Source of the DNA: Ulota crispa | Taxonomy: Eukaryota; Streptophyta; Bryopsida; Orthotrichales; Orthotrichaceae | Direction of reading: 5' to 3' | DNA length: 64,000 bases | Assembly: GCA_963920765.1 (NCBI GenBank) | Contig: OY987251.1 | Coordinates: forward strand, 8,869,219 to 8,933,218 | Part shown: positions 1 to 64,000 of the stretch, piece after piece | Layout: the number at the start of each line of letters is the position of its first letter | Position numbering within the stretch: position 1 is the first letter of the stretch | Notes under the pieces: generated by a model | What the model was told of the DNA's origin: nothing | The model's database searches: none | Seen by the model: the letters and a program-made list of their open reading frames with translations, nothing else | Program-made: the position numbers and the translations under genes

Positions 1-2900
1 TGTTTAATTGCTTGGAAATACATTACATGTTTTTAGTGAATTCAAAAATTCAATTGAATGGAAAGAGCATTAATTGGGTTTTACTTAATTTAGGGTGCAT
101 AATCAACTCACAATATGTACAATTTAGAATACGAACATTCCTGCTCTATAGTAAAGAATAGAGTAAATAGGTTCAAGTTTGGTTCTAAAATAGAAATAAG
201 TTGGGTGAAAGATAGGTTGTGAAGCTCCATCTACTTGGGAATTACCTGAAAATTCTAAGATGGGGAAGCAACGCATATATTACAAAATAGAAAACAAAAT
301 GGTCTAATCCTTCTGCTGCTATGTTTTGCCGAGTCTCTAGCGTGCACTACACTATCATTTTCTTTTAAAGTTCTATATTTGAAGAAGGTATTCTACTATG
401 GTGGATTTTCAAGGGGCGGTCGTTTTGTGGTGGTGCCTCTAGCAATTTGTAATTCTTAGGGTGATCAATTGTTACGTATGGCCTATACAATGTATGTATC
501 TGACCTACCGTGACATGTGTAAAGATGTACTGAAATTCCCAAGGCTTGACAAGCGTGAGGGATGTGAACTCCATCCTTGTAAGTTTCAGCTGTTAAATTG
601 TTGCTATAGAGGAATTTTTTCCTCCGTTCTCTAGAAGGGATTTGGCACATACACGTAGCAATCACTCCGTGGGAGTAATGCAATAATGAAACAAGCTCAA
701 ATATAGAATCCAACATGCTGAATACGTCATGGTATACCCAACTAGTGCTGACGTATTCATTTTCAGTGAACTATGAAGAAGATGTTGTCATTTTCATTAA
801 AGTTGGGGTCTCTGATAACCGTAGTGACAGAAACAAATGTCGGAGAGCAACCTTTCTTTGGGCCACATGTAGGAGAACCTTGAACCTATCTCCCTTCCTA
901 TATCAAGAATGAGGAGTGAGTGGATTCCCTTGCTCCATAGAACACTACTTACTAATCCCTTTGATGCATTTGTCATATTCTTGTAAATATAGTCGTCTCA
1001 GTTTTTTACAATAATCCCTAGTCGTGTTGAGGTAGCAGTATGTAACAATTATGTGACTGCCACTCATATGACATTGTTGAGTGACTGTCAATCATATGAC
1101 ATTGTTCAATGGTGTTCCTAAGTAAGCAAATCTGTAAGGCCAAAGGTGTTAAGTGTTGGAAAAGTCTTCACTGTGACTTTTTGTAGGATTTCTTGTACAA
1201 CGCAATAGACGACTAACCGAGCCTGTGCATTTGAAAGGGTAGTCACAATGAACAGAATGTAGGCGTAATGCAACCACTTCTACTGGATGTTTGTATTCTC
1301 TTTGGGCAATGGGGAACTGTACATAAATTGAATGATGTCCACCGTTAATCCTTTATAGAGGAAGAGAATCAACACTGCTTAAATCTAGGAAGTCTGACAC
1401 AGCATTGTCACCTTTGGCCAATGAGAGCCTAGTCATGCCCCATGAATCCATCAAAATAGACAAAGTGACTGACAAAATGGAATAGGAGAGTGCAACTTGG
1501 TACCACTTCGGAAACCTCCCTCATCTTATGATGCACTTGTACTGTTGTTCCATTACTGGTAAAGGTTAGCTTTTAGGACGCACTCCTTATTCTCTACCTA
1601 ATCAGGTGTAGTATGCAAAATGAAAGTAGTAGATCATTTGTACAATTATTGCATGACGTCATTTACATCTTAGTAGGGACAATTGTGAATGGGGATGGAA
1701 ATTAACAAGACGTCCCAGAAGTGTGCAACGAGCACAACCTAAAATTTATTAATGCACCTGAATGACATGAAATGGTTCTAGGAAAAAGGGATGAAGCTTT
1801 GTTCTGAGGAGTTCAGAAATCTTGTTTGACGTAGTTTAAGTCGTGCAGATAGCCTTACCTTATTGGAAATATAGTTTAGCAAAATTGTACAGTACGAACG
1901 CTTACTCAATTACTATCTCGTATATTTCACAACACTTGGGAATAAAACATAATTCACTAGAAGGATATTATGTTTTCCTCCATCCTAACAAGTTCTAGGC
2001 TAGAGTTTGACAGAGGCATATCTTGCCAGTTGACACCATTGATGAATAATTCCTCCACTGGTACTTAATGAGTGTCATCCCTCTGATTGGATGGTTTCTT
2101 TGTAGCTTATCTCTAACTTCCTTTGGTATCCTTTAAGTGTAACGTCACTGTAAGACTTTTTGTTAGAATAAATGGAAGTACTTATGCAGGAGTACATTAC
2201 GGGGTGGACCTTAAATAAGTAAATGTCACCGACATCCGTCAGCATTTCTGTAATTTAAAAAGCCATTTAGAATGCTTACATCATAGTTTCCAGGGAAATG
2301 AGAAAACGTAATTTCTTGAGACCTCTCACACTACAATCATGCAAAGTGTACTACTTTAATACTCTTAGAAGCTAAGCAAATCCAAAAACAAAGCACTATA
2401 TGCTTCAGAATGCTTCGTGAAGTACATGCGACTCAACTTCACAGAAGGTGTGTCTTGGCCCTCTATAAAAAAATTGAACTACGAATGCCACTCTAACTTC
2501 ATAAAATGCCATCCCTAGGATTCAAACGTTGTATACCTTGGCCTGCATGCACAGCAGCCACAGTAAGTCCACGTGAAGGAAAATTACTAAAGAGTGTGTT
2601 CCCAGCCCAAATCATGTTTTCCCCTAATCAAAATGTTTTACAAAAAGTTTGTTAGTAAGTTAGTGACAGATTGTGTTATATGTATGCTTGCACATTCATG
2701 TCACCTTCACCTCATTTAAAAATTGCAACAGTCACTGACAATGTGACTGTCACCTATCATGTCACACATGTGGTACTACTGCTTGAGTAGTACTGCAAGG
2801 CTATGGTTATGTGATTTAACTAAAACTGTGAATATGGAATTCAGGATTATTAGGCTCGAGTGAACTTGGAGGTCCCAGCCCCTAGGAGGCAATGAACTGT
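1..2900. other. No gene recognised; 5' flank or 5' part of decayed CACTA element
   Basis: I see no open reading frame with family resemblance here. The stretch carries scattered short motifs of the form TGACTGNCA in both orientations (near 1053, 1081, 1461, 2729), which also occur at 4568. Repeated short motifs near the ends are typical of CACTA elements, so this may be the subterminal part of the element whose transposase remains begin near 2900. I could not find a convincing CACTA terminus or target duplication. Confidence 0.4.
1053..1107 (+). repeat. Tandem direct repeat, two 28-bp units
   Basis: Two adjacent copies of a unit reading GTGACTG..A.TCATATGACATTGTT, differing at about three positions. 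They lie 5' of the decayed CACTA transposase and may be subterminal repeats bound by its transposase (inference). Confidence 0.6.
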
Positions 2901-2909
2901 TGTAGATGA

Positions 2910-3960
2910 ATTGATTTCCCAACCAGAGCAACCAGTGTTGTGGAAAGAGAATAATGACTTTGGAGAAGTTGAGGTCTTACAGATGGTCAATGAGTGTTTT
3001 GGTAGGTATGATGATATAGAAGTCAAAGTTGGGGATTGTGGCATTTCACATGAATATGGAGCTAAAGATTAGGTTATCGAAGAAGAAGAGGCGCATGAGG
3101 GGGCTGCCATGAATGAACGTGTCGACAAACAGGATGAGATGGAGAGAACAAGGGTGAGGATGAATGTGGAGGACTCGACTGGTGTTGATATGGCGCAACT
3201 ACTAAAGGAAGCAAGAACACCTCTTTTCCCTAGAGGGAAGATCGACCGGCTAACATCAACTCTCATGCTCTTGGTTTGTTGCACAACCTTTGGGATCCCA
3301 AATTGCTTTCTGGATGAATTACTGAAGCTCTTGAAGGACACCATCTTGCCAAAGGACAACCTCTTACTGAAAACCTTCTACGAGGCTAAGACAATGTTGA
3401 TGAAGCTTGGACTATCGTACGACTCAATCCACGCTTGCCAAAGCAGTTTTTCTCTATTCCTCAAGAATTGGAGGGGGCGACGGAGTGCCCATTTTGCCAC
3501 AGTTCTCGGTATGTTCCGAATTCTAAATCTATACCTGTCAAAGTTTTATAGCATTATCCTTTGATTCCACGTCTGCGTCAGATGTACAGCTACAAGCGAT
3601 TGTCGGAGCTAATGACTTGGCACGTGGCCGGGAAGAGCAAAGATACGGTCATGAGGTCGGTAGTGGATTCTTGGGCTTGGATGCACGTGGACTTGAAGTA
3701 GCCCATCTTTGCAGAAGAACCTTGCAACCTTAGGCTTGCTCTTGCATTGGATGGTGTAAATCCTTTTCGTAACCAGAGCTTGAGTCATTCCACTTGGCCG
3801 GTGGTCATGCTCAATCTACCCCCCTGGTTAGTGACAAAGAACTTCTTCCTCATGCTCACATTAACCGAGTAAGGAAAGCGTGATAGACTGAAATGTTGAC
3901 ATTTACTTGGCACCACTGATAGAGGAGCTCTAGTTGCTTTGGGAAGGGGTTGACTGCGTG
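2910..3960 (+). pseudogene. CACTA transposase TNP2, N-terminal part (broken)
   Basis: An open stretch from 3109 to 3564 reads as the start of a TNP2 transposase: an 'LLKEARTPLFP' segment, then 'LLKLLKDTILP', 'FYEAKTMLMKLGLSYDSIHAC'-like text, all landmarks of the family. In-frame similarity begins before the first ATG (around 2910) and is cut by a stop near 3071. After a frameshift near 3550 the family continues with a 'DSWAWMHVDLK' segment, an in-frame TAG near 3698, then 'LALDGVNPF', 'HSTWPVV' and 'NLPPW', the most conserved TNP2 block. A further stop follows near 3875. At least three lesions show a dead copy. Confidence 0.85.
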
Positions 3961-4389
3961 GATGGTTCACGCAATACCCCACTTGATAGACCGTTTGAGA
4001 TGCGTGCGATTCTACTATGGACGGTGAATGATTTCCTCGCTTATGGGTTGATATCTGGTCAAGTCACAAAGGGACACAAGGCTCACCCTACGTGTGGACC
4101 AAACACTATGACCAGACAATCCCGAGCATTGAGGAAGAATATATATTTGGATCACCGCCGCTACCTCCCAATGATACATTGCTGGAGACATGAGAGGGCT
4201 AATTTCAATGGAGAAGGGGAGAATAGACCACCACCTAGACGGATGAGCGGACCAGAGCACCTATGGTACGCCATGGAGAGAGAGGAATGGAGGTCAACAT
4301 CAAGCACAAGTGCTGGAGGACAAATAGAGGACCCGGTTCACAGACACGGTGTCAAGAAGAGGACATGTTTGTATGCATTGCCTTACTAG
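3934..4389 (+). pseudogene. CACTA transposase TNP2, central part
   Basis: This frame continues the transposase. It shows 'FEMRAILLWTVNDFLAYG', then 'GHKAHPTCG' and 'YLDHRRYLP' followed by an 'HCWRHERANFNG' segment, corresponding to the TNP2 region with the Cys/His pattern and the HRR-LP motif. It overlaps the end of the preceding fragment in another frame, so a frameshift separates them. Downstream, 4390-4848 has no transposase similarity and may be an old intron or insertion. Confidence 0.85.
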
Positions 4390-4848
4390 AAGGTAAAAGC
4401 TTGTTTCCATAAATCAATGCTGAAATTTTGAAGTGCATATTGAACGTGGCTTTAGTGTAACACGTTCTCAAAACAGTACAAGGAAAAAAATGTCAGACCT
4501 TATCCAATGCACATGCAGACATGTGTTGGCGTCATCAATGATGTGACTATGGAGGAATGCATGGACGGTGACTGACAGTCATAAGTGTGTTACTGGTAGA
4601 AGACATGTAGCGATAGTTATGCAACTGCGTAGCTTGCCGCTGTACAAGCGTACGTGTTTGTGCATGTGCCAAAGATAAATGAGTAAAGTTGACATCAGTT
4701 CCCGTGGTGTGCTATTGGCACATGGCATTGACTGAAATGAAGAGATCTGCTTAGCAATTTGTTTTGCTGTTGTGGCAAGCATGTTCCATTGTAAAGGAAG
4801 TTGTGTTATTCTGTGTGACAAGCATGTTCTACTATAATTGAGTTTTAT

Positions 4849-5641
4849 GTGCTTGTGAATGTAATGGGACAGGATTTACTTATTTGCCATACTCTGGACG
4901 TCATGCATTGCGAGAAAAATATTGAGGAGAATGTAATGAAGACCATATTTGGAGAGAAGGACAACATAGGAGTGCACCTAGATATGAGGGAAGCAGGTGT
5001 GAAGAAGCATCTGTGGCCCACCCTCGGGAGGACTATTGATTCAACAATGTTACCACTAACACCGTATGTTATAAATAAGGTAGAGCGTGAGGTCTTTGTG
5101 CAGCAAATTCGAGAGCTAAAGACTCCAATGCAATACGTGGGTCAACTCAAAAAATGCGTCCACGTGGATGGTAGCTTGAAAGGCTTGAAGTCGCAGACTA
5201 CCACATGCTCATGCAACAAGTATTACATTGTGTGTGCGGACGTTATTGAGGGCTGAGGTTCAAATTGCAATCATTATGCTTTCACGTGTGTTCATGAGGA
5301 TATGTGCAAAGAGCTTTGACTTGGATGATCTTGATGAGCTTTGCTCAGATTTTGTGATAGCCTTGTGCATGTTAGAGAGGGAGTTCCCGCCCTCTTTCTT
5401 TGACATCATGATCCACTTAGTTTTTCATTTGGTGGAGGAGATTGAAATATGCGGTCCCGTGCACACGCGTTGGATGTACCCCATTGAGAGATATTTAAAG
5501 ACCTTGAAGGATTATGTGCGGAACCGGGCTTGCCCCAAGGGAGGTATGGCGGAGGGCTATGCCATAGTAGAAGCACTAGGTTTTTGCACAAAGTACATGC
5601 ATGAGTACAAGGGCACAACCACGATGGTATGGGACGACTAG
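4849..5641 (+). pseudogene. CACTA transposase C-terminal part and DUF4218 region
   Basis: Two overlapping frames (4849-5256 and 5228-5641) follow one another. The first has 'HTLDVMHCEKNIEENVMKTI', the family's LDVMH-EKN motif. The second has 'LEREFPPSFFDIMIHLV', 'RWMYPIERYLKTLKDYVRN' and 'GGMAEGYAIVEALGFC', the hallmark of the DUF4218 domain fused to TNP2 transposases. A frameshift near 5250 joins them. The stop at 5641 is followed by 'DPSMYDEIM'-like text in the same frame, so it is probably a nonsense change. Confidence 0.85.
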
Positions 5642-6239
5642 GAAGACCCCTCAATGTATGACGAGATCATGGAAGGGAATGGAGAGCGTTGGCGTCTTTT
5701 GGCGGAATTTCAAGAGTGGATCTACAAGTTCCTCTTGAACAACGCGGAGCCGTTGGAAGCCTTGAGGAGGTATGAGTGAAACATTTGAAAATACTATTAT
5801 AATCAAAGGGGAGTTGGAGAGAACTGTGGTAAAACTTCACTAAGATTTGTGCAGTGATGGAAAGAGGTACTGTGTATATATATAGTTGGATTTGAACCAC
5901 TAATGACACATCTAAGTCATATGACTGTAGTGAGCAATATGTTTGAGTAATAAACTTAGAAATTGTCATAGTTGTATATAAGGGCCGTTGTGCACATATA
6001 TCTTAGGATTTGAAGGCTCTCAGTGAGTGGGTAACAAAGTATAGAAATGAGAAGAAGACACGTGTATCATGTGGTACTTAGTAAACGGGCGTAGTTGTCC
6101 CACTTTTTTGGACCGTAAAGGCTATGGAGAGTTGATTTACAGGAAAGTCTACAAAAATAGAATTGACTTATAGAGAGGATTGCACTTTGCAGGAAGCACA
6201 AGGAGGAAATGGCATCTTGAACGGAGAGGAGGACTAAAT

Positions 6240-6990
6240 ACGGACGCCAAAGACGAAGGGGTTGCGTTTTGTACCCCATAGAGTTGCGGAACAAAGAATT
6301 TCATGTGTGGTTCTCGAAGGATGTACTCTACGCTATGCAGCGTGGGGATGAGGAGGAGGAAGATGTTCAAAACCTCATGCTACCCCCTTTTAATGTAGCT
6401 AAATCTTATCGCGCAATGTTTGCATTTGGTAACCACTTTCGCATTAGAGGCAACTGACCACGATGGAATGCGGGGTTGTTGCAACATTCCTACAGGTATG
6501 TCGATCAGGACCTAAAAATGTGAATCCCAGGAGAGCCGATGTTGAGTACGTCAGATGGGTGGAGATTTTGTCCGTGCACTACGGACAGTTCAAGGTGGTA
6601 GTACTACGCTGCAATTGTTACAAATACAAGAAGTGATTGTGCCACAATGACCCGCAACGCATATGGATTCACCAGTGTAAACTTTGACAAAGTCCTTCCG
6701 TAGTTTGCCCAATCTTTTGCATTTCCGCTACATGTGGAGCAAGTGTATTTCTCCGACGACATTGGGAGACCGGGTTGGAAGGTCGTTCTGCGCAAGGAAC
6801 CAAGAAGCGTCCACAACTACAGCAGGCAGCAAAAAGCAACCAAAGTGGAATGCTTGTCAATGGGTAGAACAAATGATTTCCAGGGATTGCAGGAGATCGC
6901 TTTCACAAAAGACCTTCCCACCGAACCTAACAACGTAGGCAAGGTAGTGGAAGTAGAGGCTGATGCGGTTAGAAGAGCAATTTAGCAGCT
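6240..6990 (+). pseudogene. DUF4216 remnant of the CACTA element
   Basis: Three short frames give 'NKEFHVWFSKDVL', then (after 6490) a 'YVRWVEILSVHYGQFKVVV' segment, then 'EQVYFSDDIGRPGWKVVLR', the usual order of DUF4216, a domain found in plant CACTA transposase genes. Stop codons near 6457 and 6637 break the frame. It ends near 6984 with an acidic tail. Confidence 0.75.
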
Positions 6991-8270
6991 ATGATCTGAG
7001 GAGGGCCCCATAGAGGATTGGGAGTTTACAAAATTGAATTTTGAGTAATATGGCATCTGTAGATTCCGTGGATTGTGAAACTGCCAACAGAAATTGGGCA
7101 ATACAAATGAGAAATGATTGCTTTTTTTGTGGAGGATAGTTCATTTCTCACATGCATTGCGGAATGGGGATGGTTGTATTTCAATTCTCCAAAAGTGGAA
7201 GTCTGCTTGAAACTGCTGGATCCAACCCATGGTGAAGGTAAACCCTAAATTGTTTGTGAAAAGTACAACTGCCTAAAAGTAATCGTGAACCCTAAATCTC
7301 GCATTCCCAAACGATCGTAAACCTTTGAATCCTGAAGCAGCTGCCGGATTTGTTGAAAGCATTTACCAACTACCTCTAAACCCAGTATAGTTTGGAAGAG
7401 TGTAACGTGAAGATCTCCAGATGAAGATGCTATGCCCCATTCAGGGGGTTAGATAATTTCATTCTTGCCTTTCACCCATTAATTCAGCCACTTAAACTGA
7501 AAGTGAAAACCATTTTTGTGAGCATCTGGGGTAGACAAAAATCCTAGTTGAACACGGGAGACAATCCCATGGAAGGTAGTCGTCGTCGTACATCCAATCC
7601 AATATTGAATGATTTCACAGCCCACATGCGCACATGTCATCGTCAACAATGCAGCAGCAATGGTTAAATTAGATCAAGTTTTTAGGGGTCTGGCAAAAAG
7701 AATTACAAAACGTAAAAACTTCTCAAGTTTGTAGTGTTAAATTGTAATCTCTTACCTTTTCAGGAACGTCTTGAACCGCTAATGCATAAACCCGCAATCA
7801 TATTTGAGGGCATTGCCTTGCAACCAGGTAAACCATGACATAGCATTTATGGATGCTCAAATGACTGATGCACGATAGACCAAGCTTACTGACAAGGCAA
7901 TCAAGACACGCAGACGGGCACTGGGTTTACATTCTAGGTGCTGCCCAGCTGAGCCCAGGAAATTAAAGGAACAAACAGATGATTGGAAAACATGACTGCA
8001 GTCTGTCATATCACTTCAACTTTGGGAACACGTTCTCAAAGCGGGTTCCCCAGAGGTTCTAAATCTCGAAATTCAGGTTCCCGTGTTCCCTCAGCCGTGA
8101 GTAGACTAGTTTTATACGTACATCTGACTAACAGTCACATTCATGTCATGTGAACTCCTGCAGCCCTGGATTGTGACGAAAATGGGACAATAGTCACCTT
8201 TAGTCATATTGGCTGTGTCGTAAAATGGGCTTTTTGTTGTAGTGGAACACTATGAATAATACAGGAACAG
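6991..8270. other. No gene recognised
   Basis: AT-rich sequence without a long open frame or recognisable repeat ends. It may include the 3' end of the decayed CACTA element, since TCAC/TGTCA motifs recur near 8130-8200, but no terminus could be placed. Confidence 0.4.
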
Positions 8271-8581
8271 TGCCTTCACCAAGAATGTGGAAACCGACAG
8301 CAATCCGAGGAAGACGCGTACATGACAATCATGGAACGTCGAATTGCAATCAAATTGAAACGACAAAATTGTGGGCCTGTACCTCTCCGAAAGCTCGAAA
8401 AAGTTGCAGCGAATCTCGCGATATGGAGTAAAACCGCAACCCCACGCAGCAAAGCACGCTTTTGCAGCAGCAAATCACAAAATGTCCACGCACAGTTTTC
8501 CACGCGAACTGAGATCTTCACGCGGCACCAGCATCTGCTCGTGGAACTAAAACCCTAAACCAAGAGAGCAATATCGCGAGA

Positions 8582-8825
8582 GCAAAACCGCCAGAGCAAC
8601 ACCGCGATAGCAAAACCGCGCAAGTGCAATAACACGAATCGCCTCTAGGAATCGCCAATGCAAGGAGGAGGAGAGTACAAAGGAATAGCCGACAGCGACC
8701 AAGGAGCAAAACCACAAGCGCAAAACCTCGACAAGCAAAATCGCGCAAGTGCAGAAACTAGAATCGCGTCTACGAATCGCCAAGGCGAGGAGGAGGAGAA
8801 GAAGAAGGAAGAGCCGACAGCGCGA
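8582..8825. repeat. GC-rich tandem duplication, two units of about 124 bp
   Basis: Positions 8582-8700 and 8706-8825 are alignable: both run AGCAAAACC..., then a CGCGCAAGTGCA block, then GAATCGCC, an AGGAGGAGGAGA run and GCCGACAGCG. The block is clearly richer in G+C and CpG than its surroundings (8300-9060). On the minus strand it gives Leu/Cys-rich open frames that look like by-products of the repeat. It could be an orphan promoter or 5' leader; I recognise no protein. Confidence 0.7.
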
Positions 8826-9104
8826 GGACGTGAAGCAAACCGACGCGAGGTTTTACTTAATACCACACCCCTGGTGTGAACCCCCTCTCCTCGGCATGAT
8901 GAAAGTGCCTCGCTGGCAGAGGGGTGGGTGGGTCCAAGTCATGATAACCCATCCCGATGAGAACACCACCACTTATGAAGTCGACTGATTGCTAAACCCT
9001 ATGGCAGAAAAAGGTATCCTAGGCTCCCTCAAATCGAGGGCACTGTACAGTGCTCTTACAAAATCAAACCGCTCTTTGATAATCACCGGTGCGAACCGGG
9101 CTTA

Positions 9105-9519
9105 AGGTATGTACACCCTTCAATAACAGCAACCGTTTAGTGACATCTAAAATTAAATCTAAAAGTAGCACGTTTGCACCCAAACAAGACACGCATGCAC
9201 CCAAATCAGACACGCAAGTTGACATAAGGAAACAAAAATTGTGTAGGTGGCGGTTTATGATTAAGTGTGACATTACCTTTTTGTTGTCATGATATGGTTT
9301 TTTTGTTGTCGCTTTTCCAGGAGTCTAATGTTCACAATAGGTCAATCTAGGGAGTCACCTTCAACAATTCATAATTTATTCATACAGTCTCAAAAAATTC
9401 CAAAAACAATTTTTCATAAACCTGTACTCATTTCCTAACAGGCACATGCCATTAGATTTTCAACAGACCCTCCCAATTACCATATCTAAAGTAAGTGTCA
9501 CTTTTGGGTGTACATACCT
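9105..9519. mobile_element. MITE flanked by TA, termini AGGTATGTACACCC
   Basis: Left end AGGTATGTACACCC at 9105 and its inverted copy GGGTGTACATACCT ending at 9519, each bordered by TA. Length 415 bp with no coding capacity. The AGGTA start and TA borders are shared with several other MITE families in the window (10248, 11502, 31827, 55109). Confidence 0.8.
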
Positions 9520-9660
9520 TAGTATCGCACGGTCTATTTTCTCACTAAATCCTAAGAGCATCTCCTGCAACCTCACAAATGTTAGCAATCAATTTTAGTG
9601 TGTGTTAGCCTCTATATTTACCTTCCCCTTCAAAAAAGTCATATTTGAAGGGGTCTCTAA

Positions 9661-10034
9661 GAGCATCTCTTGTAGCACATCAAAACAACCCCGCGCTCCC
9701 TAGCCGTAACGGCTTTCGTGTTTCAAGTCCCCAACAGCATTCAAAACGTCCCTGTGCAGGTCACGAGGCCTTCAGATTGAGCCTCGTTCCCGTCAAATTC
9801 AAGCTTTCTCCAAGCCTCCTTCACAGTCCCTCCCAAACATTGTTCACGCACTATTCACCCATGACCCCACTCCATAGCCTGGTGTACCTGTGCAATTTGT
9901 TGTAATGCAGGTGCATGTCTAGAAGGTCTCAAGGGCTGCAAGAGAACTTCAAGCTTTGCCGTGAAGGTTCGCGTCATTCTCCCCGTCAAACCTCATTTTT
10001 CCAGGGGTTGGAAAGAGTGCTACAAGAGATGCCC
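9661..10034. mobile_element. Tourist-like MITE, TAA target duplication
   Basis: Termini GAGCATCTCTTGTAGC at 9661 and the inverse GCTACAAGAGATGCCC ending at 10034. TAA lies on both sides (9658-9660 and 10035-10037). A 3-bp TAA/TTA duplication with a GRGCATCTC terminus is typical of PIF/Harbinger-derived Tourist elements. A half copy of the same terminus occurs at 9553. The 86-residue open frame inside is probably fortuitous. Confidence 0.75.
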
Positions 10035-10247
10035 TAAAGTCTAAACCCTCTACATGCTATATTTTCTCTTGGAATAGTAAGTCCTTCTAGCTTACTTTAT
10101 TGCTTTTGAAAGTTCCTTGACTTGTGATTGGTTGGCACTATATTTAACGGCTTGCATTGTTGGGGATACAAGTGACCATCCCCTTTTAAATGGAAAAGAT
10201 ATTTGCAAGGACCTCCTGGTGATTACAAGGTTGCAAGATATGCTCTA

Positions 10248-10561
10248 AGGTAGGAGATTCTAAAAGCAAGGGCTCTAAAATGGTGCACCTCCTCGGTCTC
10301 TACATGTTGATTTTCATGGCCCTCCAACAATGTATAGACAATGTACATTTGAGGAGGTGCACCATTTTAGAGCCCTCTAGCTTTTCCACTTCAAATTTCA
10401 TAACTAATTCCACAAAACTTCAAATAATATGAAACATCTTGGATTAGATGCCAATGTTTCTTGTCTTTCAAGGAAATTTTATTGAAAAATATTTTAAGAA
10501 GTTTCACCTCCCCAAAATTCAATTTCAGCCTTTAGATGCTCCATTCATGAGCCTCCTACCT
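10248..10561 (-). mobile_element. MITE family A (AGGTAGGAG termini), copy 1
   Basis: Starts AGGTAGGAGATTC at 10248 and ends GCCTCCTACCT at 10561. The body contains the family's diagnostic blocks in reverse orientation: the palindrome around GGTGCACCATTTTAGAGCCC, a block with ACTAATTCCACAAA, and CACCTCCCCAAAATTCA. It is homologous to copies at 21767, 31827, 32238 and 47395. Confidence 0.85.
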
Positions 10562-11501
10562 CAAGGTCCAACAAACTGAGTTCTCAAATTACTTAACCCC
10601 TCCTCGCTAGCGGATGTTAAAATACACAAGAATTGAGGATATTTCCGTCCACTTTGGCAAGGAGGGGTTAACACCCAGAGCCTATTGAGATCACTCACCA
10701 AAAGAAAGCAATTACCAAATGCAAACAATAGGGTTACACCTTTTTCAAGAATGAAACTTTTGCAAATGAGAAGTTGTGGAGTGGAAACAGGAGCAAATGG
10801 AAGCACTTTTCCATGACAAAGACATGACTATTTTTTTTTTTGAGTGGTGGAGAATGGAAAATGAGTTCACCTAAAAAGTAGTGATGCAGTAAGAAAGTAA
10901 GTTGTATTCACACATTTCACCAAAGTTTCCAACTACAAGGAGGTGAAAACAAGAAGAGCAAGGTGAAAAAGAAAAATACATGGGTAAAAACTTCACATGC
11001 TAAATCTTCTTTGTGCTTGTTCTTTTCTTTTGGAATCAAATCTCAAAAAGTCCTCTCCAATTGTTTTTAATAAAATACCATGTAAAACCATGGAATTTTG
11101 CTTTAAAATTTCACCACAAATGAAGTTTTTCTTTTCTGAAATTGATATTTGGTATGCTTGATTGGGATTACATGAGAATGCAATGATAAATTTTTGGACA
11201 AAAATATACCAATTGTACTCCCACGTTTCATTAAAAAATCTAAATGCCTCAAAAAAGTAGTGTGTAAGATTAATGGACCTAACTATACATGTTGATTACC
11301 TTGTTACAACTATCAAAAATCAAATGATATAAACCTTTTTATTTTTTGTCTTTTACACAAATGAAAAAAGAATTATTGCAATTATAAAGTACAAAACCCA
11401 ACTGGTACATATATCTTGTACTGATGCAAGGACCAATGTGATAGGTATGTAGGAACCTGTACCCCCATTTGCACTCAAATGTAGTCAATATTTGATGTAT
11501 A

Positions 11502-11650
11502 AGGTCAGACCACCCATTCCCGACCAGTCCCCAATTCTGATCCTTAATATTCTCGCTATGTACATTTCAATCCTGGAATGTACTCCTTGGGTACATAATA
11601 TTGAAATTGCGGACAGGTTGTTAAAGGCTCGGGAATGGGTGGTCTTACCT
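11502..11650. mobile_element. Short MITE (149 bp), termini AGGTMAGACCACCCATTCCCGA
   Basis: Inverted repeats of more than 20 bp differing at one or two positions lie at 11502 and 11650, flanked by TA (within TATA on both sides). A second internal palindrome (TGTACATT...GAATGTAC) surrounds 11560-11600. The small open frame across it is a by-product. Confidence 0.8.
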
Positions 11651-11655
11651 TATAC

Positions 11656-12795
11656 TAAAAAATATTGTTGCTACGAGGTGACCCCATTTATTGCTATCCT
11701 TAAATTAATAACCATTCATTGAAATATGTAAAACAAATCAATTCTTGAATGTCACTCTAGTTTTGCATTCAAAATTTATGTTTTGAAATAACATTTGCGA
11801 AGCATTATTTTAAGTTGATGTGCAAGAATCTCAAAGTTTGAAGATGATAATGTTAGCCCCTCTAATTTGCACTTTTAACCCACTAAAATAGAAAATAGAA
11901 TATGATACAATATAGAAGAAACACAACCAATATCATTCAAAATGCATAAAACTGGTTTTAAGGGACAAAAGATTTTGTAATATGACCTTGTCTGAGAGTC
12001 CAACTTTATTCAATGTGGTACTTGGAGAGTTACTCACTTCACCTGGTAATAAAAGATTGTGAATGCAAAACATACACAAAGTGCTTCTCAAAATTCTACA
12101 ATTGAAACTCACTAATTGTATGCCAAAATCTAAGGGTTGAGAAGTTAGTAATGCCATTTGCATCAAGTCAAGTAATGACAACAAAGGCCATAGCCTTAAA
12201 AAAAAAACAAGCAACTATGCTACAAGCTTTATCCCTACAACAATGATTCAAGGTACCTACTCAAACTTCCTCCTTTGTCATCAATCCAAAGCCTCCATCC
12301 CTAAAGTCAAGAGCAAATACTTTGCAACTCCCCTAAAGTGAAGGGCAGATAAATTGCAACCTAATACCAACCATGCAAGTTAGTAAATACTAACTTCTAA
12401 ATAATTTACAATTACTATTGACATTGCTCAATTACTATGACCTTGCTTACAATTTCTTAAACCAATTCCATTAACCTCATAGCTTTTATCCTTCCAAATA
12501 CTTTAGACAGACACAATAAATACAACCACAAGGCTTTATCCTCTTCCGAAGGTATGCACAAGCCTCGAGACATACAATAAGTTAATTTCAAAAGCTCATA
12601 TCTAAAGGTTCTAATAGTACAAGAAAAACTCCCATACAATACTAAGCACCTTCCCTAGTGTTGCAAAAAGAGAAAATCCAGACCTTATTTGGAATCACAC
12701 TTGCATGTGCAAGTCAAATATGATACAATTGTTTTGAATAAGAAGACTTGATAAGACAAAGCTGCTTTGCGATCAACAAGCCAGGAAGAGCCCAT
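11656..12795. other. No gene recognised; 3' flank of BUB1
   Basis: AT-rich sequence without family-like frames. The part just below 12796 is expected to hold the BUB1 3' untranslated region, since that gene is read leftwards. Confidence 0.5.
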
Positions 12796-15700
12796 TCACT
12801 TCCGAGAGAGCAGCATTGTGTTCTGCTTCACCAGCAATTCTCTGAGCTTCTTCGTCAACCCTGCATCACTACCTAAATATTCCTCAAATGACCTACGTAG
12901 CTTATGCAGAGTAGCAGAGCTCTTGTCACTAGTCCAGTTCAGCAATGTCTCGAAAAAATTCTGCCATAAATTCACGTTCCAATACCTGCAACCACGTTTC
13001 CCTCACTTAGATCTATTCTCGAGTTACCAAATCACATCGTCTATTATAGCAGAGAACATTTACTGATTTAACATAGAACTCAAACACACGTTTAAAAAGG
13101 TTACTTTAAAATAAAGTTAAAAATGCATGCTTCAAAGACGAGTCAAACTCAAGAGATGGAGTTTGATCTTTTACCTTTTGTAAGGTGCTTTAGGGCGGTT
13201 AGTGACCTGGGAGGTCGCATTAGTTGAATGTTTCTCTATTTCCATATAATTACCGTGGAGGAGACAATGGGCCACCCCACATAAACCATACGTATCAACC
13301 TGTCAAAACGCCATAATGGTAACTCAGCATGAAAATCCCAAACTAATCATGCTGGCATTGGAGAATTCAGATCATACTGTTTAAACTCATGCTTAAGAAA
13401 GCGAGAAAGTCCACTTTAGAAGCCAATTTGCTTGGAAAACTGGATCTTTTCTCCACTCAAATATTCTCGGTTTGTCATGGAAATTGTGTCAATGAAATTG
13501 AGATTACATGATGATTGGTTGATTCAACCCTAGCCACAGGCAGACACCATACCTCCCCTCTCCCATTGCAAACCCCATGCACAGACATTTACACTTGTTC
13601 TAGAAGTGGCGTTCGGTTTTCTAGCTCCAAGTTTTGCAATCTCTTCCCTTGTTGATGATTATTCCAAAATATGTCTTTTTTGTTGAAAATGTAGGGTTTG
13701 ACTTGGTCTTACTATTTTACGTTGTATTCATTTCCTTGAAGCTTTGTGAATGATTTATTTCAAATTTGAAAGCAGTAACACTGGCCAAGGGGCACCTTCT
13801 CCAAATTAGACAAATGTATAATATGCCTATTTCTGGTATATTTAGGCACCATACTGTAACAAGAATAAGGCATTGTGCCCAAAGATACTGTCAAAACACC
13901 TTACAGAATGATATTTCACGTGATTTGTTATAATAAACCCCAGAACTAGGCTCGGAATGCAAGTGGAATTAAACATAATAAGAATCTATCTTTTAAAATT
14001 CCTAATGTGACGAGGACTGCCAAAGGGCTTAAAAAGAACCAGCGCTGGCTGGCGTTGGTTGTACCTGAAAAGTCCATGGTTTCTTCTCAATCATTTCTGT
14101 GCACCGGAATCCATCAGTCTTGCTGTCCCCTACGAATTCAGCTCCCTCGGCAAAAAGGGAGAGATCAATGCTGCGGCCCCAATCTATAAGGCACACGCCC
14201 TGTATAAAATAAACACGGAAGTGTTAAATGAGGTACTTGTAGCTTACACTATCATTCAAACAACTAGAGCAAAACTCAATGTTAAGATCAGAAAAATTGC
14301 AAAAGCGGTCTCACCTGCTGCTTCCAAGCGCCAGGCTTATCAGCAGCCCAAAATCCCAGATGCACACTGCAAAAAAATACCAGAATATCCACATGCTCAC
14401 AATTAGCTACCTCCGTTTAACTTGCTTTGGTTGTTTCCATATCTACAGAAGTTGATATAAACTATTTGAGAGGCTTCAAGAGTGGTACATAATGTAATAG
14501 AAGAAAGAAATCAGATCGTACGTACTTGCATAACAGAGATACATTTGAAAGTTACTACAATTAAGCTTAAATTTCAGAACTACGAACTCAAAATAGGCCT
14601 ACATGTTTCTATAGAAAATGGTGGGAAAGAAGGAGCTGGACCTGCTGCTGCGTATGAGCAAATTGTCAGGCTTAAAGTCTCCATGAATAAGACCAACTTT
14701 GTGCAAATCTTCCAGCATACGTAACATTTCAATAGTATAGAAAATACAGAGAGGCTCATCCATTCGTTGGCCCTTGCTCAGATACGAATTGATGACATCC
14801 TGCATTTCAGCAGATATTGTTAGTACTGCCTTCTCAAACACATGAAACCTTACTGGGATTACGTACCTTCAGCTCTCTGAAAATGAAAATCTATTTTTTT
14901 TCACAAGTATCGTGTAAATACAGTTATTTGTACCTGAAGAGTTCCATACTGACCAAAGTCGCACTCCATAAAGCTACAGTCGGTGAAAATGTGTATGTTT
15001 TGAGCACATCCATATGCAAATCTCTACAACAGAGTACAAGTTTGAACGGAGTCAGCTCTACATTTGAAAAAAAATCTCCAATAACCTCGTATTTAATCAT
15101 AGCATGCTCTAACAAAAAGGCTCCAGGTTTGGGAAAGACAATAGTATTTGCACATGGTGGTGAAATGATTATAATACCTTCTCAGAAGGAATCCGCATGT
15201 CAAGCTGACGATATATATAGAATTCCCAGGGGCAGGGCGGCTTCTGAACCTGAGGCAACAATCGTTTATAAGGTAAGAGAATGTAATGCTATGTACACCC
15301 TATAAAGGCATTTTGTACTTCAGATTTGCAGAACGAGACACAGCTGAAGGTCACATTGAAATCTAGCAAAAATTTATCTTACTTTGAGGACTACACGACG
15401 ATTGTCTCCAGTCTTGTTGAGAGCCTCAGCAAGGTAGACTTGGGCAAAAGCACCGTGACCTGTAGATGCCTTCAACTGATACTTGCTGCTGCCTACACCA
15501 CTTAGTAACAATTACGGGATAGATTAATACCAAGAAGAGCAAGAGAAAAATTCTTATTTCCAAAAAAAAAAATCTGTCACTTCCACAGCCACACCATATC
15601 CAACATTATGTCTCTTCTCTCATTGAGAAGAGACTGCTACAGAGTCAATTAATAAGCCTTACCCAGCTCTAATGGTTTGTTTTTCACGCCAGATTTGGTG

Positions 15701-18700
15701 GAAGCCAAAGAGGCCAGGGTCACTCTTCCAGAATATTTTTTAGAGCTATAAATATACCCCTGCACAGAAATAAAACGGAAGGTAAGTTCCGCTATAAACG
15801 AGGGGGGGTTTAGACTGCAAAAACTACAGAAACCCCCCTTCATCACGCCATGGAAACACTGCATAATCCATGAACATCCCCTAGCAGAAAATTCAAGCTC
15901 GACTTTGTTACACTCGGTGATGGATTTCATCGATTCACCTTGTATTTTGATAGGGGTGGGTTCAGATCTTTCAAGAAATTTGATGTCAGATCCTGATCCC
16001 ATGGATAGATCTGTCCTCCTGGTTTGCTATGCTCCGTTCTTGAAAGTGTAGGCTCCAAAATATTTCTGCTCAGCAATTTAAAATATAAATGACTTTTTTT
16101 GTACTCATTTATTTTCTAACAAAATATGCACTAATCGTAACTGGTTCTAATGATATAAAACTAGACCTATCCAAATAATATTCTCCATCAAACATGCAAC
16201 AGAACTGGTCACTTTTAAACCATAAAACCTTGGCAATTTGAAGATTGACACGGGTTTTCCCTTACCTTGGAACAAACGATTCTCCATTTGACGAAGGGAC
16301 GTTTTTCATGGGACCCGAGCCTAGTGCTGGAGAATATTGGGTAGGGTGTCGCTTCATCCTCATAGCTAATGATCTTTCCACCATAGGAGTCCCTCTCTCC
16401 TTGCCTTCATTTTCTGTAAATGGTACCTTTTGCTTCTTCTTCTCAACCTCCTCATCTTCATCACTAATATAAATACATTGAGTGTCCTTCACGCTCGAGG
16501 ACCAACTGGAACGTTTCCGACTCGGAATTGCTCTAACATTCCCATCATCATACGAACTATCTTCTTTAATGAACCTTCTCTTCGCGTTGCTAAAATCCTG
16601 TGTTACACCAACTTCAGCCTTCAAGCTCTCAACAATGGCATTGCTTCTGATTTCCTTCGTCGCCCACTGCTTAACTGTTACAGGCTTCTGATTAGGAGAC
16701 GTGCCCTGCAACGAAGATGTTCCATTCCGAAGCACCTGAATCCCTAGCACGTCACCTGCAACCTCTCTAGGCTGTTGCTTTGTTGCAGAGGTCGTAACTT
16801 TCAAATCAGCTCTAGCATTCAAAGTCCTCGACGCTGAATCGCTAGGAGAAGCAGTGCTTGGACTATTCTGGACAAAGCCAACAGGAGACCTGAGACTCCC
16901 ATTCTGAGAGGGTGTACCTTCCAGAGATCTAATATAAGACACGCTGCTCTGTTTTGGAGTCTGTACTCGCGGTCTAGGAGCAGGAGATCCACTGAACATC
17001 GCCATGACATCATCTGTTACCGATGTGGTGACATCGTCAAGCACCTCAGCACGTTCTACACTCTTGGTATTAAGCTCTGCTCCCACGTAAGCCTTTCCAG
17101 TGTCAGGCAGGTTCCGAGGTGAACTGAACATCGCCATGATGTCATCAGTCACAAACTTAGTGTTCGTGGTGATGTCGTCACTCTGGGCAGCTCGTCCTAC
17201 CCCTGCATTGCTCTCGTTTATACACGAAACTCCAGTGTAGAATACGTCCTGACGAGCTGGTGGAAGGCTCGCATATTGCTCCTGGGGTGGTCTTGACTCA
17301 GTTTGCAATGTGGGCTCACCAAACATTGCCAATATATCATCTGTCACGGATTTGGTAACAATGCTGACATCGTCAAGCAAATCGTTGTGAGGAGACGCTT
17401 GTTCCACCCCTGCCTCGTTTGCAAATGCTCCGTTGGAAAATCCCTCTTTATGTGCTGATGAAGGAACGACGTACTCCTGTGCCGGTGTATTATAATGCTG
17501 CATTGTAGCAGGTCTCATTGACATATTGTCTGCATAACCATTTCTGGCGCTCATGGGCTGTGCTGGCGTGAACTTGATGTCTGGAGCGCCAGGGAAGTAC
17601 ACGTTTGGGGTGGCATCTTCCTGACCTGTCAATTTGGAGTGCGTGATGTTCAGTACCGCGCCAGGCCTGTTAGGAGTCTGATGCACCTCGTTTGAAATTA
17701 AATGGGTCGAGTTTGGAGTATCCCGCTCGTTGCTGGAGACCAGAGGAGTAGTGTATGTAGCAGCAGAAGGCAACTGAGCAGGCTTCCTTTGAATCCAGGG
17801 ACGAGCTCTTTCTTCCTCAAAACTGGACTCTGCTTTTAGTTCTGTGCCCTCGTAGATCTTGGATCCAATACGCACAGGTGCTGCACAAAACATGCCAACA
17901 TCCAAAGATTTAATGACAATGGCAACCATATAAAAATTTAAAATTTGAGGTAATTCACTTCGATAGTCAATTATTGTTAGGACGAGTTGAAGAACTACTT
18001 GGAGGCTCAACTGTGCCACTGATACTACCCTGGTCCCATCTTTAAAAAAACTTAGAAAAGCTCACTCACCAGGATCACCGTAACCGCCGCCGATACTGTC
18101 TTGCATGTCGAGAAGAGGGTCTTCTCTTGCATTGCTTTGAAATAAAGGCAATATTGGCAAACCTGAGCGATTTCCAGAAACATTAGGTCGAAACATCCTT
18201 TCTTGCTATATGTTAAGAATGATTGCTGAATGTAGGCAGCAGCAACGAGATGAAAAATCGTGATATTGAATTAAAAATGTAACAACAAGCCTTTACCTTC
18301 GATGTCATAATTATCAGCTAAAGGCCTCATCGCTCCTCCACTCAGCCTGGCTAAAAAGGCTTTCTGCTCTTGCTCCTGATGAAAAACATATACATATTTT
18401 CAGTTTCTATAGAATGGTAATGGAATATATCAGGCAGCAAACATTACAGAGAACATGACTGATAAACGCATCACGCATTAAAAATGACATGTTCCTCAGG
18501 AAAAAGCATTTGGATTAGTTGTGAAGAGGAACCTGTCGAATTTTACGCTTTTGGCGAGCAACCATTCGACTACGAAAGCTGTTGTGCATGGCTATCATCC
18601 TTTCCAGTGGTTGTGCTCCCCTGCAGTGGTGATCACAAGTGTGATTTTCATAACCAGCTCAAATGGCTAAAAAAACACTGCTAAATGTGCTAAAAACTCA

Positions 18701-20400
18701 AATTTAACACTGTGATATTGACATACTTTGCAGCAATAAGAAGATATTGGTGGAATTTTTTTTGAATCTAGCCACATTTATGAACACTAGCTTGCACCCA
18801 TGGCCCAGATTCAAGTCTGTGTTGCACAGCTTGATTGATCCAGAAAGCCTGAAAGGACTATAAGAAGCAACTACTCTACAACTGGCTCTAGTACGGTAGC
18901 GCTAGCTCAGTATTTTGAATAAGGATCTACTCAAACTTGCTCACGTTCACTAGAAAAGTAGTTCTGGCAATAAAATAACCAAACAAAAGCATCAAACAAG
19001 ATTAAGAGTTTATATCTATTACCTAGATATGCCAATTTGAAAGACGTAATCCGCTTTAGCATAGTCTCTAGAAGACTCCAATAACATAGCATAAGCTTCA
19101 TAGAACAGTCCATGCTCCAGTCCGATCCCATTTGCTTCCAAGAAGGGGAAAATACCTCCCCGCTCCAAGCAGCAATCTGCCTGTATACAATCCCCTGTGC
19201 GTGTTACTGGACCATAGCTCCAAGGAAAAAGAGTACATTCATATTTTCTTCACCTCCTAAAGAAGACCAGGAGGCCCAAACCGAGCCTGGTGTCTAATAA
19301 CCAGTTTTGAATAGGTCATACGGACACTTCTTTCAATCCAATTGTAGTTCTACATTGACTAACACATACAAAGTTCTTCACTACTTGCAGTGGTACAAAA
19401 TTTGACTCTGCCTGAATCGTACTTCTCACTTATAGAAACCATTAATCATTATTCCCTTAATAGATAACGAGGAGTTGGCGCTCCTTGAGAGCACTGCAAC
19501 CATAAAAAGAAGAAATCCAACAAGGCAGCAAAACCTTACATATTGTATCCAGACTTTCAGAAAACGAAGATCTGACTTATATCTCTTGTCCGGGACGAAA
19601 TTCTTGGCGGCAAGTTCCAGCACTTCCTGCAAGACCACCTTCACACTACCTGGCGGAGTCATCTCCTTCAACCACTTTATACACCTGCAGAGTAAGACTT
19701 AGAATTAGAACACAAGCAAATCTATACAGCTATCTCCTACACATACAGGATTCTTCACTGATTCAAGCGACATAAATTTTGACCACATTTTGAATTACAG
19801 TGTTCACGGGATAACTGATCAAAATGGTCATTCTTTCATAACCATGGTTCGTTGGACCAGTAAGCATTCTCGTAATACTGAACACAGGATGCACTACAAA
19901 GGGGAAATGCCATACTACTCAAGAACCTCTTGAAAAGAAAGCTACGCCCTTTTTTCAATTACAAATTGGAGTAAAACAGAAACATACCTCAAATAGGGTT
20001 CAAGGGGATCATTGCCGACGTAGTTCTGAATGAAATCAAGTATCATCCTGCAAACAACCAAGCACGTGAGTTGTTTTAGATGACACAGACATTCCAATTC
20101 AGGACGAGTGTTGCTCAATGGATAAATGACCACTCCCTGAAATGTACACCTCTAATACATTCACTCCATAGAACATACACACACTAGCTGTCTCCTGAGC
20201 AGCACTACGCCCTCTCGTCTTGTAAACTACGTTCAACATGTTGCCCTTCTCATGTACTCTCACATTTAGGCATTACTAAGAAATGGCTATAACTCCGACA
20301 TTTTTGTACCCTAACTTCGCAAAGAAGTAAAGAGATCGAACCTGCGCAGGTCGTCATCACGGCTTTCGGAAACACCATTTCCGTATGTATTCATAGCCAT
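12796..20400 (-). CDS. BUB1: BUB1 spindle-checkpoint Ser/Thr kinase (18 exons)
   Basis: Kinetochore kinase of the spindle assembly checkpoint, about 1,147 residues. Exons (-): 20400-20342, 20047-19988, 19684-19540, 19180-19023, 18620-18533, 18375-18297, 18201-18070, 17880-16266, 16018-15939, 15759-15663, 15492-15383, 15249-15178, 15023-14934, 14799-14642, 14366-14315, 14199-14065, 13299-13175, 12985-12796. Residues ~20-190 are the Mad3/BUB1 TPR region ('YVGNDPLEPYLR', 'FLEANGIGLEHGLFYEAYA', 'GAQPLERM'). Exon 8 is a long disordered linker with three CD1-like motifs (see separate entry). The kinase (~839-1147) has a 'TGHGAFAQVYLAE' glycine loop, 'VVLK', 'IHGDFKPDN' (catalytic Asp ~969) and DWG in place of DFG. 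All junctions keep frame except exon 9 to 10, which is off by one base, so that boundary is uncertain. I did not see a clear GLEBS or KEN motif. The start at 20400 is the first ATG; an upstream ATG exon cannot be excluded. Confidence 0.93.
16976..17376 (-). repeat. Three CD1-like motif repeats inside BUB1 exon 8
   Basis: Read on the minus strand, three motifs of about 20 residues follow one another: 'DDVSIVTKSVTDDILAMFGE' (17376-17317), 'DDITTNTKFVTDDIMAMFSS' (17182-17120) and 'DDVTTSVTDDVMAMFSG' (17041-16990). The first matches the T-K-x5-I-x2-MF-x2-PTL pattern of conserved domain 1 of animal and fungal BUB1, which binds Mad1 after Mps1 phosphorylation. The third has lost the TK pair. Approximate residues 409-431, 474-495 and 520-541. 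Confidence 0.8.
18640..18727 (-). repeat. Dispersed repeat in BUB1 intron 4
   Basis: The minus strand text 'GTGTTAAATTTGA', 'TTTAGCAGTGTTT' and 'GAGCTGGTTATG' recurs in CARA intron 9 (36756-36848) and downstream of the PPR gene (39187-39260). Ends are not clear, so the family cannot be classified. Confidence 0.5.
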
Positions 20401-21160
20401 GCAAAAAGTTGTTGAACGAAGATACGAGCTCCCTCCAACACAAAAACTCTCTCAATGTCCTACTCGAAAGACGATGTGCATTCTGCAATAAACCAATTGC
20501 GTGTCAATATATCAACAAAACCTCAAACGCTACATCTGTTAAGTTAACCTCTCAACCTCAGCTCCAGAGCTAATCAATCTTGTTCAAACACCAAGAGCTG
20601 CGTCCAAGACAAATCAATTCAGCTAGATTCAAGAACACGCTATCGATCTAACAAATGGTAGATGCTCAATATAATACCAAATTCGCTCGCCGAGGAGATC
20701 AATCACTCAATGAATCCCCCTCCGCCGAAAGAAACACCTCTAAGTTACATAAGATTAGAAGCTAAACGCGCATCATCATCATCATCAACATCATCTTCGC
20801 GACTCCATCCCCGAAGTGTAGTATCCAGGTGCATCGCGTCACTGCATTCGCAGTTCCCACTCAAATCCGAAACCGTCAAAAACTCAAACTAAGCTTAGGC
20901 ACTAAAGAATAGAAGAGGACGACGGCGCTTCTTTGTCAGATTTCGGTGGAGGCAGAGGAGGGGGTTAGCTGTTGAGCTTGCGAAGGAAGAGACGAAGCGT
21001 CGAAACCCTGAGTGAGTGAATGGATGGGGGATGATGCATGAGTGCGAGAGGGGGGGGGTTGAGAGAGAGAGAGAGAGAGAGTTGACGATGATGAGGGGGA
21101 AATGTTTACGTCCCGAGGTGGCGCGGGACGACGACGACGACGACGACAACGACGGATCAA
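20401..21160 (-). promoter_or_regulatory. Putative BUB1 promoter and 5' leader
   Basis: Upstream of the first BUB1 ATG lies sequence of more balanced composition than the surroundings, with microsatellites typical of plant leaders: ATC repeats at 20769-20795, a GA run at 21062-21081 and a GAC run at 21123-21147. A possible leader intron acceptor (ATTGCAG) occurs near 20484. Position of the transcription start is inference. Confidence 0.4.
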
Positions 21161-21284
21161 CGGAATGGTAGGCTTCGCGTGGCTAGAGAGTAGACAGTAG
21201 GGAGTAGACTCAGTAGAGGCGGGGGATGTGACAGGTACCTCCCTGGTGACGCTGGTTTTCGACCTTGCTCCCCGCGGGTGCGAT

Positions 21285-21340
21285 TTGCGACCTGGTGGGT
21301 GCAAACTGGACGCATTTTGGGACTCGGAGAGTGCCACCCC
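21285..21340. repeat. Dispersed repeat fragment (second copy at 23366-23420)
   Basis: The block 'CTGGTGGGTGCAAACTGGAC' followed by 'GAGAGTGCCA' is repeated with few changes at 23366-23420. Its antisense frames give matching 'HPPGR' peptides in both places, but no protein family is recognised and neither frame extends far. Confidence 0.55.
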
Positions 21341-21766
21341 AAGGTCCGGGAAGAACTGACCGCTAGAGTAGTGTGCTCATAAACTGTCTATCTAAGAGCA
21401 TTGTCATCGCAAACGCAAGAATATATGTAAATGTTATTGTTGAAAGAAGGGAGAATTTTTTGAGCTCCACCACATCCACGCCAAAGCCCTTCCAGATTTC
21501 TAAGGCAAGGCTACAAGCTCCTATTCACGGTATTCTCCAGGTTTTTTGCGTTCACATTACAACTCATGAGAGGACTCAAATCCATTGACGGCTCCTTTCT
21601 ACTGGTTTCCTTTCTTGGTGTTGGAGAGAAGAAGCGACCAAGTAGTGTGAATGCGCGGTGGAAGTGTTCCATGAAAAATGGAGCCGGTACATGAAGTGGC
21701 CCGCGTGGTAGCTTGTCAAATCTCTAGTTGCATTTGGTGTTGCGGGAGAGTGGTGGCTATGCTCTA

Positions 21767-22647
21767 AGAGCTTAAACTGAATTTTGGGGAGTTGAATCTT
21801 CTTGAAATGTTGTTCAGTACATTTTTCTTGACATACAAGAAGAATTGGCATCTAATCCAAGTTGTTTCATATTTTTTGGAACTTTGTGGAATTAGTTATG
21901 AAATTTTGAACTAGAAAGGTCATAGGGCTCTAAAATGGAGCACCTCCTCAAAAATATATCACGCGTGTATTGTTGTAGGGCTATGAAAACAACACGTACA
22001 AACATACTCCCTTTGTCCCAATATAAAGCTCCAAAAAACTGCACCATGAGGGATTAACTATATTTTTAGTCATTATGCTAGTGACAAATGCATTCTAGAA
22101 TCAATATACCACCTACCAAATATTTGTAAAATCTCCAATTTTCATGTTGCCGATTAGACACCCAAATTCCATGCAAAAAGTACCATATTTGTGCATAGTT
22201 TGTGAAGGCTACCAACTCCTCATTATTTTAGTCTTTCTTCTAGTGACACATGCGTTCTAGAATCAACATATCATCTACCAAATGTGTGCAAAATCTCCAG
22301 CTTTGATGTTGTTGTTTGAGCACCCAAATTCCATGCAAAATGTACCATATTTGTGCATGTTGCTAGCTCCTCATTATTTATGATTTCAAGACTAGTAGCA
22401 ACAATGGTACCTCATATGGGCAAGGCCAAGCTTGTTAGGAGACGAGTGCTCTTTAATTGCTTAACTTGCCCCCATGAGATCATTGACATGACAAACGCTT
22501 TTTCAACAATTGAAATTAGCAAAAGGGAGCTTTTTAGTGGGACAAGAACTATGCCTAATTTGGAGCTTTATATTGGGACAGAGGGAATAATGAATTTGAG
22601 AATGTGCTTCATTTTAGAGCTTGCTCCAAAATTAGTGCCTCCTACCT
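21767..22647 (+). mobile_element. MITE family A, copy 2, interrupted by a Stowaway-like element
   Basis: The left half (21767-22006) shows family A blocks 'CTGAATTTTGGGGAG', 'GGAATTAGTTATGAAATTTTGAA' (partly) and 'CTAAAATGGAGCACCTCCTC'. The right half (22588-22647) resumes with 'TGAATTTGAGAATGTGC' and ends CCTCCTACCT followed by TA. The two halves are separated exactly by the Stowaway-like element 22007-22587, so that element inserted later. Confidence 0.8.
22007..22587 (+). mobile_element. Stowaway-like MITE, copy 1 (nested)
   Basis: Begins CTCCCTTTGTCCC after TA and ends GGGACAGAGGGA followed by ATA. CTCCCTCYGTCCC with a TA target is the classical plant Stowaway (Tc1/mariner) terminus. About 580 bp; the internal GGAGCTTTATA blocks next to each end extend the inverted repeat to about 25 bp. 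Homologous to 34663-35080 and 48952-49538. Confidence 0.85.
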
Positions 22648-22659
22648 TAGTTCAAAGCT

Positions 22660-24015
22660 AGCCGGTGAAAATGAGAAAAAATTGTTTGCAATTTATGAAC
22701 ATTGGCTGAAAACTAGTTGAAGATGTAGAAAATTTTATTTATAGTATTGATATAAGAAAATTACCAAAGTAGTGAACTGGTTCAATATGGGAATTGAAGG
22801 AAATCAACCAAAAAATCTCAAATATTTCTTGGATCTTGGTGCCAACCAAGGTTTTTTCTTAGGCTTTTAAAAGCAAGATAACTAGTAAATAAAATAAAAA
22901 CATCAAGCTATAGACCTATACAAAAAAATGAAGCTAAATAACGTCATGGAGCTAGATGTCATTCAAAGTTCCAAATCTAGATGCTTGCCACGCATTAGAA
23001 AAAAGAGTATGTTGTTGTTTGAAGCCCATCAACTAATTAGGAACTTAGGCAAAAGAAAGGTGATCTCCACATCATGTGAAACCATATGGTTTGAAAATCA
23101 AGTACTGTAGTCCTTAAGTTTCTTTGATATAATGCCTCTTTTATTATAATTTTTTGGGATTTGTAACCCACGTTTTCATAAAATCCATTCTCGCAATACA
23201 AGTATGTGATGTCAGGGAAATTAAGTCACAATCAACAAAATCTAAGTGTAAATACTTGCAGTCTAATTTTACACTTCAAAAATCTTGTGCAGTCATACAG
23301 TATCTGCACGTTTAAAATTTACCATATGCCTGAGAAACTGCCGGTCCGAAACAACAAAAAAGCACCTGCCTGGTGGGTGCCAACTGGACGCGTTATGCGA
23401 CTTGGAGAGTGCCAACTGGACTAGTTTTTGCGACCTGCTTTTCTGAGGGAGGCGCCAAATTCGGTGGGCTTTGTGAAAGCGGTGGGTCGATCCACGAGAG
23501 TGGGCCAAACGTGGCTTTCAAAAGCTCGGGGGATCCCGCCAAAATAGACTTGACTTGGTGATCTAAGTTTCAATTTTAATTCTTTTTCCGAGGGGAGTAG
23601 GAAGGGGTTCGTACAATTCATTCAGTGGGGGTCAAGCTTGGAATTATGATTTTGTTTTCCAAGGTTGGTAAGGCATGTGTTGAAAACCACGGTTGAGGGC
23701 TTTGACACCTCGGAAGGATCGATCAATAAAGGGAGAGGTTATATGAAAGGGGTGAGGAGAAGGTAAAAGAGAGATCGGGAAAAGAAGATGAAAATTACCA
23801 CTCAAAATCTTGTTCCCTTGTATTGTTTTTGTGAAAAAGTATTTTTTTAATTTGTTAGTTAGCTTTCATGAGGAATACTTAGTAAACTTTGATTTTGAAG
23901 ACGAAAATGTCTTCAAACTACCTTGAGGCGACAACCACCGTGGATGGGCTTGTTAAAGTTGCTTTTAGCTCATGAGGTTTGTGGTTCAGTTCCTAGGGGT
24001 TTATGTAGTTCAAGC
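22660..24015. other. No gene recognised
   Basis: AT-rich sequence with no convincing frame. The only recognisable item is the dispersed repeat copy at 23366-23420. Confidence 0.45.
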
Positions 24016-24766
24016 TTAACCCCTAAATGCCCAAGGCATCAAATTTTGGTGTCCAAAAAATTTTAGGAAACTTTGAAACAAAGTGTCATGAATAGTGTCA
24101 CAAAGCTTATGAGAAGTTGTCACATTGAAAAGACGGGCATCAAGTTAAGCAAAAGGTGAAGATTTTCCTTAGGCACTCCCTTGGGCAATAAAGGCCCTTT
24201 TATTGAAGTTTTGACATATAACAAAATCTAAAAGTGCCTTTGGACTAATTTCAATTGAAATGTCTTTGTTATAAAAATTAGGATTGATTTGCTGTGGAAT
24301 TTTTTTTCATTCAAATTGATTTTTGGTCCATAAGTGAAGCTAAAAATGTTTTTTGTATTAGGTAGTTGCGCTTTGATAGTTGTGTTGTAGGCTCATTTGT
24401 GAAACTATGGTCTTGGATTTGGAAGGGGGGCCATTAATTTTGAAGTAACAATAATAAATACTAAAGCATCCTAAGTGGTTGCTTACCAATTTTGTATCCA
24501 AAAGTTGCCAATTTGTATTAGAAGTTTTGGGCGGTTCCAAAAAAAGCAAAAAATTCTATACTCATCACCATTCAATCACAAATATCTTAAAATCTGCATG
24601 GCCATTTTGGGTTTTTTTGGGTAGCGTCATCTAGAAGCCTTGAAGTTCAAGATTCAACGATTACAAGTTTGTTTTGATGTTTAATAATGATCTTACAAGG
24701 ACAATTCATTTACTTCAAAATTACCTTCCAAAAACAAGAAAATACCCTTGGATATTTAGGGATTAA
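24016..24766 (+). mobile_element. TTAA-flanked MITE family F, copy 1
   Basis: Left end TTAACCCCTAAATGCCCAAG at 24016; right end CCTTGGATATTTAGGGATTAA at 24766. The inner sequence is alignable over most of its length with 56800-57717, for example at 'GGCATCAAGTTAAG' and 'AAAATTCTATACTCATCA'. If TTAA is the target duplication, the transposon proper starts CCCC. No coding capacity. Confidence 0.75.
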
Positions 24767-24790
24767 CCAATTGGTTTGATGCACTAATGC

Positions 24791-24919
24791 TAATGGTATG
24801 CTCACACTTGATGTCAAGAGTGGTAGTAGCTAAGTACAATTACATGTATTTGGACACACTTGTAGACTGCATTCATATTGCTAATACCCCTCCTAACACC
24901 AAGTGTGAACATACCCTAA
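24791..24919. mobile_element. Small Tourist-like MITE (about 123 bp), TAA duplication
   Basis: Inverted termini TGGTATGCTCACACTTGATG and its inverse ACCAAGTGTGAACATACCC, bordered by TAA at 24791-24793 and 24917-24919. Size and 3-bp TAA duplication fit a PIF/Harbinger-derived MITE. Confidence 0.75.
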
Positions 24920-26254
24920 GGTAAGATCAATTTTGTTAACATTGCCGCTTGGTTGTGGCAAGTCTATTATGATATCCATTCCTGACTCTTATTATTACAT
25001 TCTTGAGTGCTCTACATGCAATTCCGTAGTATTTTTACAATTTAATTAGATGATCATCTTTGTTGTTATTGAGTTTGGAATCAAAGAAGATCTGAAAAAA
25101 ATTGAGGCCAAAGTAGAAGAAAATGATATTAATAACTCTTTTGAGTTTGATACTAAAGTAATCTCCCTCTAGATATGCATTTATAGTGAGTTGCACGGAA
25201 ATTCACGAACATTGTTTACCCAATTTTAAGTCGAACCAACAGGTACAAAACTACAAATAAGCCACTCCTATCACTGACATATATATAGTTTCTTATTTAC
25301 TTTCTATGTGTTATTATTATTTTTTCAACATTGAACACACTATTCATTATTAGTGGTTTCAGAAATAGTCATATATTTATACAAATCAATAATGATTAAG
25401 ATTTTATCGTTGTCAATTTTGGAATTGATTTTAGCACACTATAACATTATAAACTATAATGTTATTGTATTAAGCTTGTGTTTGCTTCGTTTTTCAGTAG
25501 TATTGTTGATGATGCAGCATTCAAAGCATCAACATTCATGTAAAAGGACATAAAATAGTTTATGCGAATCGAGACTGAAGTTGATGTAGAAATTATTTTA
25601 GATTTCAAAAGATGTTTTTTTTGCTTTTATCAAAATTCAACAACTCTTTTTATTTATTAATAAAATGAATTAATTTAACTTTCTAAAAGTACCTTTTTAT
25701 GAAGATCCTATTAAATTTTATAAGTATACTGCACTACATGTCATACATTGTTTTTGGAGTGGACCATATAAAAAAAACGACTATTTTTGGAAACTATTAA
25801 GAAACGATATTTTGAAATGATGTGTTAAAAAAACCTTACATGCAACGTGAGTATTATGTACTTTAATTTGGCTTATAAACTAGCCTCGCACAATTCTTCC
25901 AATACAAGATCCATATGACGTCTGTTTGTCTCTGGCATTTTAAATAGTGCAAAATATCATTTTCTACATATATGCCAAATTTAACTGTGTAAAAGACTAT
26001 TCATAGTCCATAAGTAGTAGTCCAAATTTTTTTTTGACTTTATATAACATTTAGAGGTTAGGAAACATTTGTTAAACATAAAGAGATATGTTCAAATTAT
26101 AAAATATGCAAAACTTTGAGAAAAATTCTAGCAAAATATTGAACATAAAAAGTCCATACTTAGTCAAATTCCTAATTCCTAATTCACTATCAAAATAAAA
26201 ATATCTTTATTCAATCAATATGCCTTTAAAATGAAGGAATCTAAACATGACACA
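24920..26254. other. No gene recognised
   Basis: Very AT-rich sequence; the short open frames have no family resemblance. Confidence 0.45.
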
Positions 26255-26396
26255 CACTAGAAGAAAAACCTGTCCTAAATGACTAGTTCACAACGACTCA
26301 AATGTCCTAAACGATTATACAATGACTCAATTATAGTCATTTAGGACATTTGCAGTTATCGTGAACCAGTTGTTTAGGACAAGATTTCTTCTAGTG
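26255..26396. mobile_element. CACTA-type MITE (142 bp), ACA duplication
   Basis: Begins CACTAGAAGAAA and ends TTTCTTCTAGTG, the canonical CACTA terminus, with a perfect 3-bp duplication ACA on both sides (26252-26254 and 26397-26399). The inverted repeats extend about 37 bp with GTCCTAAATGACTAGTTCAC on the left and a near inverse on the right. This is the best-defined element of the window; it could in principle be mobilised by a TNP2 transposase such as the one decayed at 2.9-7 kb. Confidence 0.9.
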
Positions 26397-27128
26397 ACAA
26401 GAAGATATTTGAGCTCAAGAGAAGGCCTCCAATCTCAACACACTACCATATTTATTTAGGTAGGAGAAGCATAGGTAAGATACCTACAAAAGGGTCTCTA
26501 TCTTGTGTAAACTCCCTAGATATACCATGCTACATGACAAAGGGATATGATGGTGGAAAAAATGTTATCATATAATAATGTCAAATGCAAAAACCTCTAA
26601 CAAGTACCATTTTTATCATTGCTAATTAAAGAGGTCATTGTTTGTTTTTTATAAACTTAAATGCATGGTACTCATGGTACGCATGGTAAGCTCAATTGGA
26701 TACAACATGGCTAATTTACTCATGCATGTTTGAAACCCACCTACTCCCATCCCTCTTTCTTATTATCCTTACAACCTACAACTTGCAAACCAATATAGGA
26801 TATTAATCTTGTATGATTTGAAAAAGAACACTATAATTATTACTTTTGACCCCTCTAACCACTTCCCATAGAGACCATCTCTTGAGCTCAAACATCCTCT
26901 AATGGGACCTTTTGAACCAAGGTCATAGCCAATATCTTCTTAAGTACTTGTTACGATAAGAGTAAAATGTGGGGGGTTCTCACGTTTGAAGAACTTAATT
27001 TCAATATTTAGGGTATAATCTTCAAAATTTTATAAAGAGGAAAAAGTGAAAAAAGAAATCCAAAGAAACTATTGATATTCTAGTTTCATCCAGTGGTGTT
27101 GATCACTCAAAATTGATATTTTATAATT

Positions 27129-27557
27129 GGGAAAATTACAAATAGGGGCATGAAAACATAAAATATTACATATAGAGTCATAGTTTTGAAATAATTACAA
27201 ATATGGGCACAATTTCAATAAAAATTGTAAGTTTTTACAATTTGTTTGGTTTGGATGGTGGTTGATTTAGACACATCACATTAAATGTTAGCTAATTTCC
27301 AAAAATCTTTAAGGTTTCTCTAAATCATGCCTAAATAAATAAATTTTAGTAAAGGGGATGGCAAAATTTGAAAACTTTTAAATTTTTGGAAGACAGATGA
27401 CATTTGATGTAATGTATCTAAATCAACCAATGTCCAAACCAAAAAAATTTACAAAAAATCATTTTTTTTGAAATCATGCTCCTATTTGTAATTATTCTGA
27501 AACTACACTCATATTTGTAATATTTTACTTTTTCATGCCTCTATTTGTAATTTCCCC
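27129..27557. mobile_element. Long-TIR MITE, Mutator-like
   Basis: GGGAAAATTACAAATAGGGG at 27129 and its inverse CTCTATTTGTAATTTCCCC ending 27557; further inverted blocks ('ACAAATATGGGC' type) make the termini about 80 bp long. Flanks TTTATAATT and TTTACAATC could be a 9-bp duplication with two changes, as expected for Mutator-like elements. Confidence 0.7.
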
Positions 27558-27654
27558 TTTACAATCATTAATTTGTATTTTGATGAGCTTTCGGATAAAC
27601 CTCAAAAGAAGGAATTGATCTTTATATTTTATGGACCCCTTTTAGAGTTGAGGT

Positions 27655-27912
27655 TGGGACAACGCTATTTTATGAGTGTAAAATGGCTAGCCTATGAGGT
27701 GAGCCAATATTTAGTGAGTGGAAAACCTATTTGAGCTCAAAAATTAATGAAAATCAAAAAGTAATGGTAAGTTTTCAAGAGATGAAAGTATAAAACGCAC
27801 AACTATACAATCACATGTACATAGATATAGGTGAAATACACCATTTTGATAAAAATTCTAGGTTCATAGTTCATGGCTCACAAATTCCTGCTCATGGTAT
27901 ATCATTCCCTAT
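27655..27912. repeat. Dispersed repeat family I, copy 1
   Basis: Shares ordered blocks with 60107-60368: 'TATGAGTGTAAAATGG' / 'TGTGAGCGCAAAATGG', 'GCCTATGAG', 'TTTGAGCTCAAA', 'AGAGATGAAAGT' and a right end resembling 'CCTGCTCATGGT'. A partial third copy starts at 59693. Probably a non-autonomous DNA transposon, but the ends are not clear. Confidence 0.6.
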
Positions 27913-28068
27913 TGAGACTTGGGATTTTTATTTTTAAGCATAATATTGGCCTTACCTATTAGAGAGCTTGTTCCAATGTGTCCAAGTTTGGTAAAGAGTA
28001 GAGGAAAGACAAAACGTTGATTGATGCTTATGTATGGAAACATGGCTTTTGTGGATTTTTGTTGAGTT

Positions 28069-28302
28069 TTAACCCCTAAACGTCCCAGCATGCCATTGCA
28101 ACCAGTATAATATGGGGTATTTTTCTTGTATTTGGAATGGATCCACACCTCTACTACAATTGAGACCAACAAAGAAGTTGGAGAATAGATCAATGCGGTT
28201 CTAGTGAGCTACTTGAGATCCCAAAATAAAATTTCTTATCGGTAGCAAATGAAAATTATACGTTAGCGTATATATGGTTCCTATGGACGTTTAAGGGTTA
28301 AA
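28069..28302. mobile_element. TTAA-flanked MITE family F, copy 5 (234 bp)
   Basis: Left TTAACCCCTAAACGTCC and right GGACGTTTAAGGGTTAA form inverted repeats of about 17 bp bordered by TTAA on both sides. Only the termini resemble other family F members; the interior is different, so it may be an internally rearranged member. Confidence 0.7.
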
Positions 28303-29180
28303 AATCTAATTATTGTAGAGGTTGATAATTATATTTCATAACTTTCTTCTATGATTTAAGTCCTGAATACAATCTGCTTAGAAATGCATACGTGACAACG
28401 CTTTGAATTTTTTTAGTATCAAGCACTTGAAATTTTCTTTTACAAATTGGATGCGGTAATAACTAAGTATCAAGTTGGAAGAAAAGTCAAATTTTTAATG
28501 TTTTGCCCTTCACAACTCAACAAAGGTAGCCTGTATTGAAATGAGATTTACAGAATTGGAACTTGGAACATGGTGTGATTCCCTTATATTTGATAAGAAA
28601 AAACTTATATGTTTTGCTAGCAAAGTTTACACTCAAAGCTTGTGTTCTAAAGAGCCCTTCTCCATTGAGAACTTGGCCAAATTTCAATATTGAATTTCCC
28701 TTGCGGAAATTCACCATTGATTTGTGATTTGTTGTAACTAATACAAAAATTTGCAATTTATTTTTAAATGGGTTGCATAGCATTCCATTGAAAATGTGTA
28801 TATTATCAATAACCTTGCTGATGTGTATCATGCATTCACTCTAGGTAAAACCTCATTCATGAGACTCTTGTGAAAAGACAATAATTGCACATACCGGTAG
28901 TAAATTTCAACTCATTTAAGATTACTTTGACAATAAAACAATCCTATTCCTTCACTTGTTTTTCTTTTATTTCTTACAAAATATGTTTGCTAATACAAAA
29001 ACATACTTCACTAACCACAATAAAAATTCAACACCTTTATCAACATAGTGCAAATTTGAGCTTTAGCCCAAAATTGCAAAACTCAAAAACAACAAACAAT
29101 TTTATGCTATAAATTTGTTTGTTGTTTCTCAAATTTTCAATTCCGGGGTCAACATGGAAGTTTTCTATTAGTCCATGTAT
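28303..29180. other. No gene recognised
   Basis: AT-rich sequence; short frames without family resemblance. Confidence 0.45.
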
Positions 29181-29346
29181 ATAGTCCTTTTAGGCCAATT
29201 TCACAAATCCAATCATTGCCATGTATGGAAACAACTCATGTAGTATAGTCCTTTTAGGCCAATTTCACAAATCCAATCATTGCCATGTATGGAAACAACT
29301 CATGTAGTATAGTCCTTTTAGGCCAATTTCACAAATCCAATCCTTG
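29181..29346 (+). repeat. Tandem repeat, 64-bp unit, 2.6 copies
   Basis: Units start at 29181, 29245 and 29309 with ATAGTCCTTTTAGGCC. The first two are identical over the full 64 bases and the third matches until about 29342. Identity implies a recent duplication. Confidence 0.95.
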
Positions 29347-29814
29347 AGGGCAACTTTATAATAGGAATAAAGATTGGTGTAGAGCCTTTGACGTTTCTAA
29401 TTTTGTTGGCTTCTCATTTTTAAAAACAAACACAAGGCCTTTAGATTTGGAGTTAAACTCAAAACTTAAAAATGATATATGTAGAAGCCAAGATTTGATA
29501 CTACCACAACTTTAGAAATTGGGTAATTCAAAAATTGGAAGTTAAGTACAAGACACTATTAGAGTTTATTTAAATATGAATATTTGCAAAAGCATTCTTT
29601 TGAGATAGTCAACACCATAGGATGGAATAGAAATCTCAATTGCTCTACTTGGCTTCATTTTATTGTCTTACTTCTCTTAAAATTTCAAGGTTTACACTAA
29701 TGGCCTCAACCTTTTGGACCCAGTTCTTTGCACATAAAGAAATTGACCCCATTGTACTCTTATTTTAATGAGTGCTTGAGACCATTCTTGAGGCCCTTTG
29801 GACTACACTTAATA

Positions 29815-30900
29815 GTGCATTTTGAGGTGCATTTAGGATTTTAGGTTGTCTTAACAATTAGGTTGCCTTACTTTGGAAGATTACTTCATAATTCATTGCT
29901 TGGCCACTTAGAGGCGTGGGCAATTCCCTTAAATACTAGGATTTCACATCCCTTGACACCAATAGTTTGTTTTTCCTCAATGTTGTTGTTGTTGCCAATT
30001 CCTTATTGTTGATGAAATTTGTTTATAGCAGTCATTATTGGTGGAAATTATTACAATACCAATAAGTGTTTATATAGTGTAAAATGTCAAGATATTAGTG
30101 TGAGGCAACCTAAATGCACTACTTAGTGTACACCAAATAATGCATTTAGGTTGTCTTAACAAATAGGTTGCCTTAACAAATAGGTTGCCTTACCTTAGCA
30201 AAGTTACCTCATGACTCACCTTCATTTGTAGAAAATGTGCTAAAGTCAACATAAATTACATGATGTTTTCATGCTTCTAATGCTTAAATTTGTATTAGAA
30301 GCATGAAAACATCATGTAGTTTATGTTGCCTTCAACACAGTTTTCTACTAGTGCTTGGGCCACTTGAAGGCGCATGCAACTCTCATTATGCTACATTAAT
30401 TCTTGATTCCGTCTAAAGTTATAGCTTCCTTGCTCCTTGATTTTGACGCTTGTTGTTGCGCCCAACCAATGCTTGCTTCTTCCATTGTTTATCACATCAA
30501 CTACTGCCAAAAGTGATTGTAGTCTTGATAAATATTGAAATAGTGTAACATGTCAAAAAATTGGTGTGGGACAACCTAAATGCACTATTTGGAATATACT
30601 AAATAGTGCATTTATGTTGCCTTACCTTGGGAAATTACCTCATGAGTCTTGATTAACCACTTGGAGGTGCATACAACTCTCTACATGTTAGGATTTCACA
30701 TGATTTAGAGCTTAGACACTACTAATTTGTTTCTTGCAACTTTCGTGTTGTTGCCAAGCCCTTTAAAATTTTAGTTATTGCAAAAAAAACTGATAAAAAA
30801 CATTGTTTTAACATGTGAGTATTTATTTAATGTAGATTGTCAAGAAAGTAGTGTGAGGCAACCTAAATGCACTATTTAGTATTTAGTGTAGAATTTAGTT
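29815..30900. repeat. Degenerate array around a palindromic core
   Basis: The core GGCAACCTAAATGCACTA...TAGTGCATTTAGGTTGCC, an inverted repeat, occurs at 30101-30153 and 30568-30622, with half copies near 29840 and 30848. Each core is preceded by a block of the form 'TAGTGTAAAATGTCAAG..ATTAGTGTG' and followed by 'TTGCCTTACCTT', 'CACTTAGAGG' and 'CAACTCTC'. A related half copy lies at 47215-47300. The period is uneven (about 280 to 470 bp). Confidence 0.7.
30239..30347. repeat. Near-perfect 109-bp hairpin
   Basis: Two arms of about 48 bases, from TAGAAAATGTGC to GCTTCTAAT and back from ATTAGAAGCATG to ACAGTTTTCTA, separated by a 12-base loop at 30288-30299. Few mismatches are seen. It is a foldback MITE or a possible small-RNA precursor; no transcription evidence is available. 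Confidence 0.8.
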
Positions 30901-31009
30901 TGAGATGACCCCAAATTTTCATGACCTTGACTCCTAGCATAAAGCACCTTTCTCTTAGAGGTCAAGATTACTTGGGACCCTTCCTTGGGTTCGAAATGGG
31001 GGCGTGGCG

Positions 31010-31439
31010 TGCATTCCTAGATGCTACCCAGCCCCCTCGCATCGACGCGTGGCACGCCGGCGAAGAATCTTCACTTTTGCGTAGATCGGTTAAATCCTTT
31101 GCAACGCTGCCCTTCCGCATCTCCTCATCTCCTCATCTCCTCATCCTCCGCGGCTGCAGTTCCTCGCTTCCCATCCAACTCCTCCCTCTCCATCCCCCAG
31201 TACCCCACCATCAAAAGGTGCCTGCCATTTCGCCACGCCATGACCCCCCCTCCCTCATTCCCTGCCCCTTTGCAACCGTCGCTTCCTCCTTTTAAACAAG
31301 CCTTGCCCAATTTTTAGAACCAACATTCTTTGAAAGTAACAACTTTTGAAAACAACAAGTTCTAGGAACAACAAGTTTAGGACCAACTAGTTTTGGAACA
31401 AGCTTTGAACGAGTTTTGAGCAAGTTTGAAGGTGGTGCT
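31010..31439 (+). promoter_or_regulatory. CARA promoter-proximal region and 5' leader
   Basis: GC-rich island (31000-31300) abutting the first CARA ATG, with a CTCCTCATCT pyrimidine repeat at 31118-31146. From 31320 to 31435 the leader consists of a degenerate 14-16 base repeat of the type AACAACAAGTTTTGGA. The exact transcription start is unknown. Confidence 0.45.
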
Positions 31440-34400
31440 ATGGCTATGGCGATGGGAGTGCAAGCGGGACTGCAGCCAGTAGGGCTTGTAACAGGAGCTA
31501 GCAAAGGAGATGCTACTAATTCTACTACCCCATCTCTTCACTTGTCTGCGTCTTCTTCTCTTTTCCGTGGACGTCTTCAAGTCGCAACTGTGCTTCCCAA
31601 GCAACAGCAGCAAGTGAGGTCGGTCGCCATACGTTGCGGAGCCGCCACGGTTGTGGACGGTACTACGGCGGCGGCTGGTAATTCATCTGCTACTCATTTA
31701 CTTTTCTAGTGTTCACAAGATTTCCATTCAGTCATAGGGTATCAGGAAGTTTAGGAGTAGATCAGGGAATCTAAGTAGTCTTTGGGGTTCTGCAATTCTA
31801 CCAAGAATTTCAGAGTTTAGGGTTTAAGGTAGGAGGTTCTGAAATGGAGCATTTAAGGGCTGAAACTGAATTTTGGGGAGGTGAAACTTCATGAAATGTT
31901 TTTTCAGTAAATTTTTGAATTTTGAAAGACAAGAGGAATTGGCATCTAACCCAAGTTGTTTCAGATTTTTTGGAACTTTGTGGAATTAGTTATGAAGTTT
32001 TGAAATGGAAAGGCCATAGGTCTCTAAAATGGTGCACCTCCTCAAATGTACATTGTTTGTACATCGTTGAAGGGCTACGAAAGACAACTCAAATGTACAT
32101 TGTTTGTACATCGTTGAAGGGCTACGAAAGACAACTTGTACAAAATGAGTATATTTGAGGAGGTGCACTGTTTTAGAGCATGCACTATTTTAGAACCTCC
32201 TATCTTAAGGTGCGTGGTGCTTTCTTATTGCACATTAAGGTAGGAGGCTCATGAATGGAATATCCAAGGGCTGAAACTGAATTTTGGGGAGGCGAAACTT
32301 CTTAGAATATTTTTTCAGTAAATTTTTCTTGGAAGACAAAGAGGAATTGGCATCTAACCCAAGTTGTTTCATATTTTTTGGAGCTTTGTGGAATTAGTTA
32401 TGAAATTTGAGTTTTAAATGGTATAGGGCTCTACAATGGTCCATCTCCTCAAATGTACATTGTCTGTACATTGTTGAAGCCTATGAAAAACAACATGTAC
32501 AAATATAATACATTTGAGGAGGTGGACTTTTTTTTAGAGCCTGGACGCTTTTAGAACCTCCTACCTTACTTAACTATTCAAGACGACTTTCGAAGTGCAG
32601 TGACGAACAACGACGAAGAGGTTTTAATGATAAATTTTAAACCATGGATTTCGGTGAATTCATTGCAGTGCATGACCACTTGAAATTTTGCTTTTTTTTG
32701 CTTTTTTTTTGCAGTTTTTTTGCATGCTTTTGACTTTTTTGAATTTTTTGATGTTAGCAGCTGCGAAACCTTGGAAAACATCTGATTGTCGACTGGTGCT
32801 AGAGGATGGGTCCGTGTGGCAAGGAAAATCCTTTGGAGCCACTGGCACCCAAGTGGGTGAAGTGGTCTTCAACACTTCATTGACGGGGTATGTCCAGTTC
32901 TGTGCTTTCTACTTTGTCCACCTTGGTAATAGCGTTCTGCTACTAGCGTTGCTTTTCTTTATAAAGCTTTTAAGAAATTGAATCGAAACTGGAGTAATTT
33001 CGTATTTTTCTTGCCTTGTAATTTCTTGTTCTAAAATGGGATTTAGTGGAAGACGACAGTGCTCTTAATATCCGACGGGTGTTTTATTTTTTAATATTTT
33101 GAAATGAATTGGCAGGTATCAAGAAATCCTTACGGATCCAAGCTACGCTGGCCAGTTTGTGCTGATGACTCAACCTCATATTGGCAACACAGGGATAAAC
33201 TTTGGTACGAGTCCAAGTCTTTTTTTCTCAAAGGTTGATTTCAATGGAGAAGTACTGACAGGCTTTTGAGAACATAAATCGCGTTTTCAGTAGTTTCTGT
33301 GAGCTTGTTATGAACCTTTGTGTTTCTAAATGCCTTTATGATCGTTTGTTTGTATTTCTACAGCTTTGTGACGTTAAATACGCATGCAGTGGTGATCCTT
33401 AACACAAAGTTTATGCTCCTTTTTTATGGTTTTTCTTACAGGTGACGAGGAGTCTGACCAGTGCTTCATGGGCGGCTTGGTCATCCGAAGCCTCAGCAAC
33501 ATGTGTGTGAATTTCCTCTTCGCTTTTGAATGTTTGTGTACAAGTAGAATTGGTAAATATAAAACAGCGAACTTTATTGTGTTTGACCAGGGTTAAGTAT
33601 TTGGTGAACAGATCGGACTCATGGGACACGTTTTTCTAAGTTAATCTGATTGAAACGCACGTTCTGATAGCTTTATGTATCATAGATAAAACACACTAAA
33701 ACTTCTGGTTCTTTTTTTACCGTTTTTTTGTCTAAAAGGCCGGTTGTTCGTGGTTCAATCCATGTGACTTATGCTTGAAATATTGGCCTCTATGTTCTGG
33801 ATTAAGGTAACAGTTTGTGTTTTCTACCTTGGATTGCAGTGTTTCAAACTGGCGGTCAGCAGAAACGCTTCCTGAGTACCTGGAGAAGAGGAATGTCATG
33901 GGCATTTGTAAGTATCTACAGACCGAATTGGCTTGGTAACAATTGTGTTGATGATTTCTAGGTACACCCAGATGGATGTGATTTCTCCTCCAATTGACAT
34001 TCTGAATTTAAATTTGTTTTCCTTCTTTGTGGATTTTTTAAAATGCTAGCCTCGTATTCTCATCAGTGACCGCGCTTCTGATTGCAGCTGATATTGACAC
34101 CCGAGCTATCACTAGACGCTTGCGAGAAGTTGGTAGCTTGATTGGAGTTTTGACTACGGACAAATCCAAGACTGATGACGAGCTAATTGAAACGTCTAAA
34201 ACCTGGAATATCGTGGGTGAGAAATCATACCTTTCTGTGAGATATACATGGTTTCACTTTTCTAGTTTTATCAGTACTTGTTTTATTATTCTAGATGTGA
34301 CACTCGGGATTATATGAAGTCTTGAGACTTTGCTTGTATTATGAAGTATATATATTCTATAGAATGCCCGGTTTGCACAGCATTGTGCCATGTTGACCGT

Positions 34401-36937
34401 GCATGTGTGGATGGAGCAGGGAAGGACTTGATCACCGATGTGAGCTGTAGCGAACCTTTTGAATGGGAAGATAAAACTGACGGTGAATGGGAGTTCAGTG
34501 CAACTATTCCCGAGTCTGACGCTCAGAAGTTCCACGTAAGTTTTTCAAAAAACGTCATGTCTAACAAATGGTATTGCTTCTATTACTCTGTCAAAAGAAA
34601 AGCATATTTCTTTATTTTCATGGTTGCATTCCTACTATAATAATCGGCTTTTTAGACTCATACTCCCTCTGCCCCTCTAAAAAGCTCCAAATCAGACACA
34701 TTTCTTGTACCACTAAAAAGCTTCCTTTTGCCGATTTCAAACGCTGAGAAAGCGTTTGCCATGTTCAATGATATCATGGGGGTAAGTTAAGCAATTAGAG
34801 AGCATTCCTCTCCTAGCAAGCTTGGCTTTGTCCATATGAGGTACCATTGTTGGTATTGATCTTTAAATCATCAATAATAAGGAGCTGGCAGCATGCACAA
34901 AGATGGTACTTTTTGCATGGAATTTGGGTGTCCAAACGACGATATCAAAGTCAGAGATTTTGCATACATTTGGTAGATGGTGTATTGATTCTAGTATGCA
35001 TGTGTCACTAGCACAAAGACTGAAAACAGAGTTAATCCTTCACAAGGAAACTTTTTGGACATTTTTAGAGAGACAGACTGTACATTTTTCGGTTATCTCA
35101 ATTGTTGTTTTGTATGTGATTTGTTTACAGGTGGTAGCATACGATTTTGGTGTAAAGCAGAATATTTTAAGGAGACTGACCTCGTATGGATGCAAAATCA
35201 CTGTTGTTCCATCCACACACCCAGCTTCAGAGGTGTTGAGCCTGAAGCCGGATGGAATCCTGTTCAGCAATGGGCCAGGTGACCCTTCGGCCGTGCCTTA
35301 CGCTGTGAAGAGCGTGCAGGACTTGGTTGGCAAGGTTCCAGTGTTTGGGATTTGCATGGGGCATCAGCTGTTGGGACAGGCACTTGGTGGCACCACTTTC
35401 AAAATGAAATTTGGTCACCATGGTGGTAACCATCCAGTGCGCCATTTGCAGACCGGTCGTGTGGAAATTAGCGCTCAGGTGAGTATCCTTAGCAAATGTT
35501 TATCTGTTGAATTTCCAAATGGTACCACACGTTGCAGTTATGTAATGTCTTCAGAGTCTTTTCTGTATTGCTCGAGTGATTTAAGGTGATCTATACTATT
35601 TGCTAGCGTCTTTATCATGTAAACTTGTAGTGGCTTGTAGTATGGATCACCTCAAATGACACTCTTCGGGTCACATTTGAGCATTTTGATGTACGTTGGA
35701 GAATTATATTGGGGGATGTTTAGAGCGGTTCAGGTACAACAATTAAATTTGTCGATCAACCTTACATTATCATGTAGGAATTTGTTTGTTATGCAATTTC
35801 AAAAGTGGAAGCTTGTAGACAATTATAAGCAAATAGTTGACAATTCCATTTTTGTTTAGAGATCGGTGTCCATAGATACTTGGCCAAATTTTGCTCACAC
35901 CACTTGCTGATTAGGGGCGGTTCACACTACGTCTCATGTGTGCAAAATCCTAACGTTGTTGGGTTACTAAGGGCAAAAAGGAATACTGAAAAAAGTCATG
36001 AATATTTTCTACAAAATAATTGTAGTGACTTGGGCTGAAAGTTGGATCAAGCAAAACGGTCAGACCAAACCTTGACCCAAGTTTTTGCTCTACATTCTTA
36101 GGTTTCCGTTGGACTTTGGATGTTGGACATAGTGTGAACCGTCCCTTAGTTCAACCAAGTGCATGAATAGATGAGTTGCTGTTTTGTTTATAGGACTATT
36201 TTTATTTCAATTGTAATTCTTAACTCTGAAAACTAACAGTGATTTTTTGTTTCTCACCTTGATTTGTACAGAATCACAATTATGCAGTTGACCCTGACAC
36301 ATTGCCAGAAGGTGTGGAAGTGTCTCACATTAACTTAAACGACGGTACATGTGCTGGTATTACGTATCCTGCTATGAAGGCCATGAGTATCCAGTATCAT
36401 CCGGAGGCCTCTCCCGGTCCCCATGACTCTGATCAAGGTACACCACTCTCTCATTCATTTCTGCTTTGGATTTCTTTGTATTTGGGTTCATTATGTGTAC
36501 GTGGCTTGTTAAGGCGGACATGAGTTTTGAATCAGGTTTTTCATACTTGTGCAATTAATCTGAAGGCAAACTAGGAAAGGCCTTTTGTACGATGACAAAA
36601 TTAAATTTCTTTACTTGACCCCCTGATGAGTTATGCTAAGTCTATAGTATATATATTTTCTTACCTCTTGCGCAACTTTTGATGTTCTTCAGAACATCAG
36701 CCATGTCTAGAGTCTGCAAATGTTGCAAAATTGAGCAAAACTTCTATAACAATGCAAAGAGCGTAGTGTTGAATTTGAAATTCTAGCATTTTTAGCAGTG
36801 TTTCTAAGCCACCTGAGCTAATTATGAAAATAGCAATTAGAATCACTGTTTATGTTCTGATGTTATTCGGTTTTTTCTGTTTTGCAGCATTTTTTGACTT
36901 CGTTGAAATGATGAGGACGAATAGGACCAAGGCTTGA
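31440..36937 (+). CDS. CARA: Carbamoyl-phosphate synthetase small (glutaminase) subunit, plastid
   Basis: Releases ammonia from glutamine and channels it to the large subunit CARB, making carbamoyl phosphate for arginine and pyrimidines in the plastid. Exons: 31440-31677, 32761-32887, 33116-33204, 33442-33502, 33840-33907, 34088-34216, 34420-34535, 35131-35478, 36272-36437, 36888-36937; every junction is GT-AG and in frame, giving 463 residues. Residues 1-80 are Ser/Thr/Ala-rich without conserved motifs, a likely transit peptide. '[18 protein letters not shown]' opens the CPSase_sm domain and '[11 protein letters not shown]' lies in it. The class I glutaminase domain has 'NGPGDPS', '[11 protein letters not shown]' (nucleophile Cys ~351) and '[10 protein letters not shown]' (His ~435, Glu ~437), so the catalytic triad is complete. 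ATG 31440 is chosen as the first in-frame ATG. Intron 1 and introns 7-8 hold MITEs. Confidence 0.97.
31827..32205 (+). mobile_element. MITE family A, copy 3, in CARA intron 1
   Basis: AGGTAGGAGGTTCTG at 31827 and AGAACCTCCTATCT ending 32205, flanked by TA. It contains an internal duplication: a 48-base stretch with 'TGTACATTGTTTGTACATCG' occurs twice (32046 and 32092). Confidence 0.85.
32238..32566 (+). mobile_element. MITE family A, copy 4, in CARA intron 1
   Basis: AGGTAGGAGGCTCATG at 32238 and AGAACCTCCTACCT ending 32566, flanked by TA. Same orientation as copy 3 and only 32 bases from it. Confidence 0.85.
34663..35080 (-). mobile_element. Stowaway-like MITE, copy 2, in CARA intron 7
   Basis: Starts CTCCCTCTGCCCC after TA at 34661 and ends GAGACAGACTG before TA at 35081. 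In reverse complement it aligns with copies 1 and 3 but is shorter (418 bp). Its right edge lies 50 bases from the exon 8 acceptor. Confidence 0.8.
35914..36145. mobile_element. Tourist-like MITE (232 bp), in CARA intron 8, TTA duplication
   Basis: GGGGCGGTTCACACTA at 35914 and its inverse TAGTGTGAACCGTCCC ending 36145, bordered by TTA on both sides. TTA duplication and a G-rich terminus are typical of PIF/Harbinger-derived Tourist elements. A relative lies at 55825-56156. Confidence 0.85.
36756..36848 (+). repeat. Dispersed repeat in CARA intron 9
   Basis: Blocks 'GTGTTGAATTTGAAATTCTA', 'TTTTTAGCAGTGTTT' and 'GAGCTAATTATGAAAAT' match the copies in BUB1 intron 4 (minus strand) and at 39187-39260. 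Confidence 0.5.
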
Positions 36938-38015
36938 AACAAGTCACTTCGGTGTGAACTTGAGAAAGTGGATGGAATACCCATGTTTTTCAAGGTCTCG
37001 TCTTTATAAAAGAAGCTCATGTTTTGTGGGGATAGTATTTAGGTAGTGACTAAAGAAACAGACGAGGGAAGCAAAAGGAAGTAGCAATAAGAGAATGGTG
37101 CGTATACGTGTGCCTCCAATTTTGATAAGTAAGGACAGGCTCTGGTTGTTCGTTACCCCTTCAGTAAATGAACGGACGTGGTAGATGCTGAGGTTAATCT
37201 TAATATGTGTTTGATGTTACTGCAGAATGCGACTGTTCTATTATTACTGTTATTAATATCATTATTTTGCATTTTGACTTCATGAGAAAGTAAGGGGAGC
37301 TGATAAGGTGGGTCTCGTCATCCTGCGTATTTTCCTTCTGTTTAGAAATCCTCTCTTTGCTGCCCCCAGAGTTTTATATGTTTACTCCCTAGTTTGAAGA
37401 ACCTGAAGCAATTTGGGCCTCTTGAATCCTTTCATAAAAATTATTCATCTGTTCTTGTTTTGAGAACGTATAGTTTCGGATCATCTTGTGTAGATGTTAT
37501 TATTGATTTTTTAGAAGCATTTCCGACCAGGTTGAGGTAGGTAGCTCAAAAAGCGACAGGCTAATGGCTGGTCTGCCTTTTCATGGCCTTTTCAATTCCC
37601 TAAGATTTTTTTATCTAATTCTCAGACAAAGAGAAATGGATGCCAAATGTAACACAATTCTTTTCAAATTTATTGAAGCATTATTGGATTGTTGATGAAT
37701 TTTCAAAATTTTATGTAGTCGGCACCTATTTGTGATTCTAGTTTCCATAAACCTTTCTGCTGAGATGAGGTGAAATCAAGGAATGTGATTGACTCTTGGA
37801 ATAGATGACACCTTTTCTTTTATAACTAAAGGGGTCCATTCAAAAACCACCTGATATCCATTCCTAAGCTACTTATGGGATGCTTTATCTAAGGACACAA
37901 TTACCTACCTTAGTATGGAAAATAAAATGCCACGAGATGAATCCACTTGGTATAGAAACACATGTTTTCTATTTTTGTATTTCGTGTTGAAAATGTTTAG
38001 AGGTGGGTTTTTCTG
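36938..38015 (+). other. 3' flank of CARA; no other gene seen
   Basis: Contains the CARA 3' untranslated region, followed by AT-rich intergenic sequence. No open frame with family resemblance. Confidence 0.5.
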
Positions 38016-38417
38016 GGGACCGACTAGGTGGACACCCCCCAATTGCTACGCGGACACCCCCCATAGCCAAATCTATTAAATTTGAGATTATTATTACTTT
38101 GAAATATGAAATAAAATCAAAGCAATAGTTTAGCATACATTTGTGTTTACAAGCGCTCCAAACATACAACAAATCTGCCTCATTTGTGACAAGGTCAAGA
38201 GTCAAACCAATAAATGAATGGAGCAATTGGTTTAACTCCTAACCCAGTCACAAATGAGGCAAATTTGTTGTGTGTTTGCAACACTTGTAGATGCAAATGT
38301 ACGCCAAAATACTGCTTTGATTTATTTCATATTGCACGTAATAATAATTACAATTTTAATAAATTTGGCTATGGGGTGTCCGCATAGCAATTGGGGGGTG
38401 TCCACCTAGTCACTCCC
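38016..38417. mobile_element. Mutator-like MITE family M, copy 1 (402 bp)
   Basis: Begins GGGACCGACTAGGTGGACAC and ends GTGTCCACCTAGTCACTCCC. Long inverted repeats continue inwards (GCGGACACCCCCCATAGCCAAAT against ATTTGGCTATGGGGTGTCCGC, in part), so nearly the whole element folds back on itself. Flanks TTTTTCTG and TTTTTCTA are a probable degenerate target duplication. About 80-90% similar by eye to 47732-48123. Confidence 0.85.
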
Positions 38418-39617
38418 TTTTTCTAATACATTTTCTCCTCTTTTTTCAAAACCACTCCCTTTCACGTAACTTCACAAGGGCAAAGAAAGGTTTTTCAAGA
38501 GCCATCTTCCATGCAGCAACTGGAAGTGGCCACAACGATTAGCGTGTCTTGACTTTGAAGGGAATCCAACTCCTTCGCTTCTTTTCTTAGACTGGTGAAA
38601 CTTTTGTTTGCGAAAATGGAACTGTACTTTATCAAATCCGCCTAAAAGCAGAGCAAACTTCTTAGACCTTCGCCAAGTTTGCCTGCACACGGAAGTGTGC
38701 CCTAAAGTATTTGCAACTGAAGTCTTAACTCCTGAATGCTGGTAAAAGTGCAACAGTGAATGTAGATGTGGTGACAGATGAGGCCACCAAAGTCAAATAA
38801 CTACTCGTGGATCTACAATCTACAGACTTCGAAAACAAGATTTAGAACAGCAGCATTATAAAAATTACAAGAAACAACCCAGTCAACAAACTGCACAAAT
38901 TTTCAAGAGTTGAAAATAAGTCCTGCGGTACAAACCTGAATTTACCATTGATTAGTATTTGCCAAACAATAAGAAACTGGGTAAAGCCAGAGGGAACCTG
39001 GTTGCCCTCTTTTGGATACTGTAAAAAGATTTGCTAGCAGGTAGTCCATGTGATGTCAATAAAATTCAACTATTGAGCTGGTAGTAATGTTACATGAGCA
39101 TCACTGCAAGTCAGTGCTCCCAATAATCGCTAAATCCAGCAAACATCTCCAAGAAAACATACACAGCTCAAGAATATGTGAAACCCAGTGTTAAATTTGA
39201 AAAATTAGCACTTTTGGCAGTGGTTTTAGAGCTTTGAAGTACTTATGAAAATCGCATTTGGAACTAATCTGCAAATATTGCAAAGGCTAATCCAAGCAAA
39301 TTCTAAAATTGAGTGCAAGAAATATTGTATAACCATAAATTGTAGTTTTACAGAGAGGTAGGGTAACTGCACAAAAGCAACCCCCAGAGATTCTGACCTA
39401 AAATGTACAAGGCCCGAACATGACAGCTTAAGGCAATCTTGAGTACACCTAAAATCGACACTTTCCGATTTCATAGATAACTCATACAGTTTCCAGAAAG
39501 TACATGCTAACATGGCATTAAAATTCCCTATCAACTGACGTAATAAAAAGTAAGCCAGTCTAGTAATAGGAAAATATTGCTCAAAAACTTGTTTTGGTAT
39601 GCTTTTGAATGTACACC
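38418..39617. other. No gene recognised; 3' flank of PPR gene
   Basis: The 93-residue open frame at 38472-38753 (minus) has no family resemblance. 39187-39260 carries a dispersed repeat copy. The part below 39618 should hold the 3' untranslated region of the PPR gene. Confidence 0.45.
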
Positions 39618-42404
39618 TTACCAATAATCACCGCATGAACAAACCCCGTCCTTAAAATGGTGAAAGCGGTTAGCATCCCTGGCAACGATTTCTCGCCCAA
39701 CGATTCTGGAAATGAACTTTGTTGCAGTGTGGCAATCAGGGCACACACGAAGGTTTTTAAAGATGTGGATAGGCTGTCCCGGGGGAGTGCTGATGAGGCC
39801 GAAGGCAATAGCCAGTCGTTCGCTGTGGTGGCAAAGAGCATGCTCCTTGAGCTCCTCGTCAACATCGTGCAATACAAGTCGAGTGTCTGCAACATATCCT
39901 GCAGTTTTCATCTCCTGCGCTAATCTTTGCAGTTCAGCCAGAATTTGCTCCGATTGAGGGTGCGATTTATCCTCAGCAACAAAAGAATGCACTCGATTGT
40001 CGACCAAAATCCAACTCCGTCCAGGTTCCTTCTTCACCTTTCTATCGTCCATTAACTTCCTCAGTTTTGCAACGCTCTCCCATTCACCAGCTTCTGCGTA
40101 CATGTGTGAGAGAAGCACGTACACACCAGCATCATGGGGTTGATGCCTCAGACATTGCTCTGCTGCACGCTCCGCCATTGCCAAGTTGCCATTAAATTTG
40201 CAGGCACCGAGTAGAGCTCCCCAAATTGGTGCACCTGCTTTGAGCGGCATGTTCTTAATCATGTCTTCTGCCTCCTCTAAGTGGCCTGCCCGGGCAAGAA
40301 GGTCAACCATGCAACCAAAATGCTCCACCGTTGGTTCTAAACCATAATCACGAGATAAAGAAGTAAAATAGGAGCGACCTTGGTCTACCAGCCCTCCATG
40401 GCTACAAGCAGAAAGGACGCCAACAAACGTGAGCTCATCTGGTTGAACGCCTTCTCGCTTCATCTGTTCAAAAACCTTAAGCGCATCTTCACCACTCCCG
40501 TATTGAGAATACCCTCGAATAAGCGCTGTCCATGAGATGACATCACGCTGAACCATATGATCAAAAACATGACGAGCGTCCTTGATGCTCCCACATTTTG
40601 CATACATGTAAATAAGTGCATTTCTAACACCCACGTCATCAGCCACAGAGCCAAGTTGAGAATGAATTCTTTTGCCCCATTCCAAAGCTCCAGAGTTCGC
40701 ACAGGCGTTCAAGATGTTCAAGTACGTGATCTTGTTCGGCTGCAGGCCTTCAGATTGCATTTTGTCAAATGCTGCCAAAGCTTGCTCGCTATGTCCACAA
40801 GCAGCATACCCTCCAATTAAGGTATTCCACGTGATTAAATCTCGTATCATCATGTTGTCAAAAACTTCGTGTGCATCTCTCATGAGTCCACATTTCGCGT
40901 ACATATTTACAAGAGCAGTTCCTACGCGCATGTCAGTGTCGTATCCAGCAGCTGTAATTTGAGCATGCACCTCCTTCCCAACTTGAGAACTGGGAACGGC
41001 ATTCAAGACGCTCAAGTAAGTCACCTTGTCTGGCTTTCGCCCAATTCTCTGCATCTCAAGGAAAATTCGGAATGCTTGTTCACTAAGACCAGAGTCAGCA
41101 TACCCTTTGATCATGGACGTCCATGATATAACATCCCGTTGCATCATTTGGTCAAAAACGTGCCGAGCATCCTCAATGCACCCACATTTGGCGAACATGT
41201 TAATGAAAGCATTCCCCACGCTGACATCGAAAAGAAATCTGGTTTTCTTCGCTTGAGCATAAAGTTCCTTGCCTCGTTCCAAACCCGCTGCGCTGGCACA
41301 GGCATTCAAAATACTCAAGAAAGTGATGCGATTCGGCTCCAACCCTTCATGTTGCATTAAGTTAAACACTTCAAAGGCCTTATCAACATGACCGATTCCT
41401 GCGTAAGCTCCAATCATCATGTTGCATGAACTACTGTCACGTTTGACCAGATTATTGAAAACCTGCCGAGCATCCTCGACACCTCCGCATTTTGCAAATG
41501 CAGTAACAAGAGCGTTCCCGACTTGCACATCAGTGCAATACTGAGAATGGTTGACGTTATCTTGAATCTGCTTCACTCTTTCCAAACTCGTGCATGCGCT
41601 CAGAATAGCTATGTAAGTGACTCCGTCTGGCTTAGCTCCTTCTTGCTGCATTTGTGTGAATAAACTAAAAGCCTCTTCAACATGTCCTCTTGCTCCATAA
41701 CCTCCAATCAACGTAGTCCATGAAATGACATCTCGCTCCACCATCTCGTTAAAAACCGTATGTGCATCCTTCATACTCCCACACTTGGTGTACATGTTAA
41801 TAAATGCATTTCCAATGACAACGTCAGATAGGAGCCCTGATTCGGCAGCCCGGGCATGGAGCTCCTTACCCCATTCCAAACTCGATGAACTGGCTAATGC
41901 TTTTAAAACACTTAAATAGACGAACTTGTTCGGCTCCAATCCTTCGTGTTGCATTTGGCAGAACAACGAATACGCTTCCTTAGTGGAGCCATGATGCGCG
42001 TAGCCTGTGATCATCGCATTCCAGGTAACAGCACTCTTCTTGACGCAGTTGTCAAATACTTGCCGAGCTTCTGTCAGATCTCCACAGTGTGTGTACATCT
42101 TGATAAGAGTGTTCACGACGTAAATATTATGCTGATAGTAATGCTTTACGATATGTTCATGCACGTTCCTGCCCACAGCCAGGTCCTTCACATCGCAGCA
42201 TCGCTTCAACATTTGAACGTAAAATTGAGGCTCTACCCGTTCTCCAATGTTTTGCAGAGTATGCAGCACATCGCTTGCTCCTCTGTGAGGTCCAATGCTA
42301 TGCAGAGACCTTTCGTAAAAGCGCCCTTCCAGAAGTGTAAAAAACGGATTGCTTTTAGCACCATATTTGATGCGAACCGAGTGCTTCCACGAATTCATTG
42401 CCAT
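39618..42404 (-). CDS. PLS-class pentatricopeptide repeat protein with E and DYW domains (RNA editing factor)
   Basis: Uninterrupted 928-codon frame. DYW-PPR proteins bind one organelle transcript site and deaminate a cytidine to uridine in mitochondria or plastids. By eye there are 20 repeats: an opening L-S pair and six P-L-S triplets (for example P 'ITWNTLIGGYAACGHSEQAL', S 'NALIYMYAKCGSIKDARHVF'); two L repeats are about 3 residues short. E1/E2 follow ('PIWGALLGACKFNGN', 'KKEPGRSWI'), then a complete DYW deaminase: 'CHHSERLAIAFGL' (zinc ligand His, catalytic Glu), 'CPDCHTA' and the C-terminus 'CSCGDYW'. Residues 1-35 are rich in basic residues and Ser with few acids, fitting an organelle presequence. 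No intron lies in the coding region. I cannot name the orthologue or the target site. Codon 1 at 42404 is the first ATG of the frame; the next in frame is codon 3. Confidence 0.96.
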   Translation of the reverse strand: MAMNSWKHSVRIKYGAKSNPFFTLLEGRFYERSLHSIGPHRGASDVLHTLQNIGERVEPQFYVQMLKRCCDVKDLAVGRNVHEHIVKHYYQHNIYVVNTLIKMYTHCGDLTEARQVFDNCVKKSAVTWNAMITGYAHHGSTKEAYSLFCQMQHEGLEPNKFVYLSVLKALASSSSLEWGKELHARAAESGLLSDVVIGNAFINMYTKCGSMKDAHTVFNEMVERDVISWTTLIGGYGARGHVEEAFSLFTQMQQEGAKPDGVTYIAILSACTSLERVKQIQDNVNHSQYCTDVQVGNALVTAFAKCGGVEDARQVFNNLVKRDSSSCNMMIGAYAGIGHVDKAFEVFNLMQHEGLEPNRITFLSILNACASAAGLERGKELYAQAKKTRFLFDVSVGNAFINMFAKCGCIEDARHVFDQMMQRDVISWTSMIKGYADSGLSEQAFRIFLEMQRIGRKPDKVTYLSVLNAVPSSQVGKEVHAQITAAGYDTDMRVGTALVNMYAKCGLMRDAHEVFDNMMIRDLITWNTLIGGYAACGHSEQALAAFDKMQSEGLQPNKITYLNILNACANSGALEWGKRIHSQLGSVADDVGVRNALIYMYAKCGSIKDARHVFDHMVQRDVISWTALIRGYSQYGSGEDALKVFEQMKREGVQPDELTFVGVLSACSHGGLVDQGRSYFTSLSRDYGLEPTVEHFGCMVDLLARAGHLEEAEDMIKNMPLKAGAPIWGALLGACKFNGNLAMAERAAEQCLRHQPHDAGVYVLLSHMYAEAGEWESVAKLRKLMDDRKVKKEPGRSWILVDNRVHSFVAEDKSHPQSEQILAELQRLAQEMKTAGYVADTRLVLHDVDEELKEHALCHHSERLAIAFGLISTPPGQPIHIFKNLRVCPDCHTATKFISRIVGREIVARDANRFHHFKDGVCSCGDYW

Positions 42405-42681
42405 TGTTAAGAAACACCCAAACTCAAAGTGCCACTCGATCAGATGATGAGCTGGCGATCGTCCCCTTAATCAATATGTACCTATTGTCAAAAAAATAAA
42501 TTAGAACATGTACCAATACGCTTCAAAACTTTTACATACGATTTTCAAATATAGCATTCTTTGACGCGTTAGAATCCTCAAACATTCGCCAATGAGGACA
42601 CACAAAGAATCAACCAGTCTAATGATAAAGACTATGCTCAACAGCAGAAAACGGCAAACGGCGATCCTGGTTGTATCTTAC

Positions 42682-42967
42682 CTTAAAAGACTGTCTGTTG
42701 CTGATGGACACTAAGTCCCGGATTCTCTAGTTCAAGAGAATGCAGGTCATAAATCTTAGAGGATAATCCTGCGTGGTGTAACAGGAAGTTGAAACAGGCA
42801 GCACATTGAACGATAGTATCCGTTCTCTTGGCTTCTTCCAAGGTGAGCCCCTCCACCACGCTTTCATTCTGCGGAGTTGCACGAAAGAATAGAAAACGGC
42901 GTTCGCTCATCAAAATGTCCTCTTGCAAGGTAACATAAGCTAAAACCAAGCCCCTTGCCAAAAGCAT
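42682..42967 (-). other. Possible non-coding or chimeric upstream exon of the PPR gene
   Basis: On the minus strand a region bounded by a good acceptor (TTGTCTAG before 42967) and a good donor (AAG then GTAAGAT after 42682) holds a 94-codon open frame that opens with ATG at its first base and stops one base before the donor. I recognise no protein family in it. It lies between the inverted copy of the SWAP70-like first exons and the PPR start on the same strand, so it may be a 5' leader exon of the PPR gene. Inference only. Confidence 0.4.
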
Positions 42968-42983
42968 CTAGACAATAAATATA

Positions 42984-43377
42984 GGGAATTGATATGTGCA
43001 CACCCGGGGTTTGATATATGCACACCCCCGCGGGGTAGATTTTAGATTTCTTTACCATCAAAAAGTTGAATTTGAAAATTTGGAATTCAGATTTGGACTT
43101 AGAGACCTTGATTTAGTCTAGAACCATAAAGGAAGTTAGAATTGAACAACACCCAATGAAAAAGCTTAGCTTCTTTTACAAACAAAAGTAAAAGTAATAG
43201 TTTGCACCCTAGCTAAGTTTTATCATTGGGTGTTGTTCAATTCTAACTTCCTTTCTGGTTCTAAACAAAATCAAGGTTTTAAAGTCCAAATCTGAATTCA
43301 AAATTTTCAAATTCAACTTTTTGATGGTAAAGAAATCTAAAATCTACCCTGTGGGGGGTGTGCACAAATCAATTCCC
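42984..43377. mobile_element. Long-TIR MITE (394 bp) with perfect 8-bp duplication, hAT-like
   Basis: Termini GGGAATTGAT and ATCAATTCCC extend to inverted arms of about 170 bases each, covering almost the whole element, with a short spacer near 43170-43210. TAAATATA is duplicated exactly at 42976-42983 and 43378-43385. An 8-bp duplication points to the hAT superfamily. It separates the candidate PPR leader exon from the duplicated SWAP70-like exons. Confidence 0.88.
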
Positions 43378-43689
43378 TAAATATATACTCATTGTGAATG
43401 TACAGCTTGAGGCCATCAAAACTAGGGCATGGATTTCAAAATCTCTTGACTGAACTTTGAGCCCTCAATCTTTTTGCATACAGTACTCAAGTACCGTGCC
43501 TGGACTCCACATACATTCAACCTCATTTTGCCAACCTATATAACAAAAAAAAAGACCTAAATTCCACACATTGATGACTGCAAGTGAAATCCGCTTAGAA
43601 ATAGCTGATTCTACCTTATCAACACTTGCAAAGGTTGGATTCTAGAGCTCAAATTCAAGCGAATTTTAACTACGAGCTCCGAAAATGCA

Positions 43690-44186
43690 AATCAAAGCAA
43701 TGCGATGAGAAACACTCACAGTCTCAGACCGCCCGTGTAAAAGCACACTCCCGGCGCCAGCATTCAGCTGCTTCTTTATCTTCTCAAGCCTTGCCTTTGG
43801 ATCTTCGCCTCCGACCTGCTTCACCACAAACGAAAAATCACTCCAGCTAACTTTTCACTCCAAAAACCTAGCTACTCAAAAAACCCAAAAAATTCAACAT
43901 ACTGTCCAGCACAACGGACTGATTCCTTCCTACTTGCAATCTTCCTTGATAATGCAATCGCCGCTTGCTGTAGATTAATGGTAAAGACCTGCAACTCGTA
44001 AAACGCAACATCGAATCATAAAAACGCCATGTTCGAGTAAATGTCCAAACCTGAGCCATGGCGAACCAAATTGAGCGATTGGAAGCCCTCTGGAAAGGTC
44101 TTCTAATGGAGATGTGGCGAGCTGCAAGGGAACATCGGTGAAGCAGGATTGCTAAAGAGACAGGGCTCGACACGGCGATGTGAGAA
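43690..44186 (-). pseudogene. Inverted partial copy of the SWAP70-like gene 5' end (leader, exons 1-2)
   Basis: On the minus strand this aligns for about 500 bases with 48305-48800: leader, ATGGCTCAG (44059-44051), intron 1 and exon 2 (43815-43720), with the splice sites kept. Exon 2 here lacks 12 bases, removing four codons (Pro-Leu-Leu-Lys) at the start of the PH domain, without breaking frame. Similarity stops about 30 bases after exon 2, so the PH core, coiled coil and tail are absent. In intron 1 the 101-codon frame through exon 1 stays open, unlike the parent. It cannot make a SWAP70-like protein but may still act as a promoter or splice into downstream sequence on the minus strand. Confidence 0.88.
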
Positions 44187-45515
44187 CAGTGACAGGTCTG
44201 TGCGTTTCAAAGCTAGAGATGCGATACCTTTGATTTTCGGACCTTCACGAGCAACCCTAATCCTGAAGCCCTGCAGGATCAGGGGATGCTCTTGTTGGTT
44301 TCAAAAAATAAGAATATGTGTTGTAAGTGCAATGTGGATGAATGAATAAGTGGTGGATTTTGAGTAGAAGTTGACTTTGAGGTCATCCGCACCTTTGGTT
44401 CTTCAAGTTGATTGCTAAGAGTTTATCCCTATTTTTTAAGAGTTCTCAAAATTCATATCCCCATTGTTGCTCATCAAACATGCTTTTCAAATAATCAATC
44501 ATCAAGCGAATGACTACTGTAGGTTGCAGTATTTTTTTGGCCTCGTGAGGCCACCCTGTCAGAAATTGAACCAATGTGTCTCTCTCCTTTTCATAATTAT
44601 CCATTTTTGTGAGGGCATGTGATTTGTGATAGGTGAAAAAAAAAACATTGGTAGGTTGAGAGCAAATTTGGCATCAAATAATTCCCCAAAATATAACCTA
44701 CTTATTTTGTAAATTATTCTCCAAAAAAGTCCAATATCAAATAAAACAAAAAACAAGTTGTCTAATTTTGTAGAAGTCATCAATCATAATTGATTTTGGA
44801 AGGTCAAGGCTAATTCTAAGAGGGCTCAATTTATTGCAAACTCTGTACCAAGGCCTAGTATTGGAAAGTCAAAGATAATTTGAAAAAGATTTTATTCTAA
44901 TAAAAAAATAGTTATTTGCCATATAATAATACTTTATTTTAAAAATACCTAATCCTCAACTAATTATGAAACTTGATGCCTAATCAAAAATTTCTTAAAA
45001 ATTAATTAATTTGGTAGTGGATTGTCGAATCTGCTACCAACCTACAGTAGTAGATTTAAGGATCCTTGCTTCACACATTAGAATTATGTGACTTGAGCAT
45101 ACTTTGAAAGGCCTAAAGCAATTATCATCTAAGTTTGGTTTATGTCAATCCCTTCACAAGTAAGGGCAGTTTTGGCAAGTAGGAATGCAAACGACCTGAC
45201 TCATGAGTTATGTATGTAGAATTGTATCAAATATTTTGCTTTCAGTATTTACTGATAAAATCAGAAAGGAATAATAGAGCTCCTTCGAAATAGATCATGC
45301 ATTGAAAACTAATGATTTTGACAAAACAAAATGCTCATACTCCTTTACATTGTTGTGTTCTAATAATGGTGTTTTTGAAGGATTTTTTAGCCATTTTTTG
45401 AAAAGAAAAAACAGGTTTTTGAGGTGAAGTAAAAGAACTTGTTGAAAAATGTTTTTTGAGATTTATATAATATAAAAGCTAGAAAACTAACAAAAAAAAC
45501 TAGAAACATGTTCTT

Positions 45516-45665
45516 ACTTAGCATTATTGCATACAATAATGTTAGGCAACACCCCACCATTGACCCTATCTAATATTGTTGCATAGGACAATGCCAATGG
45601 ACACCCCATTACTAATCTTACCTAGCATTATTACCTAGAATAACGCCAAGCAACAATCCACTACT
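45516..45665 (+). repeat. Imperfect tandem repeat, about 50-bp unit, three copies
   Basis: Three successive units read TAGCATTATTGCATACAATA, TAATATTGTTGCATAGGACA and TAGCATTATTACCTAGAATA at their starts, each followed by a CCA-rich end (CAACACCCCACC, GACACCCCATTA, CAACAATCCACT). Degenerate, so old. Confidence 0.65.
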
Positions 45666-46057
45666 ATTGTAATATGCAGATGGATGAAAAGATGAAGACT
45701 TTTATGCACAAAATCTTTTTACATTTCAAAATTTGAAAAACTTGGTTTGAAAAGGGTTAAGGAGTAGAGACAGTCTATTAATATGAAACTAGTATAGAGG
45801 CACACGCTTGCGTGAGTAGGACATGTATGAGTAATGCAACATTCAACTTTATGAAAATTTGATATCTCACAATTCAATTGGTCTAGAATATAATATTGAT
45901 GTACTATATAAAAATCAATATATCAAAACTGGTCTAGAATCTATTCCACATGCACCATCATTTTGGTCCTTTTTTGAGACCAACAATACCAATTGCTTTC
46001 ATCACAATGCTACTCTTTTATATTTGCTAGGAGGCTCTTGGGGTTTGATTGATTTCT

Positions 46058-46215
46058 AGCACATGGTTGGAGGGCATTTGGTGTTCTATATTTGGGGCAT
46101 CCTTTATTGTTTCAACTTCCACCAAAAAGTTTTACAAATGAACATGGTCAGAGGGCACTTGGTGTTTCTATATATAAGGCGTCCTTTGTTGCTTCAACTT
46201 ATACCAAAAGTTCTA
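46058..46215 (+). repeat. Tandem duplication, about 80-bp unit, two copies
   Basis: The copies start with 'ACATGGTTGGAGGGCATTTGG' type text at 46060 and 46142 and share 'CTTTGTTGCTTCAACTT' and 'ACCAAAA.TT'. They give a repeated peptide in one short open frame, which I take as a by-product. Confidence 0.7.
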
Positions 46216-47394
46216 GAAGGTTCTGGAAAAGGGCGCACTCAGGGTAATCCTCCCACTTAGAAGTATAGATAGATGATGATACTCTATAGCTCAAAAACTA
46301 CAATTATGTTTCACCTTGAAAACTAGTTTTTTAGATTCAAAAAATCACCCTACAATTTTTTTCTTCAAAGTGAACAATAATTGAGAATTGGATGCTGACA
46401 AAATCCTTGCATTTCTACAATTGTTAATCTCAAAAGAATTTTTTTTGAGGTTTGTTTCCAATTCTCAATGTGCTAATTGACACACATGCCAACTTTAGTG
46501 TAAACATCTTAGTAAACTTAAATTCCATCTACAAAGATGCAAATTTTATATTATTTATCTTGTTCTATTGCTTGTTCATTATAAGCTAGAATGCCCTAAA
46601 ATTACCATTGTTTAATTCTTATCAAAATCAATTGTTTCTAATAAATAATCAATATACTTAAAGAATCTTGATTGCTTATTTTAAATTGTCTAATACATAT
46701 TGATGCATACAATGATAGATTTCAGCGTATGCAAATGATTCATTCTTTGCAACTTGTTACAAACACTAAATTAGTGCCACTTTATATTAGAGCCCAAGTC
46801 CAATTTAAAATTAACCTAAATCACCATCTATTGAGCCATCGATTAAGCCCAAAGATTTTATTGGGCCTCTATAAGAAGCCCTAAAGTCTAATTGATGATC
46901 TTCTCTAAATTAAAAAATTAAACCCAAATTCTTGAATTGGGTCGAATGCATTGTGGTGATTTAATTTTTTTTGGTTTGGACTTAATATTTGGCATTTTAA
47001 AATGCCACATAAGCAATCATGTTATCAACAAGACTGACCCTTGATAAAACTTTGGGCTCAACCAACGATCCAATTCAAAAAATTGAGCTATTCAAAAAAT
47101 TGAGCAATCCCATGGATCACACAATTTATGGCACAAATGCCTCTAGTTTATGTCGTTGTCAAATTCTTAATATTGTTACAAAATATTTAATTGAAGTAAT
47201 TATTGTTGAAGATTGTTGTAGTATTAGTAAGTCTTTATACAATGCAAAATGTTGAGTAATTAGTGTGGTGTAAACTAAATGCACTATTTAATGTAGAAGA
47301 TATTGACATCCAATTTTTTTCAAAGATTCCAAATTGTCATATTTCTTTGTGTCGTATTGTGAAAAATGCCACCCCCAATCAACAATGGGTCCTA

Positions 47395-47721
47395 AGGTAG
47401 TGTGCTCATAAATAGACCTTGTAAGGGTTGAAACTGAATATTTGGGAGGTGTAACTTCTTGAAAGATTTTTCAATAAATTTTCCTTGAAAGATAAGAGGA
47501 ATTGACATCTAATCCAACTTATTTCATATTTTTTGTAGCTTTTTGGAATTAGTTACAAAATTTTGAAGTAAAAAAGTCATAGATCTCTAAAGTGGTTCAC
47601 CTCCTCAAATGTACACTACTTGTACATTGTTGAAGCCTATGAAAAAACAACATGTACAAACTCAAGACATTTGAGCAAGTGAACCAATTTAGAACGTGAA
47701 TTATTTTAGAGCACACTACCC
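47395..47721 (+). mobile_element. MITE family A, copy 5
   Basis: AGGTAGTGTGCTCATAAATAG at 47395 with inverse GAGCACACTACC near 47721, flanked by TA. Body blocks 'GGGTTGAAACTGAATATTTGG', 'GAGGAATTGACATCTAATCC' and 'GTTCACCTCCTCAAATGTAC' identify the family. Its right end abuts the target duplication of the Mutator-like MITE at 47732. Confidence 0.8.
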
Positions 47722-47731
47722 TAATATAAAA

Positions 47732-48123
47732 GGGACTGACTAGGTGGACACTCCCCCATTGCTATGCGGACACCCCCATAGCCAAATTTATGAAATTTGA
47801 GATTATTATTACTCTAAAATATGAAATAAAATCAAAGCAATAGTTTAGCATACATACAAGCTCTCCAAACATAAAACAAATGTATTTCATATGTGACATG
47901 GTCAAGAGCCAAACCAATAAATGAAAAGAGCAGCTGGTTTAACTCCTAACCGTGTCACAAATGAGGCAAATTTGTTACATTTTTACAACTCTTGTAAACG
48001 CAAATGTACGCTAAAGTATTGATTTGATTTATTTCATATTTCAGAGTAATAATAATTTAATTTAACAAATTTGGCTATGGGGTGTCCACATAGCAACTGG
48101 GGAGTGTCTCCCCTCGTCATTCC
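47732..48123. mobile_element. Mutator-like MITE family M, copy 2 (perfect 9-bp duplication)
   Basis: Begins GGGACTGACTAGGTGGACAC and ends with a partly eroded inverse ...GTCATTCC. AATATAAAA is duplicated exactly at 47723-47731 and 48124-48132. A 9-bp duplication and long inverted repeats fit a Mutator-like element. It lies about 310 bases upstream of the SWAP70-like ATG. Confidence 0.9.
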
Positions 48124-48433
48124 AATATAAAATGGCCCCTATATATTCTTCTACTATTCCTCTATGAGTGTTGCACTTTATGAAAGAATCCTTTACAACT
48201 GTGTTACAATGGACAACCTCTCCAGTCCTTTAGGGTTATGCGACACGAACCAAATTTCTCTCTCCTTTTCCTTTTCCTTCGCAACACACTCAGTCTCTTC
48301 CTTCGCTCTCACATCGCCGTATCCATCTCTGTCGCCGTAGCCGATCCTGCTTCACCGATGTTCCATTGCAGCTCACCACACCTCCCTTAAAAGACCTTTC
48401 CAGAGAGCTTCCAATCGCTCAATTTGGTTCGCC

Positions 48434-51400
48434 ATGGCTCAGGTTTGGACATTTGCTCGGGCATGGCGTTTTTATGCTTAAATATTGTGTTTCGCGAGTT
48501 GCAAGTCTTTACCATTAGTCTACAGCAAGCGGTGATTGCATTATCAATGAAGATTGAAAGTAGGACTGTTGTGTTGAACAGTGTGTTGAGTTTTTTGGCA
48601 AGCTAGGTTTTGGAGTGAAATGTTAGCTGGTGTGGTTTTTGTTTTATGGTGGAGCAGGTCGGAGGTGAAGATCCGAAGGCAAGGCTTGAGAAGATAAAGA
48701 AGCAGCTGAATGCTGGCGCCGGGAGTGTACTTTTACATGGGCCGTTGCTGAAGCGGTCCGAGACTGTGAGTGTTTTCCCTCGCATTGCCTTAATTGCTGA
48801 ATTTAAGCACATTTTACGACGCTAATTGAACTTATTTACATATTATTATCTTGGAAAACCTCTGTTTAGTTGCAATTTGTTGAGAATTGTGCGATAGAAG
48901 TAGACAATGAAGTGTTAGTTGTTGCGTGCATGCAAGTCTTCCTAAATTGTACTCCCTCTGTCCCACTATAAAGCTCCAAAAAACTTCTCCATGAGGGATT
49001 AACTGTATTTTTAGTCATTATGCTAGTGACACATGCATTCTAGAATCAATATACCACAAACCAAATGTCGCAAAATCTCCAAATCTCCAGTTTTTATGTT
49101 GCCATTTAGACACCCAAATTCCATGCAAAAGTACCATACTTGTGCATAGTTTGTGAATGCTGCCAGCTCCTCGTTATCTTAGTCTTTGTACTAATGACAC
49201 ATGCGTTCTAGAATCTATATACCATATACCAAATGTGTGCAAAATCTCCAGCTTTGATGTTGCCGTTTGGGCACCCAAATTCCATGCAAAAAAGTACCAT
49301 ATTTGTGCATGTGCTAGCTCCTCATTATTGATGATTTATAGATTAGGAGCAACAATGGTACCTCATATGGATAAGGCCAAGCTTATTAGGAGAGAAATGC
49401 TCTTAAATTGCTTAACTTGCCCCATGAGATCGTTGGACATGACAAACGCTTTCTCAGCAATTGAAATTAGCAAAAGGGAGCTTTTTAGTGGGACAAGAGC
49501 TACGCCTAATTTGGAGCTTTATAATGGGATAGAGGGAGTATCATTGAATTACTAAAGAATGTTATGGCTCTTGAACACTAGGAAAACCTGGGTTTATCGG
49601 GCCGGTGTGCCACGGGTCAAAACTAGTTATATTTTATGGAAATCAAAGCATCAGCTGTGGTGATGTTAGCAGCAATGTGGTTAGTGGTTCTCTTCAGATA
49701 GTTCAAGCTTATCATTGTAGCTAAATGGTCTAGCAGAGCAATGAACAGTCCTGCACTACACCAAATATACCAAATACTGTGAACCACAGAGATTATAATT
49801 GCCACTGTATCATACGTTTTGCAATGTCTATTCTGGTGCTTTTGACCACCTTGGAAGCGGCAAAGTAGCTTGCAACCTCGACTCTTTAATTGAATACCAC
49901 GGTATATAGTGTTTTCGGTATAGTAGCTTTCAGAGTGAACGAGAATGTGGTTGAACTTGCTAGTGGGCCAAATATGACAGAAAAACTTTGAGGACCTGAA
50001 GTGATGGATATCGTGTTGAACAAAAGAAGTAGTTATGTTAGTCCATGTAAGAAATGTTGAACAGAAAGAGAGATAATGCAGAACTTGTTGCTCAATTCAA
50101 TATGGTGTCATTTACCAAGTGAGTGAGGGACTAGACAAGTCTGACATTGGAGACTACATGTCCACTCTCAAATTGCCCTGTCGGACATACACGTGCATTG
50201 TTAAATCTGTTCACTGTTGAATGCATCGCATTCAACAAAGTCTGAAATCCTATAATGTTGTAGGTACCATGGATTGAATGGATAGATGTGTGCAGATTTG
50301 ATTTAAAGCTCGGAAATTGGACTGTATTATCCTGTCCCTAATTTAGAACGTGGCGGACTATTAGTGTAAATCAAGGTCTGTAGAATCACACTGAAGGAGC
50401 TCCTCTTTTTAGTTTTAATGCAAGTAACTTGCTGCTGCTGCTGCTGCTGTTATTCAAGCATGTTTAGCAATGTGAAGCGTAATTTTATTGTCGTGTAACA
50501 CTTGAATATACTGACAAAGGCTCTGCGTGTACAGCTGCGTAAATGGAATCAGCGGTGGTTTTCGCTGGATCCCTCAACTGGGAAGATGGAGTACAGGTAA
50601 GGATTTTCAGTTTCTTTTTGCATTGTTCCTTTGAAAGAATAGTTGTTGGAGGTGATCTATGTCACTAATTAAACAAGCCAATTTTTATTTTATATAAAAG
50701 ATTGGGGAAGTCTTCTGATTTTGGAGAGGTTCAATGTTGAATGTATATTTGGATTTGTTTAATGAGATGTTTTAAACTTCGCTTTGTAAATCACTTCAGA
50801 GTGGGGTGAACTCATTATCAATTCTGACCTTTCTTCTACTTTTGTATGCCTCCAATATTTGAAATGATTAAAAAACCAACATATTCGTGGTTCAATTAGT
50901 TGAGAAGAGTAAGGTGTACATTATTGAATTATCAAATACGCTTGTTTATATTTATGAAGTTAAAATAAAACACAAGATAAAAACTAGGAACAGACTCCAA
51001 GGATTTCTCCTAGTGTGCACCTATTTTCAGTGGCAGTCTTGCAACCGGTAATCTACATATGCCAGTATTTTGAAGATGGTCTTGAGTATCGAGTTTCATC
51101 CGGAGGAGTCGATCGAAGCTTGCTGATCGTTGTTGCTGGATGCGTTCAGGTTTCAAAGAGGCGACCCATCACCTAGAGGGTTGATTCATTTTGATGCAGA
51201 TAGCACAATCACCGTCTCACCTTTGAACATCCAGTAAGACCTTGGTGCAAGTGCTAATTATTTCGCTGCATCACCTGACAATTTTTGTTGCCCATACCAG
51301 GTTATTCAATGGCAGTTATACCAGTTTACAGCTGGAATTGTTTCTGTTGCTGTCACGGACTTTAAAGAAATTGCATCGTAGCCTTCTTGTATTCAATTCT

Positions 51401-54004
51401 CTTAGCGTCAACACTACGGGCTTTTTATTCAGATTTTTCCTTTCAATTGCGCAGGGGAGACAGGAAATACGACGGATGTTGTTTCTGTATCCTTCCAATG
51501 ATTCTAATGAGGGGGGTTATAAGTTTGTAGCATTGAATTCGTGCAGACCCCATTTAGTAAGCAGTCACAAGGACCATCCATATTGTATATTGAAGTAGTT
51601 GTGCTGAAGTGACCGATCGAATGCTGAAGAGGTATAAGGATGAATCAACAAGTGCTCGGTTGTACTTCTTTCAAGATTTCAGTTTATTGTATGTCATGGT
51701 TGATGTAAGAAAATGTTGTGGGAGACTTACATCATCACTACTCAGACATTGGCACCGCTCAAAAAAAGGAATCTTTCCTCTGTGCAGAGACCCCTGCTGC
51801 AGCAAGAGCTTGGGTTGCAAGCTTGAGGTCAGTATTCCCTAGTAGTTAGCAACGTGTAATATTATTTAGAAAGCTTGCGTTTTTTCTGTGAAGATACGAT
51901 CTTTCTGTAATTTGTATCACTTAGAACTATTTTGAATTTCAATGTAAATGTTTTTCCTTCTCTTTTCCTTTTCTTAGTCTTCAGGATGTTTATTTAGCAT
52001 GTTCGTGTGAATGCAGGGCTGCAGCACTTGTGTTGAAGGCACACAAGGACGCAGTAAACTCGCTGAGTGGAAATGGCAATGCCAAATTGGGAACAGTGGC
52101 AGCTTCAGTTGCTGCTGCTAATGCCACGGCTCAAGAGGCTATGAAGGATATACAAGCGTCATTTAGGCCAACTGTTGCCGCCGCTCCACAAACCTCCACT
52201 CCTGCTGCTAACGTCGGCAATGATAACTCAACAATTCTCAAGGTCAGCAAATAATGCCGACATTGTAGAAGTTTATGATGTGGTAGTTCACGAACTATTT
52301 GTTTTCTTCTGGCATAAATAGTCATTTTAACCCCTGAATGCCCAGGGTTTTCAAAAAAGCACTGAATCGAGGACACTTTTAGTCCTCTAGGGCGTTCAGG
52401 GGTTAAGGATGTAAGCATTTGCTTTGTTGATTGTCTGCCGTCCTGTCTTCGCACCTCCGATCTCTGCACTCGTAGATTCTCACACAATCGTATCCTGCAG
52501 TAGCATCTATTTGAGATGTATCTTTCACTCTGTAGGTAATTATATAGGGTCAGGTTTGCTATTATTTTTCCCTCTTATGTGGGACGCTACTACTTTTAGT
52601 GGAATGAATGAACGGTTCTACATAATTTGATGCTGTGGATTCACAAATTTGACCAGGAAACTTTGAGAGTGAAAGATGAAGAGCTTAATCAACTTCAAAG
52701 GGATCTCAGGGCACGAGATCTGACTATCAAGGAGTTGGCTGACCGACTTTCCGAAACGGCTGATGCTGCCGAGTCAGCGGCGAAGGCCGTACATTTTGTC
52801 GATAAGGATCGTCAAGTGGCATTGACAGAAGTAGAATATTTGAAGAAGGAACTGCTACGTGCTTCAGAACAGGTGCGCAACTGCTTTACTGCTGCAATGC
52901 TGACGACGAGAATGCCTGGTCTAACTTAAACCTAAGAGCTTTTTTTTTTAACCTTTTTAATCTGATTTCAGAGAATTGATGGAACTTGCTTCGATGTCTT
53001 GTCTGGTTTTGCTCGTTCAGATTTTTGGCACTTCCTCACAGAACCAAATTATAGCCGCTCTTTGAGCGAACCTCGTTCTTCACAGTGCATTTCTTTTGGC
53101 TGACAAGTAACGAATCTGTGATAACAGATCAAAGCGGCAGAAGAAAGAGTTGTAGCTGCTAATAAGACGAGAGATCTTGCATTGCAAGAAGCTCACAGGT
53201 GGCGAGTTGAGTTGGGGAAGGCCAGAGAGCAATGTGTTATTTGGGAAGGTGCTGTTCAACGTGGCCATGAACATGCAAGACAACTGAAGAAAGCTCACGA
53301 GCAAGAGCTTGCTAGCCTCGCTCAATCTCAGCAGCCTAGGTTTTTGAATTTCCTACAACAACTTTCTCTTGTAAACAAGTCTGTTTTAAAACAGTCACCT
53401 TTGAATACACCATCATCATACCAAGCTATCCTTCATTGTTCGAAGATGTATTTGCTCTTCGCACGATTCTGTTCTTTCAACTTACCAGGTGTTGTTATGC
53501 TGTGCAAGCAGGCCTGCAGATACTGAAGTGAATGCTAAAGTTCAGGATGAGAGGCCATCACCTGCAGAAACAGTTGCGAAAGACTTTAGCGATGTTACGA
53601 TTACCGAACCTCATGTTGTGTCTTCACCAGGAGCCCCTGAAGCAGAGAATGTGGAAGGCACACATCTCCCTTTGGAGGACACCAATGCAACTCCACAGGC
53701 AGCATCTTCTGATCCCGAGACCGCAGAGAATATGCTGATCAATCTGCCCGAAGAGATAGCGCATACACCTCCGAACATTCCATTGATTTCGAAGAACTTC
53801 AGTCCTGAGGTGGTTCCACACACACCACCTCCAAGCCAGCAACATGGTTTATCCCAAGATGGAGCAGAACAACAACATTCAGCAGAACAAGCAAAAGGAC
53901 CGCCAGTTGAGGCTGCTGCCACCTCGCTCTCTTCTAGTCAAGCGGATCTAGAAGCAGCAACACCTCATACAGGAGAAATCCCCATGAACGAATCTGGAGC
54001 ATGA
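48434..54004 (+). CDS. SWAP70: SWAP70-like protein (PH domain plus coiled coil; DEF6 homologue)
   Basis: Plant SWAP70/DEF6-like proteins bind phosphoinositides through a PH domain and have been linked to Rac/ROP GTPase activation in immunity. Exons: 48434-48442, 48658-48765, 50535-50596, 51150-51233, 51455-51486, 51746-51827, 52017-52242, 52657-52872, 53128-53339, 53512-54004; all junctions are GT-AG and in frame, giving 507 residues. PH domain about 28-126 ('LLKRSETLRKWNQRWFSLD', 'YDGCCFYIGTAQKKESFLC', 'AARAWVASLR'), with the invariant C-terminal Trp. Residues ~202-345 are a charged coiled coil ('KDEELNQLQRDLRARDLT', 'EAHRWRVELGKAREQ'). The tail (345-507) is Pro/Glu/Ser-rich and disordered. 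Exon 1 codes only three residues and exon 5 is 32 bases. The 5' end is duplicated in inverse at 43690-44186. The exon 1 donor (CAG then GTTTGG) is weak but conserved in the copy. Confidence 0.95.
48952..49538 (+). mobile_element. Stowaway-like MITE, copy 3, in SWAP70-like intron 2
   Basis: CTCCCTCTGTCCCACTATAA at 48952 and inverse TATAATGGGATAGAGGGAG ending 49538, with TA on both sides (48950-48951 and 49539-49540). 587 bp, closely similar to copy 1. Confidence 0.9.
50431..50451 (+). repeat. CTG microsatellite in SWAP70-like intron 2
   Basis: Six to seven consecutive TGC/CTG triplets, without coding role. Confidence 0.85.
52327..52406. mobile_element. TTAA-flanked MITE family F, minimal copy 4 (80 bp), in SWAP70-like intron 7
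   Basis: TTAACCCCTGAATGCCC and inverse GGGCGTTCAGGGGTTAA with TTAA at both borders; the interior is a further palindrome around GTCCTC. Essentially only the two termini of family F. Confidence 0.8.
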
Positions 54005-54690
54005 GCAAGGGAGCAGTACATCTTTGTGTAAGTGACTTCTGTTGGAAGCCGTAAAATGATAGAACATTCTACCGTTAATAACTGATTTCTTAGACCTTAC
54101 TAACTGCCTAGTAAGTATTGATTTCATTGTGTGAGTTGTTTCAAACCTTCACTAGATTTCTTGCACACTTGCCACATTATCGTTGACTGGTCTTGATTTT
54201 AATTCAAAATAACGCACCTCACAAGGGTGGTCCTTTTTTTCTAGTGACTTACATTGCACAAGTTGGAGCATGAAAGTCTGGCTGGACCTTGACTGGTGCA
54301 ACAACTTTGTTTTCTAATCTGTCTTTTAAGATACAGTTGAGAATAAGGTGTCAAAAAGACAAGATATTGTACAACAATTTGTTAGACATTGTAGTATCAA
54401 ACTATTGTAAAGAAAATGCCAACATCAGCAGCATCCAGAAAATTGACAAAAACCGTGGTACTCCAGTAGATCATCTTCGTTACAAAATGGTAAGACCATA
54501 CTTTTTATTTCTGAAAGAACTTTGTAAAAAAAGAGTTTCACCTATGGAGGAAACTTTGTCCAAAAATCTTTGTTATCAAAATAAATACTTGCATTTTTGT
54601 TTTGTCCTCCTCAAAGTAGGCATTTCTCTTTTTCCCAACCAGTACTAAATTTTGGCAAATCTCGTAGTATTACGATAAGCTCTACATGAA
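54005..54690 (+). other. 3' flank of SWAP70-like gene; no other gene
   Basis: Holds the probable 3' untranslated region. The 119-codon frame at 54289-54648 has no family resemblance and is AT-driven. Confidence 0.5.
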
Positions 54691-55105
54691 TTAACCCCCA
54701 AGTGCCGAAGGGTACTTTTCTTGTTTTGAAATGTTTTTGAAAGGGAATTTTGAAGTTTTTGAATTGTCGTTGTAAGATTATTATTAAACTTCAAAGTAAA
54801 TTGTAATCGTGAAATTTTGAATTACAAGGCTGATGGTGTTGTCAAAAAAGACCTACAAAAAGGTTTAGTGAATTTTCAAGATACTTGTGATTGAAAGTGG
54901 AAGAGTATGGAATTTTTTGGTTTTTTTTGGAGCTACCCAAACCTTCTAATAAAAAATGGCAACTTTTGGGTACAAAATTGGGAAATAGTCATTTATGATG
55001 ATTTAGTGTTTATTATTGTTACTTCAAAACTAATGACCCCACTTCCAAATCCATGATCATATTTTCACAAATGAGCCTACAATACAATTGTCAAAGAGTT
55101 ACCAC
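54691..55105 (-). mobile_element. TTAA-flanked MITE family F, truncated copy 3
   Basis: Starts TTAACCCCCAAGTGCC and runs in inverse orientation to copies 1 and 2: 'CCAATTTTGTATCC'-type, 'CAAAACTAATG' and 'CAATTGTCAAAG' blocks are recognisable in reverse complement. The right half is missing; sequence changes to the MITE at 55109. Confidence 0.7.
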
Positions 55106-55108
55106 ATA

Positions 55109-55417
55109 AGGTAAGAACATCCATAAGCTTTAAGGGTTTTGAACATGATTACTATTAATAAACATCTAGCAAATTATAGGATCCTATTAGGAATAGAAAA
55201 ATAATAAGTTTGCACTTTTGAATGTATTATTTGGATGATGTGAGAATAAGTTGTGAATATTTAAAGAGCAAATTGCCATTTCACCCATAACCAACACTAA
55301 GGTTTCATGTTCACGTGTTGTACATCCTTATAATTACATTTATTTACTTCCACAAATTTTCCAAGATTTTAGAGGTGACGTATATGGGAACACTAACACT
55401 TATGGGTGTTCCTACCT
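55109..55417. mobile_element. TA-flanked MITE, termini AGGTARGAACAYCCATAAG
   Basis: AGGTAAGAACATCCATAAG at 55109 and inverse CTTATGGGTGTTCCTACCT ending 55417, TA on both sides. 309 bp. Inserted at or near the broken end of the family F copy 3. Confidence 0.8.
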
Positions 55418-55824
55418 TAATACAAAGAAAATGTTTAGTTTCAAATATTAACCAAAAATCACTATGAACAAAAAAAATTCAAAGGTGAATGAATTCTAAT
55501 TTGTATAACAAAGACATTCCAAGTGAAATTAGCTAAAAAACTTATTTGAATTTTATTAGATGATGAATTTTCGATGTAAGGTCTTTCATTGTCCAATAGA
55601 AGATCTTGCCTGGTGTGAATAATGGGTTGAGTGAGACCCATTATGTTCTCCACGTTCCCAAAATAGTTCCCAACACCCCCATGACTTATTCAAGTTTGGT
55701 GGCAAACGCAATTGAGCCTAACAATCTAATGTGATTTTGAAGCATAATATCTGAGCTAGATTCCTGAGCTTTGTCCCGTACCAAAATGATTTTCTACGCA
55801 CTGACTTCTCATTGGTAGGAATTT

Positions 55825-56156
55825 GCCCTGCAGTGCACACTATGGCCGAAGGTTGAGAGGTTTCAGATTGCAAGAAACCAAGAGTTTGTTTGGTCTCTTT
55901 TCTTCACATTAGAAGTCAAAGTTCAAAGTCTGTCATTCATCAAATTACTTACATGGTAACATTTTATCATTCAAAACAACAATCTCTCAAAAGGAAGTTT
56001 GGGTTTAGTAAAAATGGAGATCCAAACTATGGTTGAGAAGTTGTTAATTTTAGCATTTATTGCCCATTTTCAGCAAATTCTCTTGGCCTCTCAACAAAAT
56101 TTGGCCACTCAATTTGACAACCTCTCAATTTGGTTGGCCATAGTGTGAAGCGGCCC
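55825..56156. mobile_element. Tourist-like MITE, relative of 35914-36145
   Basis: Right end TAGTGTGAAGCGGCCC then TTA; left end GCCCTGCAGTGCACACTATGG is eroded and lacks TTA. Inner inverted blocks CAACCTCTCA / TTGAGAGG support the call. Confidence 0.65.
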
Positions 56157-56799
56157 TTAGTTTTAGCAATACCGGGTTCTTTATTTCATGCTCCACTCCA
56201 TTTTCAAACTGCTGCTTGTTTTTATGACGCGACAGCTTTTTACAAATTCTTCTTTGGCACTATTCATTGCACACCAGGGTTTTTTTTTTTTCATTTTTTA
56301 AGAAGTGCCAAAGTGGCGATTTAAAATGTTATAGTGGTGCTCCATATTTCAACATTCATTTACATATTGGATAGAAAATATCACATTAGCACATATTACA
56401 TGTCTATAATTTGATTTTCATGCACAAATTGACAATTTCATCCAATTTTTTAAAAAATTTGAAGCTTTTATGGCAATTTCAACCAAGTAATTATGTTTTT
56501 TTTCTATAGGTTTGGTGCTAGTCAAAAAAATTGGTGCAATTTTGCCCCAAATCGCCAGAAAAAGAAACCATGTTGCACACTAGGTAGCTATGCTTGTAGT
56601 TTATCTTTTTAAGAAAATATTGGAATGCAATTTGCAAAACTTCCAAATTGAATGTTGAAGCCAACTTCAAGTTGGAAATTCTTTAAAAAAATCCAAAACA
56701 TTAAAATCTCTACTTTTAGGAAGGTCCCAAAATTGTCCAAAGTTTCTTGAACACCAAAATCAAGCTAGGCTCAGATCCAGCGCCTTGGGCTTTTAAAGG

Positions 56800-57717
56800 T
56801 TAACCCCTAAGTGTCCAACGCACCACATTTTGGTGTTCAAAAAACTTTAGAAAGCTTTGAAACCATGTTGAAAGCACATATTTTATCATTTTCAAGTTTT
56901 TTTTTGGAAAAATTACACACTGAAGTTAGCTTCAGTGTCCAAATTTAATTTCCTCCATATCTTGTTCCAATTGTTTTTGGTGGAAGGTTAATTGCAAGCA
57001 TACACTTTGTGTCGTGAAAAGTGTCATGAAAAGTATCATGAATAGTGTCATGAATAGTGTCACAAAGCCTATGACAAGTTGCCACATTGAAAAAACGGGC
57101 ATCAAGTTAAGAAAAAGGTAAAGATTTCCCTTGGGCAATAAGGGCCCTTTTACTGAAATTTTGACATCTAACAAAATCTAAAAGTGCTTTTGGACTAATT
57201 TTGCTTGGAATGTCTTTGTTGTAAAAACTAGAATTCATTCATTGTTGAATTCTCTTTCATTCATAATAATTTTTGGTCAATAATTGAAGCTAAGATTTTC
57301 TTTGTATTAGACAATTGCACTTTGACAGTTGCGTAGCAGGATCATTTGTAAAAATATGGTAATGGATTTGGAAGGGGGGCCCTTAGTTTTGAAGGAACAA
57401 CAATAAACATTTAAAAACATCCTAAGTAGTTGTTTCCCACTTTTGTATCCAAAAATTTCCAATTTGCATTAGGAGTTTTGGGCAATTCCAAAAAGAGCAA
57501 AAAATTCTATACTCATCATCATTCAATCTCAAATATCTTAAAATTTGCATGGTTATTTTGAATGTTTTTTGGATAGTTCCATCTAGAAGCCTTGAGGTTC
57601 AAAACTTAATAGTTATAATTTTATTTAGATGTTTAATAATGATCTTACAAGGACTATTCAAAAACTTCAAAACTGCCTTCCAAAAGCAAGAAAAACACCC
57701 TTGGGCATTTAGGGGTG
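56800..57717 (+). mobile_element. TTAA-flanked MITE family F, copy 2 (918 bp)
   Basis: Left TTAACCCCTAAGTGTCC at 56800; right CCTTGGGCATTTAGGGGT at 57717 with the final TTAA eroded to GAAG. Alignable with copy 1 at many blocks, longer by an insertion near 56850-56990, and carrying a three-fold repeat of 'GTGTCATGAA' around 57015-57062. Confidence 0.75.
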
Positions 57718-59692
57718 AAGGAAGGAAAGAGTACATCTATTTAGCCAATTTCAGCAAAGTTTTGCTGAAGATTGCTGTAGCTCCCAAACCAACGAAAGCG
57801 TCATTCAAAATTGCCAGTACTAAACCAAATTCTTGCAGGCCGTTGTAGCTAAATATCTGAAGATTAAACTTTTAATTTCAACTCCATTTGGTAGTTGATA
57901 AAAACCTTGGCCTTCATAAGGTGAAGGACTAAGCCAATTTCAATCCTTGACAAGGTTGCAAACAAAAAGAATATTCTTGAAACTAAAAAAGAATCAATAT
58001 TAGTAATATAATGCAAAGTTTGTAGTATTATGAGGTCTTAGCTGTTAGCAATTCCAAATTGTAGGGAATTGACCAATACATAATTGAAAACACAAGAAAT
58101 AAGTAGGAAGGTTTTTGAAATAGCCAACTTTAACCGGTAATGTTGTGAAAAAAATTGATTTGATACTTTAACGGTTTAACCCCTAAAATTCTTTTGTGTT
58201 TACATGCTCAAATGGTTCAAACTAGACCTCTCTCAATGAAATGATTAGTAAATCAAAATTTTGAATTTTTTTCAGTAAATTAACTAGAAGATCCATTTTG
58301 TCACCTGCTTATGTACTGTACATCCTCTCAAAAATTCAAGCTTTGTGAGGGCATACTTCATTACATTATAACACTCAAAGTAGGGGCAATTTTTTTTTTT
58401 GAAGCTTCTCTAAGGTGTCAATTTTTTTTTTGGTCATTCAAAATGACATCCTCCACTTCATGATTTTTTTGTGCAATTTAGCTTTCTTGTAGAGCATGGA
58501 GTTGGCTATATGCCTCACAAGTTTCATGATCATCCAATGCTTAAAACATAGTGGAAATTTTTTGGAAGTGGGAACTACTTTGTGAAATTATCACACAAAG
58601 AAAACTTCATGGAAGAGATTTTTATAGAAATAAATCTCAATTGCAAAATAGTGTGTAAACCTAGAACATCATGTGGAGTACTTGCCAAACAAAATCTTTT
58701 CTAAAAATAAAAAGTAAAACAGAAATTATTACATAGTCAAGGAGAGTTGATTGCAAATTTTGCCCATTGACCAAGCTGTTGTAAAGTGGTTTTGAACCCT
58801 ATTTGGGCAACACCCTTCCTCAATCTCTTTATTTCTAATTTTTTTAGGGATGCCAGCGTTGACATATAAATCACATTTGATACCATATCTCCCTAAATAT
58901 TATTCAGTTCCACTTTTTTTGAAAGTGATACAAGTTTTTCAATATGAGCACTTACACCCTTATTTTCACAATCTCATCTTATGTATTTACTCGAGAAATG
59001 CTTGTCCGAATATCCCAAAAGCCCAAAGTGAGCTCCTTTATGGGTTAAGTGCCGGAGAAAAACTAATGTACCCAAAAATTCTCCCAAAACGCTGAAATGC
59101 TCACAACAAAGCTTAACGTGAAGAGTACAAGTTTTAGAAACAGTAGTTAATTCACCAATAAAAATTTGAGAAAACTTCTATCCTGAAAGCCTATCCATCA
59201 TTGCAAAAAATCCCATTTAGCTTCATTGGTCCTTTAGGATCTACGGTCTGGAAGCTGGTGGTGTAAACAGTAATCATCAGTATAAAATATCTGGTTCACA
59301 ACATAAATAAAACGATGTCACTGATTTCTTTAGTTAAATGAAGCCTTGTGTTGATAACTTAGTTGAGCAGTTAATCTTGTTTATTGAGGTAAACCCAATG
59401 GGATGCATGATTTTCATTCGATTTATCCTTAGTGGTGTTACCACTTGCCACTAACCTAGGAAGTCCTTGAAGCAACCCTTTACCAGCTAGTTTGCACTTT
59501 TTGGGAGTTAGACTCTTTACATTATCTTTCAGAAAAATTTCTTTCAATTATAAGTGGAATTAGCATCCAATCCAAGTAATTTTGTGTTTTTTGAACTCTT
59601 GTGGCATTTGTTGTGAGCTTTTTAGAGCTGAAATGGTATAGGCTCTAAAAGCATCCACATCCTAATTAATATTGATTCATTGAGGAAAACGT
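57718..59692. other. No gene recognised
   Basis: AT-rich sequence. A lone family F-like terminus (TTTAACCCCTAAAAT) occurs at 58175 without a partner, and a degraded family A body lies at about 59520-59660. Confidence 0.45.
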
Positions 59693-60368
59693 TGTTTGGT
59701 GAGCGTAAAATGGTGAGCCATGAGCATGGTTTCAAAATTTTGTGAGTAAGAACAAATTCTCAACTCAATATCAATGGAATAACAAAAAGAAAAGCAATTT
59801 TTCAAGAGACAATAGTTTAGGTACCATTTATGAATCAGGTCTAGTCAAATGGGACATTATTTTGCTAAAAATTGCACTAATCAATTTTTCTTATTGCTAC
59901 AAACAAGCCGTGGTTCGAGGGTTGATAGCCATATGAACTCTCATTTCCAATAAACTACTTGATGAAATTGCAAAGTTAAGTGAAATAATCTACAGACAAA
60001 CAAGTAGCTTCCCTACAAAAAAAATTGTCCCCAGAGCACTAGCTCACTTTGAAAGTAAGGTGCTTAATTGCTTACCCAACTTCTGGAGGGCAGATTCTCT
60101 AAATGTATACAACACTACTTTGTGAGCGCAAAATGGTGAGCCTATGAGCGGTGAGCCAAGATTACATGAGCGGGAACCAATTTTGAGCTCAAACTCAATG
60201 AATGGACTAAAAAAACTAGCAAAATTTTTAAGAGATGAAAGTTTAAAATGCAGAGTTAGTAGGTTCATGTACACAATGTACACAATTGTTGGTGAAATTT
60301 AGTATTTTGACCAAAAAAAACTAAGGTCACCACTCACAGATCCCTGCTCACGGTTTAGCATTCCCCCT
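59693..60368. repeat. Dispersed repeat family I, partial copy and full copy 2
   Basis: 60107-60368 matches 27655-27912 in ordered blocks (see that entry). A start-only copy ('GGTGAGCGTAAAATGGTGAGCC') occurs at 59697-59755. Confidence 0.55.
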
Positions 60369-61313
60369 GTAGATGCAAAGCCCCTCCTCTGTTGTTTGGA
60401 ACCAACAAACAATTCTTATTTCAAAAGATACATGAAAGCAATCCCTCAATATTTATTTATGCCGTTATACCTCTTTTTGAAATATGAAAAAAAGGAAAAG
60501 AAAAGAAAGGCCAAAAACCAAAACAGAATACTGATATGAACAATATCAAGAGTCGAAGCTGATATTCTTGGTTCACTGCTATACAAGTATTAGTCATGGA
60601 GGAGTTGTTGAATGATGGCAACAAAAGGGGTACAACTAAAATTTTATAACAAACTTCCATGGTGAGTGGGTACTGGGTAGTGGACGAGTGGGTACCCAAT
60701 TAATATTTTATTACAAATAGTACTGAAATACTTTGATATACTAATAATGGCTGTCGTGGATCTTGTAAATTGGTTTCCTTCCTTTGGTGCTCTTTTGGTG
60801 CCCTTTTGGATTGTTGGACTAATACACCTAATCAATGAATACGATTAGTAGATATCAGTGTCCATTTAGTGACCCCATGTCACTACTTTAGTGGAGTTTT
60901 GCTACTGTAAATGCTGAAAACCTTAACCACTACCAAGTAACTACAGCATGGTTCCTGCAATATGTAAGTCAATACCAGCACCATCTCATGTACCCTGCTT
61001 TGGTACTGTACCTACGATAAAAAAAATTGAGCTCATTTTTGCCACAATCTTACCTCATTATGACATTGGCTACCTTAGCATCAAAAACAATTAGGTGAGA
61101 AAATTAGATGAAAATTTGGATGAAATTGTCATATTCTTTATCAAAGTACCATTAGGTGCACTAAAATTTCAATGAATGTCACTAACTCTAATCCCATGAT
61201 TGGTTATTTATTCGAGGTGCATTAAGTTTAGTTGTACCCTCTCCGAGTCAGTGGCATTGTGCTCTTGCAAGCCTCTTGTTTTCTTGTTGTTTGACTAGCA
61301 TTCTGGTTGTTTT

Positions 61314-61625
61314 AGGGAAATATTGATGAATACCCCTGAAATTTGCAATAGATATTCTTAGTTTTCAAAAATTGCACAAATATCCTTAGTCCATAATTTT
61401 CAGGCATTTATTTGTTGTAGTGATCACTTCCTTCATGACCAATGTTGAAAATGGGAGTGCAATGAAACAAAGAAGAAGCAACATGTGCACAAAGGCAAAA
61501 GGAAGTGACGTGCACAACAAAAAATGTCTGAAAATTATGTTCCAAGGATATTTGTGCAATTTCTGAAAAACAAGAGTATCTATACAAATATGGCAAACTT
61601 CAGGGGCATCCATCAAATTTTCCCT
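61314..61625. mobile_element. Long-TIR foldback element, Mutator-like
   Basis: AGGGAAATATTGATGAATACCCC on the left and GGGGCATCCATCAAATTTTCCCT on the right (ends quoted in part), with further inverted blocks TGCACAAATATCCTT / AAGGATATTTGTGCA and ATAATTTTCAG / CTGAAAATTAT. The arms reach about 105 bases. GTTTTA flanks both ends. The open frames on the minus strand are by-products. Confidence 0.75.
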
Positions 61626-64000
61626 CGTTTTAGTAGTATTTGCCCATGTCTCTTTTGGTTCTATTTCTGAATAAGTTTTATAGTAAATCTTGTGTACTTT
61701 ACTCATGCATTGAATTGCTTTTCATTTCCATCAAAGAAATCAAAATATATTATGTTGGTTGATTTGGTAAATGAACATGCTCACGTAGACAATTTCACCC
61801 ATAACTTTTTGGCATGGTGCGTGTTGCTTGACTAATGAAAAATAAAATAAAGGGATTCCTAACCATACTCTGGGGGCAGCGTGGAATGTGGATGGCTAAT
61901 CGTTCAAGAAATAGGTGCCAAACGTTTACAAAAATCATCTTTAGATACTGTTGATCTGGAAAAGAAAAGAAAAAAACTCACATGATATTTGTGGTTTTTG
62001 ACGTTTGTTTTAGTATATTTTGGTTTGTTTTTAAATGGATATTTAGTAGAATGCATTGACCTTGCATTTGAGGTAGGGTAGCAAATGTGCCTAGTAAGAG
62101 TTGTTAATTTTATCCAATTGACTCTTGTGGAATCACTAGCTAACATAAATATTCAGTTTGATATGGGAAAATGCCTAAAGTGCCATTGATGAAACGTAGC
62201 ATTTCAAGTGTAGCTGCATGTATGATCTTACAATACCATGTTCTTAGCAACGTTGAAAAGAGAAAATCTCGCATAGACAAGTCAATTCCTCAAATTTTTA
62301 AAGTTCATCTTTGAGCCTTAAAACCTCATGTTTTCACATTCCAAAAAATATCATCTAATAGTATTTTATAACACGGTTTTCATTTGGGTGGAGTACTCAG
62401 TTGAATTATACAACTTGTACACGAGTTATTTCATCTATTGTGCCCATTGCTATTAATACGAATTTGCACTGGTTCAAGAAAAAAGTAAATTTATCAAGCA
62501 CAAAGTTAAGGTAAAACAAACTAAAATTAATAAATTCAATTTGTTGCTATGGGTCATAGTATCAAAATATTCACGCATACATTAAATTCAAGTGGCCAAA
62601 ATTTTGAAGATGTTTTGTAAACAAGCACCTTAACTTAACTAGGGAGAGCAAGAAGGATGTTGCATTACAAAGGTTGGGCCTTCAAGTTGCTTATTGGGGA
62701 GTAACAAGAGGTTGTGCCCAAAATTCCTCCTAAGAGAATGAGGGCAAGAGACATGCCATTCCCTTTTCATTAAACTAGTGTAGAGGACCTTGCTCTCTAA
62801 ATTTTAGCACAAATTGATAAAACTTGTGTAACTTATAACAAGTCCAATAATAAACTTGATTATGAGCTCAATGTGTATATCGTGCATAGTATAAGTCATA
62901 AATAAAGTCCAAGTGAATATCACTGAGAGGAACCATCTTATTGATCATTTCTAGTTGGCTTAAGGCGTATGTTCCATTTGTTTTTATGAGAGATGTTAGG
63001 CAAGTACTAGATGGTCAATTTTAATTGGTATTCCCACTTGAGCTAGTAATTAAGAACCAACCCTAGTTGGCAAGGTTGGTGGTAGTAAATTGCATTGGTT
63101 TTATTAAGTAGAAATTGTAATAAACTATGACCACAAAAATAATTCTTTACTAAAATGCTTAAGTCCTAAAATAAGGAAACAAAGCTTTGATATTATTAAT
63201 CATGGTATTATGTAAAGTTGGTGAGGATGGTGGATTAACCCTTTATAGACCACACACATTTTCACAAAATCCATTAGAAACCAGGGAGGTAAACTTGGAC
63301 GTGCATTTGAATCAATTATGGACCCAATTTCAATAATCCAACCGTACAAATGAGAAGTAGACCTTGTTTACTATAAAGCATCAAAATCTCATTTAGATCT
63401 ACTGTTGGAGATGAAATATTATAATGATTGAGTGAGTGGTAGGCAGGAATTCTCTAGTTTTCATGCTTGTGTGGTTTTGAACCATATTGCTTCATACAAG
63501 CTTTGCTTGAGAAGAGCCTTGTATTTCTAAAAAGCTGGGTTTTCCACCTTTCCAATAAGACTAATTTCACACAAAAAGGATAAAAATAGCAATCACAAGG
63601 TGTAGCTAAGTGGACAAAAAGGGTCAAAAATCCCACTTTCTTGGCTACCCAAAAATAGTTTTACAAGAAACTCGATAAATGCTATGGAAAATCCAATTGG
63701 TGAAAACAATAAAGAATTGGCCTTGAATGTAGGAAATTTTTTTTAAAGATAAAATGATAGCATCATTATAATAGATTTTCAAATACTACAATTATACTAC
63801 TACCGTATAGGAACCTAGTACAAGCATATTTCTTGATCAATCTAAAATTTTTTAGGATGACATAATTGAAATTTGACATTCTTCTTGGATATTTGATGTA
63901 TTGTATTGTTGCTTTGATCCATCTTTGACCAAATATGAATACGTATTTTGAGGCCATGCCATATAAACACCATTATTTATGAACTCACATACCCAATTCA
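61626..64000. other. No gene recognised
   Basis: AT-rich intergenic sequence; short open frames on both strands show no family resemblance and no repeat ends were found. Confidence 0.45.

Follow-up and report, generated by a model that had tools for sequence, protein, structure and literature searches.

A BUB1 gene of the moss Ulota crispa with three linker repeats, two of which resemble the MAD1-docking motif CD1

Results

The window, that is, the whole stretch of 64,000 nucleotides of Ulota crispa DNA that was analysed, contains on its minus strand the coding part of a gene of 18 exons (20400-12796) for a protein of 1163 amino acids. The splice model was made by hand from the DNA alone, using GT..AG introns and a single open frame to the stop. 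An earlier note on this DNA had called the gene BUB1, and the protein supports that name: it matches Pfam Mad3_BUB1_I (PF08311) over its TPR region (E = 9.3e-34; 116.5 bits, cut-off 31.4) and Pkinase (E = 2.1e-11), and its top match among solved structures is the BUB1 kinase 4qpm (E = 2.9e-50), one of five BUB1 kinase chains that match the C-terminal end with E values from 2.9e-50 to 7.8e-50. No KEN box occurs in the 1163 amino acids, which makes this a BUB-type MadBub protein. The gene is thus confirmed as BUB1, with both a TPR region and a BUB1 kinase. Its main parts are as follows.

12796..20400, minus strand: BUB1 gene, coding part, 18 exons, 1163 amino acids (splice model; Pfam; solved-structure search)
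19023..20047, minus strand: TPR-coding exons 2-4 (Pfam Mad3_BUB1_I at amino acids 24-139)
16266..17880, minus strand: exon 8, which codes for the long linker joining TPR and kinase and holds GLEBS-like and putative CD1 motifs
17804..17821, minus strand: GLEBS-like core FEEERA (by eye)
12796..15492, minus strand: kinase-coding exons 11-18, catalytic loop HGDFKPDN (Pfam; solved structures)

By eye, FEEERA resembles the core of GLEBS, the BUB3-binding motif. A GLEBS-like SSFEE core is found in both MadBub genes of this moss (17804-17821 here and L011:5406-6746 in the paralogue described below), whereas the plant proteins BMF1/2/3 are said in a review to be without a canonical GLEBS (PMC11503545). 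Elsewhere in the window, a 950-residue open frame (39618-42470, minus strand) resembles, by eye, a PPR protein of the DYW type, and tandem repeats lie at 22064-22358 (162 bases), 29174-29346 (64 bases) and 32041-32136 (47 bases), the last two being 98 and 100% matched.

Three repeats in the linker exon

All inside the open exon 8 (17880-16266, minus strand) are three internal repeats with the core VTDD[IV][ML]AMF, exactly as the earlier note had reported them.

17347-17321, minus strand: core VTDDILAMF, copy 1, amino acids 419-427
17152-17126, minus strand: core VTDDIMAMF, copy 2, amino acids 484-492
17020-16994, minus strand: core VTDDVMAMF, copy 3, amino acids 528-536

In copy 1, VTK stands before the core and GEPTL after it, giving the TK...MF-x2-PTL layout that had been described for this copy; in copy 2, NTK stands before the core. 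Copy 3 indeed lacks the TK pair, and is also three residues shorter. When the linker was compared with itself, the best 16-residue match had 11 identities, compared with at most nine in 300 shuffled linkers, so the repetition is beyond chance.

The 27-base cores differ pairwise at six, six and four bases, mostly in silent codons, which argues against a single copy having been assembled three times. Copies 1 and 2 are separated by five silent changes and one replacing change (P = 0.0013), copies 1 and 3 by three and two (P = 0.03), and copies 2 and 3 by three and one (P = 0.02); these P values are biased favourably, as the test covers the 9-codon core, which was chosen for its protein conservation, with the spacers outside it. 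The mostly silent changes hint that copy 3 may be under constraint as well. A degenerate DNA pattern of the motif has six matches in 274.8 Mb, namely the three exon 8 repeats and three elsewhere, and the latter were taken as chance because a reversed control pattern had four matches. By eye, one of the three lies in a frame resembling another enzyme, and no BUB1 was seen among the frames around the other two.

Likeness of the repeats to human CD1

The BUB1 peptide of crystal structure 7B1F was used as the human CD1 query, slid ungapped over all 1163 residues in lengths of 24, 19, 15 and 12 residues, with 5000 shuffles of the linker as background. The repeats in the register of this query are listed here.

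17309..17365, minus strand: putative CD1 copy 1, amino acids 413-431, SIVTKSVTDDILAMFGEPT; S413 at the Thr461 position, Asp411 at -2
17114..17170, minus strand: putative CD1 copy 2, amino acids 478-496, TTNTKFVTDDIMAMFSSPR; T478 at the Thr461 position, Asp476 at -2
16982..17038, minus strand: CD1-related copy 3, amino acids 522-540, DDVTTSVTDDVMAMFSGSP; without TK, three residues shorter

With 19 residues, copy 2 ranks first of all offsets in the protein (score 33, P = 0.0006) and copy 1 second (score 30, P = 0.0016), followed by an offset inside the kinase with a score of 18; another shuffle seed gave P values of 0.0008 and 0.0030 for copies 2 and 1. The same two copies are again on top with 24 residues (P = 0.019 and 0.026), and the 15-residue query gave P values of 0.0028 and 0.027. 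The 12-residue helix core by itself scores weaker (P = 0.024 for copy 2, 0.34 for copy 1 and 0.70 for copy 3), which indicates that much of the match comes from the N-terminal S/T-x-x-T-K part. Of 5000 permuted human queries, 0.02% attain a score of 33, and the reversed human query reaches 25.

Copy 3 does not match human CD1 in either comparison: in the ungapped register its score with 19 residues is 7 (P = 0.99), which is background, and the helix core is no better. The CD1 likeness claimed for all three repeats thus holds for copies 1 and 2 in the register that places the phospho-site, with copy 1 falling short of significance when the helix core is taken alone, and fails for copy 3. Searches of solved structures with copy 1, with the whole of exon 8 and with a three-copy profile returned no CD1 match at E values up to 10, and Pfam had no match in exon 8. 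We count the structure searches as a miss; the CD1 motif is short for searches of this kind.

Phospho-site register and the acid at -2

In human BUB1, phosphorylated Thr461 contacts Mad1 Arg617 and caps the helix, with Val462, His463 and Thr464 following (PMC8391104). The threonine of the TK pair pointed out in the earlier note is the equivalent of Thr464, three residues after the Mad1-contacting phospho-site, and the pair corresponds to human Thr464-Lys465. At the place of Thr461, copy 1 has S413 and copy 2 has T478, each a Ser or Thr, and both are predicted to be phosphorylated. In the human protein a phosphate on Thr464 is reported to reduce the affinity (PMC8391104), so the kept TK threonine could serve as an off-switch.

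Human BUB1 also needs Ile471 and Met474-Phe475-Gln476 (PMC5472792), and copies 1 and 2 have I-x-x-M-F where the human protein has Ile471 and Met474-Phe475. Human Phe470 packs on Mad1 Leu618 (PMC8391104); the Phe470 position is Asp in the moss repeats, and the Leu618 position of the moss MAD1 is Tyr. Two residues before the Thr461 place stands an aspartate, both in the BUB1 repeats (Asp411 in copy 1, Asp476 in copy 2) and in the MAD paralogue (DQT). In human BUB1, CDK1 first phosphorylates Ser459, the residue at -2, and MPS1, which prefers an acid there, then acts on Thr461 (PMC5268738); given this preference, CDK1 priming would probably be unneeded in copies 1 and 2.

Copy 3 keeps an Asp at -2 in DDVT, before T525, with the stretch from T525 to the helix being three residues shorter. 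In the ungapped register, one of two possible for this copy, Asp522 takes the Thr461 place, and T461D restores checkpoint activity in human cells (PMC5472792). Copy 3 may be dead, altered or phosphate-independent.

A MAD paralogue and a candidate MAD1 receptor in the genome

A search of the assembly with PF08311 found at least two loci, BUB1 and one on C6 (at least four exon matches; seven candidates scored), the latter being the only other MadBub gene among the loci found. This MAD paralogue was read by eye from the open frames around the locus. The frames contain a KEN motif upstream of the TPR exons, as in MAD-type proteins, the TPR, a GLEBS-like sequence (ESSFEEARLSRW), one CD1 and ABBA-like motifs. 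The open frame L011:5406-6746 holds a single canonical CD1, TINTKECLSDILSMFNRP; the only Pfam match to this frame is insignificant (E = 8.8).

L011:5949-6005 (C6): CD1 of the MAD paralogue, TINTKECLSDILSMFNRPL, with ABBA-like motifs after it

About eight ABBA-like motifs are present in the same frame (FEVFVDD, FEIFNDE, FDVFVDK, FQILQDE, FEIFPDD, LNVFEDT, FQVYADD and FSIFVDD).

The human query matches the paralogue CD1 with a score of 48 (z = 7.2, 0/5000 shuffles). Used in turn as a query on BUB1, the paralogue CD1 scores 44 on copy 2 and 42 on copy 1 (0/5000 shuffles each) and 13 on copy 3 (P = 0.52; helix core, P = 0.07). In this way it links human CD1 to the BUB1 repeats, and with a canonical CD1 in the one gene and CD1 copies in the other, CD1 is kept in both paralogues. 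Two MadBub genes are given for Physcomitrella in the table of a review, which names Pp3c20_12130 of Physcomitrium (PMC11794483), and one has been reported for Marchantia (PMC12526889). Together with the ABBA arrays reported for Physcomitrella MAD (PMC5204127), these gene counts fit a moss as the source of the genome.

A plant-like MAD1 C-terminus, used as a query, matched three collinear exons on C5 (E = 4.9e-5, 0.001 and 0.011).

L018:450-2310 (C5): exons for the MAD1 C-terminus, reading RYR at the RLK place and including KVLH (exons joined by hand)

The joined exons match almost the full human MAD1 C-terminal domain (CTD; E = 3.9e-15). In this alignment the RLK place reads RYR, and the equivalents of Arg617, Phe629 and Arg630 are kept. 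KVLH lies upstream, as in KVLHM, the human MAD2-binding motif (PMC5268738). In human MAD1, R617A and F629A nearly or fully abolish binding and R630A weakens it, with the F629A and L618A proteins perhaps being misfolded (PMC8391104). With these docking residues conserved, a MAD1 compatible with CD1 docking is present in the genome. The C5 gene was missed by searches with both PF05557 and the human MAD1 CTD, and the single match from the latter, on C8 (E = 8.5), looked unlike MAD1 by eye.

Discussion

We give a probability of roughly 0.6 to the reading that copies 1 and 2 are two working CD1s and copy 3 a diverged third, raising the MAD1 capacity or avidity of each BUB1. From sequence comparison we infer MAD1 binding, phosphorylation, a gain in signal and the fate of copy 3 as follows. 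The gene is the BUB-type member of a land-plant MadBub family with two or more genes, and its single ancestral CD1 was presumably duplicated within the linker exon; CD1 (CMI) has been described as an ancestral feature of MadBub proteins (PMC5204127). MPS1 would phosphorylate S413 and T478, the Asp at -2 letting it act without CDK1 priming, and the phosphate would cap the CD1 helix and meet the MAD1 arginine equivalent to Arg617, while the I-x-x-M-F of copies 1 and 2 would pack on the coiled coil and head of MAD1, making each copy a phospho-dependent dock for the MAD1 C-terminal domain. In solution, one human CD1 peptide binds per Mad1 dimer (PMC8391104), so that extra copies need not bring more MAD1, and two docks, here 65 residues apart, could let one BUB1 either seat two MAD1-MAD2 dimers or rebind one. 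More capacity or avidity would mean more signal per BUB1, with copy 3 as a diverged helper or an altered site. The copies may amplify the checkpoint or bind different partners, the two roles that the earlier note had proposed. Several points count against two working CD1s: Phe470 replaced by Asp and Leu618 by Tyr, the Ser at the phospho position of copy 1, blind searches without CD1, the weaker P values with 24 residues, the reversed query at 25 against 33, the helix-core P values of copies 1 and 3, and the bias of the silent-site test.

A single copy might bind MAD1, with the others tolerated as duplications within a disordered linker and copy 3 in visible decay. The shortness of copy 3, its missing TK and its background score against human CD1 would fit this, as would the docking motifs of KNL1 in the same pathway, the MELTs, which amplify and degenerate (PMC7292645); however, copies 1 and 2 score alike with both the human and the paralogue query, and the changed codons of the 9-codon core are mostly silent, copy 3 included, and we hold this explanation to be rather unlikely, although it is the one we take most seriously after two working CD1s. 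We see little chance that the copies are split between partners, some binding MAD1 and others, for example, CDC20 by way of an ABBA-like LAMFGE, or that copy 3 binds MAD1 phosphate-independently through Asp522. As an identity of the repeats ABBA was set aside, except for copy 1, whose LAMFGE fits a loose ABBA pattern. Copies 2 and 3 are without the acidic end of that motif, and the ABBA-like motifs of the MAD paralogue adjoin its CD1 but differ from it by eye. The activity of human T461D (PMC5472792) speaks for a phosphate-independent copy 3, but only in one of its two possible registers.

That the CD1 likeness is chance in a compositionally biased linker, the repeat having an unrelated role, would explain why structure searches with single copies, exon and profile miss CD1 and why the reversed query still reaches 25. 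Against the P values of 0.0006 and 0.0016 with the human query, the 0/5000 with the paralogue CD1, and the occurrence in the same linker of the same protein with a conserved MAD1 receptor, we regard it as very improbable.

Two working CD1s with a diverged third would set this BUB1 apart from the systems described so far in the sources consulted. Human CD1 (7B1F; PMC8391104) and the repeats have in common the layout S/T461-x-x-T-K...I-x-x-M-F-x-x-P in the linker of a BUB1 kinase; the human protein has one CD1, with a CDK1 site at -2 and Phe470, whereas here there are three copies, with Asp at both of these places and, in copy 1, Ser at the phospho place. Yeast Bub1, named in PMC8391104, likewise has one copy. 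Among plant MadBub proteins, Arabidopsis BMF3 has a CD1-like region, like the BUB1 described here, and this region binds MAD1 in yeast two-hybrid (PMC12526889). The Arabidopsis kinase domain is in another paralogue, BMF1, with a very short linker (PMC12595034); in this moss the kinase paralogue has the three copies and the MAD paralogue one. Physcomitrella MAD, also a moss MadBub protein, carries an ABBA array, as the MAD paralogue here does; ABBA motifs bind CDC20 and not MAD1, in contrast to the putative MAD1 docks of BUB1 (PMC5204127). Among the papers listed in the literature searches, none was found to describe a BUB1 with more than one CD1, and the supplement of a survey of 152 MadBub proteins (PMC5204127) may show such a case.

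A parallel is found in the MELT arrays of KNL1/Spc105, which are likewise amplified and partly degenerate docking motifs in the same pathway, and which dock Bub3-Bub1 one step upstream of the BUB1 repeats (PMC7292645). In yeast, the number and strength of MELTs balance checkpoint strength against responsiveness, a balance that the authors propose to drive amplification with degeneration (PMC7292645). As land-plant KNL1 is said in a review to be without MELT repeats (PMC11794483), a bold extension is that checkpoint gain has shifted from KNL1 to BUB1. MAD1 docks would then have been multiplied on BUB1 and CDC20 docks on MAD, the encoded Asp would replace the CDK1 priming phosphate, leaving the switch to MPS1 alone, and MAD1 would be held near by a third CD1 that may be phosphate-independent. 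We consider this whole scheme unlikely and offer it as speculation.

For the question of what determines checkpoint strength, a BUB1 that naturally carries two or three CD1s would put the MELT-type trade to the test one step later in the pathway. With it, control by MPS1 could also be told apart from priming by CDK1. Should Physcomitrium share the array, such a test would be feasible in a haploid, readily edited plant.
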